A DNA stretch of 55,109 nt, from positions 1-55,109 of the forward strand of contig CACGHY010000006.1 in assembly GCA_902573085.1 (NCBI GenBank), given 5' to 3'. The position numbers and the translations under genes were made by a program. Source of the DNA: an uncultured Candidatus Poseidoniales archaeon. GTDB lineage: Archaea; Thermoplasmatota; Poseidoniia; Poseidoniales; Thalassarchaeaceae. Below the pieces are notes generated by a model. That model searched no databases and was not told the DNA's origin. It worked only from the letters and a program-made list of their open reading frames with translations. Shown piece by piece: positions 1-55,109 of the stretch (position 1 is the stretch's first letter; every line of letters begins with the position of its first letter).

Positions 1-1
1 G

Positions 2-2113
2 GGGGTCGACACCATTCTTTCCGACGCTCCTGAAGTCCATGAGTTGCTGGGAGTACACAAGTCACTAGAGGCAGCGGAGTCCTTGCTGTTCGATCAAGGT
101 ATACCAGTCAGTAATAGCGAGACATGCGCAATAGCGAGCCATGCCGCTAAGTCTTTGCTGGAGCACTATGAAGAAAGCGACTCTGAAGAGGAGAAAGTAA
201 TAGTTCAGGGACTTAAACCGCTCTCAAAGAGGCTAGCCGCTATCCTCACAGAGGCCGAGATGAAGGCTGAGGATGTTGAACTGTCTGCCAATGAGCATCG
301 CAGATTAGGCGAACTTTTCCACTCCATCGAAAGGTTTGATTGGGCTGCAGACTGCTACCACAGAGCGAATGACTTGGATCCAGAGGATGAAGAAGCTCTC
401 CGCTCACTCTCTGACATCCAGAGGAAAAGCGGGGATCTCGAATCTCTTGACAAGACTATAGAGAGGTTACTTGCGATTGTTCCAGACGATGTCGATCTAC
501 TAAGTGAGCAACTCGTTCTGTTGGATGGCATCGAAGACGAACGCGGTCTTAGAAACTCGAAAAGACTGGAAGGTTTGGGCGTCCCCACGCCTCTCTCTGT
601 TACCGATGGCGATCTATCTCAAATAGCCCAGAGAGCGAGAGAATCTGGTAACAGAGGTCCATACTCCCAAGAAACCGCTTCGTCTTGGGTCGAAAAGGCA
701 ACCAAGCAAATGATGCTCGGAGAGTTCAAACCAGCATTGGAGTCGGTAGAATCGGCAATAAAGAAGGATCAGAATTTTGGCCATGCTTGGGCACTCAAGG
801 CCAGATTGGTTGCTGCTGAGGCAGGCTCCATGAAGGATGCCATGAAATGCCTACGAAGAGCCAACGCCTTAGGAGAATATACCGTTATCTTAGAGTCTGA
901 GATACTCGAGAACGACGGGAGGATAGATGCCTCAATAGAGGTTCTAGAGGAACATCTCCACAACTCTCCAGGAGACTCAGAGGCCAGAGGTAAACTGAGT
1001 CAACTCTGGTTAAGCAGCGGATCACCGGACTCTGCTCGTCAAATTCTCGAAAAAGCACCGGAGGAATGCTGGAACTCTTCTATATTGCACATCATGAAAG
1101 GACGACTCAATCTCGTTGACGCAGACTATCATCGTGATGAGACCGGCAAGGTTGACCAGATCCCAGTAATTGACGCACTCGTCTCTTTCGACAGGGCGAT
1201 TGAGATTGATAGGGAGTCAGGTTTAGCCTGGCTTGGGAGGGCTAGAGCACTCAGATATCAAGGCGCCTTCGATGAGGCAGAAGTTGCTCTGGTGAGAGCA
1301 CGAAGGCTGATCCCTGACCACCCCTCGATTTCTCTGGAGGAAGCACAGTTGTTCTTGGAGATTGGAGACTTGGAGCAGGCGAACGCACTAATCCTGGAGG
1401 CAACAACTACTCTGAAAGACAATCAAACCGTACCGTTCATCCGTGGCATCATCGCAGCCAAGCACGGTCGTTTCAGAGAGGCGATAAAGCTATTTTCGGA
1501 TACTCTAAGTTTCGATCCAACGCATGCTAGGTCGAGATTAAACAGATCTTCAGCAGCCCTTCTCTGTGACGATTTGGCTATGGCACTAGACGATGCCACC
1601 CAATTGGTTGAGGAAAGACCAAAACATGAACTTGGGCGATTGAGGAAGGCGGAGATACTTATGAACCAGGGAGACTGGGAAAATGCCGAGTCCGAGTTAA
1701 GAGAGCTCCTAAAGTTAAGTCACAACCATTCGATGGGACTGGTCCACTTGGGTACATGTATGATCGCAATGGGCAAGTCAGAACAGGCGGAGAAACCACT
1801 AAACAAGGCCATAGAGACAAATCCCAAGCTTTCAGAGGCATGGTACCAAAGAGGACTGTTGTATGTCGACTTCGGAAGATCAGAGAAGGCAATTTCCGAT
1901 TTCGAGGCTGCAGTGAGGACCGATCCACTGCACCTGGATGCGAGACTTCGAATCGCTGCAATTCTTCATGAAGGTAGAGACGTGGAGAAGGCCGCAGCAG
2001 CTTGGCGGCAGGTCCTCGATGTCGACTCTCAGAATAGACTAGCGAGGAGGAGATTGGAGGAGTGTCGAGAGCAAATCAATTCCAAGAGGGAAGTCCTCGT
2101 TCCAAAGGATTGA
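2..2113 (+). CDS. TPR-repeat protein, 5' end outside window
   Basis: This is a protein of roughly 700 residues built almost wholly of tetratricopeptide repeats. The reading frame is open back to base 2, so the first in-frame start (TTG at 44) is probably internal and the gene begins upstream. Repeats with the usual W-LG-Y-G-A-F-A-P spacing recur throughout. The clearest are AWLGRARALRYQGAFDEAE near residue 395 and AWYQRGLLYVDFGRSEKA near residue 615 (counted from the TTG). No signal peptide, membrane segment or catalytic domain is visible in the part present. TPR arrays are protein-binding scaffolds; the partner cannot be told from the sequence. It is followed after 26 bases by a thioredoxin-fold gene on the same strand. 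The TPR call is secure, the role is unknown. Confidence 0.85.
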   Translation, partial: GVDTILSDAPEVHELLGVHKSLEAAESLLFDQGIPVSNSETCAIASHAAKSLLEHYEESDSEEEKVIVQGLKPLSKRLAAILTEAEMKAEDVELSANEHRRLGELFHSIERFDWAADCYHRANDLDPEDEEALRSLSDIQRKSGDLESLDKTIERLLAIVPDDVDLLSEQLVLLDGIEDERGLRNSKRLEGLGVPTPLSVTDGDLSQIAQRARESGNRGPYSQETASSWVEKATKQMMLGEFKPALESVESAIKKDQNFGHAWALKARLVAAEAGSMKDAMKCLRRANALGEYTVILESEILENDGRIDASIEVLEEHLHNSPGDSEARGKLSQLWLSSGSPDSARQILEKAPEECWNSSILHIMKGRLNLVDADYHRDETGKVDQIPVIDALVSFDRAIEIDRESGLAWLGRARALRYQGAFDEAEVALVRARRLIPDHPSISLEEAQLFLEIGDLEQANALILEATTTLKDNQTVPFIRGIIAAKHGRFREAIKLFSDTLSFDPTHARSRLNRSSAALLCDDLAMALDDATQLVEERPKHELGRLRKAEILMNQGDWENAESELRELLKLSHNHSMGLVHLGTCMIAMGKSEQAEKPLNKAIETNPKLSEAWYQRGLLYVDFGRSEKAISDFEAAVRTDPLHLDARLRIAAILHEGRDVEKAAAAWRQVLDVDSQNRLARRRLEECREQINSKREVLVPKD

Positions 2114-2139
2114 ACAGTATGCCACCTTGGCACTAGGAC

Positions 2140-2694
2140 ATGCACTTCACTAAGAAACTAGAACCGGGAGCACTAGCCCCTAATTTTGAACTTCCAAACG
2201 CCAATAAAAACTCAGGGGGGCAGACCCTTGCACTCAGTGATGTCATGGGAGAGAACGGCACTGTGGTCTTCTTCACTTGCAATCACTGCCCGTATGTAGT
2301 GGGATCAGAGCCCAGGATAGAAGACGCAGCTAATGTAGCTAGAAGCAAGGGACTGGGATTCGTTGGAATCAACTCAAATGACCCAGTCAAGTACGAATCA
2401 GATTCATGGGAGAACATGGTAAAAAGAGCCGACAAGGGAATGTCATACCCATACCTCCACGACTCCACACAGGAGGTTGCGATTGCCTATTGTGCGGAAA
2501 GAACCCCGGAATTTTACCTTCTGAATAACGAATCAATCGTCGTTTACAGAGGACGCCTAGACGACTCTCCTAGAGATCCATCACATGCCACAACTTCCGA
2601 ACTAGACGACGCCATGAACGAACTTATCTCAGGGCAGAATGTAACTGTTACCAGGACAGAGAGCATTGGATGCTCAGTAAAGTGGAAGGAATAG
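2140..2694 (+). CDS. Thioredoxin-fold (AhpC/TSA, PRX_like1-type) protein
   Basis: This 184-residue redox protein belongs to the peroxiredoxin/thioredoxin superfamily. The N-terminal strand-helix pattern (PGALAPNFELP) is followed by the active-site segment FFTCNHCPYVVG with Cys47 and Cys50, a CxxC pair typical of the PRX_like1 subgroup. The cis-Pro segment RTPEFYLL (about 136-143) and the C-terminal GCSVKWK signature are also those of that subgroup. It has no signal peptide, so it should act in the cytoplasm as a thiol oxidoreductase or peroxidase; the substrate is not known. The ATG at 2140 fits the family N terminus. The last 25 bases overlap the start of the next gene, which suggests translational coupling. 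Confidence 0.85.
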   Translation: MHFTKKLEPGALAPNFELPNANKNSGGQTLALSDVMGENGTVVFFTCNHCPYVVGSEPRIEDAANVARSKGLGFVGINSNDPVKYESDSWENMVKRADKGMSYPYLHDSTQEVAIAYCAERTPEFYLLNNESIVVYRGRLDDSPRDPSHATTSELDDAMNELISGQNVTVTRTESIGCSVKWKE

Positions 2695-3524
2695 GTGCTT
2701 ATTTGTCAACTGGCATCCCTGCGAGGATATTCTATTCTGTAATGCGACTGGCTCCTTCCAATGTAAGGATGAGAATGTGGAGAGGCCTATATCAGAGGAT
2801 GGCAAAATCCCAGAAAGACTCCAACTTCCGATTTATGAACTATGGATTCACGGACGGCGATGAACTCCAACTATCTCCCGAGGATGAGGGAGATAGGCTG
2901 TTCATCCAACTCTACAACATGAATATTAGGGATGTTGAGATCAAAGGAAAGGAGGTCCTCGAAGTAGGCTCTGGAAGGGGTGGAGGGGCAAGTTGGATAT
3001 CAAGGAAATACAACCCTAAATCTCTAATTGCAGTAGATTATTCAGATGAGGCGATAAGACTCTCCCAAGAGTGGTTTTCTGATCAGAGTAATTTAGAATT
3101 TAGGGTTGGAAACGCTCAGCAACTCCCTCTTCCAGATCAATCATTTGATATCGTGTACAATGTCGAATCATCACACTGCTATGCGGATATTCCAGCCTTC
3201 ATCTCTGAGGTATTCAGAGTTCTAAAGTCAGGTGGAAAGTTCTGTTGGACGGACATGAGAGATAAGAAGGCAATGGAGAAAATGCATCAGAATTTCGTCC
3301 AGGCTGGATTTACCATAGAGTCATGGACCGACGTGACTGAGAACGTAGTGGATGCATTAGACATTATTGATGAGGGCAGGAGGGAGATGATCCGCCAAAG
3401 CGCTCCCCCTTCCCTCAGGAGGAGCTTCGAGACCTTCGGAGGAGTGCCTGGCACTCCTGTATATGAGGCCCTAAAGTCGGGGAGGATTCAGTATTTCCGA
3501 TATCTTCTTTGCAAACCCGAATAG
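2670..3524 (+). CDS. Class I SAM-dependent methyltransferase
   Basis: This 284-residue protein carries a Methyltransf_11/25-type domain in its middle. Motif I is EVGSGRGGGASW (about 91-102), the acidic end of strand 2 is AVDYSDEAI, and the post-motif is PLPDQSFDIVYNVESSHCY (about 152-170), followed by FRVLKSGGKFCWTD. The layout resembles small-molecule or lipid methyltransferases (UbiE/sterol or phthiotriolone type) rather than RNA or protein methylases. The substrate is unknown. The N-terminal ~60 residues contain a possible membrane-proximal amphipathic stretch but no clear transmembrane segment. The ATG at 2670 lies inside the preceding gene (25-base overlap); a GTG at 2682 is an alternative start. 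Confidence 0.85.
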   Translation: MLSKVEGIGAYLSTGIPARIFYSVMRLAPSNVRMRMWRGLYQRMAKSQKDSNFRFMNYGFTDGDELQLSPEDEGDRLFIQLYNMNIRDVEIKGKEVLEVGSGRGGGASWISRKYNPKSLIAVDYSDEAIRLSQEWFSDQSNLEFRVGNAQQLPLPDQSFDIVYNVESSHCYADIPAFISEVFRVLKSGGKFCWTDMRDKKAMEKMHQNFVQAGFTIESWTDVTENVVDALDIIDEGRREMIRQSAPPSLRRSFETFGGVPGTPVYEALKSGRIQYFRYLLCKPE

Positions 3525-3537
3525 ACTCAATCACGGT

Positions 3538-3978
3538 CTAGTACTGCTCTAGGACAAGTTCGGTCTGGGTGGAACTGATGTCTCCAGGTGCTGCCAACCA
3601 CATTCTGTCCAGCATATCCCTAAGAGCCACGGTATCATCAACATGAACCACCGCAACCAGATCGGCATCACCGCTGATTTCGTATACGCACTCCACACCG
3701 GGCCATCCTGAGAACTCACCAGCCAGAGAACCAATCTCTGTACCAGAACCAACTTTGAGACGAATCAGTGCAGTGAGTCCTATTCCGGACTCTCTAACCG
3801 TATATCCTCTAATTACCCCCTCATCCTCTAGCCTTTTGATCCTAGTTCGAACAGTCCTCTCTGTGACCCCTACTCCTTTGGCTATCTCTACGTAAGGGGC
3901 CCTCGCAGACTCTCTCAGGAAGGATAGAATAGACCTGTCCAGTGAATCAACATTACCCATAATATCTCTGAAAAACAT
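3538..3978 (-). CDS. Lrp/AsnC family transcriptional regulator
   Basis: This 146-residue regulator has an N-terminal winged helix-turn-helix. LDRSILSFLRESARAPYVEI is followed by the recognition helix VTERTVRTRIKRLEDEGVI. A C-terminal RAM/AsnC effector domain follows, with the GDADLVAVVHV strand. Length and architecture are standard for archaeal Lrp proteins, which bind DNA as dimers or octamers and often sense amino acids. Two ATG codons compete as starts, 3978 and 3960 (MGNVDSLDRS); the second matches the usual N terminus. The gene is divergent from the unknown gene at 4102 across an AT-rich region holding a perfect T8A8 palindrome, a candidate autoregulatory site. It converges on the methyltransferase gene with 13 bases between stops. 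Confidence 0.9.
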   Translation of the reverse strand: MFFRDIMGNVDSLDRSILSFLRESARAPYVEIAKGVGVTERTVRTRIKRLEDEGVIRGYTVRESGIGLTALIRLKVGSGTEIGSLAGEFSGWPGVECVYEISGDADLVAVVHVDDTVALRDMLDRMWLAAPGDISSTQTELVLEQY

Positions 3979-4101
3979 GCTACTTATGGTTATTTCTTGG
4001 TGTTATAGAACATTTTTTTTAAAAAAAACACACTTTTCTAGTCATTATTTAATTTAATAAAATTGGTTGTATTCAAATGAGACGACCTAACCTGATACAA
4101 C
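3979..4101. promoter_or_regulatory. AT-rich divergent promoter region with T8A8 palindrome
   Basis: This is the divergent intergenic region between the Lrp gene and the gene at 4102. A perfect palindrome of eight T followed by eight A occupies 4013-4028. A TATA-like tract (tttaatttaataaaat, about 4048-4063) lies 40-55 bases before the rightward ATG, a plausible archaeal promoter distance with a short leader. The T/A tract itself is in position to serve the leftward gene. Lrp proteins commonly bind AT-rich dyads in their own promoters; binding here is an inference. Confidence 0.5.
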
Positions 4102-4536
4102 ATGGGTCAGGAGGAGGCAATCTCCCAACTCAGGATTCAGGAGTATCTTGATGATGTGTCTGGACTAGACATCCCCCATTCAGAGTCTCAATGGCATCAT
4201 ATTGACGTAGCATCCCTGTTGGATGGAAACAAGATTGAGGGCCACGAACTTGATTCAACTACGGGCTCCTCGCTCATTTTCCTCCCCAAGAGCGCTATGT
4301 TATGCTGCCCCAAGTCTGGAAGTATCCACCATTATCCTAAGCACTTATTGCACTGCTTCGTAGACGATAACCGTTCCAAACCTAATGATGTAGACGGGGT
4401 ATTAATTAGAGCCGAACTATTCTCCATTTCGCCCAATCAGGAGCAACTTTCCTGGGAGTGTTCATGCAGATCAGAGATGGAAGTCCCAGAGATGCAGAGT
4501 AAGGTTTCTCGCTGGCTCAGCTGGCTAAACAGATAG
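4102..4536 (+). CDS. Hypothetical protein, 144 aa
   Basis: I do not recognise a family. The protein is acidic to neutral with no signal peptide or membrane helix. It has scattered cysteines, including a CC pair followed by PKSGSIHHYP near residue 72-83 and a C-S-C near residue 114, which could bind a metal but match no standard motif. A tryptophan-rich C terminus (WLSWLNR) ends it. Its stop overlaps a GTG that could extend the enolase gene, and enolase follows closely, so the two are probably co-transcribed. Start ATG 4102 has an AT-rich promoter-like tract upstream. Confidence 0.6.
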   Translation: MGQEEAISQLRIQEYLDDVSGLDIPHSESQWHHIDVASLLDGNKIEGHELDSTTGSSLIFLPKSAMLCCPKSGSIHHYPKHLLHCFVDDNRSKPNDVDGVLIRAELFSISPNQEQLSWECSCRSEMEVPEMQSKVSRWLSWLNR

Positions 4537-4583
4537 TGATTCGAATCGCTACCTTGAGAAACCAGAGGTCCGTGGCTTGGCCG

Positions 4584-5828
4584 ATGGGTGCCGCTATCAG
4601 CGACATCTTCGCCAGAGCCATCATCGACTCAAGAGGCAATCCAACCGTTGAAGTTGACTGCTATGTGGATGGTGTATTGAGGGGCAGGGCAGCAGTTCCT
4701 TCGGGAGCAAGCACCGGAACTCATGAAGCAGTAGAATTGAGAGATGGGGGTAGTCAGTGGATGGGTAAGGGGGTCCAAGAGGCGGTTAACAATGTCAACG
4801 GACCAATCAGAGAGGCGCTGATTGGAATGAATCCAGCTGAACAGGAGAGTATTGACTTCCTCCTGAATAAATTGGACGGGTCTGAGAATAAAGGATCCTT
4901 GGGGGCCAATGCCATATTGGGGGCCTCCCTAGCTTGCCTAAGAGCTGCTTCAGACGGAGAACTTTGGAAGCACATCTGCCATGGAGACGAAATCAGTCTC
5001 CCAGTTCCGATGATGAATATCCTCAACGGCGGAGCACACGCCGAATCGAATGTCGACGTTCAGGAATTTATGGTCGTCCCACATGGTTTCCAATCCTTCT
5101 CGGAGTCTTTGAGAGCCGGAGTCGAAATCTACCATTCCCTCAAGGCCAAATTAAAGCAAGAGGGACTGCTTGGGGGAGTTGGAGACGAAGGCGGCTTCGC
5201 CCCTAATCTTTCGAGGAACGAAGAAGGACTGAGATTGGTCAAAGAGGCAATAGAGTTGGCAGGATACGAACCGGGGAAAGAGGTCTCCATAGCCCTAGAT
5301 GTAGCAGCACAGGAATTCTTCGATGGCTCAAACTATCTAATTGATGGAGAACTAATACCTGGAAAGAAACTCAGTGAGAAATATTCTAATTGGTTAGATG
5401 AGTATCCAATCGTATCAATCGAGGATCCATTTGGAGAGGACGATTGGGACTCTTGGAAGGCATTCACGTCCAGAGAAGGACACAGAGTACAGATAGTTGG
5501 TGATGACTTGTATGTGACAAATCCCAAGAGGCTCGAGAAGGGTATCTCCATCCAAGCCTCAAATGCTATATTAATCAAGTTGAACCAGATTGGGACTTTC
5601 ACTGAGACTATGGAAGTGATTCGCAAGGCAAGGGAGGCCGGTTTTGGTACTATAATCAGTCATAGGTCAGGCGAGACTTCTGACGACATAATTTCTGATT
5701 TGGCCGTTGGAACAAACTCAATGCAGATTAAGACGGGGGCACCGGCTAGGTCAGACAGGACATCGAAGTATAACCAACTGATTCGAATATCAGAGGAGGT
5801 TGGGAACTATTCTCAACTATTCCAATGA
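4584..5828 (+). CDS. eno: Enolase (phosphopyruvate hydratase)
   Basis: Enolase converts 2-phosphoglycerate to phosphoenolpyruvate in glycolysis and gluconeogenesis. The protein of 414 residues starts MGAAISDIFARAIIDSRGNP; the frame is open back to a GTG at 4536, but the ATG at 4584 matches the family N terminus. Hallmarks are the GASTG loop, MMNILNGGAHA, the GDEGGFAP segment, the three metal ligands in ALDVAA, SIEDPF and VGDDLYVTN, the catalytic Lys in AILIKLNQIG, and the signature SHRSGETSDD. All active-site elements seem intact and the length is normal. The 3' end overlaps the convergent deoxyhypusine synthase gene by 12 bases. Confidence 0.97.
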   Translation: MGAAISDIFARAIIDSRGNPTVEVDCYVDGVLRGRAAVPSGASTGTHEAVELRDGGSQWMGKGVQEAVNNVNGPIREALIGMNPAEQESIDFLLNKLDGSENKGSLGANAILGASLACLRAASDGELWKHICHGDEISLPVPMMNILNGGAHAESNVDVQEFMVVPHGFQSFSESLRAGVEIYHSLKAKLKQEGLLGGVGDEGGFAPNLSRNEEGLRLVKEAIELAGYEPGKEVSIALDVAAQEFFDGSNYLIDGELIPGKKLSEKYSNWLDEYPIVSIEDPFGEDDWDSWKAFTSREGHRVQIVGDDLYVTNPKRLEKGISIQASNAILIKLNQIGTFTETMEVIRKAREAGFGTIISHRSGETSDDIISDLAVGTNSMQIKTGAPARSDRTSKYNQLIRISEEVGNYSQLFQ

Positions 5829-6761
5829 GCAAAGAATCAGGGGAAGCACGATGCTCGCATCAGACTCAATTACGAACTGAGGGGTCGTGACCCCAAGTTT
5901 ACCCCAGCTAATCTTCTCGTTAGGGGGCGCTCCAGAATAGCCACCGTATGAAGGCCTGGACTCGGAGATTTGAGCAAACCATGCCCAAAGTGGAACTTCA
6001 ACTCTGGCATCCTGCCTAAGCATAGGCACAACTGAGATTGCGAAATCCCCTGAAATCCCGCCTCCGACTTGTAGCATACCCGTGGGCGAGTCGTCCTCTC
6101 GATACCAATCCGCAAGATCTTGCATCGCGTCTAATCCACCTCTCACAATCGCGTTACTCTTGAGCGTGCAGTCTATGACCTTGGCAGAAAGCAGATTACC
6201 AAGTGTTGAGTCCTCCCAGCCTGGCGTGAAAATAGGAAGATTTGCATCAGCAGCCGCGACTAACCACGAATCCTCCGGTGGTGAGGAGAACTCGAAATCC
6301 CCGTGAAGTAGGAGTTCGTATACATATTCGTGTGGGAATCGACTGTCCCCCACAGCCTCGGATTCCTCCCAGAGTGACATCAATGCCTCACCTACTTTTG
6401 TGAACGTACTTTCAGGGATTGCAACGTCCGTAACACGATTCATTCCTCTTTGGTGAAGCTCAGCATCCCCTTCCTTGGTCTGATGCCTCCAATTTGGCAC
6501 ATTCTCGTATTCAGATCTAGAAAAGAGTCCGAATAACTCTTCTTCCAGATTTGCTCCGGTACAGCAAATTGCATGCACTTTCTGAGACCTAATTGCGGGG
6601 GCAAGGCTTTTTCCAATCTCTGCCGTGGACATTGCTCCTGCTAGAGTGATCATCAGCCTCCCTCCACCATCTAGGAACTCTCTTAGGGAATCAATGCAAT
6701 TCGCCAGCTCACCAGCGTTGAAGTGGGAATAGTGGGATTCTATGAAATTCCTAATTCCCAT
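5817..6761 (-). CDS. dhs: Deoxyhypusine synthase
   Basis: The enzyme transfers the aminobutyl group of spermidine, with NAD, to a lysine of archaeal initiation factor 5A, the first step to hypusine. The protein has 314 residues. Family features are LAGAMSTAEIG (about 40-50) and CCTGANLEEELF (about 66-77), which form the NAD site, then GGGISGDFAISVVP, SYGGYSGAPPNEKISWGKLG with the catalytic lysine near residue 288 in the WGKL motif, and a conserved C terminus. The ATG directly abuts the stop of the upstream speD gene (TAGATG), so the two form an operon. Its function depends on the spermidine route that SpeD feeds. Confidence 0.95.
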   Translation of the reverse strand: MGIRNFIESHYSHFNAGELANCIDSLREFLDGGGRLMITLAGAMSTAEIGKSLAPAIRSQKVHAICCTGANLEEELFGLFSRSEYENVPNWRHQTKEGDAELHQRGMNRVTDVAIPESTFTKVGEALMSLWEESEAVGDSRFPHEYVYELLLHGDFEFSSPPEDSWLVAAADANLPIFTPGWEDSTLGNLLSAKVIDCTLKSNAIVRGGLDAMQDLADWYREDDSPTGMLQVGGGISGDFAISVVPMLRQDARVEVPLWAWFAQISESRPSYGGYSGAPPNEKISWGKLGVTTPQFVIESDASIVLPLILCSLE

Positions 6762-7163
6762 CTAATCACTCCTAAATCGTTCGACTCTCTTCTCGAAAAC
6801 TTTCCTCAAGCCTGGAATTTCAGATACCAGCACGTCGTTAATCATAGCTGCTACCCCGGAGGGATTGCTGTCTCCACAAGTGAAGACGTCAATGGCTAGA
6901 ATCCCCCTCTCTGAGTAGCAATGCGCCGTTACATGGCTCTCATCGATAAGAACTACAGCGGCAAAACCAGGGGGGCTATCTTCTCCATCGAATATCTCTA
7001 CGTGTGAATGGACCTCCCTCACTCCTGACTTTCTTATGCACTCTCTTAGAACCGATAGTACCCATTCTCCGTCTCCAGTTTCTCCCCTCTTGTAGTTAAC
7101 ATAGTCCAGAAGGACATGGGAGCCTGCAGATTCGATATCGTCCACAGTCCCGAGCCAAGTCAC
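6762..7163 (-). CDS. speD: S-adenosylmethionine decarboxylase proenzyme
   Basis: SpeD makes decarboxylated AdoMet, the aminopropyl donor for spermidine-type polyamines. It is made as a proenzyme that cleaves itself before a serine to create a pyruvoyl cofactor. The cleavage motif is visible as DESHVTAH with Ser76 as the predicted pyruvoyl precursor, followed by IDVFTCG with Cys96, the usual catalytic cysteine. Length (133 residues) fits the short prokaryotic class 1B form. The stop abuts the dhs start with no gap, a direct genomic link between spermidine synthesis and the enzyme that consumes spermidine. Confidence 0.95.
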   Translation of the reverse strand: MTWLGTVDDIESAGSHVLLDYVNYKRGETGDGEWVLSVLRECIRKSGVREVHSHVEIFDGEDSPPGFAAVVLIDESHVTAHCYSERGILAIDVFTCGDSNPSGVAAMINDVLVSEIPGLRKVFEKRVERFRSD

Positions 7164-7176
7164 CGAGATTTCAAAC

Positions 7177-7587
7177 TCACTCTTTCAATATCCAGGACTT
7201 GAGCCTCCTCAGACCCTCCATAATGTCCTCTTCATCAGCCGCGTATGAGATCCTGACGAAACCCTCGCCTCCTGTAATCAGAGACGCGGGGATTAGTTGC
7301 ACTCCTGCTTCTAATGCCCCATCTGCGAATTCGATATCCGTCATCCCAGTTCCTGTTACGTCTGCAAACACGTAGAAAGCACCCTCTGGTTCTGGAACCC
7401 TTATTCCTGGGATGGAAGACAGCCCTTCCGTCATCAGCTTCCTTCTCTTCCTGTACTCAAAGTTGAATTCCTGTACCGAGTCCTCGCATTCGAGTGCTTT
7501 ATCCACAGAACAAATAGAGTGATTGACAGTATCCCATAGAGAGTCATGACGACCATGGTGGTCTCTTGCATCGCTCCCAGCGGACAT
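7177..7587 (-). pseudogene. Remnant of a fold-type I aminotransferase (AspC family), C-terminal part only
   Basis: The frame encodes about 115 residues that match only the C-terminal small domain of aspartate/aromatic aminotransferases: EYRKRRKLMTEGLSSIPGI, PEGAFYVFADV and EGFVRISYAADEED, the last holding the substrate carboxylate-binding arginine. Full-length relatives have about 380-400 residues. The PLP-lysine domain is missing. The ~90 bases up to the dnaG stop at 7678 contain no recognisable N-terminal part in any minus-strand frame. The first ~25 residues after the ATG at 7587 no longer look like an aminotransferase, which suggests decay near the breakpoint. It is most likely a truncated, inactive relic; a short expressed domain cannot be excluded. 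Confidence 0.75.
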
Positions 7588-7677
7588 GAGAGACTTTTGA
7601 TGGCTTCTGCTATGGACGCCCCTCAGATGACCATTAACACTGGTTCAATGAGCAGCCATACGAGTGCATTGTGTGCC

Positions 7678-8847
7678 TCACTCCAGATCTCTGATGGAGA
7701 ACGCCTGAACTCCCAGTTTCAGAGATTGGGGGCCCACTGTCTTACCTACGACATTGTTTATTCCAGCACCCGATGCTAGTTCGTGAATCCGATCTGTAAC
7801 CTTACCCGAGAAGACTAGTCCTTGGGCTCCTTCGGTTTCACCAAGAGCAGACTCTAAGTCCTTCGCACTTACAGGCTCAGAGCCGGTTCCATCGGCCTGA
7901 ACAATTACTGTGTAGTTTCTTTTGAGTCCGTCCATCATCGGTGCCCATCCTTTGATCTCATCTGATGCTTCCATAGTCGGTTTTCCTTTACCGACTGATG
8001 CATCGTCATCTTTCTGTATCTCTGTCTGAATCCTAGCGACTGCCTTGGATGCCGGTTCTTTCTGTCCAAGGCACTTGGTCACAACCTTGCCCTCTAGATG
8101 CTCAACTTCCCTACTCTGCGGTGCGAACGCAACATGAGTCAGTGACTTACCTAGTGTACCGCTAATCTCCATTAGCAGAAGCTTGCCACCTCGGTCTCCA
8201 TCCAAGAAAGCAGTAACTGTCTTCTTCTTGGATGCCAACTCCGCCAGTTCCGGCTTTATTCCGGAGCCCATGGTTGCGATGGCGTTGTTGATCCCAAACT
8301 TCAGTAGGTTTCGGACATCATTTCTACCCTCAACTATGATTATCGCATCAGAGTTCTTCACATTTGGACCGGCAGTCATCTCTTGGTAGTCTGTCTCAGT
8401 ATCAAGCGTCAACACCGCTCTGACCTCATCAAGGATATTCTTCGACTCTCCAGATGCAGAGTTCACAATGTTCAGGAGAAGCTGCTTTGCTCTGTCGATG
8501 ACGTGGTCTCTCTTCGCTGACCTAACGTTCTCTATCTCCTTTACCTTGATTACGGCCTTGCATGGCCCTATCCTATCGATAGTCTCCAGTGCAGCACCGA
8601 TTACTGCAGTGCTTACCTGATCTATCGAGGAAGAGACTTCTAGGGTTCCCTGGACACGTCCCTTGTGGTTGTTCAAACTCACATCTACGTGTCCGATTCT
8701 CCCGGTCTGCTGGAGTTTCCTGAGCTGCAGACCTTCTCCTAGAAGCCCCTCAGTCTGGCCGAAAATAGCACCCACGACATCCTTGCGTGCTACGGTACCA
8801 TCGACTCTGATTGTTGCATGTATTACGTATTTTCCTTCATTTGCCAT
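7678..8847 (-). CDS. dnaG: Archaeal DnaG-type primase
   Basis: This is the archaeal DnaG homologue, a TOPRIM-domain protein known both for primase activity and as a subunit of the archaeal exosome. The protein is 389 residues from the ATG at 8847 (MANEGKYVIH); the frame is open upstream but that part does not resemble the family. The N-terminal archaeal-specific domain (about 1-165) is followed by the TOPRIM domain with its glutamate in IIVEGRND (Glu173) and the acidic pair in FLDGDRGG (Asp216, Asp218), which are the metal-binding residues. A variable linker and a C-terminal domain follow. A GC-rich set of inverted repeats lies in its leader. The gene is divergent from the gene at 9020. Confidence 0.96.
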   Translation of the reverse strand: MANEGKYVIHATIRVDGTVARKDVVGAIFGQTEGLLGEGLQLRKLQQTGRIGHVDVSLNNHKGRVQGTLEVSSSIDQVSTAVIGAALETIDRIGPCKAVIKVKEIENVRSAKRDHVIDRAKQLLLNIVNSASGESKNILDEVRAVLTLDTETDYQEMTAGPNVKNSDAIIIVEGRNDVRNLLKFGINNAIATMGSGIKPELAELASKKKTVTAFLDGDRGGKLLLMEISGTLGKSLTHVAFAPQSREVEHLEGKVVTKCLGQKEPASKAVARIQTEIQKDDDASVGKGKPTMEASDEIKGWAPMMDGLKRNYTVIVQADGTGSEPVSAKDLESALGETEGAQGLVFSGKVTDRIHELASGAGINNVVGKTVGPQSLKLGVQAFSIRDLE

Positions 8848-8870
8848 ATTTTTCAAATCCTTTGCTTCTC

Positions 8871-8942
8871 GGCCCCAAACCGGGGCCTTGCCCCCTTTTT
8901 TGCCAGTTTGGCTAGGGGGGTTCGGATGGGCGCAAGGCGCCC
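8871..8942 (-). promoter_or_regulatory. Structured GC-rich leader of dnaG (three stem-loops)
   Basis: Three perfect inverted repeats sit in 72 bases just upstream of the dnaG ATG. They are GGCCCC/GGGGCC at 8871-8876 and 8882-8887, GCCA/TGGC at 8902-8905 and 8909-8912 nested inside CCCCC (8891-8895)/GGGGG (8915-8919), and GGGCGC/GCGCCC at 8928-8933 and 8937-8942. Transcribed leftward, the first two would lie in the 5' UTR of dnaG, ending about 24 bases before the start codon. Such consecutive stable hairpins are unusual in a genome with otherwise short leaders. They could be a cis-regulatory element, an RNA-processing site or a small structured RNA; the sequence does not tell which. Confidence 0.55.
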
Positions 8943-8953
8943 GCGAGTGGGCT

Positions 8954-8968
8954 GATAAGCATATTATC
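8954..8968. promoter_or_regulatory. Dyad with TATA-like core between dnaG and the gene at 9020
   Basis: The inverted repeat GATAA/TTATC (8954-8958, 8964-8968) encloses an AT-rich core that reads as a TATA-like element on both strands. It is about 50 bases before the rightward ATG at 9020 and just upstream of the dnaG leader hairpins. It may be a shared bidirectional core promoter. No experimental start site is known. Confidence 0.4.
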
Positions 8969-9019
8969 GGGGGATAGGGGTATAGATGAATCCTCCTGTT
9001 AACCGAGGATGCTTTTCTG

Positions 9020-9553
9020 ATGACACATACCCAGTGGTTAAGTCTAGTATCTATATCGGGATACGTGGCAGAAGAGTCGTGGCTCGAGGATGATCGCTCT
9101 CGAGTATTCATGAACGCTTCTATACTGGCTCTCAAAGACGGGCAATTATCCAATGGAGAGAAGAGAATCTTAGTGAAACTAGCACACGCCTTGCGACTCC
9201 AGGAGGACGAGCCTAAGCGGATTTACGATGCTATTCTATCTGGAAAGACGGACACGATCAGTGGAGATGGACTAGGGCATAGCGAGAAGATAGTAGTATA
9301 CGGTCAAGTGCTAGAGGCAATGCTGATCCACACGGATAGATCAGAAGAGGTAATTGCTCAAATAGCGTATCTTAGAAAGATGTTCGGCATAGAGGAGGCC
9401 GAGCACAGGGCCATTTCAAGAAGTCTGGATCGGCAGTTAGAGGAAATCGTCCATCGTTCTTTCATAGAAGAGTATCGAGTCCGTCTGAATGAGACAGGAG
9501 ACGCGCTAAGACAGATTTCTTCACAACTACTGGAGCGAGTTGTTCGTCGATAG
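9020..9553 (+). CDS. TerB-like helical protein
   Basis: This is a 177-residue, all-helical, acidic protein without signal peptide. The segment SILALKDGQLSNGEKRILVKLAHALRL (quoted in part: LKDGQLSNGEKRIL, about 38-51) resembles the first helical pair and acidic loop of TerB/DjlA-type domains, which are found in tellurite-resistance and stress-related proteins and may bind divalent metals. A second helical pair (QIAYLRKMFGIEEAEHRAIS) has the same flavour. The biochemical role is unknown. It starts a three-gene run of small proteins (9020, 9587, 10269) ahead of mobA with short gaps, so the group is probably co-expressed. Confidence 0.5.
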   Translation: MTHTQWLSLVSISGYVAEESWLEDDRSRVFMNASILALKDGQLSNGEKRILVKLAHALRLQEDEPKRIYDAILSGKTDTISGDGLGHSEKIVVYGQVLEAMLIHTDRSEEVIAQIAYLRKMFGIEEAEHRAISRSLDRQLEEIVHRSFIEEYRVRLNETGDALRQISSQLLERVVRR

Positions 9554-9586
9554 CGTCAAATTTACAACAGGGAACCAGTAGTTGAT

Positions 9587-10237
9587 ATGAGTGGTGTGTT
9601 GGTCCTCGATGAGTTCCTTGAGAGCCAGCCGAATAGAGTGCACAAATCACACAGGAAGCTAGCTAGAGTAGTGCGTGAGGCATACCCGATAGGGGTGCCA
9701 GCACTGATCATGAAGTCAAGTACAGATAGACTGGGAGCGTCTGCTGGATACTCTTTCCACCTAGGAACACCAGATGACATCCTCAGAAGAATTGCTTCCT
9801 GGTTGATTACAAATGCCAATTACAATCAGGACGTGCTATGGAGTCTTGTCCGGAATCTGTGGTCAAGGCACGGAAGGGAGGATGTTGCTCTTTCCGCTCT
9901 GCTTCTTGCGAATTTGGACCATCAGGCAGCTGGTACGGACCCTTGGGACATACTATCTTCATTGATTAATACCAAGGAGCCTGCAGATGCGCTTCTGCTA
10001 AGTATTGAAGAGGTACTCAGAGCGGGTCATGGAGGACCAAGTAAAATGCAGTACAGAAAATGGTGCTCTGGTAAGAAGGTACAGACTCACCTAGCGCTTA
10101 TTTCAGCGTTCGCTAGCCAGAACTCGGGTTTAGACATCCCTCCGGAGATAATTGTACTACTCCTAGATGTAGATGTCCCAGACGGCGATTCTCTTCTGGG
10201 TCGTATCAGAGGCAGGTTTTCAGAACCCAAACCATAG
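9587..10237 (+). CDS. Hypothetical helical-repeat protein, 216 aa
   Basis: I cannot assign a family. The protein is predicted almost entirely helical, soluble, with segments such as LWSLVRNLWSRHGREDVALS and WDILSSLINTKEPADALLLS that have the look of HEAT-like helical pairs; a distant relation to AlkD-type HEAT proteins is conceivable but no catalytic residues can be placed. It is 33 bases downstream of the TerB-like gene and 31 bases upstream of a 69-residue helical protein, so it likely works with them. Start ATG 9587. Confidence 0.6.
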   Translation: MSGVLVLDEFLESQPNRVHKSHRKLARVVREAYPIGVPALIMKSSTDRLGASAGYSFHLGTPDDILRRIASWLITNANYNQDVLWSLVRNLWSRHGREDVALSALLLANLDHQAAGTDPWDILSSLINTKEPADALLLSIEEVLRAGHGGPSKMQYRKWCSGKKVQTHLALISAFASQNSGLDIPPEIIVLLLDVDVPDGDSLLGRIRGRFSEPKP

Positions 10238-10268
10238 TACTAATTCGTCCTTAGCCCCCGTAATCACC

Positions 10269-10478
10269 ATGGTCGAGCGCCTGTTGCCATCGGATGACCC
10301 CGTAGCAGAGGAAGTTCTCGAGTGGACAATAAAGAGAGATGCCCAAGATATTGCCCAGTTAATGGAATGGCTTGTAGAAACCACTGCAAGGAAGGATCGG
10401 GAGATGCTCATAAACCGTGCATTGGATCTTATGGAGGAGATTAATCATGCACTAAAGCGGCTTGACGATCTAAGGTGA
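10269..10478 (+). CDS. Small helical hypothetical protein, 69 aa
   Basis: The ATG at 10269 gives MVERLLPSDDPVAEEVLEW followed by two amphipathic helices ending NHALKRLDDLR. The frame is open further upstream into the preceding gene, but that part is non-protein-like. No family is recognised. The stop is 4 bases before the mobA start, which implies co-transcription. It is probably a small partner or coiled-coil-like protein of the two preceding genes. Confidence 0.55.
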   Translation: MVERLLPSDDPVAEEVLEWTIKRDAQDIAQLMEWLVETTARKDREMLINRALDLMEEINHALKRLDDLR

Positions 10479-10482
10479 GCAT

Positions 10483-11040
10483 ATGAGGTCTCTATTACTT
10501 GCAGGAGGGAGGTCCTCTAGGATGGGAATAGACAAGGCAATGATTGAGATAGGTGGTCACTCAATGATTTCAAGAGTAGTCAGGGCACTGACTCTCGCAG
10601 AGTTGGAGCCAATCAGAATCGCTGTTGCTAACCCTGAAGATATCGAGAAATATGGTAGTGAGGTAGGCCCGGACGCAGAGGTCGAATGGGTTTTGGATGC
10701 CAGAACTCACGCTGGCCCGATTGATGCTATTGAGGAGGCGCTTCTGGACTCTGGATGCGATGAAATCATACAGTTAGCGGCAGTAGACTACCCCTGGGTG
10801 ACAGAGGGTTTGTTCATCTCTTTGCAGGACGGTCTGAATGATGATAATGCCCTAATAATGCCCCATGATGGGGAAATGTCCCACCCTCTCCTGGCGTTGA
10901 TTCGCAGCGAGGAGGTTCTGGGAATGTTGCATTCCGACAGAAGGCCGCTTAGAGTACAGTTCTCAGAGGCCAGACATTCGATACTAATTGAAGAGCCTGA
11001 AATTCTTCGGAATGTGAATTCACCCGAGGACCTCGAGTGA
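10483..11040 (+). CDS. mobA: Molybdenum cofactor guanylyltransferase-like nucleotidyltransferase
   Basis: This 185-residue protein has a MobA-type nucleotidyltransferase fold. The N-terminal signature LLAGGRSSRMGIDKA (residues about 4-18) is the GTP-binding G-rich loop with the conserved Arg and Lys. AVDYPWVTEGL matches the DxP metal-site region, and the C-terminal NVNSPEDLE is the family NINTPEDL signature. MobA attaches GMP to molybdopterin to make the guanine dinucleotide cofactor. A MOSC-domain gene at 25373 is the only other possible Mo-cofactor-related gene in the window. The 3' end overlaps convergent purN by 21 bases. Confidence 0.88.
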   Translation: MRSLLLAGGRSSRMGIDKAMIEIGGHSMISRVVRALTLAELEPIRIAVANPEDIEKYGSEVGPDAEVEWVLDARTHAGPIDAIEEALLDSGCDEIIQLAAVDYPWVTEGLFISLQDGLNDDNALIMPHDGEMSHPLLALIRSEEVLGMLHSDRRPLRVQFSEARHSILIEEPEILRNVNSPEDLE

Positions 11041-11667
11041 AACTCCCCCAGAGCAGAGAAGATCGATAATTGCAGGGTATAGGGTATGCTCGACCTTCTT
11101 GACTCTATTCTGGAGTGACTCCTCATCGTCGTCAGGTAGAATGCGCACCTCTCTTTGAGCGAGAATAGGGCCTGTATCAACCCCCTCATCAACAAGGTGT
11201 ACAGTACAACCCGTGGTTTTGGCGCCTGCAGCGAGTGCGTCTCGGTGAGCATGAGCCCCGGGGAAGGCTGGAAGTAGAGACGGATGAATATTCAGGAGTC
11301 GTCCCTTCCATATTGCTACAAAGGATGGTGTCAGGATTCTCATATACCCACTGAGAACAACTAGTTCAACCCCGGAAGATTCGAGTTGGTCCAGTATCAT
11401 ACTCTCGTGTGCTAGACGACGCTCGGTGCTCTGCAGTCCCCTTGGAAGTGGAATCCCCATTGTGTCGATTCCCGCACTCCTTCCATGCTCTAGTCCTCCG
11501 GCATTATCACTATCTGCAATTACCAAAACCGTCCGATGACACCTCGGCTCGGAAGACTGGAACGATAGTAGGGAAGACAGTCCTGATCCGCCTCCTGAAA
11601 TAAGAACGGCCAACCTCAGCGGCTCTTCGATAGAAGCTACTCTAGGCAGAACGAATGGCGCCCCCAT
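11020..11667 (-). CDS. purN: Phosphoribosylglycinamide formyltransferase
   Basis: PurN uses 10-formyl-tetrahydrofolate to formylate GAR, the third step of purine synthesis. The 215-residue protein shows the N-terminal LAVLISGGGSGLSSLL phosphate-binding loop, VVLSGYMRILTPSFV, the catalytic NIHPSLLPAFPGAHAHRDAL block with the essential Asn and His, and GCTVHLVDEGVDTGPIL with the catalytic Asp. The start is uncertain: ATG at 11667 is chosen over a TTG at 11712. With purH at 14575 it supplies both folate-dependent steps of the purine route in this window. Confidence 0.95.
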   Translation of the reverse strand: MGAPFVLPRVASIEEPLRLAVLISGGGSGLSSLLSFQSSEPRCHRTVLVIADSDNAGGLEHGRSAGIDTMGIPLPRGLQSTERRLAHESMILDQLESSGVELVVLSGYMRILTPSFVAIWKGRLLNIHPSLLPAFPGAHAHRDALAAGAKTTGCTVHLVDEGVDTGPILAQREVRILPDDDEESLQNRVKKVEHTLYPAIIDLLCSGGVSLEVLG

Positions 11668-11749
11668 GTCTTTCTGGTGGGGAGTTTCCGCTTGAGTCTT
11701 CGGATAACTCAAACTTAAACGAAGGCGGGGTTACCAGGGTGTGTAGTTC

Positions 11750-12241
11750 ATGGAAGAAACAGCCACCATTGACGAAATTGTTGAGAGATACTGCGTATCG
11801 AGCAATCCATTTCTGAGTCGTTTGTACGTTGGGCTAGGATTCCTGTTCATAGGTTTTGCAATAATCGGCATTTGGGTCCCGGGATGGCCCACGGTCTCTT
11901 GGGCTGTACCAGCGGCCTTTCTCTTCTCGTATTCCAGCGAGAGAATGTTTAGGTGGACTCTTACGAATCGATTCTTCGGCTCCGCTATGTTCGATTACTA
12001 TGCATCTGGAAAGACTGTGCCGAGTCATGCAAAAATAGCGATCATTGCTCTTATTGGATTGATGTCTGCCATATCGGCGGCCTTCGTCTGGAAGGTTTCT
12101 ACACTTGGTGATGGAGAAATTTTAGAGCCAACCTCATGGAATGGTGCTGATCCGGGATATGGAGCTGTGACCATTATCCTAGTCGGCCTTTTCGGCATAT
12201 TTTACGTCGCAACCAGAGTCAGAATCAGAGAAATAGGCTGA
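11750..12241 (+). CDS. DUF454 (YbaN-like) membrane protein
   Basis: This 163-residue inner-membrane protein has two N-terminal hydrophobic helices around GFLFIGFAIIGIWVPGWPTV and SWAVPAAFLFSYSSERMF, then a conserved FRWTLTNRFFGSAMFDYY and KTVPSHAKI, which together are the DUF454/YbaN signature. Two further membrane helices follow (about 95-115 and 130-155). The function of the family is not established. It is divergent from purN across an 80-base gap (37 bases if the longer purN start is used). Confidence 0.8.
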   Translation: MEETATIDEIVERYCVSSNPFLSRLYVGLGFLFIGFAIIGIWVPGWPTVSWAVPAAFLFSYSSERMFRWTLTNRFFGSAMFDYYASGKTVPSHAKIAIIALIGLMSAISAAFVWKVSTLGDGEILEPTSWNGADPGYGAVTIILVGLFGIFYVATRVRIREIG

Positions 12242-12286
12242 CTCAAACTCTTTTTGCAGATGACCAATCCGCGGATATAGAGAACC

Positions 12287-13429
12287 ATGGACTTCGATAC
12301 AATCTCAGTAAGAGGCAAGAGCAAGCCAGACCCGACGACAGGTGCTATAATACCCCCAATATACCAGACCGCGACCTATGTATTGGAGGAGATAGGAGTC
12401 GACAAGGGGTTCGACTACACTCGCTCATCCAATCCCACCAGGCAAGATTTAGAGGAGCATTTAGCTGCATTGGAGGGAGGAAAATACGGGATAGCTTTCT
12501 CCAGTGGAATGGCAAGTGCGGACAGTTGTATGAAGCTTCTGAAACAGGGCGATCACGTTGTCTGCTGTGACGACGTGTATGGTGGGACTGCCAGACTTTT
12601 CAACAATCTGATGACGAACTATGGAGTAGAGTTCACCTACGTTGACTCACAGGTGGCGGAGAATGTCCAGAAGGCTATAAGACCAGAAACAAAGATGGTG
12701 TGGGTAGAAACCCCAACGAATCCACTGTTGAAGGTAACAGATCTAGATGCTGTGGGGAAAATAGCGAAAAGTAACGATCTTCTCTATGTTGTTGATACTA
12801 CGTTCGCTACTCCGGTTTTCCTCAGACCTCTTGAGTATGGGGCCGATCTAGTGCTTCACAGTACCACGAAGTATCTTAGTGGACATAACCAGATAATCGG
12901 AGGGGCAATAATTACCAATAGAGACGATCTATTTGATCAGTTGAAGTACATCCAGAAGAGCGTTGGAGCAGTACCTAGCCCCTTCGATTGTTGGTTGGTG
13001 ATCATGGGTCTGAAGACGCTTCATCTGAGGATGCACAGGCATTGGGAGAACGCGGAGAAGATAGCCTCCTATTTGGAGGGCCATCCAAAGGTGTCCAAGG
13101 TGGTCTATCCTGGATTGAAATCACATCCCATGCACGACGTGGCTAAAACCCAGATGAAAGGGTACAGTGGGATGATCTCGTTCGAGTTGGAGGGAGGACT
13201 GGAGGCTGGCAAGAAGCTAATGAATTCGGTCGAGTTGTGCCTTCTTGCCGAGAGCTTGGGTGCTGTGGAGACTATGATCACCCATCCTGCAACTATGACT
13301 CATGCGGAGGTTCCTAGAGAGGAGCGTTTGGCCAGAGGGTTCGAGGACGGTCTGGTCAGGCTCTCTGTGGGAATCGAGGACGCAGATGACCTGATAGCTG
13401 ATTTGGACATGGCTTTCGAGAAGGTGTGA
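12287..13429 (+). CDS. Cystathionine gamma-synthase/gamma-lyase family PLP enzyme
   Basis: This 380-residue enzyme of the Cys/Met metabolism PLP family has the family layout. The N-terminal TATYVLEE and YTRSSNPTR phosphate/substrate region is followed by SSGMAS, VDTTFATP with the cofactor-ring Asp, the Schiff-base lysine in LHSTTKYLSGH, and the C-terminal RLSVGIEDADDLIADL. Because it is convergent with and directly abuts a cystathionine beta-synthase gene, cystathionine gamma-lyase activity (cystathionine to cysteine) is the more likely role, but gamma-synthase or beta-lyase activity cannot be separated by sequence alone. It has an intact active site and normal length. Confidence 0.9.
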   Translation: MDFDTISVRGKSKPDPTTGAIIPPIYQTATYVLEEIGVDKGFDYTRSSNPTRQDLEEHLAALEGGKYGIAFSSGMASADSCMKLLKQGDHVVCCDDVYGGTARLFNNLMTNYGVEFTYVDSQVAENVQKAIRPETKMVWVETPTNPLLKVTDLDAVGKIAKSNDLLYVVDTTFATPVFLRPLEYGADLVLHSTTKYLSGHNQIIGGAIITNRDDLFDQLKYIQKSVGAVPSPFDCWLVIMGLKTLHLRMHRHWENAEKIASYLEGHPKVSKVVYPGLKSHPMHDVAKTQMKGYSGMISFELEGGLEAGKKLMNSVELCLLAESLGAVETMITHPATMTHAEVPREERLARGFEDGLVRLSVGIEDADDLIADLDMAFEKV

Positions 13430-14467
13430 TCATTCCCACTCGTTGGGTTCCCAACCATTCTCTCTGAGCCAGTCGTCATTGTAGAACTTCGAAAGGTATG
13501 GGTTACCAGCATCTGGGAGAACTGCGACCACCATGGCTTCCTCGCCGTTCTCCTCTGCCTCCTTGGCAATATCGATGGCCACCTTGATCGATCCTCCGCA
13601 TGAGCCTCCACAGAACATCCCCTCCTTCCTTGCGAGGGCTCTCGCCCATTGGAAGCACTCTCCGTCATCGACCTGACGAATCTCGTCAATTACGGAGAAA
13701 TCGGTTGCAGATGGGATAAAATCCTCTCCGAAGCCCTCAACCTTGTACGTTTCTGGCTCCCCCATGGTCCTCTCTTCGAACCATTGTTTGAGAATGGAGC
13801 CGACTGCATCGACCCCCACTATCCTTGGGGGTTCTGAATCATTAGACTCGGCCATCTCCTTCAATGACTTGGAGGTGCCAGAAATCGTCCCACCAGTGCC
13901 CATGGTGGCTACGAAGTGGGTTATCTTGCCCTGAGTTTGCTCCCAGATCTCCGGTCCTGTTGAGAGGTAGTGGGTCAATGGATTCGCCTCGTGCGAGTAT
14001 TGGTCAGGATACCAGGCTCCGGGTATCTCTCTTGCCAGTCTAGCCGCAACTTCGTAGTACGACCGGGGGTCCTCCTTCTCTACTGCGGTCGGGCAGACGT
14101 GGACCTCAGCACCCATAGCCCGTAGGAGGTCGATCTTCTCCCTACTCATCTTATCTGCCATGGTGAAGATGCAGCGATAGCCCCGCTGTGCGGCAACCAT
14201 TGCTAGTCCTATTCCAGTATTTCCGGAAGTTCCCTCGACGATCGTTCCACCTGGTTTGAGCAGCCCCTTCTCCTCCGCATCTAGAACCATCTGCAAGCCG
14301 ATTCTATCCTTTATCGATCCTCCAGGGTTACATCTCTCAAGTTTTACCCAGACGGAAGTTTTTCCTAGGCCCTCCGTTATTCGGTTCAATCGGATGAGGG
14401 GGGTATTTCCTATGGCTGATACCAAGTCCTCATAGGTATTCGAACGTGCTTGGGCCGGTGTGGACAC
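13430..14467 (-). CDS. Cystathionine beta-synthase (or cysteine synthase), PLP enzyme
   Basis: This 345-residue fold-type II PLP enzyme has the Schiff-base lysine in CNPGGSIKDRIG and the phosphate loop and asparagine in EGTSGNTGIGLA and MGTGGTISG. The blocks GYRCIFTMADKMS, DQYSHEANPLTHYLSTGPEI and VGVDAVGSIL resemble the eukaryote-type cystathionine beta-synthase core more than CysK/CysM. There is no haem domain and no C-terminal CBS pair, so it is the short form. It should condense homocysteine with serine to cystathionine. The start is a GTG at 14467. The stop codon abuts that of the convergent transsulfuration gene with zero bases between. Confidence 0.85.
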   Translation of the reverse strand: MSTPAQARSNTYEDLVSAIGNTPLIRLNRITEGLGKTSVWVKLERCNPGGSIKDRIGLQMVLDAEEKGLLKPGGTIVEGTSGNTGIGLAMVAAQRGYRCIFTMADKMSREKIDLLRAMGAEVHVCPTAVEKEDPRSYYEVAARLAREIPGAWYPDQYSHEANPLTHYLSTGPEIWEQTQGKITHFVATMGTGGTISGTSKSLKEMAESNDSEPPRIVGVDAVGSILKQWFEERTMGEPETYKVEGFGEDFIPSATDFSVIDEIRQVDDGECFQWARALARKEGMFCGGSCGGSIKVAIDIAKEAEENGEEAMVVAVLPDAGNPYLSKFYNDDWLRENGWEPNEWE

Positions 14468-14549
14468 AGTGTTGCATCGAACCTCGCTGTATGATGGTTT
14501 TCACTCGGGGTTTCTTGATGAGTTGTGGTAAAAGTTAGGCACCAGAAGG

Positions 14550-14563
14550 CGCTTCCCGAAGCG
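14550..14563. repeat. Short perfect inverted repeat between purH and the CBS gene
   Basis: CGCTTC (14550-14555) and GAAGCG (14558-14563) form a 6-base perfect dyad with a 2-base centre. It lies 11 bases after the purH stop in the direction of transcription and about 80 bases before the CBS start. It could be an operator for the CBS promoter or a transcript end element; it is too short to decide. Confidence 0.35.
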
Positions 14564-14574
14564 AATACTCGAGC

Positions 14575-16158
14575 CTAATGTCTGAAGAGGCGGATGCCTG
14601 TAAATATCATTGCCATATCATGCTGGTTGGCGGCCTCAATTACTTCATCGTCCCGAATTGAGCCTCCCGGTTGCACAATACTGGTGATTCCGATTTCATT
14701 TGATGTGTCTATTCCATCGCGGAATGGAAAGAAGGCATCGGATATCATCATGGCTCCCTTCGCTCTTTCTCCCGCCCTCCTTGCAGCGATTCGTACTGAC
14801 TCTACCCGACTAGTCTGCCCGGGACCAACTCCCACGGTAGAGTAACCGCTCTCTGTCTTACGTACTAGAATTATCGCATTGGACTGGACTTCCGCGATCA
14901 CAGAGGTACCGAACCTAGCTAGATTTAGCTCGTCTCCGATAAGGGTCTTTTCGGTGACTTGGCTTACGTTATCCCAATCAATGTCAGGAATGCCCTGGAT
15001 TTGGGATAGCCAACCTCCTTGCACTTGTCGAATCTTTGGTTCATCTGTAAGTTCTCCTAATGGGTCAAGAGTCAGGATTCGCCTATTCTTGCTCTCAGAT
15101 AGAATCTCCAAGGCATCCGATTCGTATCCTGGGGCAATCATACATTCAAAGAAGTGGTTTCCGATTGACTCCGCGGTTTCTCTCTCAACCACCTGATCGA
15201 ATGCGATAACACATCCGAATGCGCTTTCTGGGTCGCTAGCCAGTGAGTTTTCCCAGGCAGAGACCTGATTCTCGGAGATAGAGGCCCCACAGGGATTTGT
15301 GTGCTTTATGACTACACAAGAGTAAGTGCCGAAATCGCAAGTCTGCGATATAGACCTGACTAGCCTCAGCGCAGCATCGAGATCCAGGTAGTTGTTGTAT
15401 GAGAGAGGTTTGCCACCATGTTGAACTGCTCTAGAGAGGCCTCTTGGGGCTCCAGGAGATGGGAAGAAAGAAGCTGGTTGGTGAGGATTCTCCCCATACC
15501 TTAGTTCTAGACCCTGATCTGAAGCTGCCAGAATTCTGTTTGGAATCTTACTTCCTGTGAATCTTCCCCACAATTCGTTAGAAACCGCAGCGTCATATGC
15601 TGCGGTAGATTGGAATGCAGATATTGCCAAGTCCCTCCTCAACCTCAAATCGACCCCAGAAGGGTTTCCTTCAGCCTTGGAAAGCGCTTCCATTACCGAT
15701 CTATGCTGATCTGGGTTTGTTATTACTATGACATCTGCATGGTTCTTTGCCGCCGACCTCACCATCGTCGGTCCGCCGATGTCAATCATCTCAATCAGTT
15801 CCTGTTGGCTTGCCGGAGGGTCTCTTGCAGCGGTTTCTTCGAAAGGATACAGGTTTACGCATACCATGTCAATTGACCCATATCCCATTTCCACCAGTTT
15901 TTCCATATCATGTTTAGAATCGCGCCTTGCAAGTATCCCTCCGTGGACTGCGGGGTGTAGGGTCTTGACCCTGCCATCGAATATCTCAGGGTGGCCGGTA
16001 GCCTCTGATACATCCGTTACTTCAATTCCTGAATCTCTTAGTCTGGCTGCGGTTCCACCCGTCGAAAGGATTGCCCAACCCATGGATTGTAACGATTCGG
16101 CCAGTTCCTCGATTCCGGTTTTATCCCAGACGCTGATCAGAGCTGTGGGTCGCTCCAT
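14575..16158 (-). CDS. purH: Bifunctional AICAR formyltransferase / IMP cyclohydrolase
   Basis: PurH catalyses the last two steps of IMP synthesis. The 527-residue protein begins with the MGS-like cyclohydrolase domain (TALISVWDKTGIEELAESL, STGGTAARLRDSGI, VKTLHPAVHGGIL, DMVCVNLYPFE). The transformylase domain follows, with LRYGENPHQPASFF, the catalytic Lys-His in CVVIKHTNPCG, GQTSRVESVRIA, SDAFFPFRDGID and a C terminus ending in TGIRLFRH. All signature blocks are present and the length matches the bacterial-type enzyme. It begins with ATG 16158. The thermosome subunit gene lies immediately upstream on the same strand. Confidence 0.97.
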   Translation of the reverse strand: MERPTALISVWDKTGIEELAESLQSMGWAILSTGGTAARLRDSGIEVTDVSEATGHPEIFDGRVKTLHPAVHGGILARRDSKHDMEKLVEMGYGSIDMVCVNLYPFEETAARDPPASQQELIEMIDIGGPTMVRSAAKNHADVIVITNPDQHRSVMEALSKAEGNPSGVDLRLRRDLAISAFQSTAAYDAAVSNELWGRFTGSKIPNRILAASDQGLELRYGENPHQPASFFPSPGAPRGLSRAVQHGGKPLSYNNYLDLDAALRLVRSISQTCDFGTYSCVVIKHTNPCGASISENQVSAWENSLASDPESAFGCVIAFDQVVERETAESIGNHFFECMIAPGYESDALEILSESKNRRILTLDPLGELTDEPKIRQVQGGWLSQIQGIPDIDWDNVSQVTEKTLIGDELNLARFGTSVIAEVQSNAIILVRKTESGYSTVGVGPGQTSRVESVRIAARRAGERAKGAMMISDAFFPFRDGIDTSNEIGITSIVQPGGSIRDDEVIEAANQHDMAMIFTGIRLFRH

Positions 16159-16198
16159 GGGATTCCGTGTATGAAGGAGGCTTGAAGGTTCGTGGTCG

Positions 16199-17764
16199 CT
16201 ATTCGCCCCTAGCCGAAATGACCTGATCTATTCGTAGCATCCCCATTGCCGTCTCGGTGGCCGATTGCAAGGAGTTCGCAATTACAGACCTGGGGTGCCA
16301 GACCCCTTCGACTATCCATTTCTTGCCATCCTCTGAGATTCCAACGGGGGGCTCCCCTAGTGATGTTGCCCTTAGTTCAAGAATACGGTCCAGCGGCTCC
16401 CCTCCAGCATTCTCGACTAGTGTTGAGGGGATCGTCTCCATGGCTCTGGCAAACGCCTCCATCGCAAGTCTCTCCCTCCCTGCCTGTTTCTCGGAAGCCA
16501 ATCTAACTGCATGAGCTATTCTGCTGTGGATAGCTCCTGCTCCCGGAAGGACGTACTCATTCAGTGCCAACGAGGTAGATCTGAGCGAGTCGTGGATTCC
16601 TCTGATTACCTCCTCTGTACCCGTCTCACCAGCACCTCCTATCTCTATGGTTACAACTGATGGATTCGGGCATTCCTCAATCCGGATCACATCTTCTACC
16701 TCATTAGAAGCTGGCCTCCTCTCCCATGACGCGCTACCGCACTGACCCAAGTCAGACTCCTGCAAATCCAGAGGGCTTTCCACTATCCTAGCTCCCGTTG
16801 CATCCGAAGCGTTTCTCAATTCAGAGGAGTCCAGTCCTTCCACGACTAGGATAGATTTCTGGCACAGAGAATGGAGTATATCCCTATCGATTTCACCAGA
16901 GCAAAGAACTACCCTAGCGCCTGACTCGATTATACCTCTGGAAATTTCCCCTTTCCTTTCCTTCTCGGCTTCGATGAACGAGTCCAAATCGTCAGCACTG
17001 GTGATTTTCATTTCTGCATCTCTGGACATTTCTCTTATCTTCAGTTCACCGTTTAGGCATACGACCTTTACATCTCGTAAGTCGTTGGGTAGGTTGTCCA
17101 TCAGTACTCGTCTACGGAGGATAATCCCGTTAACCAATCTAGAGTCCCTGATGCTCCCAGTTCCGCTCTTGAACATGGAAACGTGTTGGGCAGATGCCTC
17201 GCCTCTGTTGTCCAACACTGTGTTGAGAGCCTTGACAATCAGGGGTGGGAAGGACCCGAGTGCGGTGTCTGCAACTTTGCCTCTGAGAGCTGTCTCGGCC
17301 ACTTCCACTAGCTTCTTATCGTCGCATTTTCTAATGTCTGACTCTATCTGTAATCTAGCGGTCTGGAGTGACATTTCGTATCCATCAACCAGGGTTAGAG
17401 GGTGTAGCCCCTTCCTGAACAGATCATTCGCCTCGATTAGTAGTGACCCGCAAAGTAGCATCGTGGTTGTCACCCCGTCACCACAGTCCTCCTCTTGCGA
17501 CTCTGCCATGGAGACCATCATTTTGGCAGCAGGATGCCTTACAAGAAGCTCGGCCACTATCTTCGCTCCATCGTTGGTGACTGCCGTGTTACCGTCCGTC
17601 TTGTAGAGCATCTTGTCTAGGCCTCTGGGGCCAAATGTTGGCTTCAGAAGATCTGAGAATACCCTCGCTGCAACGATAAGCTTCTCTTGGACCTCCGTAC
17701 CGCTGGTGATCTTGGTCCTTTGCGGGATGATTGCGACCTTGGATCCATCTGAGTCCCCTCCCAT
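16199..17764 (-). CDS. Divergent thermosome (group II chaperonin, TCP-1/Cpn60) subunit
   Basis: This 521-residue subunit resembles archaeal chaperonins that fold proteins in a double-ring ATPase. Equatorial motifs are recognisable: LKPTFGPRGLDKML, VTNDGAKIV, HPAAKMM and GDGVTTTMLL (the usual form is GDGTTTAVVL), then in the second half ERLAMEAFARAMETIPSTLVENAG. The apical domain is poorly conserved. The usual PGGGAxE block reads PGAGAIHS, so the acidic residue there is lost, and an insertion-like EIGGAGETGTEE replaces the common RGGTE stretch. ATG 17764 fits the family N terminus; a GTG at 17818 would add 18 residues. It is probably a fast-evolving paralogue of a canonical thermosome encoded elsewhere. 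Confidence 0.88.
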   Translation of the reverse strand: MGGDSDGSKVAIIPQRTKITSGTEVQEKLIVAARVFSDLLKPTFGPRGLDKMLYKTDGNTAVTNDGAKIVAELLVRHPAAKMMVSMAESQEEDCGDGVTTTMLLCGSLLIEANDLFRKGLHPLTLVDGYEMSLQTARLQIESDIRKCDDKKLVEVAETALRGKVADTALGSFPPLIVKALNTVLDNRGEASAQHVSMFKSGTGSIRDSRLVNGIILRRRVLMDNLPNDLRDVKVVCLNGELKIREMSRDAEMKITSADDLDSFIEAEKERKGEISRGIIESGARVVLCSGEIDRDILHSLCQKSILVVEGLDSSELRNASDATGARIVESPLDLQESDLGQCGSASWERRPASNEVEDVIRIEECPNPSVVTIEIGGAGETGTEEVIRGIHDSLRSTSLALNEYVLPGAGAIHSRIAHAVRLASEKQAGRERLAMEAFARAMETIPSTLVENAGGEPLDRILELRATSLGEPPVGISEDGKKWIVEGVWHPRSVIANSLQSATETAMGMLRIDQVISARGE

Positions 17765-17872
17765 GAGGCCGGTGGGCACGAAAGGCTGACATGAATGCTT
17801 TGAGGAGTCAAAACGCACTAATTATCAGCAAAAGACACGAATGTCTATGTTAGGTAAAAATCAGGAAATATT

Positions 17873-18820
17873 GTGAAACCACGACGTGGGGCTGCCATAT
17901 TCGTTTCCTCCATGATACTTATCTGCTGCTTTTCAACCAGTGGTTCGGCTCAAATTCTGCCCGAGGCCGATGTGGAATGCGAGGATTCGGTTACGTTGGA
18001 TATTTCTCCTGGTTCTGTAAAACAGACAATTGTTAATTGCGAACTGACAAATCCCACGTCCGGATCTGAGAGCATAGAAATCTCATACCAATCAGAAAAC
18101 CTGAACGTAGCTGGTCCGGAAAGCATCACAGTAGGAGGGGGGGAGTCTGTAGATTTCCAGATTACTGTAGCATCTGCAAGTGAGAACTCAGCCGGGATGT
18201 ACGAGATCAACGTGAGTGTCGTAGTCACTGAGTGGAACGGGATTCCAGTCAGTGTGTTCGGATTCTCCGATGAGGAAATGGTCGAAGTGGAGGTTCTACC
18301 ATACACGGTATGCTCTTCATCCAGTCCTTCTGCAATATTCTCTGAAGCGGGGGAGGACGTGGTCTTCACTGTTGTTTACAGTTGCGATAGCAACGAAGAA
18401 AGCTCTCTAGAAGTCTCATTACACCTCCTTGAAGAGGGTAGTAGCCAGGAAACTATGTGGCCGTCTGGATTCAATGATATGTCCGTAGATACTTGTAGAG
18501 TGGATAATCCAATGGGCTCGGTCAGCTGCGAGTTCATCCTGACCACGCCCTCCAACCTCCAGGAGAAGTGGGAGGGTTGCCTGATTGTGGTGGATGAAAA
18601 CACCGCCCCGGGATGGTCCTGTTCGAGTGATTTCGCTTTCCCACTTACCGTGAATGAGAAGGAGGCAGTGCTTCCTTCGGTAGGGATTAATGTGAATGGA
18701 ACGGTGTTGGAGGACCTTGGCCTCACTGGTGAGAATCAGAAGTTCTACATCGGTGGTGCAGTGGTGCTGGTAGTTGTTTTCATTTCGCTGTTTGTGATCT
18801 TGAGGCGCCGTAGTAAGTAG
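17873..18820 (+). CDS. Exported, C-terminally anchored surface protein
   Basis: This 315-residue protein has a signal peptide (about 1-26, ending GSAQ), an extracellular region rich in Ser, Glu and Val with beta-strand patterns typical of Ig-like/NEW3-type domains (for example TVGGGESVDFQITVASAS), paired cysteines, and a C-terminal membrane helix (about 287-309) followed by RRRSK. It should sit outside the cell, anchored in the membrane. No binding or catalytic motif is seen. The GTG at 17873 is used as start, 50-odd bases from the divergent thermosome promoter. Confidence 0.75.
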   Translation: MKPRRGAAIFVSSMILICCFSTSGSAQILPEADVECEDSVTLDISPGSVKQTIVNCELTNPTSGSESIEISYQSENLNVAGPESITVGGGESVDFQITVASASENSAGMYEINVSVVVTEWNGIPVSVFGFSDEEMVEVEVLPYTVCSSSSPSAIFSEAGEDVVFTVVYSCDSNEESSLEVSLHLLEEGSSQETMWPSGFNDMSVDTCRVDNPMGSVSCEFILTTPSNLQEKWEGCLIVVDENTAPGWSCSSDFAFPLTVNEKEAVLPSVGINVNGTVLEDLGLTGENQKFYIGGAVVLVVVFISLFVILRRRSK

Positions 18821-18888
18821 AATGGAGCTTAGAATTTTAATTTGGCAAATTGGACACTTTCAGTAAGACTTCTTTTCTGAGAGAGTCG

Positions 18889-19215
18889 TTATCCTAAGAT
18901 TGTTACCATCCATCTGAGGAATAGAGCAGAGGTCGCGCCGATGACCAGGGAGGCGATTGAGGCGAATCCGCATATTGCGCTAAAGAAGTAGAAGAGAGCC
19001 ATGGTGAGCGACAGAAAGACCCCGAAATCTATCGCTTGACTCCTTCCGAGTCCTGAGTGTTTGATGACATGGTCCCTCTCCCTAATTGCGAAAACCAAGG
19101 TCGCTAGAGTCCCTACCAAAATGGCGTGGCCGACGAACCAACCGATTGAGTCTCCGAAAACCATGACTAATTCACCTTGGAATGTGCCGAGCACGATGGT
19201 GGCGATGTCGAACAC
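18889..19215 (-). CDS. Small membrane protein, three to four helices
   Basis: This 108-residue hydrophobic protein has membrane helices at about 18-40 (GDSIGWFVGHAILVGTLATL), 62-82 and 84-106. I do not recognise a family. The start is a GTG at 19215 (MFDIATIVLG). The first ~12 codons are repeated, with changes, in the decayed copy at 19934-20064, so the gene belonged to a duplicated cassette. It lies 48 bases downstream of the methyltransferase gene on the same strand. Confidence 0.6.
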   Translation of the reverse strand: MFDIATIVLGTFQGELVMVFGDSIGWFVGHAILVGTLATLVFAIRERDHVIKHSGLGRSQAIDFGVFLSLTMALFYFFSAICGFASIASLVIGATSALFLRWMVTILG

Positions 19216-19310
19216 AAAACAGACGACAGAGCGGGTATTCTTGAAATGTGCGAAGTTCGCTATTCAGTTCTTCTGAATAATGAACTGTCCTCCGATGATT
19301 TTTACAATGG
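19181..19310 (-). repeat. Intact copy of a diverged duplicated gene junction
   Basis: This 130-base stretch covers the last ~15 codons of the methyltransferase gene, the 48-base gap and the first ~12 codons of the small membrane protein. A diverged second copy in the same orientation occurs at 19934-20062. Identical blocks include TGTGCCGA, TATTCTTGAAAT and CTGAATAATGA (given on the + strand). Confidence 0.75.
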
Positions 19311-19839
19311 AGGCTTGGTTTTCTTTCACGAAGTCTTGTACAGCCTGTTTCACAGGAGCGGGTCCGCCTGTTTCCTGGCAGGGCAGAAAATAGTCGTCTC
19401 CCGTTAGGAACCCATCGGGCTTGACCTTAGGGAAATATAACTCAAGGTCAGACTTCACGGAATCATAGTCATGGCTTCCATCCACATACACCCAATCGAA
19501 GAAGTCGTTCGGAAACTCCGAGTGCGCTTCTGCAGAAGTTTTTCTGTGAAAGCTAACCTCTGGAGAGCCTGCGAATCTCTCTCTGACGGATTCAAAGATA
19601 TCGTCCATATCACTTTGACTACCAGCCTTCACACCTCCGTACCACCTAGAGGGAAAGGAGGGCTGGAACATCCAAGGGTCGATCAGATGAAGCTCTGAGG
19701 GATTGTTAATTTCGAGAATCCTCTGAGAGAAGTCTCCTTTCCAGACACCTATCTCGGCACATATAGACCCATTTGGCATCATCTTCAGAAGACGCTTTCT
19801 ATGATCTGTGATAAACGAGAAAAATCCCCCCCTTCTCAT
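19264..19839 (-). CDS. Class I SAM methyltransferase (Methyltransf_24 type)
   Basis: This 191-residue methyltransferase has motif I as GSICAEIGVWKGDFSQ (about residues 26-41), then LHLIDPW, a post-motif region FFDWVYVDGSHDYDSVKSDL and FPKVKPDGFLTGDDY. This arrangement is that of the Methyltransf_24 group, often found in polysaccharide and cephalosporin hydroxylase-like clusters and likely to act on sugars. The ATG at 19839 is preferred; the frame extends three codons to a TTG. Its 3' end is duplicated in a decayed form at about 20030-20062, evidence for a lost paralogue next door. Confidence 0.8.
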   Translation of the reverse strand: MRRGGFFSFITDHRKRLLKMMPNGSICAEIGVWKGDFSQRILEINNPSELHLIDPWMFQPSFPSRWYGGVKAGSQSDMDDIFESVRERFAGSPEVSFHRKTSAEAHSEFPNDFFDWVYVDGSHDYDSVKSDLELYFPKVKPDGFLTGDDYFLPCQETGGPAPVKQAVQDFVKENQASIVKIIGGQFIIQKN

Positions 19840-19933
19840 AAGAAACAAGCCCTAACAATGATAAAATGGAAGGGACTATGATATCAATTCTTTCTCAGAA
19901 TTCACATTATACCAAGGAGAATGTGCTCGATGG

Positions 19934-20064
19934 GATGTGCCGATTACGAGGGAGGCGAGGTCAAACATAAACAAATCAGAGAACGGATATTCTTGAAATA
20001 TGAGAGGGTCGCAACCCTGTTCTCCTGAATAATGAGCTTCCGCCCGAAAATTTTCAGTAATCAA
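19934..20064 (-). pseudogene. Relic of a second methyltransferase/membrane-protein junction
   Basis: On the minus strand the relic first reads KIFGRKLIIQEN, matching KIIGGQFIIQKN at the end of the intact methyltransferase. It then runs past the lost stop and continues to MFDLASLVIGTSH, matching MFDIATIVLGTFQ at the start of the intact membrane protein. Beyond those points both reading frames are lost; the methyltransferase frame has a stop two codons upstream of the match. A 1-base indel separates the copies in the spacer. The rest of 19840-20206 is AT-rich and holds no other gene I can see. It is the scar of a decayed paralogous cassette. Confidence 0.75.
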
Positions 20065-20206
20065 ACAGGTATTTTCTTAAAACTCCTAGTGAACAGGAAA
20101 ATAATGATTGGAGAAACCTACCACCTGACATGGGGGAATAGAAATTAGAAATTTTTTAAAAAGAGCTCTAAAGCCTCTACGGTCGTTTTCTTCCAATTTT
20201 GTTACC

Positions 20207-20890
20207 TTGGTAGATCAAAACTCAATTGTGAGGAAGGCATCATGGATTCTTGCAGCCGAAAAGGTTGAGGGAGACTATCTTGAGTTTGGAGTGTATAGAG
20301 GAGGGTCCCTAATCAAGGCATACAGCGAGATGGAGGCTGTTTATGAAGAACAAATGAGGGAGAGCGGCGGCAGGTCAAAGGAGGCGGCTCTGGAGGTGAA
20401 GAGGATTTGGTCGGAGATGAGGTTTTTCGCTTTCGATTCATTCCAGGGGTTACCAGAAATTACGGGTTTAGATGTCAAAGGTAATGATTTCGAAGAGGGA
20501 GGCTGGTCGAGCAACGAAGAAGTGTTCAGGAGTAATCTAGCTAAATCCCACTTTCCCATGGATAAATTAGTAACTGTTCCAGGTTGGTTCGAAAAAACGT
20601 GTATCGAGAAAACTAAGGAAAAGCACAAAATGAGTAAGGCTGCAATCATTCACATAGATTGCGATCTATATTCGTCTGCAAAAACTGTTCTTGAATTCGT
20701 TGAAGATCTACTAGTTGATGGGACTGTGCTGATTTTCGATGATTGGTTTAACTTTAAGGGGAATCCCAACCTTGGGGAACAGAAGGCTTTCAATGAGTGG
20801 TCTAATAATCTGAGTGATTGGGAATTTGTCCAATACCAAAAGGAGGGGCCCTGGAGAAACAGTTTCATTGCCTCTTATCAGGGAAATTAG
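20207..20890 (+). CDS. TylF/MycF-type O-methyltransferase
   Basis: This 227-residue protein has the TylF family layout. The SAM-binding GDYLEFGVYRGGSL (about residues 19-32) is followed by FFAFDSFQGLPE, the metal/substrate segment AAIIHIDCDLYSSAKTVLEF and GTVLIFDDWFNFKG with two acidic metal ligands. Members are Mg-dependent sugar O-methyltransferases, which fits the glycan context. The likely start is a TTG at 20207, with no good in-frame ATG before the SAM motif. The gene is preceded by a long AT-rich stretch that should hold its promoter. The GT2 gene follows directly. Confidence 0.85.
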   Translation: MVDQNSIVRKASWILAAEKVEGDYLEFGVYRGGSLIKAYSEMEAVYEEQMRESGGRSKEAALEVKRIWSEMRFFAFDSFQGLPEITGLDVKGNDFEEGGWSSNEEVFRSNLAKSHFPMDKLVTVPGWFEKTCIEKTKEKHKMSKAAIIHIDCDLYSSAKTVLEFVEDLLVDGTVLIFDDWFNFKGNPNLGEQKAFNEWSNNLSDWEFVQYQKEGPWRNSFIASYQGN

Positions 20891-20909
20891 AGAACGTGAC
20901 ACTAATTAC

Positions 20910-21755
20910 TTGAGTGCGACTGGGTTTGATGTGGATTCAGAAGTAGATGTGGTTATTCCCACCTTCAGAAGACCGGAAGCGCTTGCTTCCTGTCTGAGAT
21001 CACTAGAGTCGCAGACGTTGGCACCAGCTTCTATAGAGGTGGTTGACGACTCAGAGACCGACTATGGTCCTGGGATTTCGAGAAATATAGGGTGGAAGAG
21101 GGGGTCAGGGAGGTACGTTGCATTCATTGATGATGACTGCTTGGCGGATTGTGGTTGGATAGAAAACATACAGAGAGTATTTTCGGAGAATGACATCGGT
21201 GGTATTGAAGGCGGAATAACCACTACAGACATCGATGGGGAGATAATCGATTTTAATCCTCCTCATCGATTTAACTGGGATCGATTTAAAACTGCAAATA
21301 TGGCTATTAGAAGGGATATTCTCACTGAGATTGGTGGTTTCGATGAGCGATATTTCCTTCATAGAGAAGACACTGACCTAGCATGGAGAGTCATAGATGC
21401 TGGATACAGGATGGTTTGGGTACCAGAATGTAAGGTTCATCATCCTGAGCCAATAGGGGTACACGGAGCGGTTTATGGAGCATATCCTCGTTCAGAACAA
21501 TTACTATATCATTGCAATCCGAATAAGTTTGTCGAAAGCGCCGCGAGTTTGATTTCGCGGGAGAGCATAGCAGATGGCTCCCTTAGGAAACTCCAGAGAG
21601 ATATGAGGACGTTGCAACACCCTCCAGATGTGAAGCCACTCAGTAGGATTCAGTCATGGACCCTTTGGACAAGAGCATGGTTTTTGGCATTATTCTGGGC
21701 AATAAGAAAGGCAACTATTGGTGACCCAAAGAAATCTAGTTTATGTTTAAAATAA
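20910..21755 (+). CDS. Family 2 glycosyltransferase
   Basis: This GT-A fold glycosyltransferase transfers a sugar from a nucleotide-sugar. Motifs are VDVVIPTFRRPEALASCLRS, the nucleotide/metal-binding VAFIDDDCLADCGW, ANMAIRRDIL, and the acceptor/catalytic FLHREDTDLAWRVIDAGY. A C-terminal hydrophobic stretch (TRAWFLALFWAI) may touch the membrane. The frame is open back to an ATG at 20814 inside the methyltransferase gene. I prefer the TTG at 20910 because it avoids a 77-base overlap, but the longer start is possible. It should act with the adjacent methyl- and sulfotransferases. Confidence 0.85.
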   Translation: MSATGFDVDSEVDVVIPTFRRPEALASCLRSLESQTLAPASIEVVDDSETDYGPGISRNIGWKRGSGRYVAFIDDDCLADCGWIENIQRVFSENDIGGIEGGITTTDIDGEIIDFNPPHRFNWDRFKTANMAIRRDILTEIGGFDERYFLHREDTDLAWRVIDAGYRMVWVPECKVHHPEPIGVHGAVYGAYPRSEQLLYHCNPNKFVESAASLISRESIADGSLRKLQRDMRTLQHPPDVKPLSRIQSWTLWTRAWFLALFWAIRKATIGDPKKSSLCLK

Positions 21756-21766
21756 CGGCCATATCA

Positions 21767-21780
21767 TTTGTTTTTTGATT
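21767..21780 (+). terminator. T-rich transcript end after GT2 gene
   Basis: A run of T (six consecutive T at 21771-21776 within a T-rich tract) lies 11-25 bases after the GT2 stop, between convergent genes. Archaeal transcription commonly ends at such T-tracts without a hairpin. Confidence 0.4.
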
Positions 21781-22454
21781 TACTTTCTGTATCCAAACTC
21801 CGTGAAATCAATCTTAAATTTATTATATATTATTTCCTTGATTTCATCGTTCAGCTGTATATCTTCTCCTGAGTCTCTTGTCTTGTTCAAAACCTTTAAT
21901 TCATCGAAGTTAAATCTCTTTCTTATTTTCTCATAATCTTCGGGAAGATCCTCCATGCGACCAATGTGTTGCATTTTCGCCCCTCTTGAATGAATAATAC
22001 TGTATTGTGTCTTGAAGTGTCTATCACAAAGAAAATTTGGAATTTTGGATAATTTTCTGACGAAATCTTCGAAGGAGTCGTCATTTTTTAGATATCCAAA
22101 AAGATAATTCGAGTATAGGAATTGTGAATTGTCGGCCATATTGAACTTGTTTTTGTAGCAGGAAATTATTCTGCCATAGGGATTTCTGACGTATGCGAAT
22201 GAGAAGTATTTCCCTTTTTTTCTTGGGATTCTCTTGTGGGAGAATTCTCTAGAATGGAAATGGATTGATTTATTCTTAGGGAATTCTCCGAATATTGAGG
22301 TCTTAATTGAGGAGCTACCAGATTTTGCTACACTCGCGAATACTACTTCTTTTTCATCGAGTACTATGAAATCTGAAGAGTCCAGATTTCCATGAATAAT
22401 AACATGGGTTATGTCTCTGATGAACTGGTAGATATTTTTGAAAGAAAATCTCAT
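21780..22454 (-). CDS. Sulfotransferase (Sulfotransfer_2-like), AT-rich gene
   Basis: This 224-residue protein resembles carbohydrate sulfotransferases that move sulfate from PAPS to a sugar. The 5'-phosphosulfate loop is FASVAKSGSSSIKTSIF (about residues 35-51), and the 3'-phosphate motif is FAYVRNPYGRIISCYKNKF (about 80-98). The rest matches the general pattern of the family (FEDFVRKL, then a late HIGRMEDLPEDYEKI). Base composition is distinctly AT-rich and the protein is heavy in Lys, Asn, Phe and Ser compared with its neighbours, which suggests recent transfer. It is the first of three same-strand sulfotransferase genes. Confidence 0.8.
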   Translation of the reverse strand: MRFSFKNIYQFIRDITHVIIHGNLDSSDFIVLDEKEVVFASVAKSGSSSIKTSIFGEFPKNKSIHFHSREFSHKRIPRKKGKYFSFAYVRNPYGRIISCYKNKFNMADNSQFLYSNYLFGYLKNDDSFEDFVRKLSKIPNFLCDRHFKTQYSIIHSRGAKMQHIGRMEDLPEDYEKIRKRFNFDELKVLNKTRDSGEDIQLNDEIKEIIYNKFKIDFTEFGYRK

Positions 22455-22480
22455 ATTATCACGATGATTTTTTACTCTGG

Positions 22481-23419
22481 CTAGATGATTACGGATTTGG
22501 GAATGTATTTCTCTAAATTTTCCATGAACTCTATGTCATCAATCAGATTAAGTCGAATTTTTTCAGTTAACTCATCAGAAATTTCCTGTTTTTCTGATTG
22601 CACATATTTCCACCCCTTGGATCTAATAGGATCCAATAATACCTTCCTCAAGCCTCTTGTTGGAATGACAACCTTCGCTAGTGAAAAGGCCCAATTTGGA
22701 GGGTTTCGCAGAAATCTCCTGTAAGCCGAGTTAGACAACTTTCCTCTAGGATTCTTCACACTTAGATCTCTAGGCATACCCGCTGGATCAATTCCAAGCC
22801 AATCACTGATTTCATCTAAGACCATTCTTGGATTGGAGGCAATAGACTTCAATTGAACTACTCTGACTCTTTCTTCCCCAATCTCATCAATCCAGTTTTT
22901 TACGTGAGATGAAAATCTTGGATACGTAAGGAAACCCCAAGTATCTGGGTCTTCGGGGCTAGCAATCCAATTCCGACTGTCTATTTTTGAAATTAAACTC
23001 TCAAAAGATGTTTTGAAGTGTACTGTTTTCTTCTGTTGGTGGAAAAGACTGATCATTAGGTCATAGGGATCTCTTACCGTGATTATCACTTTCGCTTCCG
23101 GCATAAGGTCTCTGACAGTTTCCAAGGCCCTTTTAGAATAAAGATGCTGAGGTGACTTGTCGATAATGAGTCTCTCGCTCTTGAAATAATCCATATCTGC
23201 CTCATGTGGCAGAAATAGAGTTCCTCGTGGTTTGCTCATTTCGAATGGATAGTCGACGACCCCTCCGAGCAAAAAACCACTCTCAACTGCTCCTGAGTTG
23301 ACTCTCTCCCACGGATGGTATACTTCCTTATGCTTTCTCAACCACAATAGAAGGGAAGTAGTCCCACATTTGGGGCCTCCGACGAGAAGGAGGTTTGGAG
23401 CAGGTTCTATAGCTCTCAT
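22481..23419 (-). CDS. Sulfotransferase (heparan sulfotransferase-like)
   Basis: This 312-residue PAPS-dependent sulfotransferase begins with the phosphosulfate-binding loop LLLVGGPKCGTTSLLLWLRK (about residues 10-29) and has the 3'-phosphate motif AKVIITVRDPYDLMISLFHQ (about 109-128). The conserved late segment VVQLKSIASNPRMVLDEISDWLGI is the family helix. It has no signal peptide or membrane segment. It probably sulfates sugar residues of the surface glycan. It is unlike its two neighbours in detail, so the three are separate enzymes, perhaps with different position specificity. Confidence 0.88.
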   Translation of the reverse strand: MRAIEPAPNLLLVGGPKCGTTSLLLWLRKHKEVYHPWERVNSGAVESGFLLGGVVDYPFEMSKPRGTLFLPHEADMDYFKSERLIIDKSPQHLYSKRALETVRDLMPEAKVIITVRDPYDLMISLFHQQKKTVHFKTSFESLISKIDSRNWIASPEDPDTWGFLTYPRFSSHVKNWIDEIGEERVRVVQLKSIASNPRMVLDEISDWLGIDPAGMPRDLSVKNPRGKLSNSAYRRFLRNPPNWAFSLAKVVIPTRGLRKVLLDPIRSKGWKYVQSEKQEISDELTEKIRLNLIDDIEFMENLEKYIPKSVII

Positions 23420-23461
23420 CCCATCTTGGGAGATATCGTCAACTGATAAGTACAGATGGTG

Positions 23462-24376
23462 TTATTTTACTGCATTATTCTTGATGGTTTCCATCCACTC
23501 AGTTGTATCGAATTTGGTCAAATCTTGCAATTGTGCTAGATCTTCGCATACTTCCTCTTCACAGATGGAAAAATGAAATTTGTCAAGATGCTCTGGCTTG
23601 CTTGGATCGGCACGTCTACCTAATAGTGGCAAATAGTAGATATTGATGTCTCTCGATACGAGGTAATTTACAACTGGTGACTTCAAGAAACTGGGAACAA
23701 AAGAAAATGTTATCCTCATTAGTTTTCCTAAAAAGGTAATTTTTCTTCGCTTAGCTGCCCTGTTTGAGTTGGCTAAATGGTTTATTGAGTAGTTATGTTT
23801 GTGGATTCCAAGGAATTCCTCAATTTCACTAAGCACCGTCTCTGGCGAATCTCGCATCCTGGAGCTGTCGAAAATATAGAAATCTGATAGAGAGAAAACC
23901 CCCAGCCAGCGGGCCATTGACTTTCCATATAGTGAGTCTTCCTTGAGTCTAGGATCCTTCCACGCGACCTGGAAGTCGTCCCAATCGGCCCCCCATGTTT
24001 TGTCTAATCCAATATCAGTGATCATCCTCCAATGACTAAATGTTCTGTCAACAGGTTCTCGAAGAGAAATAATGAATTTGGGGTCCTCAAACTTCTCTGA
24101 AATCCTAGCTGGAGAGATGGGGCAGGAAAACGTGTGTATGGACCCATCTAGCCTTATGCCGTCTCCTTTGAATAATCTGAAGTATTCTGTCCAATCTGGT
24201 TCTTCATTAGACCTTCCAAATGTCCCCTTATGGGATGAAATGATGTTTGGCTCCTTTGGATCTGATAAGCAGATTGAGGGGTTCTGAGACAGCGTGCTGG
24301 CTAGCCAGGTTGTTCCGGCCTTTGGAACGCCAATTAGGAATGCATGAGTCCCGGAAACCCTCTCTGAGTCGCCCAT
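23462..24376 (-). CDS. Sulfotransferase
   Basis: This 304-residue protein has the P-loop-like motif FLIGVPKAGTTWLASTLSQN (about residues 13-32) and the 3'-phosphate motif FIISLREPVDRTFSHWRMI (about 100-118). FYIFDSSRMRDSPETVLSEI, the usual helix before the substrate loop, follows. It acts on a carbohydrate acceptor by analogy with the family. The ATG at 24376 is close to the divergent homoserine kinase-like gene start (33 bases). The PAPS synthesis genes needed by all three sulfotransferases are not in this window. Confidence 0.88.
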   Translation of the reverse strand: MGDSERVSGTHAFLIGVPKAGTTWLASTLSQNPSICLSDPKEPNIISSHKGTFGRSNEEPDWTEYFRLFKGDGIRLDGSIHTFSCPISPARISEKFEDPKFIISLREPVDRTFSHWRMITDIGLDKTWGADWDDFQVAWKDPRLKEDSLYGKSMARWLGVFSLSDFYIFDSSRMRDSPETVLSEIEEFLGIHKHNYSINHLANSNRAAKRRKITFLGKLMRITFSFVPSFLKSPVVNYLVSRDINIYYLPLLGRRADPSKPEHLDKFHFSICEEEVCEDLAQLQDLTKFDTTEWMETIKNNAVK

Positions 24377-24409
24377 GGCCCGTCGTAACCATACGAATGT
24401 TAAGTCCTA

Positions 24410-25363
24410 GTGGAGAGAAGAAGCAATATGTGTCGAAGTACAGGGAGGTCTGTGACTAACAATGTACGGCTAGAAGACGCAAATTGGCTACTGTCTCTAG
24501 CTGGACTCCCGAACTCGGAGAAGATGTCCCCTCTTACAGGAGGCTGGGACAACACGAATTTCCTCCTTGATTTGGCTGATGGCAGTAGGGTCGTGCTGAA
24601 GGCATGGTTTGCAAATCGGGTAAAAGAGGTCGATAGGGTAATACTCAGGCACATTCACCTTGATAATCACGGAATTCCGACTACGGTCCCAATAAAGCTC
24701 GCTGATAACAGGAGTTTTGCTGATAAGAACGGGGTCGCTTGGACTCTACTTCCGTATATCCCAGGAGGCCATCTTGGAAATGATTCCGAATCCCTAACTG
24801 ACTTGGGCAAGGTATTGGCTAGAATGCACGAGATACCCACTTCGGATTGTTTTCCGACAGAATATCGGATGGGTTTTTCTCTTTTCGAAGAGGTTGCTTC
24901 TCTATCGAAGGATGGGGGTCCAGATCCTTCTTTTTTGGGACTCCTCGCTTCTGAAGCCAGTGCCATACAGGAAGCCCTAGAAGAAGAAATCCCCGTTGGA
25001 ATTCTACACGGTGATCTGTTTCCGGACAATGTCATTGGGAATGGGAAGGTCGGTGCGATTCTCGACTTAGAGGAGGCTTGGATAGGTCCGAAGGTTTTCG
25101 ATTTGGCCATGGCGTTCGTGGGATTTGGATGGGAAGGTACACAGCCATTACTGAACAGGTGGGAGTCACTGATTGAAGGTTATCAAAGCATCAGACTACT
25201 TGGAGATAAGGAGATTGAGTCGCTTCCTATGATGCACAGGTTTGCAACTCTTGCCATTGCTTGTTGGAGGTATTGGAAGCATAATCTGGTTCATTCAGAG
25301 GAAATGCTATCCAAGAGGTATCTAGAAATGGTAGATAGGCTGGAGATTGAGTTTGAATTCTAG
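24410..25363 (+). CDS. Homoserine kinase type II-like (APH/ChoK fold) kinase
   Basis: This 317-residue kinase has the aminoglycoside phosphotransferase fold. LTGGWDNTNFLLDLADGSR matches the nucleotide-binding glycine-rich strand, VVLKAW holds the ATP-binding lysine, the catalytic loop is GILHGDLFPDNVIG (about residues 197-210), and the Mg-binding Asp is in AILDLEEA. The HGDLFPDN form is typical of ThrB type II homoserine kinases. A threonine synthase gene nearby (28949) supports that role, but other small-alcohol kinases share the fold. The start is GTG 24410 or ATG 24428. It is followed closely by a MOSC gene. Confidence 0.65.
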   Translation: MERRSNMCRSTGRSVTNNVRLEDANWLLSLAGLPNSEKMSPLTGGWDNTNFLLDLADGSRVVLKAWFANRVKEVDRVILRHIHLDNHGIPTTVPIKLADNRSFADKNGVAWTLLPYIPGGHLGNDSESLTDLGKVLARMHEIPTSDCFPTEYRMGFSLFEEVASLSKDGGPDPSFLGLLASEASAIQEALEEEIPVGILHGDLFPDNVIGNGKVGAILDLEEAWIGPKVFDLAMAFVGFGWEGTQPLLNRWESLIEGYQSIRLLGDKEIESLPMMHRFATLAIACWRYWKHNLVHSEEMLSKRYLEMVDRLEIEFEF

Positions 25364-25372
25364 GGGGTTACC

Positions 25373-25849
25373 ATGAGAGGTGAGATTCACTCGATCAACG
25401 TTAGCGACGGGGGCGTACCCAAGTCTATGGTTGAGTCAGCGAATATCCTGAAGGGTGGTGTCCAGGGAGATTTTAACAGGTTTCGAGCGAGTAGGGGCGG
25501 GAGCGACGATAGAGCAGTCTGTATCTTCTCTCTAGAGCTAATCCAGCGACTGAAGCATGAGGGTCACCCGATAGAGATCGGATCTACGGGCGAGAATTTG
25601 ACAATTCGAGGAGTGGAGTGGGAGTCGCTTTCAGAGGGGACGCACTTGGAGATTGGCGACGTAGTGCTTGAGCTTAGCGAACCATGTGCACCCTGCTCTA
25701 AGATCGGTGAGTCTTTCATAGGAAGGAAATTTGACAGAGTCGACCAAGATAAGGAGTACGGTTGGTCGAGGTGGCTAGCACGAGTTTTACGTGAAGGTGA
25801 GGTCACTGTTGGGGATTCCGTGAATATCGTTATTACTCCTGACCAGTAG
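25373..25849 (+). CDS. MOSC-domain protein
   Basis: This 158-residue protein consists of one MOSC domain (molybdenum cofactor sulfurase C-terminal). Evidence is the LKGGVQGDFNRFR segment, DRAVCIFSLELIQRL, GSTGENLTIRGV, and the conserved cysteine in ELSEPCAPCSKIG (about residues 103-115). MOSC proteins bind sulfur or Mo cofactor and often carry sulfur to metal centres or detoxify N-hydroxylated compounds. The ATG at 25373 follows the preceding stop by 9 bases with a GGGG-rich ribosome-binding stretch. It is likely co-transcribed with the kinase and the membrane protein after it. Confidence 0.88.
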   Translation: MRGEIHSINVSDGGVPKSMVESANILKGGVQGDFNRFRASRGGSDDRAVCIFSLELIQRLKHEGHPIEIGSTGENLTIRGVEWESLSEGTHLEIGDVVLELSEPCAPCSKIGESFIGRKFDRVDQDKEYGWSRWLARVLREGEVTVGDSVNIVITPDQ

Positions 25850-25858
25850 AATTTGGTC

Positions 25859-26788
25859 ATGATTACCCCCGGCAGTACTAGCAGGCCATCAATGATGATG
25901 CGCAGTGGAGGACAAAGGATTGGGATAGGTGAGAGAATCTCACGAGGATGGAAGATGACAAAGCTAGGGATTGCAGTGGTATGGTCGGATCCAGAATTAA
26001 TCGTGTATACATTCCTGTCAGCGGTATTCTCTCTGGGAGCGATAGGGGTCTCGCTTTCCCTCTCAGTCGGTCTGGATGCTGTCGCCGCTAACCCGGAGTG
26101 TGTCGGTGACGAATGTGGCAGTGAGCTGGTATTCGCACACATGGCAATTTGGTTCGTCTTCTACATGTTAGTATCCATAATTACCGTCTTCTGGAACGCG
26201 GCAATCATAGCGAGCGCGTATGAACGTCTGAGTTCGGGAACCAATCCTAGCTTCTCATATGGCATAGGACAAGCGGTGAAGTGTCTACCACAGATCATGG
26301 TATGGGGGGTAATTGCCGGAACTGTAGGGCTATTCATCCGGATACTCGAGGGGCTTTCTCATAGCGATGATGCGCCTGTTCCAATGAGGTTAGTAGCGGG
26401 CTTGGCGAGTTTCATCATTGGAATCGCCTGGTGGATTGTCACATTCTTCATGATTCCTATGATTGTCCTGGAGAGAGCAGGGGTAATTGATAGCATGGGC
26501 AGAAGTAAGGACTTGTTCAAGAAGACCTGGGGGGAGGATGTGACATCTCACATTGGAACGGGCCTTCTGATGATTCTATCCATATTAGTCCTGATCGGAG
26601 TATCCATCCCATTGATGTACTTAGGCGATTTTGGAATAATCCTAGGAATCGTAATCCTCGCCGTGGGACTATTGTTCACGGTCCTTTTCTTTTCGACAGT
26701 TGACGCTGTAAACAGGGCATCTCTGTTCTACTATGCGAAAACCGGTCAGGCACCTCCAATGGCTGCCAAAGTGGGAATTAATTTCTGA
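25859..26788 (+). CDS. Polytopic membrane protein (DUF6159-like)
   Basis: This 309-residue protein has a short basic N-terminal region (ISRGWKMTKLGIAVVWSDPEL) and about six membrane helices (about 45-70, 95-120, 150-170, 185-210, 240-265, 270-290). The amphipathic start followed by a 'work-up' of helices resembles proteins annotated DUF6159. A large extracytoplasmic loop carries two cysteines (near CVGDEC). The function is unknown. The ATG at 25859 is preferred over a TTG two codons earlier. Confidence 0.6.
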   Translation: MITPGSTSRPSMMMRSGGQRIGIGERISRGWKMTKLGIAVVWSDPELIVYTFLSAVFSLGAIGVSLSLSVGLDAVAANPECVGDECGSELVFAHMAIWFVFYMLVSIITVFWNAAIIASAYERLSSGTNPSFSYGIGQAVKCLPQIMVWGVIAGTVGLFIRILEGLSHSDDAPVPMRLVAGLASFIIGIAWWIVTFFMIPMIVLERAGVIDSMGRSKDLFKKTWGEDVTSHIGTGLLMILSILVLIGVSIPLMYLGDFGIILGIVILAVGLLFTVLFFSTVDAVNRASLFYYAKTGQAPPMAAKVGINF

Positions 26789-26797
26789 GGTTGGGAT

Positions 26798-26974
26798 ATG
26801 ACAAGCATTAGTCCTGGAGCAGGCATAATTGAGGAATTGGTTGTGGCTGCGGCAGATAGCATCCCAGAAGGAAAGGAAGATGGGCTATGGAGAGCGTTCA
26901 GGAGAGCGTTTGCGGTTTGCTTGCCCCTAGCACCCATGATTTACTTGGCCCTATGGAAGCTAGGATACCTCTGA
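26798..26974 (+). CDS. Small membrane-associated protein, 58 aa
   Basis: A 58-codon frame begins with the ATG at 26798, 9 bases after the preceding stop. It encodes a soluble acidic first half, a basic stretch (LWRAFRRAF) and one hydrophobic helix near the C terminus (VCLPLAPMIYLALWKLGYL). Spacing, codon use like its neighbours and the helix make it likely real. It may be a partner of the membrane protein upstream. No family is recognised. Confidence 0.55.
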   Translation: MTSISPGAGIIEELVVAAADSIPEGKEDGLWRAFRRAFAVCLPLAPMIYLALWKLGYL

Positions 26975-27005
26975 AATATGCAGGCGTAAGCCCACTGACA
27001 CACAA

Positions 27006-27090
27006 GCAGAGGTACCCGAGCGGTCAAAGGGGCTGGGATGAGGTCCCAGTGCGTAGTGCTTCGCAGGTTCGAATCCTGCCCTCTGCACCA
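27006..27090 (+). tRNA. tRNA-Leu (anticodon GAG), CCA encoded
   Basis: An 85-base class II tRNA. The acceptor stem GCAGAGG pairs with CCTCTGC, the anticodon stem is CTGGG/CCCAG with loop ATGAGGT (anticodon GAG, reading CUC/CUU), the long variable region has 13 bases, and the T arm is GCAGG-TTCGAAT-CCTGC. Discriminator A and a genome-encoded CCA follow. No intron is seen. It lies between the 58-codon gene and the convergent LysE gene. Confidence 0.95.
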
Positions 27091-27095
27091 ACAAT

Positions 27096-27719
27096 TCAAC
27101 CCAGAAGACCACTGTAGTAATCTGAGGGAATCACTATCCAAAGTGAGACAGCAAACAAGGAGAGCCCCATCCCTCGGTTCAGCAGGGTAGCGGAGCGAGG
27201 AGTGGTGAATGCTCTCCGAAGGACCGTTCCGAATGCAGCCCAGGTCATGACTGCTGGGAGACCGAACAGTACATTCATTATCACTAGCATTGCCTTTCCC
27301 GAGAATCCAGTTCCAAATAGGGAGCCGAATGTAGTCATGAGGACCAGAAAGTGAATCCAAGCCTTTCCGTTTACGAACTGAATGGCCACCCCGGTCGAGA
27401 ATCCAAGCCGCTCTGCATCGAGAGAGCCGTCCTCGAGAGACTCGGAAGTCGCGATCTTATACGAGAGGTACGCAATGTAACCGGCTCCGACATAGGTCAA
27501 TATCTCGAAGAACTCCTGGTTGTTTTCGATGAAAACAGTGGCTCCGCCAACGAACAAGCCCAGAGTTGACCAACCTACGGCCATTCCTGAGATCAGTGTA
27601 AGAGTTGCCTTGAATCCGTGCTGTGAGCCGTGAGCAGCACAGAGCACATTGTTTGGCCCGGGGCTGAAGCACATTGGGATGATGAACACAATAGTGGCGA
27701 GCAGGAGGGTTTGGTCCAT
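27096..27719 (-). CDS. LysE/RhtB family amino acid exporter
   Basis: This 207-residue protein has five to six membrane helices. The N-terminal FIIPMCFSPGPNNVLCAAHGSQHGF (quoted in part: FSPGPNNVLCAAHG, about residues 18-31) is the LysE family signature, followed by GFKATLTLISGMAVGW and VGAGYIAYLSYKI. Members export basic or neutral amino acids such as lysine, homoserine or threonine. It sits 12 bases downstream of a Cys/Met-metabolism enzyme gene on the same strand, and threonine synthase lies upstream, so a role in homoserine, threonine or methionine efflux is a reasonable inference. Confidence 0.9.
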   Translation of the reverse strand: MDQTLLLATIVFIIPMCFSPGPNNVLCAAHGSQHGFKATLTLISGMAVGWSTLGLFVGGATVFIENNQEFFEILTYVGAGYIAYLSYKIATSESLEDGSLDAERLGFSTGVAIQFVNGKAWIHFLVLMTTFGSLFGTGFSGKAMLVIMNVLFGLPAVMTWAAFGTVLRRAFTTPRSATLLNRGMGLSLFAVSLWIVIPSDYYSGLLG

Positions 27720-27730
27720 CTTTCCACCTG

Positions 27731-28915
27731 TTAGGATTGGCTGGCCAACAGGGCCTGTTCAATGTCCGACCATAGGTCGTCAACATCCTCTATTCCAACG
27801 CTCATCCTCACGAAACCTGGGACAATCCCCGCCTCTAGCCGATCCTCCTCGGGAACGAAAATATCGCTCGTGTTGAAAGGACAAGAAACTAGGCTCTCGA
27901 TCCCTCCTAGGCTTGTCGCTTCGAAGATGATGTCGAGCGCTCTGACGAAGCGCATTGCTCTCTCATCCCCGCCCTTTACCACAAATGATAGCATGCCCGT
28001 CCCCTTCGGTACGATTCGTTTGGCCACCTCGTAGTCAGCATAGCTCTCCAGAGAGGGGTGGTTGACAGCGCTGATTTCTGGGTGTTCTTGCATTCTTCTA
28101 GCCAGTTCAGAAGAGTTTGATGCGTGTATTGGCATCCTGGCATGAAGGGTTCTCATGCCCCTCTCCAGAAGATAGCACATGAAGGCGTCAGCGGTCCCCC
28201 CTAGCCTGGTTTTGGTCTTGAATACCCCCTTGATTAGATCGGATCTTCCGACAACAATTCCTGCTGTCAAGTCGGTGTGTCCGTTGAGGAACTTAGTTCC
28301 TGAGTGAATGACGACATCGAACCCCATTGAAATCGGTTGACAGGCCCATGGGGTAGCGAATGTATTATCGACAACCGAAATCAGGCCATACTCCTTCGCT
28401 ATTGATGCCATAGCCTCCAAATCACACACCTTCAGTACGGGATTGGTAATTGTCTCGACATAGAGTACCTTGGTGTTCTCGTTTATTGCGGCTTCGAACG
28501 AAGAGGGGTCTCTGATGTCTGCCATGGTTACGTCTATTCCGAATCTGGGGAAATCTGAGGTTAGTAGGCCATATGTCCCCCCATAGATATCTGCGGATGT
28601 GACCATGTGATCTCCCTTCGAAAGCATGGAAAGAAGGGTGGAAGAGATCGCGGCCATTCCACTTGCAAGTGTCTCTCCGTCCTCGGCTCCCTCCAAAGAG
28701 GCTACCTTCGAAGCCACGGCCTCGGAGTTCACACTCGACCAGCGACTGTAGATCAGGGAGTGCTGGCCGCCATCGGCCCAATCTCGATACCTGTCGTCAT
28801 TGAGCTGATAGGTAGAGGTGGTGAATATAGGAGTGACTGCGGCCCCCTCCAAGTGGTTGGTTCCGGACCAGACGGCTCTAGTGGAGAATGCGCGGTCTGA
28901 AAAGTCGTCATCCAT
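27731..28915 (-). CDS. Transsulfuration-family PLP enzyme (cystathionine gamma-synthase-like)
   Basis: This 394-residue enzyme is a second member of the Cys/Met metabolism PLP family in the window. The motifs FTTSTYQLND, YSRWSSVNSEAV, ASGMAAISS, VDNTFATPWACQP, the Schiff-base lysine in VIHSGTKFLNGHTD, and a C-terminal RMSVGIEDVDDLWSDI are present. The YSRWSS in place of the common YSRxxNPT suggests a different substrate from the paralogue at 12287. Candidate activities are cystathionine gamma-synthase, O-acyl-homoserine sulfhydrylase or methionine gamma-lyase. The ATG at 28915 (MDDDFSDRAFSTRAV) is preferred over a start 8 codons earlier. The upstream neighbour is threonine synthase. Confidence 0.88.
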   Translation of the reverse strand: MDDDFSDRAFSTRAVWSGTNHLEGAAVTPIFTTSTYQLNDDRYRDWADGGQHSLIYSRWSSVNSEAVASKVASLEGAEDGETLASGMAAISSTLLSMLSKGDHMVTSADIYGGTYGLLTSDFPRFGIDVTMADIRDPSSFEAAINENTKVLYVETITNPVLKVCDLEAMASIAKEYGLISVVDNTFATPWACQPISMGFDVVIHSGTKFLNGHTDLTAGIVVGRSDLIKGVFKTKTRLGGTADAFMCYLLERGMRTLHARMPIHASNSSELARRMQEHPEISAVNHPSLESYADYEVAKRIVPKGTGMLSFVVKGGDERAMRFVRALDIIFEATSLGGIESLVSCPFNTSDIFVPEEDRLEAGIVPGFVRMSVGIEDVDDLWSDIEQALLASQS

Positions 28916-28948
28916 GACATGGGATTGGCAAGACAGCAATAACCATAC

Positions 28949-30010
28949 TCATTGCATTCCGATTGCATCTAGGACTGATTCGAGGTTTGGATCAACAACT
29001 ACAGACCTGGCGGCGGAGTTCTCGATAGCGATAGCCGGGTCCTTCAGTCCGTGGCCAGTTACTGTAACTACTAGTGTGGATCCATTTGGAATATCGCCTC
29101 TGGCGTTGCTCTTCACAATGCCTGCGATCCCCGCAGCAGATGCCGGTTCGACGAATATGCCCTCGGTCCTCGCCAGCATTCTGTGGGCATCGAGTATTTC
29201 TTCATCTGTGACGGAGTCTATTGTCCCTGAGGACTCCTCCGAGGCCTCTGTGGCTAGTTGCCAGCTGGCTGGATTCCCTATCCTGATAGCTGTAGCCACT
29301 GTCTCGGGTGCATCAATGACCTCCCCTCTAACAATTGGTGCCGCGCCCTCTGCCTGCCATCCCATCATCATGGGTAGCGACTCTATCTTCCCAGCATCCA
29401 TGTACTCCTTGTAGCCCATCCAATAGGAAGTGATGTTACCAGCGTTCCCAACCGGCAAGAAGTGCATGTCTGGAGAATTCCCTAGTTCGTCGCAGACCTC
29501 GAATGCCCCAGTCTTCTGGCCCTGAATCCTGAATGGATTGATGCTGTTGACGATTTCAATATCGTCCCTCAGCCCCAATTCTCTGACCAACTCGAGAGCT
29601 TCATCGAAGTTCCCTCTGACTTCAATCGTCTTCGCACCATGAATGAGAGCCTGGGCCATCTTTCCATAGGAGATCTTGCCCTCTGGAATTAGGACCACGC
29701 AAGTTAGGCCCGCGCGAGAGGCATAGGCCGCTGCTGAGGCGCTGGTGTTGCCTGTGCTGGCACAAACGATTGCGCGAACGCCCCTTTCTACTGCCTTGGT
29801 TACCGCAAGGGTCATCCCTCGATCTTTGAAGGATGCCGTGGGATTAAGCCCCTCATATTTGACGAAAAGGCGGAAACCTCCACCCAGTGCCTGTACCAGA
29901 TTGTGTGATTCTATCAGTGGCGTGTTCCCCTCATTAAGAGAAATGATGCAGGTATCCTGAGAAACTGGCAGGAACTCACGATATCGTTGAATGACTCCGT
30001 GTCCCCCCAT
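28949..30010 (-). CDS. thrC: Threonine synthase
   Basis: ThrC converts O-phosphohomoserine to threonine with PLP. The 353-residue protein (ATG 30010) has SLNEGNTPLIES, the Schiff-base lysine in NPTASFKDRGM, CASTGNTSASAAAYA and the phosphate loop PVGNAGNITSYW, all typical of the archaeal/bacterial type with the N-terminal GNTPL motif. The frame is open 26 codons further upstream but that part does not match the family. Together with the homoserine kinase-like gene at 24410 and the enzyme at 27731 it covers branch points of homoserine use. Confidence 0.93.
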   Translation of the reverse strand: MGGHGVIQRYREFLPVSQDTCIISLNEGNTPLIESHNLVQALGGGFRLFVKYEGLNPTASFKDRGMTLAVTKAVERGVRAIVCASTGNTSASAAAYASRAGLTCVVLIPEGKISYGKMAQALIHGAKTIEVRGNFDEALELVRELGLRDDIEIVNSINPFRIQGQKTGAFEVCDELGNSPDMHFLPVGNAGNITSYWMGYKEYMDAGKIESLPMMMGWQAEGAAPIVRGEVIDAPETVATAIRIGNPASWQLATEASEESSGTIDSVTDEEILDAHRMLARTEGIFVEPASAAGIAGIVKSNARGDIPNGSTLVVTVTGHGLKDPAIAIENSAARSVVVDPNLESVLDAIGMQ

Positions 30011-30068
30011 GATTAATCCTGTCAGCAATACTCCATGAACCTCCCGATTGGGTTGTTGACTGGAGTAA

Positions 30069-30674
30069 TCATCCGGTAGTGGAGTCAATCCTACTGGCTA
30101 TCGATAGGCAGGATGCTACAACGGGGCCAATAGTCACTGCGAAGAGGATGGTGCCAATTCCAAATGTACCACCTAGTACTATGCCAATAACTAGGACTGA
30201 GGATTCTATGGCAATTCTAACTCTCCCAATAGGAATGCCAGTGGTTCTCTGAAGTCCGGTCATCCAGCCATCCCTTGGGCCTGGCCCTAGATTTGCAGTC
30301 AAGTACATCGTACTACCTATTCCTACGAGCAAGATCCCTAAAGAAGCCATCAGAATTGAGACCAAGGGGTTCTCCGGCTGGGGCAGTATCGGTACCATCA
30401 CATGAATCGTGAGAGCTATAATTATGATATTCAGAATGGTTCCAATGCCGGGAGTCTCCTTTATTGGGATCCACAGAAACATTACTGCAACACTGACTAG
30501 AAAGGTTGCCTCTCCTATTGTCCACACTTCTGTAGTATCGGCTATACCTTCCGCCAAAACAGTCCATGGCGTATTCCCTACACCTGCTGCAATCAGAAGT
30601 GAGTCGCCTAGTCCGAAGATGAATTCGCCGATTACCAGAATGGCCATTGTAGATCTGTTTGGCTTCAATGACAT
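30069..30674 (-). CDS. YczE/YitT-like membrane protein
   Basis: This polytopic membrane protein of about 201 residues has five hydrophobic helices. The block YLTANLGPGPRDGWMTGLQR followed by TGIPIGRVRIAIE and GGTFGIGTILFAVTIGPVV is the signature of the YczE/YyaS family of unknown function, which in Bacilli affects secretion or surfactin production. Start choice is unclear: ATG 30674 puts the first helix at residue ~10; ATG 30743 or a later TTG are alternatives. The gene is downstream of cutA and upstream of thrC on the same strand. Confidence 0.8.
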   Translation of the reverse strand: MSLKPNRSTMAILVIGEFIFGLGDSLLIAAGVGNTPWTVLAEGIADTTEVWTIGEATFLVSVAVMFLWIPIKETPGIGTILNIIIIALTIHVMVPILPQPENPLVSILMASLGILLVGIGSTMYLTANLGPGPRDGWMTGLQRTTGIPIGRVRIAIESSVLVIGIVLGGTFGIGTILFAVTIGPVVASCLSIASRIDSTTG

Positions 30675-30760
30675 CGGATTTGGTGAGCTCCACCAGACAG
30701 TGGGGACCTTCTTAGCGGGCCTTAGGATTCCCGACTTACCCATGACGTACGAAGAGCGTA

Positions 30761-31075
30761 TCACCCTTGAACCCAATTGTAGTATTCTACTGTAGACTCA
30801 ACCGACCACCAGACAATCTGTGGAACGTCGTAGGAATGTTCTGATATTATTTTGGATATCAATTCGTTTTTATTGGATTCAGAGGTCTTCATTTGGATAT
30901 CCCATTCGGAGGCATTCTGAATCTCTCCCTCCCATCGAAAAACTGAATTTACTCTCTTCATATCTACACATACTGACAAATTCGATTCTATTATTGACTG
31001 GCACCACATGCCCACTTCAGCTACATTCATTTCACCGGGAAGGGTTGTCTTGACTATCCACAAGGTTCCGCTCAT
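30761..31075 (-). CDS. cutA: CutA-like protein
   Basis: This 104-residue protein of the CutA1 family forms small ferredoxin-fold trimers linked to divalent cation tolerance; its real function is unresolved. Evidence is the order LWIVKTTLPGE (strand 1), SIIESNLSVCVDMKRVNSVF, the VFRWEGEIQNASEW signature (about residues 44-57), MKTSESNKNELISKI, then HSYDVPQIVWW, and a C terminus with YYNWVQG. Length is normal. ATG 31075 is preferred over an open extension that is not protein-like. It diverges from the geranylgeranyl reductase-type gene. Confidence 0.85.
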   Translation of the reverse strand: MSGTLWIVKTTLPGEMNVAEVGMWCQSIIESNLSVCVDMKRVNSVFRWEGEIQNASEWDIQMKTSESNKNELISKIISEHSYDVPQIVWWSVESTVEYYNWVQG

Positions 31076-31151
31076 AGCGGTGCGTGGCGCGGAATGCAGA
31101 AGAACCCCATGGCATAGTTTGAATGTTGATGCCCCTCCCACTGGGACTAGT

Positions 31152-32510
31152 ATGGACGATTGGGCAGGTCCGATAGATACTGGCAGCATCCCGGAAGATG
31201 GGGGCTCCTTCGATGTCATAGTAGTCGGTGGGGGTCCTAGCGGGTCAGCTGCAGCATCCTACAATGCGTTGAATGGATGCAAGGTTCTCCTAATTGAGAA
31301 AGATGTGTGGCCTAGGGACAAGATCTGCGGAGATGCCGTCGGCGGCAAATCGCTTTCACACGTGAAGGAGTTAGGTGTCAAGGAGATGATTGAGAAAACT
31401 CCTCACTTCATGGTTGACTCGATAGTGTTCGGTTCTGCAAACGGTAACACTGTCAAGGTTATGCTCCCACAGGACGAGTTCGAGAAGAAGATGGCTGGTT
31501 ACTCCCTACCCAGGAAGCAGTTCGACTACATGATGTTCAAGAGGGCAACTGAGATTGTCATTGAAGCGGGCGGCTCTGTAATCCAGGGATTCGACGTTAG
31601 GGAGGTTCTGGAGGAGGATGGTGCGATAGTCGGAGTATCCGGGAGCTTTGGCAAGAGATCCTCTGATTCTCCGGCATTTAGCTTCGTCGCTCCCCTCACT
31701 ATCGGTGCTGGGGGGTACAGGTGCCCCGTAGCCACCAAGCTTGTTGAGGGGATTCACAAAGAGCCTATGAGAGATGATGAACACTATTGCGGCGGTTACA
31801 GAGAGTATTGGGAAGACGTCGGAGGCTTCGGAGGAAGCCAGGGGCCAATTGAGATCCATTTCATCGATGAGGTCATTCCAGGATACTTCTGGCTGTTCCC
31901 GGTGAAGGAAGGAGTCGTGAACGTTGGAATCGGGATGGTAATCTCTGAACAGCGTAAGCAGAAAGGAATGGACAAATCGCTGAAGAAGAAACAGAGGTGG
32001 GTCATCGAAAATCATCCCGTTTTCAAGGAGAGGTTCAAGGATGCGAGAATAGTTGAAGGATCCCAGAAGGGATGGCAACTTCCATTCGGCTCCCCGAGAA
32101 AAAAACCACCCTCTTTTCAGCCCAGAAGGAGCGCGGGCGCGGGTGTGATGTGCGTTGGGGATGCTGCCAGCTTGGTTGACCCATTTAGTGGTGAGGGCAT
32201 AGGGAACGGCTTGGTCTCTGCAAAGATGACATCTAGACACTTCAACAAGGATGAGCACTCTCGGGGTTTTCCCGAGGAGAATGCGATTGCATACATGGAG
32301 GAGCTTTGGAGCACCCTCGGCAAGGAGCTGACTAACTCACACAGATTACAGAAAGTTGTCAAGTGGAAGAAGTTGATGAATTGGTTCGTTGGAAAGGCCT
32401 CTAGGAAGGAAGAGATGGGCGACATGCTGACGGGTATGATCGCAGATAAAGAGGCTCAGAAAGCCCTTTGGAGCCCCTGGTTCCTATTCAAGACTATATT
32501 GCTGCCATGA
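31152..32510 (+). CDS. Geranylgeranyl reductase family flavoprotein
   Basis: This 452-residue FAD enzyme belongs to the geranylgeranyl reductase (GGR) family, which in archaea saturates the isoprenoid chains of membrane lipids. The FAD loop is FDVIVVGGGPSGSAAASY (about residues 20-37), with EKDVWPRDKICGDAVGG as the family CxGD motif, and the second FAD motif GVMCVGDAASLVDPFSGEGIG (about 331-351, quoted here in two parts: VMCVGDAAS, DPFSGEGIG). Its ATG at 31152 follows the family N terminus; the frame is open further upstream. It could reduce archaeol precursors or another isoprenoid such as menaquinone side chains. Confidence 0.85.
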   Translation: MDDWAGPIDTGSIPEDGGSFDVIVVGGGPSGSAAASYNALNGCKVLLIEKDVWPRDKICGDAVGGKSLSHVKELGVKEMIEKTPHFMVDSIVFGSANGNTVKVMLPQDEFEKKMAGYSLPRKQFDYMMFKRATEIVIEAGGSVIQGFDVREVLEEDGAIVGVSGSFGKRSSDSPAFSFVAPLTIGAGGYRCPVATKLVEGIHKEPMRDDEHYCGGYREYWEDVGGFGGSQGPIEIHFIDEVIPGYFWLFPVKEGVVNVGIGMVISEQRKQKGMDKSLKKKQRWVIENHPVFKERFKDARIVEGSQKGWQLPFGSPRKKPPSFQPRRSAGAGVMCVGDAASLVDPFSGEGIGNGLVSAKMTSRHFNKDEHSRGFPEENAIAYMEELWSTLGKELTNSHRLQKVVKWKKLMNWFVGKASRKEEMGDMLTGMIADKEAQKALWSPWFLFKTILLP

Positions 32511-32515
32511 TGTGA

Positions 32516-33312
32516 TTGGACGTGGAAGGAGAAATCAGTCAGTCTCTGGATGGAATTAAGGCCGTCTTCTTGGATTTAGACGGAACTATATACCTCGGAG
32601 ATAGTCTGATAGATGGTGCCTTGGATTTCCTTGGAAGGTTGGAAGCGAGAGGCATCAAGAGATACTTCCTGTCCAACAACTCAAGCAAATCTGTAGAGCA
32701 ATATGTAGGGAAACTGAGGGGCCTAGGTATCGATGCTGACAAAGATGAGGTTTTACTTTCAACCCACGACCTAATTTCATGGCTAAGTAAGAAGGAAGTC
32801 ACTAGCACCTATCTGGTCGGAACAGAAGGGATGCGCAGTATGTTAGAAGAGGAGGGTATTGAAACCTCTTCAGAGCGGCCCGAATTCGTGGTTCTGGGGT
32901 ACGATACAGAAATTAGTTACGAGAAGCTTGCTACTGCATCAGTACATCTTCACGAAGGTGTGCAGTTGGTCGCAAGCCATCCAGATATGGTCTGCCCGTC
33001 CCCTAGGGGGGGGGGCTTCCCGACACCGGCGCTTACATGTCATTGTTCAAGGCGACCACGGGAGTGAGTCCCGCACACGTGTGTGGTAAGCCAAACAAAG
33101 GAATGATTCTACATAAGATAGATGATCTGGGGCTGAAACCTTCTGAATGCTGCATGGTTGGGGATAGGCTCTACACAGACATTGAGATGGCAGATAGGGC
33201 GGGCGTTCATGGTATTCTGGTGCTTTCAGGGGAGGCTTCGGTAGATGACGTGGAGGAAGGTGAGTTGCGTCCTTCTCTTGTAGTGAATTCTGTTGCCGAA
33301 TTATTAGATTAG
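32516..33312 (+). pseudogene. HAD IIA (NagD-like) phosphatase, frameshifted at a G10 run
   Basis: The gene encodes a NagD-type HAD hydrolase of about 264 codons in two frames. The first part starts at TTG 32516 and carries VFLDLDGTIYLGD (catalytic DxD), FLSNNSSKS and ASHPDMVCPSPRGG. The second, starting again at LPDTGAYMSLFKATTG (from 33016), carries HVCGKPNKGMI, MVGDRLYTDIEMADRAG and the C terminus. The join is a run of ten G (33006-33015); eight or eleven G would restore a family-like PSPRGG-LPDTGAY. It could be a sequencing or assembly error, a phase-variable gene, or a true mutation. NagD-type enzymes dephosphorylate small sugar phosphates or p-nitrophenyl phosphate in vitro. Confidence 0.85.
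33006..33015 (+). repeat. Homopolymer of ten G
   Basis: A run of ten consecutive G occurs inside the HAD phosphatase gene exactly at its frame change. It is the longest G run I saw in the window. Confidence 0.9.
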
Positions 33313-33355
33313 TAAAAATACAGAAATAGATAAGCGAAAGTAGTGGCCCGAGGCT

Positions 33356-35674
33356 GTGGAAGGAGCGACCGACCCTTCTGTTTTGAAAGGAAGGCTGTAT
33401 TACAAGATAGGCCTCTTTGTCCACGACTACGCACGAGCGGTTTTGGTATGCTCTTTACTGCTCTGCGCCGGACTCGGGTACATGATTTCACTGGAGCCAC
33501 GCTACATCGAAGGATATGGCGAGGGGGATCTTGAGTCGGTTGATGGGTGGTCAGCAGCGGGAGAAGGATTCTCGGATCCTAACGAAACTGCCTTCGAGTC
33601 CTTCCACGTACTATTCCACCATCCTGGTCGCTCATATGACGACCCCGAAGTAGTGTCCGCCATTCAGTCGACTATCGAAGTACTTTCGACAAATGATGAT
33701 ATCGATCTGGATGTTCCTTGGGAGACCAACGAAGCAAATCGGTCTTCCCTTGTGAGCAGTGTTGATCCCTCGTGGTCCAGAGTCTACGTGAAGGTCAATA
33801 TGAACAGAGAGGATTCGAAAATCCTACTGAAGGAGATATACGAGGATATCGAGTTACCAGACAGCTCTCCCCAAGGTATGGAAAAGTACCTCACCGATAA
33901 TTTAGCAATTGACATTACTTTCGATTTAGTTCTGAAGGAAGAGCTCCTAAGGGCCGAGTTAATTTCTGCCCCTCTGACAATACTAATTCTGTTGTTTGTT
34001 TTCGGTACTGTTGTATCGGCAAGCCTACCGGCATTGTCAGGAATCTACACTGTTATAGCCGCGGTTGGTATTATTCATGGGCTCACATACATCGTTGACG
34101 ATCTAACTGTTTATGCTGTCAATATCGTTTCCTTACTGGGTATCGGGCTCAGCGTTGACTATTCCTTGTTCATAGTGAATCGATTTAGAGAGGAGTTGGG
34201 GAGAGGGCATGACAAGAGGACTGCGATTGCGATGACCAGCGCTACCGCTGGTAGAGCAATTCTGTTCTCAGGCCTGACAGTAGTCGCAGGCCTAACCGGC
34301 ATGCTATTCTTCGAAAATACGGGATTGCCATCGCTGGGATGGGGCGGGATTTGTGCTACTCTAGTAGCTCTTACATCGTCGGTAATACTCCTTCCATCGA
34401 TATTGGCAATACTCGGAGACAGAATTAACTCTGGCAGAGTTCCATTGGGCCTCAGCACAGAGGTGGCGGATGATGGTTTCTGGTATGATTTGGCTAAGAG
34501 GGTTATGAGCAAGCCCCTTTCGTTTCTGGCCCCCTCCGTGCTTGTGGCGGGAGCACCGTTCCTTCAGGCCGAATGGGGCATTACCTCTTGGAAAGCATTG
34601 AGCCCCGATAATGAAGCTCGGAGCGGTATGGAACTGACGGACGAAAACTGGCCTCAGGAGGTCTCCAATACCGCTCTTGTTGTTTACGAAATCCAGGAAG
34701 GAACAGATGTATTCTCAGAGGAAAATATCAGAAGTCTCCACGCCTTTTCCAAGGAAATGCTGTCGATTGAAGGTGCTAGTTTTGTGTTTAACTACGCTCA
34801 CTTCAACGCGACCTGGACCGAGGACGAGGTTGTTGAATTCTGGGACGATTCGGATGATGGCGAGTTGTCGCCATCAGAGGCTGAGGCCTTGAGATTGGAA
34901 AGGGGATTTTATGCTGATTCATCGGTTGGGGACGGCGTAGTTCTCATTCAAGTCGCGATTGAAGGGGACCAGAGCAGTGCGGCATCTAGAAAGGTGGTGA
35001 GGGAAATCCGGGACCTTGATTCGAAAAATGAGCAGTTCGGGGGTAGCTCGGAGGTCAATGTGGCAGGTTTTGCCGCCTACAACCAAGATGTCCTAGATGC
35101 TGTAAAGGAGAACTTACCGATCGCGTTGGCGTTCATTCTGACCTCGAGCTATGTGCTAATTTTCCTACAGGTGAGATCAGTTATTCTGCCCCTGAAGGCT
35201 CTAATCATGAACATACTATCCGTCAGTGCCTCATTCGGAATACTCGTATGGGTTTTCCAGGAAGGGAATGGAGCAGAGTTGCTCAATTTCACCCCCCAGC
35301 CGATAGACCCAACCACTCCTGTGATGATTTTTGCTATTTTGTTTGGGCTTAGCATGGACTACGAAGTGTTAATGCTCTCCAGAATCCATGAGGAATGGGA
35401 AAGAACTGAGGACAACACATTGGCCGTGGCCACAGGACTGCAGAAGAGCGGTCGAATAATTACATCCGCCGCTCTTGTGATGGTAACTGTGTTCTCAGCC
35501 TTTGGGTTCTCTTCTGTATCGCTCATGATGCAGTTCGGGTTCATGTTGGCCTTGGGAGTGGCTGTCGATGCTACGATAGTTAGGGCACTAGTTGTCCCGT
35601 CAACAATGAGGCTGATGGGGGACTTGAATTGGTGGGCGCCCAGTTGGATGTCTGGCAGAACTGACTCAGAATGA
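33356..35674 (+). CDS. RND-superfamily (MMPL/HAE3-like) transporter
   Basis: This 772-residue membrane protein has a repeated layout: one N-terminal helix (about 27-47), a large extracytoplasmic domain, about five helices, then the same again. The repeat halves carry the core motifs IGLSVDYSLFIVNRFREE (about 262-279) and LFGLSMDYEVLMLSRIHEEW (about 662-681), with acidic residues typical of the proton-driven MMPL/SSD group of archaeal 'RND' exporters. Such proteins move lipids or hydrophobic molecules. The substrate is unknown. A GTG at 33356 starts the protein. It may be co-transcribed with the epimerase gene after it. Confidence 0.9.
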   Translation: MEGATDPSVLKGRLYYKIGLFVHDYARAVLVCSLLLCAGLGYMISLEPRYIEGYGEGDLESVDGWSAAGEGFSDPNETAFESFHVLFHHPGRSYDDPEVVSAIQSTIEVLSTNDDIDLDVPWETNEANRSSLVSSVDPSWSRVYVKVNMNREDSKILLKEIYEDIELPDSSPQGMEKYLTDNLAIDITFDLVLKEELLRAELISAPLTILILLFVFGTVVSASLPALSGIYTVIAAVGIIHGLTYIVDDLTVYAVNIVSLLGIGLSVDYSLFIVNRFREELGRGHDKRTAIAMTSATAGRAILFSGLTVVAGLTGMLFFENTGLPSLGWGGICATLVALTSSVILLPSILAILGDRINSGRVPLGLSTEVADDGFWYDLAKRVMSKPLSFLAPSVLVAGAPFLQAEWGITSWKALSPDNEARSGMELTDENWPQEVSNTALVVYEIQEGTDVFSEENIRSLHAFSKEMLSIEGASFVFNYAHFNATWTEDEVVEFWDDSDDGELSPSEAEALRLERGFYADSSVGDGVVLIQVAIEGDQSSAASRKVVREIRDLDSKNEQFGGSSEVNVAGFAAYNQDVLDAVKENLPIALAFILTSSYVLIFLQVRSVILPLKALIMNILSVSASFGILVWVFQEGNGAELLNFTPQPIDPTTPVMIFAILFGLSMDYEVLMLSRIHEEWERTEDNTLAVATGLQKSGRIITSAALVMVTVFSAFGFSSVSLMMQFGFMLALGVAVDATIVRALVVPSTMRLMGDLNWWAPSWMSGRTDSE

Positions 35675-35714
35675 TGGGCGATAGTCTCTTTTCAGCGAAG
35701 GCTTTCGTGAGTCC

Positions 35715-36731
35715 ATGACGGTGCTGATTACCGGTGCTAGTGGTTTCATAGGTAGTCACATAGTTGCTAACCTGCTATCCAAAGGTGCACATGTCAGAGC
35801 GACGGTAACGGACTCTTCGGATCCTGAAAGGGTCGATCATCTGCTATCTCTGCCTGTTGCTGATGGGGGGAGCTTGGATATCATTGAGATGGATCTTCTA
35901 GATGCTGAATCGGTACAAAAAGCCGTGGCCGGTTGCGAATCTGTGATTCACACTGCGGCAGTTGTCGTCCTGAAGTCTAAGCGGGCGCAGGAGAAGATTG
36001 TCGATCCGAGTGTGGTGGGAACAAAAAACGTGCTTGATGCAATAGATTCATCTGGAACGGTTAGATGTTTGATTCACACCTCCTCAACTGCAGCGATCAG
36101 GCCGTCTTCATGGGAGGACGGTCAAACCCTTACCACCGATACTTGGGCAGAGGACGCGACGATAGAGGAGAACCCGTATGGTCTGGCGAAATACACTGCG
36201 GAAAAACTGGTAAGAGACTGGCACTCTAAGCTGAATAAATCTTTCAGGATGGTGACAATCAACCCCTGTGTGGTTCTAGGCCCCCCTCTGTCGAAGAGGC
36301 ACCTGAATGGCAGTCCGTCTTTCCTGATGATGCTACTCAGAAGGGAAATACCCTTTGTAATCCCAATGCACATCAGCATCGTGGACGTGAGAGACGTAGC
36401 GGAGGCTCATGTTAGGGCCATGACCCAGGGGGAGAACGCCGGGAGGTATCTAGTGGTTTCAGGTCAGATGTGGTGGAAGGACATCTCGAGAGCTATAAAA
36501 TCCGAGAATCCATCTCTGAGGGTACCCACACGTCAGATTCCTTACTTCCTCTCCCTCATTGTGTCTATCTTCCATCCACGGGTGAGTCTCTCCTGGGCAA
36601 GGATGCACTTGGGTAAGAGGCTCTTCTGGGATGCTTCCCCTGCCCAGAGAGATCTTGGGATGGAGTGGAAGAGTCCAAGAGACTCGGTACTTGACACCAT
36701 ACCCCCTATTCTGGATAACGGCTGGAGGTGA
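35715..36731 (+). CDS. NAD(P)-dependent epimerase/dehydratase (extended SDR)
   Basis: This 338-residue protein of the extended short-chain dehydrogenase family has the cofactor loop VLITGASGFIGSHIVANLL (residues 3-21), DLLDAESVQKAVAGCESVIHTAA, and the catalytic YxxxK in ENPYGLAKYTAEKLV (about 153-167). The pattern resembles dihydroflavonol/cinnamoyl-CoA-type reductases and 3-beta-HSD-like enzymes, often acting on lipids or isoprenoids. The exact substrate is unknown. The C-terminal region has a hydrophobic stretch (FLSLIVSIFHP). It converges on the subtilase gene with 7 bases between. Confidence 0.85.
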   Translation: MTVLITGASGFIGSHIVANLLSKGAHVRATVTDSSDPERVDHLLSLPVADGGSLDIIEMDLLDAESVQKAVAGCESVIHTAAVVVLKSKRAQEKIVDPSVVGTKNVLDAIDSSGTVRCLIHTSSTAAIRPSSWEDGQTLTTDTWAEDATIEENPYGLAKYTAEKLVRDWHSKLNKSFRMVTINPCVVLGPPLSKRHLNGSPSFLMMLLRREIPFVIPMHISIVDVRDVAEAHVRAMTQGENAGRYLVVSGQMWWKDISRAIKSENPSLRVPTRQIPYFLSLIVSIFHPRVSLSWARMHLGKRLFWDASPAQRDLGMEWKSPRDSVLDTIPPILDNGWR

Positions 36732-36738
36732 TATCTCC

Positions 36739-39210
36739 TTACTGTTCTTGAGCCTCGTCTTCGGGGCTATCGTCCAGGTAGCTTGCCCGTTCTCTCATCC
36801 AGAATAGATACCCCAAGAATATTGTCAGGATTATCACAGAGGCGCCGAAAAAGGCTAGCGGAAAGAGAGTGGATGTGGCCTTAGCGAACAGCGCTGGTTG
36901 CTCTTCGTATTCGGGAATCAGGCTCTCGTCATAGACGGGCCTCACCATCAGGAGATCGAAAGATGATTCCGGATCATACAGATCGGATGGCTGGGCTGGG
37001 TCTAAATCTGAATATCCGTCATACCTAAGCGGGACTTCGACCGTCTGCTGCTCTGACACGTCCAAGGTTAGCAGGACGTCGAAAGTGTACGGGACTCGAG
37101 GTTCCATGAACTCAGAGCCAGATATTATTCCAGTTACAGGTAGGGAAATTGCTGTCCCTGTGACGTCGAACTCAGTCCACTCGCCCCAGTGTTCGGGTTC
37201 GACGTCCAGTGCTATGTAGATGGTGTCGCCGACCACGGTCCCCTGTCCCTGTGCATCGTCATTGCCATCAGACCCTAGGTCCACGTTTGGTCTGATTTGG
37301 GCAATTTGAGCAGTGTTAGAGTCCCAATCCAGGGAACTGAATGCTATTTGCATCTCATAGGTTCCGTTCGGTACCCAAACGTAGTGCCTGTCTTCTGTTG
37401 CATAAGTTCCGAAGGTGCTAGAAGGACCGTTGTTGAAGTGGCTCCATTCTCCCTTCCATGCGTGCCTGAGCTGGTCTGTCTTCAGTGGGAGCTCCCTCGT
37501 ATCCATTATTTTCTCGAAGTGTTTGTATGCATCCCAGACCGTAACCTGGGGATAGTCCAGGAAACCGTCCTCGTCGGGGTCTCGCATTACTTGCAATGTC
37601 CGAGATAGGGCTAATGCTCTGTCAGTGTCGACCAGCCCATGGCCTACCCTCCAATCATGGCACCTATTGGTCTCATCTGAGATGTAGCATTCCTCTGGGA
37701 TATCATCGCAGGGATCGTCGTCATTGCCCTCTTCACAAGAGTTCCTCAGAAGATCATAGTGAGAAGTCAGTTCCAAAATCAGCTCTATCTCGTGCACCCT
37801 AGATTCGTTCCTATCTTCCCAGTCGTCGAACTGGATTCCCTTTGCGGTCTCGTTGAAATACAGACTCTCGAGGTGATCATGGTCCTCGGTTTGGTAGTCT
37901 GCGGCCCCTAGAGATGGTGCGGCTGCCAGCAAGAGTGTGGCTATTCCCCCTATGTGCGGTGTAGCCATGCTTGTTCCCGAAATAGCCATGTAATACAGAT
38001 CCCCTTGGGTTCTCGTAGATGCATCGATTGCGGTGGCTCTTGGAGCAGTGGCCCATATGTTCCTACCTGGTGCTCCGATATCCGGCCAAGTGTGCTGTTG
38101 GGTTGACCACCCTCTGCTAGAGAAGGAGGTGACGGCATTTCCCTCGTGTACTAACGCAGCAACCGAAATTGCCGAGGGTGTGTTTGCATACATGTTGGTC
38201 CTGAGATCGCTTTCTGACTCTCCCCCACTACCGCCGCTGTTGGAAGCTGCGAAGATTACAGCTACATCGTTGTCATAGGTCAGCATATCGGTTAGTACCG
38301 TGACTGCGTTTGAGGGATTATAATCGCCGTTTGTACCCCAAGAGTTTGACACCACTCGGATATTGAAATCATTCAGTCCTGGCCTACTATGTTCGTAAGT
38401 CCATTCTAGGCCTTCCACTGCAGCAAAGATGGATGCCCCATCACCTGTTCCTAATGCAACTATTGTCGCTCCCTTCGCTGTTCCGAGGCGCCTGCCCCCA
38501 GAAGCATCGCCGTTTCCTGCGATAGTTCCCCCGACATGTGTCCCATGACCGCTAGATGTGTCGGAGTTGCAATTCGGAGCGTCTACCCACGCCACTCCAG
38601 TCCACTTGGCTGACCATATCAGTTTCTCGCCACTCCAAGGCTCTCCACAGTCGAAGTCCGGATGTTCTCCATCTATCCCGGTATCTAGATCGACCGCAGT
38701 AGCGCCTTTTCCGTCATACTCTGAAAGTGAGAGGTCGCTTTCAGTCTTCAACACCCCGTCGGTTCCAATAATTGCCCGGTGCCAGGCCAAACTAGCGTTT
38801 ACCCACCTTACAGTCTCGTGCATCATTGATTCATAGTCATCCTGATCGCCTGGTAGGTAGAAATGCTCGATTGGGACGTTTGCCTCCATATGACTGACGT
38901 AAGACTTTGTTGAGAGTTCTGAGATTTCTTCGCTAGTGCCAGAGATCAGGGCACCATGCAAGACGCTCATCCTAGAGATGACTTCCGCACCCGTGGATTC
39001 AACACTATCCCATGTCAGTTCGTTTGGTGAATCATAGAATTGCACTATGGCCTCAATCCTGCCTTCAGAATCGAGTACTGATACCAATTCAGAGGTCATC
39101 TTCGATGTATCTATTGTCCGTGATTGCTCAATCACCCCTACTGATCCAGGAGCGCTGAGTACCAGTAAAACGAGAAAAAGGGGGATGCATCTCACAATGC
39201 CCCCGTTCAT
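36739..39210 (-). CDS. Secreted, membrane-anchored subtilisin-like (S8) protease
   Basis: This 823-residue protein has a signal peptide (about 1-25), an inhibitor-like propeptide (to about 115) and a subtilisin catalytic domain with Asp176 in AVDLDTGIDG, His222 in GHGTHVGGTIAG and Ser414 in SGTSMATPHIGG. A C-terminal beta-rich region (about 560-760) follows, and a membrane helix near 775-800 before a short charged tail. The triad looks complete. It should act outside the cell as an anchored endopeptidase, for peptide nutrition or processing of surface proteins. ATG 39210 is preferred over a TTG six codons upstream. It is divergent from the BNR lipoprotein gene. Confidence 0.93.
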   Translation of the reverse strand: MNGGIVRCIPLFLVLLVLSAPGSVGVIEQSRTIDTSKMTSELVSVLDSEGRIEAIVQFYDSPNELTWDSVESTGAEVISRMSVLHGALISGTSEEISELSTKSYVSHMEANVPIEHFYLPGDQDDYESMMHETVRWVNASLAWHRAIIGTDGVLKTESDLSLSEYDGKGATAVDLDTGIDGEHPDFDCGEPWSGEKLIWSAKWTGVAWVDAPNCNSDTSSGHGTHVGGTIAGNGDASGGRRLGTAKGATIVALGTGDGASIFAAVEGLEWTYEHSRPGLNDFNIRVVSNSWGTNGDYNPSNAVTVLTDMLTYDNDVAVIFAASNSGGSGGESESDLRTNMYANTPSAISVAALVHEGNAVTSFSSRGWSTQQHTWPDIGAPGRNIWATAPRATAIDASTRTQGDLYYMAISGTSMATPHIGGIATLLLAAAPSLGAADYQTEDHDHLESLYFNETAKGIQFDDWEDRNESRVHEIELILELTSHYDLLRNSCEEGNDDDPCDDIPEECYISDETNRCHDWRVGHGLVDTDRALALSRTLQVMRDPDEDGFLDYPQVTVWDAYKHFEKIMDTRELPLKTDQLRHAWKGEWSHFNNGPSSTFGTYATEDRHYVWVPNGTYEMQIAFSSLDWDSNTAQIAQIRPNVDLGSDGNDDAQGQGTVVGDTIYIALDVEPEHWGEWTEFDVTGTAISLPVTGIISGSEFMEPRVPYTFDVLLTLDVSEQQTVEVPLRYDGYSDLDPAQPSDLYDPESSFDLLMVRPVYDESLIPEYEEQPALFAKATSTLFPLAFFGASVIILTIFLGYLFWMRERASYLDDSPEDEAQEQ

Positions 39211-39316
39211 GCGGTGTGATTTCAACAAACCCCCTTGTCGGTTCTCAATTTCTTCAGAATATCATGGATACCTATAATCCGGTCAACTGATGTAGGGTAG
39301 ACTAGGCCGGTGGAGC

Positions 39317-40777
39317 GTGCGTGCAGTCGCTCTCAGCATTGTTTGTCTCCTGATCATGGCCTCCCTGGGAGGTTGTTTCGGCGAGGATGAGGAGGTTGTT
39401 GAGGAAATCAATATATTTGGCTCCCTGTGCTCAGAAAACGGAGGATCCATCAGCAACACAACATGGTACCACTACGGTAACTCGACAGATGCCACGAAGG
39501 TCTCTGACCTATTCAACGGAACCTCCGTGTTAGTCGGGGATAACGCGCCAGTGTGTGCAATCGGTACATATTACGGCATTGGGATGACGACATTCGAGCC
39601 AACTATCGGAGTCACTTCTCTGGACAATCTATACATGACTAGCTGGGGGAACGGACCGGCTGGATCAACCGCGATAGTCAGGTGCTCCGGTCTGATTGGT
39701 ATGGCGAATTTGAGCGATTACTCTTGTGAGGACGTCTACAGCGCCCTTTTGCCCGTTCCAAACAGCAACGACCCTTATGTGTACGTAGACCCCTGGACTG
39801 ATCGAATTATGAAGTTCGATATGCACGCCTTGTTAGGGATGACCGTAGAATGGTCTGACAATGAGGGGCAGAGCTGGATTGGGCCTTCTGTGGCTACGGG
39901 ATGGTCCGTACAGGATCACCAAACTATAGCTTCCTCTCCATATCCAGCAGCCTTTCACCAAACCACATGGGTGTTCTGCGTAAATGGCAACTACCCCTAC
40001 CCTGTTTGCTCTGCTAGCAACGATGGTGGTCTTACTTGGGGCCCAGAATTGCCGGGAACACCCTCGGGCTGCGAGAGCGGCGGGCTCACTGGACATATCA
40101 CTGGTAGTGAAAATGGGAACTTCTACAGAGGCAACAGGGGGTGCAACGGGGGCGAGGGGTACTCCATTTACAGAAGCACTAATGGAGGCCTGACTTGGAC
40201 AGAGCACCCTCTTCCCACTGAGACCAGCGGAACAGCGGAGACTTGGAACTTCGAGGAGGCTCAGGTGGCCACCGACTCAGAGGACAACGTCCACGCGTTC
40301 TGGATGGGTTTTGACAACATGCCATACTACTCCTATTCATTGAACGAGGGAGATACTTGGAGCTCCCCAATCATGATAGCGCCTCCAATTGGCCTGAACG
40401 GAACAGGCTTCCCGGTGATTGCCGCGGGAAGTGCGGGCAAGGTCGCCTTGGCTTATTTAGGAGACTCAGGGGGGGACACTTGGAACGGTTACATCACAGT
40501 GATTACTGACGCGTTCAGTGATGTTCCATTGCTCACCACCGTTCAGGTAAACGGATGGGAGGACCCATTGGATACCTCATCGGGATGCGGTTACAACAGG
40601 TGTGGTGGCTTCGGAGACTTCAATGACATAGCAATCGATCAGTATGGAAGAGTCTGGTTTGGGCATGCCCACAATGTTGGAGGGGAAATCGGAATCTACG
40701 GAACCATGGCAATAGGGCCCACCCTCAGAGACGAGCCCCTGGCCCCCATGCCTATGGGTGGACCAATTACCCTGTAG
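39317..40777 (+). CDS. Lipoprotein with BNR/Asp-box repeats (sialidase-like beta-propeller)
   Basis: This 486-residue exported lipoprotein has a signal peptide with lipobox LGGC (lipid-modified Cys20), an acidic linker, then a probable six-bladed propeller marked by Asp-box repeats. These read SDNEGQSWIGP (about 180-190), SNDGGLTWGP (233-242), STNGGLTWTE (287-296) and SLNEGDTWSS (341-350). The fold is that of sialidases and related carbohydrate-binding proteins; I cannot place a full sialidase active site, so it may bind rather than cut glycans. Start GTG 39317. The Vsr gene follows 11 bases after its stop. Confidence 0.82.
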   Translation: MRAVALSIVCLLIMASLGGCFGEDEEVVEEINIFGSLCSENGGSISNTTWYHYGNSTDATKVSDLFNGTSVLVGDNAPVCAIGTYYGIGMTTFEPTIGVTSLDNLYMTSWGNGPAGSTAIVRCSGLIGMANLSDYSCEDVYSALLPVPNSNDPYVYVDPWTDRIMKFDMHALLGMTVEWSDNEGQSWIGPSVATGWSVQDHQTIASSPYPAAFHQTTWVFCVNGNYPYPVCSASNDGGLTWGPELPGTPSGCESGGLTGHITGSENGNFYRGNRGCNGGEGYSIYRSTNGGLTWTEHPLPTETSGTAETWNFEEAQVATDSEDNVHAFWMGFDNMPYYSYSLNEGDTWSSPIMIAPPIGLNGTGFPVIAAGSAGKVALAYLGDSGGDTWNGYITVITDAFSDVPLLTTVQVNGWEDPLDTSSGCGYNRCGGFGDFNDIAIDQYGRVWFGHAHNVGGEIGIYGTMAIGPTLRDEPLAPMPMGGPITL

Positions 40778-40788
40778 GACGTGAGTTG

Positions 40789-41217
40789 ATGACTCTAGAG
40801 GTCCCTCCTGCATCGTCACCGGCCGTTCACAATGTGATGAGGGCAAACAAATCTACGGACACCAAGCCTGAGCTGATAGTCAGGAGGTTCCTTAGAAACT
40901 CTGGTTTTCCCGGTTATCGTCTCCACTGGAGGATAGATGGAGAAGACGGGCGATACATCTGTCGCCCGGATATCGCCTTTCCGGGGAGGAAGTTGGCAAT
41001 CTTCGTCCATGGTTGCTTCTGGCATCGTTGTCCCACATGCAACCTGAGTCTCCCGAAATCAAACACAGACTATTGGAGCCAGAAGTTCCGAAAGAACGTG
41101 GAGAGAGATAAGAGGAAGGAGGAGGCGTTGCTTGAATTCGGATGGAGTGTGTACACAATCTGGGAGTGCGAAATAGAAGCTGGGGCTTCCGGTCTTCTTC
41201 GGATTCTGACCATTTAG
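40789..41217 (+). CDS. vsr: Very short patch repair (Vsr-like) endonuclease
   Basis: This 142-residue protein matches the Vsr nicking endonuclease that starts repair of T:G mismatches left by 5-methylcytosine deamination. It has the N-terminal STDTKPELIVRRFLRNSGF, the catalytic Asp61 in CRPDIAFPGRK, and His74/His79 in FVHGCFWHRCPTC with the spacing seen in E. coli Vsr (Asp51, His64, His69). The C terminus holds YTIWECEIE. In bacteria vsr is next to a dcm-type cytosine methylase; none is in this window. The ATG at 40789 is used; a TTG precedes it. It is co-directional with the BNR lipoprotein and the UbiB-like kinase. Confidence 0.9.
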   Translation: MTLEVPPASSPAVHNVMRANKSTDTKPELIVRRFLRNSGFPGYRLHWRIDGEDGRYICRPDIAFPGRKLAIFVHGCFWHRCPTCNLSLPKSNTDYWSQKFRKNVERDKRKEEALLEFGWSVYTIWECEIEAGASGLLRILTI

Positions 41218-41258
41218 CGCATACAGCATTTGAAAGGGGAGAAGGTCACCGGAAGTGC

Positions 41259-42485
41259 GTGCGACTTCTTACTTTCCTCAGATTCTACAGAGAGATTCGA
41301 AAGGATGGCCCTGCCGACTTGGATTGGATACAGAAGCAGGGCCTTCTAGCAGTGAAGCTGTCCCAAATCTTTGCTCTCAGACCAGACATGCTTAGCATTG
41401 AGAAATGCAGACAGTTACAAAAGATGTACAGGAACGCATCGACCATCCCCTCGGAGGACGTCGAGCGGATTCTCAAAGAGAAGGCTCCTAGCGGCTTCTA
41501 CGACTCGATTGCTTGGTTCGACGAGGAGCCGTTGGCTGCTGCTTCGGTAGGCCAGGTACACAGAGCGACGCTGACCAACGGAGAGGAGGTCGTAATCAAG
41601 GTGGTCAAGGCGGATCATAAGGAGAGGTTCCACAAGGATGTGAAGAGGATGATGAGGATGATGAGGCTGGCCATTTCACTGTCCCCAAAACTCAGGCGGG
41701 TGGGGAACCCGCTGGCACTTCTCAGACACGTTGAGGATTACACCACTAGAGAGTTGGACCTACGCAACGAAATCAAGGGAGGAGCAGATTTGGAGTCAAT
41801 ACAAGAGGAGTTGTCTGAGGATTTCCCAATGCCCAAGCTTAGATTCCCGAAGTACTACCCCGAGATGTCTAACGAACATGTCTTGGTATCGGAGTTTGTC
41901 AAAGGCAAGACCCTGGAGGAATGCATCAATGACGAAAGCCTTCCATGGGATTACTTAATCGAATTATTCAGGATACACGGCGCCTACATGTTCGGAGTTG
42001 GGACATTCCACGGAGATCTCCATCCAGGCAACTGTATTGTCGACCAGGATGGAAACTTTGTTTTCATAGATAACGGCGCGATATGTGACGCTCCTCGGAA
42101 TGTAAGCCTGTCACTATTCAACTTCTTCGAGGAATTGTCAAAAAGCAATCACGACGCTGCTTTCGAGGCTCTGTTGGCCATAGCAGGACAGAGGCCCTCA
42201 GATGACAGAGTGGAGAAGTTCAAGAGCAGGATGCAGGAAATCTACGAAGGGTTCGGAGAAAAGAGCGTTGGCGAGCAGAGCCTGACTGATATAATGATGA
42301 AAACAGTCAGGACCGCAGTAGAGGACGCGGGCGCTGACTTCGGGGAAGAGGGCTTTCCAATCATTCGGTCTCTAATGTACATGGACGGCTTAGTAATCAG
42401 AACCCATCCAGAGGTCAAGTTGATTGCGGAGATGGGCCCGTCATTGGCTGAGTTCAGAGAGGGTCTGGACATGGAGTGGTACTAA
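41259..42485 (+). CDS. ABC1/UbiB (ADCK)-like atypical kinase
   Basis: This 408-residue protein of the UbiB/ABC1 family of kinase-like ATPases works with quinone and other isoprenoid lipid synthesis in known cases. Motifs are VKLSQIFALRPDML (about residues 33-46; the usual form is KxGQ, here KLSQ with Ser for Gly), AAASVGQVHRAT, VVIKVVKADH, the catalytic loop FHGDLHPGNCIV (about 251-262) and FIDNGAICD in place of DFG. The GTG at 41259 gives the best N terminus. Its stop overlaps the start of crtI (TAATG), strong evidence for one operon. Confidence 0.85.
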   Translation: MRLLTFLRFYREIRKDGPADLDWIQKQGLLAVKLSQIFALRPDMLSIEKCRQLQKMYRNASTIPSEDVERILKEKAPSGFYDSIAWFDEEPLAAASVGQVHRATLTNGEEVVIKVVKADHKERFHKDVKRMMRMMRLAISLSPKLRRVGNPLALLRHVEDYTTRELDLRNEIKGGADLESIQEELSEDFPMPKLRFPKYYPEMSNEHVLVSEFVKGKTLEECINDESLPWDYLIELFRIHGAYMFGVGTFHGDLHPGNCIVDQDGNFVFIDNGAICDAPRNVSLSLFNFFEELSKSNHDAAFEALLAIAGQRPSDDRVEKFKSRMQEIYEGFGEKSVGEQSLTDIMMKTVRTAVEDAGADFGEEGFPIIRSLMYMDGLVIRTHPEVKLIAEMGPSLAEFREGLDMEWY

Positions 42486-44041
42486 TGGGCGAACACAGTG
42501 ACGTAATCATAGTCGGAGCCGGTCCAGGTGGCCTTTCTTGTGCTATGCTCCTTGCCAAAGCCGGAGTCAAGGTCACGATTCTGGAGAAGACGGGAGAGGT
42601 TGGCGGGAGAACCAAGGTCTTCGAGAAGGATGGATATAGGTTCGACAACGGTCCTACATTCTTCCACTACCCAGAAATCGCGGAGGAGATCTTTGACGCT
42701 CTTGGTCTAGATGCTCATGAAGAGCTAGGCCTGATACCTCTCGATCCCAACTACAGACTAGTGTTCGGAGCAGGTGGGAGCCTGAACGCTAACACCGACT
42801 TGGATGACATGACTGAGCAAATCAGAGATCTCTGTGGAGAGGAGAACGCGGTCGGCTTCAGAAGGTATATCGAAGATAACCGGACGAAGATGAGTCTCTC
42901 TAAGAATTGCCTCAACGCTCCATGGAGGGGTCCGACGGACTTGTTGAACAAGCGTGCTTTACGGGTGGCCAGAGTCCTGAGGCCATGGAGGAGCGTTGCC
43001 TCTGATCTGTCTAGGTTGTTTCCTGACGAGAGGATGCAACTGGCTATGTCCTTCCAAACCAAGTACTTGGGAATGAGTCCATTCCACGCTCCAAGTCTAT
43101 TCACGATCCTTGCATATCTGGAGTACGAGCATGGGGTTTTCCACACGAAGGGAGGCTTGGGCACAATTACACATAAGATGGGTGAGATTGCAAGAGATTT
43201 GGGGGTGGATATCCGACTGAATGAGCCTGTTAGCGAGTTCTTGTTTGAGGGTAAGACAGTAGTCGGTGCCAGGACTGAGATGGGGTCCTACACAGCTGAT
43301 AGGTTCGTCATGAACGTCGACTTTGCTACTGGAATGAAGGGTTTGATACCAGACGAGCTAAGAAAGAAGTGGTCCAACAAGAAGTTAGACAAGAAGTCGT
43401 ATTCATGTTCAACCTACATGCTTTATCTTGGAGTAGACAAGGTGTATGACACCCCACATCATCAGATCTACGCTGCCAAGGACTACCAAAAAAATCTGAG
43501 AGAGGTCACGGAGAACAAAGTGGCATGGGACGACCCCTCCGTTTACGTCCAGAACGCGTGCGTCACCGACCCATCAATGGCGCCTGAGGGGCATTCGACA
43601 ATCTACGTTCTAGTGCCGGCCAGTACAAGTAATCCTGGCATAAATTGGGATGAAATAAAACACGAGTACATGGACGTGATTCTTGAGCAGATGGAGAAGT
43701 TGGGTTTCTCGAATCTGAAGGACCACATTGTCTCACAGACTATCGTGACTCCCGATGATTGGGCATCTAGGGACATCTACAAGGGTGCTGTGTTCAATCT
43801 TGCCCATGGTCTAGATCAGATGCTTTGGCGAAGGCCGCAGAACAAGTTTGAGGAGCTAGAAAGGCTCTATTTGGTAGGTGGGGGGACCCATCCCGGAAGC
43901 GGATTGCCCACTATACTTGAAAGTGGCAGAATTTCAGCTAAGTTGATTTGCGCTGACATGGGGATCGTACCTGATTGGAACGGTGCTGATCCGTGGTTCG
44001 AGGACCTCAGGAGGCCGAAACTCAAAGTGGGGAGCGCCTGA
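42485..44041 (+). CDS. crtI: Phytoene desaturase-like (CrtI family) FAD enzyme
   Basis: This 518-residue flavoenzyme has the dinucleotide-binding motif DVIIVGAGPGGLSCAMLLAK (residues 7-26), EVGGRTKVFEKDGYRFDNGP as the CrtI block, KYLGMSPFHAPSLFTIL and the C-terminal signature YLVGGGTHPGSGLPTILESG (about 457-476). These are typical of CrtI-family phytoene/carotene desaturases and related carotene oxidases or isomerases. The ATG overlaps the UbiB-like stop. Marine Group II archaea make carotenoids and retinal for rhodopsins, so a carotenoid role is likely, but other CrtI enzymes are not nearby. Confidence 0.88.
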   Translation: MGEHSDVIIVGAGPGGLSCAMLLAKAGVKVTILEKTGEVGGRTKVFEKDGYRFDNGPTFFHYPEIAEEIFDALGLDAHEELGLIPLDPNYRLVFGAGGSLNANTDLDDMTEQIRDLCGEENAVGFRRYIEDNRTKMSLSKNCLNAPWRGPTDLLNKRALRVARVLRPWRSVASDLSRLFPDERMQLAMSFQTKYLGMSPFHAPSLFTILAYLEYEHGVFHTKGGLGTITHKMGEIARDLGVDIRLNEPVSEFLFEGKTVVGARTEMGSYTADRFVMNVDFATGMKGLIPDELRKKWSNKKLDKKSYSCSTYMLYLGVDKVYDTPHHQIYAAKDYQKNLREVTENKVAWDDPSVYVQNACVTDPSMAPEGHSTIYVLVPASTSNPGINWDEIKHEYMDVILEQMEKLGFSNLKDHIVSQTIVTPDDWASRDIYKGAVFNLAHGLDQMLWRRPQNKFEELERLYLVGGGTHPGSGLPTILESGRISAKLICADMGIVPDWNGADPWFEDLRRPKLKVGSA

Positions 44042-44050
44042 GGGAGTCCT

Positions 44051-44488
44051 ATGGACTTGTACGATCTCTCGTTCTTCCTATCGACAATGTGGGTCGGACC
44101 CTTTTGGCTCGCGATGCTAGTTTACCCCGAACACGAAAGGACGAAACAGATTCTCAGGGGGCCTTGGTTCTTTATTGGGCCCATTGCCATTTGGTGGATT
44201 GTCATCGCTTCCGATCCCAAGGGACTAATCGAGCTCTCAGAGGGCTTCACGGACCCCCTGAACATTGTGGATAGTTTAGTGGGTATTCTCGGAACCCGGG
44301 CTGGGGCTTCCGCAGCGTGGGCCCATATGGTGGCAGGTGACATCTTCATCACCAGATGGATGTGGAACAGATGTATGGAAAGAGAAACAGAAAGATGGAT
44401 ATCTGCAGTATCCGTATTCTTCGGCGTGATGCTCATGCCTGTAGGAGTGGCAATACACCTTGCCTTAGTTCGTGAAGAATCGGACTGA
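44051..44488 (+). CDS. Aba4-like (DUF4281) membrane protein
   Basis: This 145-residue membrane protein has four helices. The first block FFLSTMWVGPFWLAMLVYP followed by QILRGPWFFIGPIAI, the middle region PLNIVDSLVGILGTRAGA and AWAHMVAGDIFITRWMW are those of the ABA4/DUF4281 family. Plant ABA4 is needed for neoxanthin synthesis from violaxanthin. Its position 9 bases after the CrtI stop suggests a carotenoid-modifying role here too, but the reaction of prokaryotic members is not established. The next gene begins 4 bases after its stop. Confidence 0.75.
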   Translation: MDLYDLSFFLSTMWVGPFWLAMLVYPEHERTKQILRGPWFFIGPIAIWWIVIASDPKGLIELSEGFTDPLNIVDSLVGILGTRAGASAAWAHMVAGDIFITRWMWNRCMERETERWISAVSVFFGVMLMPVGVAIHLALVREESD

Positions 44489-44492
44489 TCAG

Positions 44493-44903
44493 ATGGCTGG
44501 TTGGCTGGTTAATCTAATCGCAGTCCCTTATGGCCTGTGGATTGCGTGGGTTGGGGTCCAGCACTTCCGTGACCCAACATGGTTCGAGCCAATAGTCCCA
44601 GAAGTCATTGGCAATGCGAGGTTCTGGGTCTACGTCAGTGGTGCCTTCGAGATAGTACTAGGAATCGGAGTTGCTCTACCTTGGTTCAGAAAAGAGGCGG
44701 CACTTGGACTGACCCTGATGCTGATAGTGCTGTATTGGGCCAACCTGAACATGTGGATCAATGAGATTCCGCTCAATGGACGAGTGTATGATAACCACTG
44801 GCATATTCTGAGAGGAACAGGACAAATATTACTGATACTGATATCACTCTGGTTGGGTGGTTGGGAGATGGGGAATAGGATCTTCCATTCTGTCAGAAAT
44901 TAG
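44493..44903 (+). CDS. DoxX-like membrane protein
   Basis: This 136-residue membrane protein has four helices. It carries WVGVQHFRDPTWFEPIVP, FWVYVSGAFEIVLGIGVALP and KEAALGLTLMLIVLYWANLN, the arrangement seen in the DoxX/DUF417-like superfamily. It is translated right after the Aba4-like gene. Function unknown; possibly a redox partner or isoprenoid-related membrane protein. The ATG at 44493 is preferred over an in-frame ATG inside the preceding gene (44472). Confidence 0.65.
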   Translation: MAGWLVNLIAVPYGLWIAWVGVQHFRDPTWFEPIVPEVIGNARFWVYVSGAFEIVLGIGVALPWFRKEAALGLTLMLIVLYWANLNMWINEIPLNGRVYDNHWHILRGTGQILLILISLWLGGWEMGNRIFHSVRN

Positions 44904-44930
44904 TGGATTTTGTCGAGGTCGCTTAAACGA

Positions 44931-44942
44931 CTGTATATATGC
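44931..44942 (+). promoter_or_regulatory. TATA-box-like promoter before a leaderless small ORF
   Basis: CTGTATATATGC at 44931-44942 is a good archaeal TATA match. Its centre is about 26 bases before the ATG at 44963, the distance at which archaeal transcription starts, so the transcript would begin at or next to that ATG. It should drive the SDR and Rieske genes separately from the upstream run. Confidence 0.5.
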
Positions 44943-44962
44943 TCAGTCTGGCTTTTCAGCAT

Positions 44963-45031
44963 ATGAAGGATGCACTATGGGAAAGGCTAGAAGAGCAACT
45001 GAATGAATGGATTAGAGAACAGGAAACATAG
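44963..45031 (+). CDS. Leaderless 22-codon ORF (possible leader peptide)
   Basis: The frame MKDALWERLEEQLNEWIREQ plus two residues encodes an amphipathic helix. It starts at the predicted transcription start below a TATA box and ends 15 bases before the GTG of the SDR gene. A typical leaderless archaeal start fits. It might be a real micropeptide, a translational coupler for the SDR start, or chance. No homologue is known to me. Confidence 0.35.
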   Translation: MKDALWERLEEQLNEWIREQET

Positions 45032-45046
45032 TTCAGAGGTGAGGAT

Positions 45047-45775
45047 GTGGGCTCTTTCCTGTTGGTTGGCGGGAGTAGTGACATAGGAATTCTACTCACG
45101 AAAAAACTGGTAGAAGGGGGAAACAAGGTTACCCTTCTTGTGAGAGACGAATCTAGAGTAAGCGACCTACCAGAGGAGATGGTAGAGAGGTTCGTAGGGG
45201 ACGCAAACGACGAGGGGCTGGTACTGGAAGCGGTCAAATCCTGCATAACGTCCGGCGGCGGGACGATTGACGGCGTTGGGCATCTAGTTGGCTCCTTCTC
45301 TGTGAGGCCTCCACATGCAATGAACAGGGAATCGTTCGAAGAAGTCCTGTCGACGAATCTCACCAGTGCTTTCGTAACTCTTTCAATCGCTTGCAAGCAG
45401 ATGCTCAGAGCCGGAGGAGGAAGAGTTGTCTTCACATCAAGCGTGGCAGGAAGTCTTGGACTGATGAATCACGAGGCCATATCCGCGGCTAAGGGAGGGT
45501 TAGAGTCAATGGTCAGATCAGCGGCTGCCACGTACAGCAAGAGGGGTATAAGGGTCAACGCAGTCGCTCCCGGACTTACCGAAACAAGGCTTTCTACTCC
45601 CATAACCTCATCAGAGGCCTCTAGGGATGCGGCAGTCGGTATGATTCCTCTAAACAGGATCAACAAAGCGGAGGAAGTTGCAACTACGATGCACTGGCTA
45701 CTCACAGAAGCCCCTGACAACATCACGGGCCAAGTTTTCCATCTCGATGGAGGAATGTCGAAGGTGAGGAGTTAG
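45047..45775 (+). CDS. Short-chain dehydrogenase/reductase lacking the catalytic Tyr
   Basis: This 242-residue classical SDR has the cofactor loop FLLVGGSSDIGILLTKKL (residues 4-21; TGxxxGIG is replaced by VGGSSDIG), the catalytic Ser in VFTSSVAGSLG (about 129-138) and NAVAPGLTETRL, FHLDGGMSK. The usual YxxxK is MNHEAISAAKGG: Lys149 is present but the Tyr position (145) is Ile. The active site is therefore atypical, as in some SDR subfamilies of this HEAIxAAK type. It begins with GTG 45047 and its stop is directly followed by the ATG of the Rieske gene. Confidence 0.85.
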   Translation: MGSFLLVGGSSDIGILLTKKLVEGGNKVTLLVRDESRVSDLPEEMVERFVGDANDEGLVLEAVKSCITSGGGTIDGVGHLVGSFSVRPPHAMNRESFEEVLSTNLTSAFVTLSIACKQMLRAGGGRVVFTSSVAGSLGLMNHEAISAAKGGLESMVRSAAATYSKRGIRVNAVAPGLTETRLSTPITSSEASRDAAVGMIPLNRINKAEEVATTMHWLLTEAPDNITGQVFHLDGGMSKVRS

Positions 45776-46132
45776 ATGCAGTGGAAAAATGCCGTTCGTC
45801 TCTCTAAGCTGAAACCAGACAAGCCCAAGATGGTGAATCTAGGACTGAAGACCCTGATGATCGTAGAGTATGGTGGGGAGTACCACGCTACTGAAGGTCT
45901 TTGCAGGCACATGAGGTGGCCTTTAGGGCTGGGTGGAAAGGTGAAAGACGGATGCATAACTTGCCCACTCCACCAAACTCGTCATCGACTTGATGATGGA
46001 TGTCTTGAGGAGTGGTCCCCCTTCCCTCTTTTCCCACCTTATGGAAAGCTGGTGGGAAAGATGTCCAAGAAGAAGGACCTGCCGCTTTACGAGACCAGGG
46101 TAGAAGGCGACTACCTACAAGTTAGGATTTAA
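45776..46132 (+). CDS. Rieske [2Fe-2S] domain protein
   Basis: This 118-residue single-domain Rieske protein has cluster ligands in CRHMRWPL (Cys43, His45) and CPLHQTRH (Cys63, His66). It has no membrane helix or other domain, so it is a soluble ferredoxin or the electron-transfer partner of an oxygenase. The ATG abuts the SDR stop (TAGATG), showing tight coupling. With the SDR and the CrtI/Aba4-like genes it could supply electrons for an oxidation or hydroxylation of an isoprenoid. Confidence 0.9.
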   Translation: MQWKNAVRLSKLKPDKPKMVNLGLKTLMIVEYGGEYHATEGLCRHMRWPLGLGGKVKDGCITCPLHQTRHRLDDGCLEEWSPFPLFPPYGKLVGKMSKKKDLPLYETRVEGDYLQVRI

Positions 46133-46142
46133 TTGGGCCGTA

Positions 46143-46529
46143 CTATTCCTCTTCATCCAAAATTCTCTGGCCTGATGGTAAGATCATGACTGCGATTAGG
46201 AGTATCGGGACTGCTAGGAAAGTTGCTCCAAGGGCGTCACCAAGTGTCCCCTCTGGGCGTGGTATCATTGGCTCAATGAGCATGCCGATGACAAACATCG
46301 TCAAAACCAATGCCACTATCGGGAGATTATCTCTGAGGGGCTTTGTGCCAGCTCCAGACTTGTTCGCCATCAAAAGCATCAGAGACACGACAAGGGCCAT
46401 CATTGGAATCGTCATTAGTAGGATTTCCCCTTGGGGTCCCCTTCCCTCCTCTAGCGAGTTCTCCATCGATATGAGGTTGCGAAGAGAAATCGCGAGAATT
46501 ACCACGGCTATGCCTATGATTAACGGCAT
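46143..46529 (-). CDS. Membrane protein, four helices
   Basis: This 128-residue protein has four predicted helices (about 2-17, 35-55, 70-88, 100-118) and short charged loops (EEGRGPQGEIL, NKSGAGTKPL). No family is recognised. The ATG at 46529 follows the stop of the membrane-anchored winged-helix gene upstream by 26 bases, so the two are probably one transcript. Confidence 0.55.
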   Translation of the reverse strand: MPLIIGIAVVILAISLRNLISMENSLEEGRGPQGEILLMTIPMMALVVSLMLLMANKSGAGTKPLRDNLPIVALVLTMFVIGMLIEPMIPRPEGTLGDALGATFLAVPILLIAVMILPSGQRILDEEE

Positions 46530-46555
46530 CAATCGGTCTCTTTCGGTCTCAGATG

Positions 46556-47026
46556 TCAGAATTCCACCTCCTTTAGCTCTACTCGCTTCCCCATTCCATC
46601 TCTGATCCTCCTAATGTGGCCTTCTGACTCCATACGAGATAGCAGCCTGCTAGCCTTTGAGTCAGTGAAACCCGTGTCTCGAACAAGTTCTGCCTGCCAC
46701 ATCGAGTTGCCATTTGAGGACAGGGCTTCAACCACCTTCTGCTGATCCTCTGAAAACATCGAACTAGTAGTTTCTAGGCTTCTACTCTCTGGTTTGGGCT
46801 TTCGTCTCGGGTCGTTTAGCCACGTGAGTGAGACGCCAATAATAACCCCGAGGCTGGTCAGGAATAGGGAATAGATAACGTATGATGCCAGATATCCTGA
46901 TGAGTCAGTATCGAATGTGAATGGAGCGGCAATTAGCAGTATGAGCATGAAGGCAGCCAGGGAGATTGTGATTCTAGCAACCCTATCCATGGAGCCTGCG
47001 ATCTCTTCCCCAGTAGCTTGGCTCAT
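46556..47026 (-). CDS. Membrane-anchored winged-helix regulator
   Basis: This 156-residue protein has two membrane helices (about 18-38 and 45-68), a short linker (DPRRKPKPESRS), and a C-terminal winged helix: EDQQKVVEALSSNGNSMWQA then GFTDSKASRLLSRMESEGHI and a basic wing (RRIRDGMGKRVEL). The N-terminal membrane part with C-terminal DNA-binding domain suggests a one-component regulator held at the membrane. No target can be named; the gene just downstream encodes a small membrane protein. Confidence 0.75.
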   Translation of the reverse strand: MSQATGEEIAGSMDRVARITISLAAFMLILLIAAPFTFDTDSSGYLASYVIYSLFLTSLGVIIGVSLTWLNDPRRKPKPESRSLETTSSMFSEDQQKVVEALSSNGNSMWQAELVRDTGFTDSKASRLLSRMESEGHIRRIRDGMGKRVELKEVEF

Positions 47027-47106
47027 GGTCGTCCTATCCTAAGCCCAAATGTGAATGTTGGGCGCCATGGTTCACCCGGGGGCGTCGGTTGCCCTGTTTT
47101 TGCTGA

Positions 47107-48210
47107 TCACTCCGTGTGGCAATACTGCCTGTCCTCGTACCACGTTCCGCCGTTGGCCTCGCAGTCCTCTTGGTTATCGGAGGTCTCCCGCTCCTCGCGG
47201 TCTCTGTCATCCACCTCACGGTCATCGCTCCAGTCGCAGTAGAATACCCCCTCACCGCGATCGGTCGCCTCAGTCCACACACCCATTCTGGATTCGCACA
47301 TCTCCTGAGTTATCTCTAGTTGAATAGGCGCTGAAAGGGGCTGACCACGATCCTCGCACCTGTCTAGCATCTTGCAGAGAAGGCCCCCAATTCTGCCTCG
47401 GAATCCCTTCCTACTGTCATGATCACGGTCGCACCTCCGATCATCTGAGCAGTCACTGTGGTGATCCTCTCTTGAGATCAAATGCTCCATTAGGGTCCCT
47501 AGTGACTCTCGATCGGCTGAGCAGTCTTGGTTTGCGATGCAAAAGGATATTGCTTGCCGGGCCGCTCTAATCTGGATTGCCTTCTCCTCAGAGAACTCGA
47601 TCCTCTTGTCCTCGTCCCAGTCCTTCCTCACGTCCCAGTCCTTGTATTCACCAGTGAATGAACAGAAGGCGCCCTTTCGATCATCAGTAGTCCAGGTTCC
47701 TCCCTTTTCCTCGCACGCTTCCTGAGTTCCGTGCTCGAAGTCATCCTTGTCGACTAAGGATTCTGAGCCTTCCAGTACAGCCTGCATCCCATCCACAGCC
47801 GTGTTCAGTTTTCCGATCATCTCGAAGAGGGATTCGTTATCTGCTGTGCAGTCAACATTGTCTTGACAGAATTGGAAGGCTGCGATTAGGTTGGAGTTGA
47901 TCTGTATCCTCTTCTCGAGGTGCTCGGTCCTGTCCTCCATTCTATCGTCCATACGACTCTTCATTGCCTTCCTGATGTGCTTCCCGAACGGCTTGCTTTC
48001 CGTTTCTTTGGGCTTCCATGTGTCCTCCCCGGTGACATCGTCTACTGCTCCCTCGAAGGGGTCCTCCTCGGCGTACACCGGCGCAGCGTAGTCCTCTAGG
48101 GTCGCTGATACGGATGCCCCGGCCAGCAGGGATACCATTGCTAGTGTGATTACTCCGATTGTGGCTCTGCTTCTGTTCTGCTCCGTCCTGAAACTTGTCT
48201 TTAGGTCCAT
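47107..48210 (-). CDS. Exported protein with CxxxGGxW...C repeats
   Basis: This 367-residue secreted protein has a signal segment (about 16-38, ending GASVSA) and a highly charged, helical mature part. Three short Cys modules recur: TQEACEEKGGTWTTDDRKGA then FC (162-183), TQEMCESRMGVWTE...FYC (301-325) and NQEDCEANGGTWYEDRQYC (346-364). A second pair of repeats, AFQFCQDNVDCTADNESL (111-128) and ISFCIANQDCSADRESL (221-237), is interleaved. Paired cysteines within each module probably form disulfides. No enzyme motif is seen. The gene is divergent from a cupredoxin gene; both products should be outside the cell. Confidence 0.72.
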   Translation of the reverse strand: MDLKTSFRTEQNRSRATIGVITLAMVSLLAGASVSATLEDYAAPVYAEEDPFEGAVDDVTGEDTWKPKETESKPFGKHIRKAMKSRMDDRMEDRTEHLEKRIQINSNLIAAFQFCQDNVDCTADNESLFEMIGKLNTAVDGMQAVLEGSESLVDKDDFEHGTQEACEEKGGTWTTDDRKGAFCSFTGEYKDWDVRKDWDEDKRIEFSEEKAIQIRAARQAISFCIANQDCSADRESLGTLMEHLISREDHHSDCSDDRRCDRDHDSRKGFRGRIGGLLCKMLDRCEDRGQPLSAPIQLEITQEMCESRMGVWTEATDRGEGVFYCDWSDDREVDDRDREERETSDNQEDCEANGGTWYEDRQYCHTE

Positions 48211-48329
48211 TCTTCTTCGCCTTCATATTCACTAATGTTGCAAAACCATATGATTATCTGGAGCAAATGCTCGTTATTTCATGCAAAAAGCCGCAAAAGG
48301 TGTATACCAAATTCGTCCTCAAATGTTCG

Positions 48330-48878
48330 ATGAGGTGCATCCTATTGGTTGTAGTGATGCTACTGGGAACATTGGTTCCCGGCTCCCTAGCGGACGCCTC
48401 TACATCCGAGGAGGTCGTGGTAACAGTAGATAGCACGAATCTGAGGTTCTCTCCATCTTCGGTCACAATTACTGAGGGCGACTCTGTGCGGTTTTTCTGG
48501 AGTGGCGAGCTACTTGCTCACAACGCAGTTGCAGAGGACGGATTGTTTGATTCAGGGGATACCTCCAGGAATGTGGACTATACATTCACGTTCGAAGCAG
48601 GAACGAACGGGACGCACCAGTACGTTTGCGAGCCCCATGAGAGCGTGGGGATGGTGGGGACGGTTATCGTAGAGCCAATGCAAGGACCGGTTTCTCCTGA
48701 GCCATCCAATGGCACGAGTGACCCTATTGAATCAGGGTCAGGGGAGGTTTGGATACCTTTCTTCGGTTTGGAAATAGTGGTCCTCATAATGTTAGCCGCG
48801 CTTATCTTCCAATTAGGAAAGGCTCAGGGCATCGGGGACGTGCGTCTGTTCAGCGGAAGTGAAGTGGAAGATGAGTAG
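48330..48878 (+). CDS. Membrane-anchored cupredoxin (plastocyanin-like)
   Basis: This 182-residue blue-copper protein has a signal peptide (about 1-22), a cupredoxin domain with type I copper ligands His64 (LLAHNAV), Cys100, His103 and Met108 (YVCEPHESVGMVG), a Pro/Ser/Thr-rich linker and a C-terminal membrane helix (about 145-167). All four ligands are present. It should carry electrons on the outside of the membrane. ATG 48330 is chosen; upstream extension in frame is not signal-like. Divergent from the Cys-repeat exported protein. Confidence 0.9.
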   Translation: MRCILLVVVMLLGTLVPGSLADASTSEEVVVTVDSTNLRFSPSSVTITEGDSVRFFWSGELLAHNAVAEDGLFDSGDTSRNVDYTFTFEAGTNGTHQYVCEPHESVGMVGTVIVEPMQGPVSPEPSNGTSDPIESGSGEVWIPFFGLEIVVLIMLAALIFQLGKAQGIGDVRLFSGSEVEDE

Positions 48879-48926
48879 AACAAGCCGGGTTATTCCAACG
48901 GGTTCGTCGGAACCGTCCCATATGCG

Positions 48927-50189
48927 TTAATCTGACATCACGGAGAGGCAGTTATCTAGTTCGGAAAGCGTTCTATCTACGTCGTCATGGTTTAGGACTA
49001 TTGGTGGCTTAATCTTGATGACATTGTGAAGGGGTCCGTCCGTGCTCAGGAGCACCCCCTGATCCCTCATCTTATCCACTATTTCCGACGCCTCAAGAGC
49101 CGCTGGTTCAAGGGTGCTTCTGTCCTTCACCATCTCGACTCCAAGGAAGAGCCCTCTCCCCCGAACATCACCAATCAGCTCGTGCTCCTGCATTAGAGAG
49201 TTAAGACCGGTCTTGAAGCGTTCTCCGAGGGTATGGGCATGACTAATCAGGTCCTCTTTCTCGATGACGTCCATCACCGCCATGCCAATAGCACAGGAGA
49301 CTGGGTTCCCGCCGAACGTGCTGAAGAACTCCATATCCCCGAACGAAGAGGCGATTTCCGGTGTCGTGAAGACGGCTGCCATGGGGTGACCATTCCCTAT
49401 CGGCTTTCCCATCACCACAATGTCCGGCACGACATCACTCTCCTGGAAAGCCCACATGTGAGTTCCCACTCTACCGAACCCTACTTGCACCTCGTCTGCA
49501 ATCAGGAGCCCTCCTTGTTTCCTGACTGCTGAAGCCACATCTGAGAAGTAACCTGGTGGAAGTGAGACCTGCCCCGCACAGGATAGCATGGACTCTATCA
49601 GAAGGCCTGCTAATGGGCCCGCCTGCTTCATTTTCTCCATTGCCTCTCCTGAGTAGTCGATGGCGGGTCTTCTGTATGTGTCGGGAATCGGCAGCACATG
49701 CACCCATGCCTCTGGCGACCCGCACCCCCCGGGCCCTCGAAACTTGTACGGACTGAGGTCGATCAGCATTCCCGTGTGTCCGTGGTAGGCACCCTCGATC
49801 ACGGCCATGTCATGATTTCCTGTGAATGATCGTGCTAGCCTGACTGCGAGTTCATTAGCTTCAGAGCCTGAGTTTACCAAGAAACCTACAGTCAAGGACT
49901 CGGGCAGGGTGGAGGACAGTCGGCCCAGATAATCGGTTATCCCCCCATACACGTATCTGCTGTTAGTGTTCAGAATGGCCATCTGCTTCTGGCCAGCTTC
50001 AACAACATGGGGGTTACAATGACCTACATGGGAGACATTGTTCACGAGATCCAGGTACTTGGTCCCGTCAGAGGCATGCAGGTACTGCATCTCTCCCCTT
50101 ACTATGTGGAGGGGTTTCCCATGTGCAATGGAGAGGGCCTTGCTGATGTGACGGTTTCTCGCTTCCAGGAGATTTCTTAGTTCCTCCAT
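48927..50189 (-). CDS. Class III PLP aminotransferase (AGXT2/AGXT2L-like)
   Basis: This 420-residue class III PLP enzyme has the pattern RHISKALS and [33 protein letters not shown], the PLP-phosphate site [30 protein letters not shown] with the cofactor Asp, and the Schiff-base lysine in [16 protein letters not shown]. These blocks are closest to the AGXT2-like group (alanine-glyoxylate aminotransferase 2 and phospho-lyase relatives). It could be an aminotransferase or a lyase acting on an amino alcohol phosphate. ATG 50189 is used; the open frame continues 35 codons upstream. It is divergent from a DDAH-like gene. Confidence 0.85.
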
Positions 50190-50315
50190 TACGACACCTG
50201 CTACGGTCAACCCACTCCCGTCACCGTCCATAATGGGTGGGTCAGAGGCTTCCGGAATCAGGAAAACGGGTTCCGTTCTCCTAATGGTTATCAATGGCTA
50301 TGAAGAGGGGGGTTC

Positions 50316-51107
50316 ATGCCCGGAACGTTTGACAGAACAAGGGGTCGGGCTCTAACCAGAGAAGTCTCTCCAAGTTACGCGGAGGCCGTGTCCAGCTACA
50401 TGGGCAGTAGGGTTCCAGACTACGAGGCCGCCAGACGTGCACAAGAGGTCTATTTCGCAGCGCTTAGGGCACATGGCACCGAGATCATCACCCTCCCTAC
50501 GTTGGAAGATTTTCCAGACTGCTGCTTCGTAGAGGATGCAGCAGTAATTCTAGATGACGTGGCCCTGATTCCGAACCTCGGCCATCCAAGCAGAGATGGG
50601 GAGAAGGAGTCGATGGCAGAGCATCTTGCAGATGACTTTGATATTATCAGGATGCCTGATGGAGCGACTCTAGACGGCGGAGACGTAGTCTTCTATGACG
50701 AACGCTTTCTCGTCGGTATATCCACCAGAACCAACAGGCAGGGTGCCGACTTTCTGGCAGAGCATGCGAAGGGGGCGGGTATTGACGTGCAGTTGTTCGA
50801 TGTTCCTAAGAGCACTTTGCACCTTACAACCGTCTGTTCGAGTCCGAGGCCAGGTACCATGGTCGCTGCGATGGGGCATCTGAAAGAGAACGATCTGGCC
50901 TTCGCTGAAGAGGTAATCTGGATTCCCGAGGAGGAGGGTTATGCTGCCAACACAATCGCATATGGTGACCGGATAATCATGGCAGAGGGATACAAAAAGG
51001 CCAGACACTTGTTGATGGATGCGGGATTCTCGATCACGTCAATAGAAATGACCGAATTCAGGGAGGTCGATGCTAGTCTGACCTGCCTCTCTGTCTTCAT
51101 CGGATAG
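50316..51107 (+). CDS. Dimethylarginine dimethylaminohydrolase-like enzyme
   Basis: This 263-residue protein belongs to the amidinotransferase/DDAH fold. DDAH splits methylated arginine to citrulline and methylamines. Signs are FPDCCFVEDAAVIL (about residues 66-79), DGATLDGGDVVFY, the substrate loop GISTRTNRQG, His169 in STLHLTTV, and the catalytic Cys257 in ASLTCLSVFI near the C terminus. The family usually reads GGLTCLS; here DASLTCLS. It has no signal peptide. It faces an AGXT2-like aminotransferase, another enzyme family that can act on methylarginine, with 126 bases between. Confidence 0.85.
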   Translation: MPGTFDRTRGRALTREVSPSYAEAVSSYMGSRVPDYEAARRAQEVYFAALRAHGTEIITLPTLEDFPDCCFVEDAAVILDDVALIPNLGHPSRDGEKESMAEHLADDFDIIRMPDGATLDGGDVVFYDERFLVGISTRTNRQGADFLAEHAKGAGIDVQLFDVPKSTLHLTTVCSSPRPGTMVAAMGHLKENDLAFAEEVIWIPEEEGYAANTIAYGDRIIMAEGYKKARHLLMDAGFSITSIEMTEFREVDASLTCLSVFIG

Positions 51108-51136
51108 TTTGTTAGCAACTGCAGACTCCACGGATC

Positions 51137-51847
51137 ATGCACGTAGCAGCAAAACTGACTCTAGGAGTCGGAGTTGGGATGCTTGCAATTGGTGTCTTGC
51201 TTGTTGGCTTAGGTGCTAGAACAGCAGGTTCCGTAGAGGATTTTTCTGTTGAAGAGGATGAGGTCTGGAATGGGAGTTCTGGTCAGTACGTTCATAGAGA
51301 CCCATCGGAATGGGGACTCCTAATCTTCGTTAGGGAGGATGTCAGATGTGACGAGTTCGACCTCAATGTGAGTGTTGTATCATCCGACACCGATGGTAAG
51401 GTATGGTACGAGCATGACTGGTGCACCGATGGTGGGAAGTTGCCTTCCGGTTATGCCGATGACCCTGAGGGGTGGCTACACATGGGAACCGTTCGTGGCC
51501 TCGAGATAGGAGCGACTTACGAATTCACGTCGAGGGATGAGTTTTTCGCGGTAGAGGAGAGTCAGGTCGTCGAGCTAATCGAGGGCGTGTTCGCAGGTAT
51601 CTTGGGAGCTATGAGCGGAGGCTCATGCGCATGCTGCGGACTCCTGATTCTGCTTCTCGGAGTCATTCTGGCATTTACCATGAAAGAGGAGGCCCCAACG
51701 AGCTACAAGGTGGACGCAGATGGCAAGATTATTCTCGGGAATCTCGGAACCGCGGACAATCCAGAAACAACGCGGATCACGGATGGTCCTGATGGGTCTG
51801 GGGGAGAGCTTTCGGGAGATACGGACGCTTGGTATAAGCAGAACTAG
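51137..51847 (+). CDS. Membrane-anchored extracytoplasmic protein
   Basis: This 236-residue protein has one N-terminal membrane helix (about 5-28), an acidic extracytoplasmic domain (about 32-150) with two cysteines and Trp-rich beta strands, and a second helix (about 161-188, with the odd GGSCACCGLLILLLG start), then a cytoplasmic tail. I do not recognise a family. It is 30 bases after the DDAH-like gene and may be in its operon. An inverted repeat separates it from the large exported protein downstream. Confidence 0.6.
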   Translation: MHVAAKLTLGVGVGMLAIGVLLVGLGARTAGSVEDFSVEEDEVWNGSSGQYVHRDPSEWGLLIFVREDVRCDEFDLNVSVVSSDTDGKVWYEHDWCTDGGKLPSGYADDPEGWLHMGTVRGLEIGATYEFTSRDEFFAVEESQVVELIEGVFAGILGAMSGGSCACCGLLILLLGVILAFTMKEEAPTSYKVDADGKIILGNLGTADNPETTRITDGPDGSGGELSGDTDAWYKQN

Positions 51848-51898
51848 AACATATTCCGTTTAGTGTTTATTTTGATACCCTTTACCGAATCCATTAAC

Positions 51899-51917
51899 AA
51901 TGACTCTTAGAGTCATT
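51899..51917. promoter_or_regulatory. Perfect inverted repeat just before the large exported-protein gene
   Basis: AATGACTC (51899-51906) and GAGTCATT (51910-51917) form a perfect 8-base dyad with a 3-base spacer (TTA), ending 5 bases before the ATG at 51923. The position between TATA-like DNA (about 51860-51875) and the start codon suits a repressor operator; as RNA it would form a hairpin masking the ribosome site. Confidence 0.5.
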
Positions 51918-51922
51918 GCGCA

Positions 51923-54900
51923 ATGGCTGAGCGGAACGCTAAGAACTCTGCCCAATACGGTTGGGGCAGAACCGCCGTTCTACTATCCGTGCTATTCCTA
52001 GTTCAGTCAGTGGCTCCAACAGCCGTTTCAGAGGACTCATTCGATGAGATGACGCTCTGCCAGCCCTCTCCAGGACTGGACGGGGTATGTGACAGCAGAT
52101 CCGATGCCGATGATGCGACGCAGGATATCACTAACTGGGTTGAGGGGATGTTTCACTTCAATATGACCAGCCCTACAGAGATTCAATTCCAAGCATCGTG
52201 GGCTATCAGGGAGTGGGATAAGTCAGGGATGGGACTGTTCACATCCGGTTCGATGACCGCGGCACTGAGTAGTGACAATATCAATGCAAACGATGGGTTG
52301 CCCGCGGACGTACTCAGGTCCGCCTTCGACGAGAATACGGACCCGAACGACGCTTCTTCACCAACCATACAAGAGTCCCTTCTTGGGGAGATTGATGGTT
52401 CGATAAGCGGCTTCTTGGCCAACTGGGGCGGCTCTACGTCTCCTGTGACCTCATGGGAGGATAAGGTGTTCCTACCTGATGACTCTGGAGTGGTCTCTGC
52501 GGTCGATTGTACGATTGATCCCGCTGCTGACAGTGATGGCAATGCCTTCGAGCCACCCATCTGCATTTCCACTGACGTCAACATTACTCTACCTGTTTCC
52601 TCGACTTATGGGCTAAACGGGGTAACTGAGTCCGATCTGAATACTGCTCTGGAGGCTCTACTTGTGATGGGGTCAGAAATCACTACTAAGTTCGACGTCA
52701 GGGTCGAGCCTGGTCACAAGGGGACCTATTCCATCCAACCACCACCATATGCCACAGTTACCGATGCGACCGGGTGGGGGATCAATGAGGAGGTTCTAGA
52801 GGACGGCGGGGCGTACTCTTCTGGTCTTTGGACCGTAGACAACCGTAACGATCCCAATGGGCTGTCCCCAGATAGCCAACCTGCTGACTTGGACATGACC
52901 ATCGGGATGAGAGACAAGAGCACAACAAGCATTGTGGAAGTCTCACCTAATGACAAGAGCCTGGATCTCAGAGTCTCGATCGATCTTTCCAACGAGACTA
53001 GTGCCTTAGTGGAGGTAACAGCAGGGATTTACCAGATACAGTCCAGTACTCTGAGTAGTTGGGGCGTCCCAGATTTAATGCCTAGAGACAAGGCGGTAAT
53101 TCCGGTAATCACTTCCGACGGGATCAGGATGGCCTATCACACTGGTCTGCTGGACCTTAAAGACCTGTCAAAGAGCATCCCGGTCTCGGGGATCGGTCAG
53201 GCGCTCACTGACTCAGGAAGTGGTCCGAGCGTGAAGATGGGTGATTTCCAATGGATCGGAGTGTCTAGTGCTCCCTTGGATCAGGGAGGTCTGAACTACA
53301 CCCACTCCTCCACACAGTGCGAAAGGGGAGTGAACTACTGTATGGAGGGTTCCGTAGCCATGGATGACTCCTACCCGGTATACATGAAGTCGGTAAGTCA
53401 CACGTTCCCATTCAGCCTCGCTGACTTGCTGGGCGGGAACCTCGGTGACTCTGGCTTTATGAACTCGGTTTCTGGGGACGATCTAAGCAAGCTTCTCAAC
53501 TCAGGGCTGGAGTTCTCAACGGTCCTGAGCGATGAGGCCATGGAGACGTTCTTAGGAAGCTTGCTTCCAAGCGGAATCAGCGCAGATTTAACCATGGAGA
53601 TAGTTCTGCCTTCCTGGGCGTCTACTACACAGGGGGGAGACTCAATCGTGTTGAATTACAGGGCTTCCGGGGACCACAACGGGATCATCGGGCTCACCGG
53701 TTCTGATTCTTTCTTCTGGAACCACGCAATATGCAGGGACACCGTGCCGAGCGCTTGCTTCGATGGGGGAGGGGACACAGTTTGTCCGTCGACGTCGAAG
53801 AGTTGTGCCTACATGGACGTGGACATGGACCTAGGTAAGGTGTCGTTCGCAAACCTCCCACTGACCAAGGGCGCGACGGTCGAGTTCGCCTTATCCGTTG
53901 ACATGGTCATCCACAGGATTGCTGTCCCCGATGAGTTGTTCGAATCGCTGAACACCGATTCCACCAGCATGAGCCTGGACGTCCTTCCCTCCGACCTGCT
54001 CAGGGCACTGTTGGACATAGGTTCCAGAGGGGACCCTCTCGAGGTGGAATTCTCCTTGTGCGATAATGGGAAATCGTACTGCGAGCAGAGCATGCCCATA
54101 TCGTCAAGCCAGACTTCAGGTCTTCCCTGGTACGTCAATGAGTTGGAGAGGGACATAAAGTCCCTGATTGAGGACACTGCAGAGGAGTTAACGGAAGAGG
54201 AGGGGAACGGTATCGGGAATATCGACATGTCTGAATTTACCATCGATATTGAGTTTCCTTACGAGATGATCACAGATAATGACGACGTTATCGGGGATGA
54301 AAGGGGCATAATACTCAGTATCGATATTCCGAAGGTAAGTATAACTGCTGGGATCACTAACTCATGGGTTGAGTTGATAGGAATTCTCAGGGGCAATGGA
54401 GAGAGCCCTGAGTTCGGCATTGCCACCAAAGACGCCTCAGGATCCACTCTAGCTGCCCCGTTCATCGCCCCTATGGTTACAGCGATGGGGAGTTTGGCCG
54501 ACGGGCTTTCATCGAGCATGGTTGCCCCCTCCCCAGAGGGAGTCAGAGTTAACGGTGCTAGTGCTGATTTGCCCACTTCGAATCTTGCCAACATAGGCGA
54601 TGATTCTCTCGGCCTGAGTCTGGCAGGAACATACACGATCACAATGCCTAGAGGTATAGAATTAGAGAATCTAACATCAGAAGAAGGAAGGATTACCTCT
54701 GTGATGAACAACAATTCTCGTCAAGTAATCTCATACACCATAAGCCAGGGAATGGGGGACGATAGTGTGGGTTTCACCCTTCTGCTGACCCCGATGTGGG
54801 TTATCTCCCAAGTCCAGTTCTACATCATAGGGGTGTTGGTATTCATGCTCTGGAGAGTTAGACGCAGGATGACAAGAAGGAAACGAAAGAAGAGGGCCAG

Positions 54901-55027
54901 GGCACTAGAGGCTCTCGAAGAAATGGCCTCCTCTCCTACGGGATATATCGCTCCTCAGCCCACCGTTGAGGTTGTAGAGGTTACCGACAATGGAATAGTG
55001 ATCAAAAGAAGGCTGACCGCCACCTAG
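51923..55027 (+). CDS. Large exported surface protein, 1034 aa
   Basis: This long extracellular protein has an N-terminal signal/anchor segment (about 16-36, RTAVLLSVLFLVQSVAPTAV), an acidic Ser-, Thr-, Asp- and Gly-rich body with several cysteine pairs and many beta-strand predictions, and a C-terminal membrane helix (about 953-972) followed by a strongly basic stop-transfer tail (RRRMTRRKRKKRAR). No enzymatic motif is seen. The pattern fits an anchored surface-layer or adhesin-like protein. Related genes of this size are often found in Marine Group II archaea, but the family is not named here. Confidence 0.65.
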   Translation: MAERNAKNSAQYGWGRTAVLLSVLFLVQSVAPTAVSEDSFDEMTLCQPSPGLDGVCDSRSDADDATQDITNWVEGMFHFNMTSPTEIQFQASWAIREWDKSGMGLFTSGSMTAALSSDNINANDGLPADVLRSAFDENTDPNDASSPTIQESLLGEIDGSISGFLANWGGSTSPVTSWEDKVFLPDDSGVVSAVDCTIDPAADSDGNAFEPPICISTDVNITLPVSSTYGLNGVTESDLNTALEALLVMGSEITTKFDVRVEPGHKGTYSIQPPPYATVTDATGWGINEEVLEDGGAYSSGLWTVDNRNDPNGLSPDSQPADLDMTIGMRDKSTTSIVEVSPNDKSLDLRVSIDLSNETSALVEVTAGIYQIQSSTLSSWGVPDLMPRDKAVIPVITSDGIRMAYHTGLLDLKDLSKSIPVSGIGQALTDSGSGPSVKMGDFQWIGVSSAPLDQGGLNYTHSSTQCERGVNYCMEGSVAMDDSYPVYMKSVSHTFPFSLADLLGGNLGDSGFMNSVSGDDLSKLLNSGLEFSTVLSDEAMETFLGSLLPSGISADLTMEIVLPSWASTTQGGDSIVLNYRASGDHNGIIGLTGSDSFFWNHAICRDTVPSACFDGGGDTVCPSTSKSCAYMDVDMDLGKVSFANLPLTKGATVEFALSVDMVIHRIAVPDELFESLNTDSTSMSLDVLPSDLLRALLDIGSRGDPLEVEFSLCDNGKSYCEQSMPISSSQTSGLPWYVNELERDIKSLIEDTAEELTEEEGNGIGNIDMSEFTIDIEFPYEMITDNDDVIGDERGIILSIDIPKVSITAGITNSWVELIGILRGNGESPEFGIATKDASGSTLAAPFIAPMVTAMGSLADGLSSSMVAPSPEGVRVNGASADLPTSNLANIGDDSLGLSLAGTYTITMPRGIELENLTSEEGRITSVMNNNSRQVISYTISQGMGDDSVGFTLLLTPMWVISQVQFYIIGVLVFMLWRVRRRMTRRKRKKRARALEALEEMASSPTGYIAPQPTVEVVEVTDNGIVIKRRLTAT

Positions 55028-55037
55028 TGGAGATAAC

Positions 55038-55109
55038 ATGCGAGCAGCCCTGATGGTCTTCGTAATTTTATCCGCACCTCTAAGCGGATGTATGAGTGGT
55101 CAAGGCGGT
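55038..55109 (+). CDS. Lipoprotein, N-terminal fragment (cut by window end)
   Basis: Only 24 codons are visible: MRAALMVFVILSAPLSGCMS and following. They form a complete lipoprotein signal with lipobox LSGC, so the product should be lipid-anchored outside the cell. The start ATG is 10 bases after the stop of the large exported protein, so both are probably in one operon. The 3' part is outside the window. Confidence 0.65.
   Translation, partial: MRAALMVFVILSAPLSGCMSGQGG

Follow-up and report, generated by a model that had tools for sequence, protein, structure and literature searches.

A sulfation island of other-clade ancestry in a Candidatus Poseidoniales genome, and a probable local duplicate of a gene junction decaying within it

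Within a window of 55,109 nucleotides (the whole stretch of DNA analysed, from contig CACGHY010000006.1 of an uncultured Candidatus Poseidoniales archaeon, here G000), a block carrying a sulfation island belongs to another clade than its flanks. A thermosome gene and the gene content are likewise suggestive of a marine member of the Poseidoniales (Marine Group II). We hold with moderate confidence that this is a replacement-type island imported by homologous recombination, and that a truncated second copy of a gene junction inside it (c2) is a decaying local duplication and not a site of exchange. The second copy, on which the original prediction had centred, is a minor by-product; the block swap is the real story, because nearly every relative has another gene set at the same chromosomal spot. 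The locus comprises the following features:

18502-18555, no strand: left breakpoint of the imported block, in the CARDB-like gene (17873-18820), where informative sites change from G001-like to G007-like and dS shows a step
18889-19215, minus strand: MP, a hydrophobic protein of 108 aa, probably of the membrane, which forms the fixed left border of the variable region; clade-B allele here
19264-19848, minus strand: MT, a Methyltransf_24-type methyltransferase (PF13578; open reading frame and Pfam match)
20069-20087, no strand: conserved box AGGTATTTTCTTAAAACTC between the MT leader and the TylF-type gene, common to this genome, G007 and G026
20207-20890, plus strand: TylF-type methyltransferase (PF05711; Pfam match), start codon uncertain, 93% to G007
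20814-21755, plus strand: family 2 glycosyltransferase (Pfam match), 92% to G007
21780-22454, minus strand: sulfotransferase (PF03567; Pfam match), 91% to G007
22481-23419, minus strand: sulfotransferase (PF00685; Pfam match), 94% to G007
23462-24376, minus strand: sulfotransferase (PF00685; Pfam match), most widespread island family, with the right breakpoint in its 5' end
24326-24362, no strand: right breakpoint of the imported block, in the 5' end of this last sulfotransferase, where informative sites return to G001-like
24410-25363, plus strand: APH-family kinase (PF01636; Pfam match and trees), fixed right border of the variable region, native allele

The left flank is ~86-93% identical to the clade A relatives G001, G012 and G022 up to ~18.4-18.5 kb, where similarity collapses; it resumes at ~24.36 kb, with values to G001 of mostly 81-97% from 24.4 kb onwards, and the kinase at the right flank matches G001 and G012, not G022. 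The part from the TylF-type gene to the sulfotransferases is ~91% identical to G007, a genome of another clade, and has no close counterpart in G001, G012 or G022. Synonymous divergence follows the same pattern: most flanking genes have a dS to G001 of 0.34-0.45, genes inside the block are saturated or lack a counterpart there, and dS to G007 is 0.26-0.40 inside the block and ~1.2 or more in the flanking genes. The purH tree places the genome with clade A (approximately unbiased (AU) test rejecting clade B, p 2.7e-47) and the kinase tree likewise rejects clade B (p 1.4e-10), while in the MP tree it falls with clade B at a support of 99 (AU test rejecting clade A, p 0.0026); for the 3' part of the CARDB-like gene the tree gives no resolved placement. 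Ancestry thus switches at both ends of the block, and the position of both breakpoints inside conserved genes, as expected for homologous recombination, suggests that by this mechanism the resident alleles, from the CARDB-like gene (18502-18555) to the last sulfotransferase (24326-24362), would have been replaced by DNA of the other clade.

A mosaic of this kind could also be produced by chimeric assembly or binning, and the genome is indeed a fragmented metagenome bin (1.16 Mb, 62.6% complete, 55 contigs). However, the longest exact matches between the parental proxies near the joins are 11 and 17 nt, which is short for assembly; the block has native sequence on either side within one contig, and the same gene order occurs independently in G007 and G026; we consider a chimera highly improbable. 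Scans of viral contigs, which detect close relatives only, yielded nothing related to the TylF-type, MP or kinase proteins that would point to a viral carrier. Farther along the window, a cystathionine gamma-synthase-type gene (27731-28939) has a dS of ~0.08 to G001 and G012, compared with ~0.35 for the backbone otherwise; another recombination tract, of recent date, is suggested here.

Of 28 genomes of the genus, mostly fragmented and incomplete, the 22 that carry MP entered the comparison of the variable region, with loci counted from the retrieved stretches; no MP match was obtained in G003, G008, G014, G015, G017 and G025. In 19 of the 22, a region of 2.4-5.2 kb lies between MP and the APH-family kinase, with a left border of thermosome, CARDB-like gene and MP and a right border formed by the kinase, an arrangement found in part in other genera; the exceptions are G006, G020 and G024, where the contig ended or no kinase was detected. 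Several further genera of the family also have MP between the CARDB-like gene on one side and glycosyl- or sulfotransferase-like genes on the other. Island open reading frames fall into 19 families, mostly sulfotransferases, glycosyltransferases and methyltransferases; most families tested match Pfam models of these three kinds, and F7, F14 and F15 have no Pfam match. Sister genomes differ in their gene sets and distant ones can have a set in common: the clade A sisters G001, G012 and G005 carry a set unlike that of G022 and G027, and the distant G026 shares its set with this genome and G007. The original prediction that cassettes are swapped in the sulfation island is borne out by the differing genes upstream of MP and by the differing ancestries of island, MP and flanks.

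Several observations concern individual genes of the region. The kinase of G022 and G027 is only ~63% identical to the one here (24410-25363), compared with mostly 81-95% for neighbouring genes, and the right border gene therefore seems to have been swapped too. Within 20150-20210, a standard start codon is lacking in the TylF-type gene at the position of the ATG of G026 and G004; slightly further in, G007 has TTG and this genome has TTA at that place. The true start of the family 2 glycosyltransferase (20814-21755) is probably near or after 20870. In G024 (locus L092) the variable region contains a tandem pair of a sulfotransferase-like gene with 66% DNA identity, and in G006 (locus L087) the first island gene, of family F7, is split into two overlapping frames that are intact as one gene in G001, G012 and G005.

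MP itself (18889-19215) is a widely conserved small hydrophobic protein bordering the variable region; it has no Pfam match, and homologues occur in 59 of the 147 genomes searched. MT orthologues adjoin MP in G026, G010, G004 and G023 (72-73%), and the gene upstream of MP varies among genomes. Of the 29 upstream regions inspected, 28 have a TT[CG]AA box beginning 29 or 30 nt ahead of the MP start, the spacing expected for the TATA-like element of a leaderless archaeal gene. Because the upstream gene varies, the conserved part consists of the start of MP and what is likely its promoter, and the junction looks conserved because this promoter sits in it.

The junction is present twice in this locus:

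19178-19302, minus strand: c1, the functional MT/MP junction
19931-20054, minus strand: c2, a dead copy of the MT 3' end, the spacer with the MP promoter box and the first 12 MP codons, 75% identical to c1
19876-19968, minus strand: MP-start remnant frame in c2, 30 codons, stopping just short of the longest MT frame and part of the open reading frame 19876-20064

Local alignment of the two copies gives 75% identity over 125 bp with one 1-nt gap, and BLAST retrieves the repeat with an E value of 3.5e-17 in the genome itself and 7.9e-18 within the locus. The alignment scores 61, and none of 1000 dinucleotide shuffles exceeds 18, so that the similarity withstands the shuffled controls against which it had been suggested that it might disappear. 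The repeat had thus been recognized correctly: its predicted limits (19181-19310 and 19934-20062) are accurate to ~8 bases, the sequence pairs KIFGRKLIIQEN/KIIGGQFIIQKN and MFDLASLVIGT/MFDIATIVLGT are both present, and both genes are truncated in the second copy. In c2 the MT stop codon is lost, the spacer has a 1-nt deletion and the MP frame closes after 30 codons (19968-19876); both gene ends are dead, while the TT[CG]AA-type promoter box is intact 29 nt upstream of the ATG of the remnant frame. The order on the minus strand is the conserved box (20087-20069), c2, a short filler, the MT leader, MT, c1 and MP. This is the sole such repeat in the locus, BLAST against the genome (a bin 62.6% complete) returned no third copy, and among the 23 loci examined a junction repeat occurs here only. 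Two further interpretations of the repeat were rejected. A full second cassette is contradicted by MT and MP each being single in the bin. Capture of c2 as a promoter for MT, compatible with the intact box at -29, was set aside as less likely, since MT has an AT-rich stretch of its own ~28 nt before its likely ATG.

Relatedness to G007, whose island is the nearest to this one, shows a second step inside the block. Divergence from G007 at four-fold sites is 51% in MP and the 3' end of the CARDB-like gene versus 22% in the island genes (Fisher p 4e-7; for MP alone, p 2e-4), and MP and the island therefore do not have one common history with G007. The step falls between MP and the TylF-type gene, in the interval that holds MT and c2. 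In G007, MT is absent and ~20 codons of its 3' end remain beside MP; this MT-deleted junction and c2 lie at the same distance from the conserved box. G007 has an MP native to clade B (pS 0.48-0.52 relative to its sisters) and an island foreign to those sisters.

Local duplication is the most likely origin of c2, ahead of its being a seam between two alleles. Some 124-132 bp, comprising the MT end, the MP promoter and the MP start, would have been copied into the MT leader within the imported block, presumably by a local ectopic duplication such as template switching, and would now be decaying; on this view c2 corresponds to a gene junction only because one happened to lie within the copied segment. 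A sister relationship of c1 and c2 has the higher likelihood, by 3.3 log units overall, 6.2 for the MP side and 1.1 for the MT side, but does not reach significance (AU p for the alternatives of 0.11 for the whole stretch, 0.05 for the MP side and 0.2-0.3 for the MT side). Around the copy, similarity to the G026 leader is significant for the 13 nt separating c2 from the conserved box (p 0.006) and not significant for the 36 nt that follow c2 (p 0.11), and the G004 leader has no significant match to the empty site. Two observations count against local duplication: c2 lies in the interval of the G007 step, which a purely local duplication does not predict, and the equal box spacing in c2 and G007 would be an unexplained coincidence if the two arose independently. 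Alternatively, c2 could be the seam of a second exchange, in which unequal crossover joined a G007-like allele lacking MT (box, MT remnant, junction and MP start) upstream of a resident MT-MP allele, the MT-less junction with 12 MP codons remaining as a scar. Consistent with this are the fall in four-fold divergence across the interval, the presence in G007 of exactly one MP-junction-MT remnant directly adjoining the conserved box, and the unbroken alignment of the c2 region to G007, which runs from the MP start across the box and on into the island. On the MP side, however, c2 has derived sites in common with c1 and not with G007, and the 11 nt between the box and the MT remnant differ between c2 and G007; we regard such a seam as possible but doubtful.

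The duplicated junction could instead have been a crossover site, with a c2-bearing donor crossing over at the junction native to the G007 lineage, so that the island swap and the MT deletion in G007 arose in one step. The native MP and foreign island of G007 and the equal box-to-junction spacing would fit, but G007 has none of the private changes of c2 in its MT remnant, and a plain MT deletion in G007 accounts for the same structure; we consider such a crossover quite improbable. An MT-deletion scar shared by G000 and G007 was also rejected, the equal spacing speaking for it and the junction tree and the 11 nt at the scar against it. We give limited credence to a broader reading, in which the MP promoter and start form a reusable left border, a homologous crossover site beside changing cassettes, with c2 a frozen exchange intermediate and MT loss, as in G007, one outcome. 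The original prediction that cassettes are exchanged at the duplicated junction is not supported: the outer breakpoints lie 1.4 kb and 4.3 kb away from c2, which is located inside the imported block, likelihood favours c1 and c2 as sisters, and the repeat, which exchange at repeated junctions would place at many cassette edges, is found in 1 of 23 loci. The second G007 step, which falls in the interval between MP and the TylF-type gene, points the other way. Cassettes are probably not exchanged at c2 itself, and c2 is probably without function.

The locus agrees with a region type already described, the replacement flexible genomic islands exchanged by homologous recombination, with Haloquadratum walsbyi among the described cases (Lopez-Perez et al. 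2014, PMC4033161). Like these, it combines a fixed chromosomal place (conserved flanking genes in 19 of the 22 MP-bearing genomes) and similar functions (the 19 families above) with lineage-specific genes, and the island is younger than its flanks, with synonymous-divergence steps at the edges (four-fold divergence between G000 and G007 of 22% in the island versus 58-80% in flanking genes). Unlike the published islands, it is small (2.4-5.2 kb), is exchanged between species-level clades and not strains of one species, and has its breakpoints in an unannotated CARDB-like gene and a sulfotransferase; nor are the islands of G000 and G007 near-identical, as those of published strain pairs are. In the same archaeal group, the proteorhodopsin gene of Ca. 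Poseidoniales is replaced at a fixed place, a horizontally acquired version taking the place of the resident at the same locus, possibly by homologous recombination (PMC6461757), although that case involves a single gene and no glycan cassette. No earlier description of this island in Marine Group II was found in the literature searched.

From its gene families, the island is predicted to modify surface glycans, and thus the sugar coat, or other sulfated molecules. Archaeal sulfotransferases that act on surface glycans in N-glycosylation are described for Halobacterium salinarum (PMC11980604), a possible parallel to the island proteins, though not described there as part of a variable island. 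A pathway leading to the sulfate donor PAPS is encoded in Marine Group IIb genomes (PMC6864105). Marine Group II-type planktonic archaea are abundant and uncultured, and their surface variation is little known. Overall, with its small size, fixed place, allele swaps between species and breakpoints located to tens of bases, this sulfation and glycosylation locus offers a compact system for testing whether virus pressure drives such swaps.
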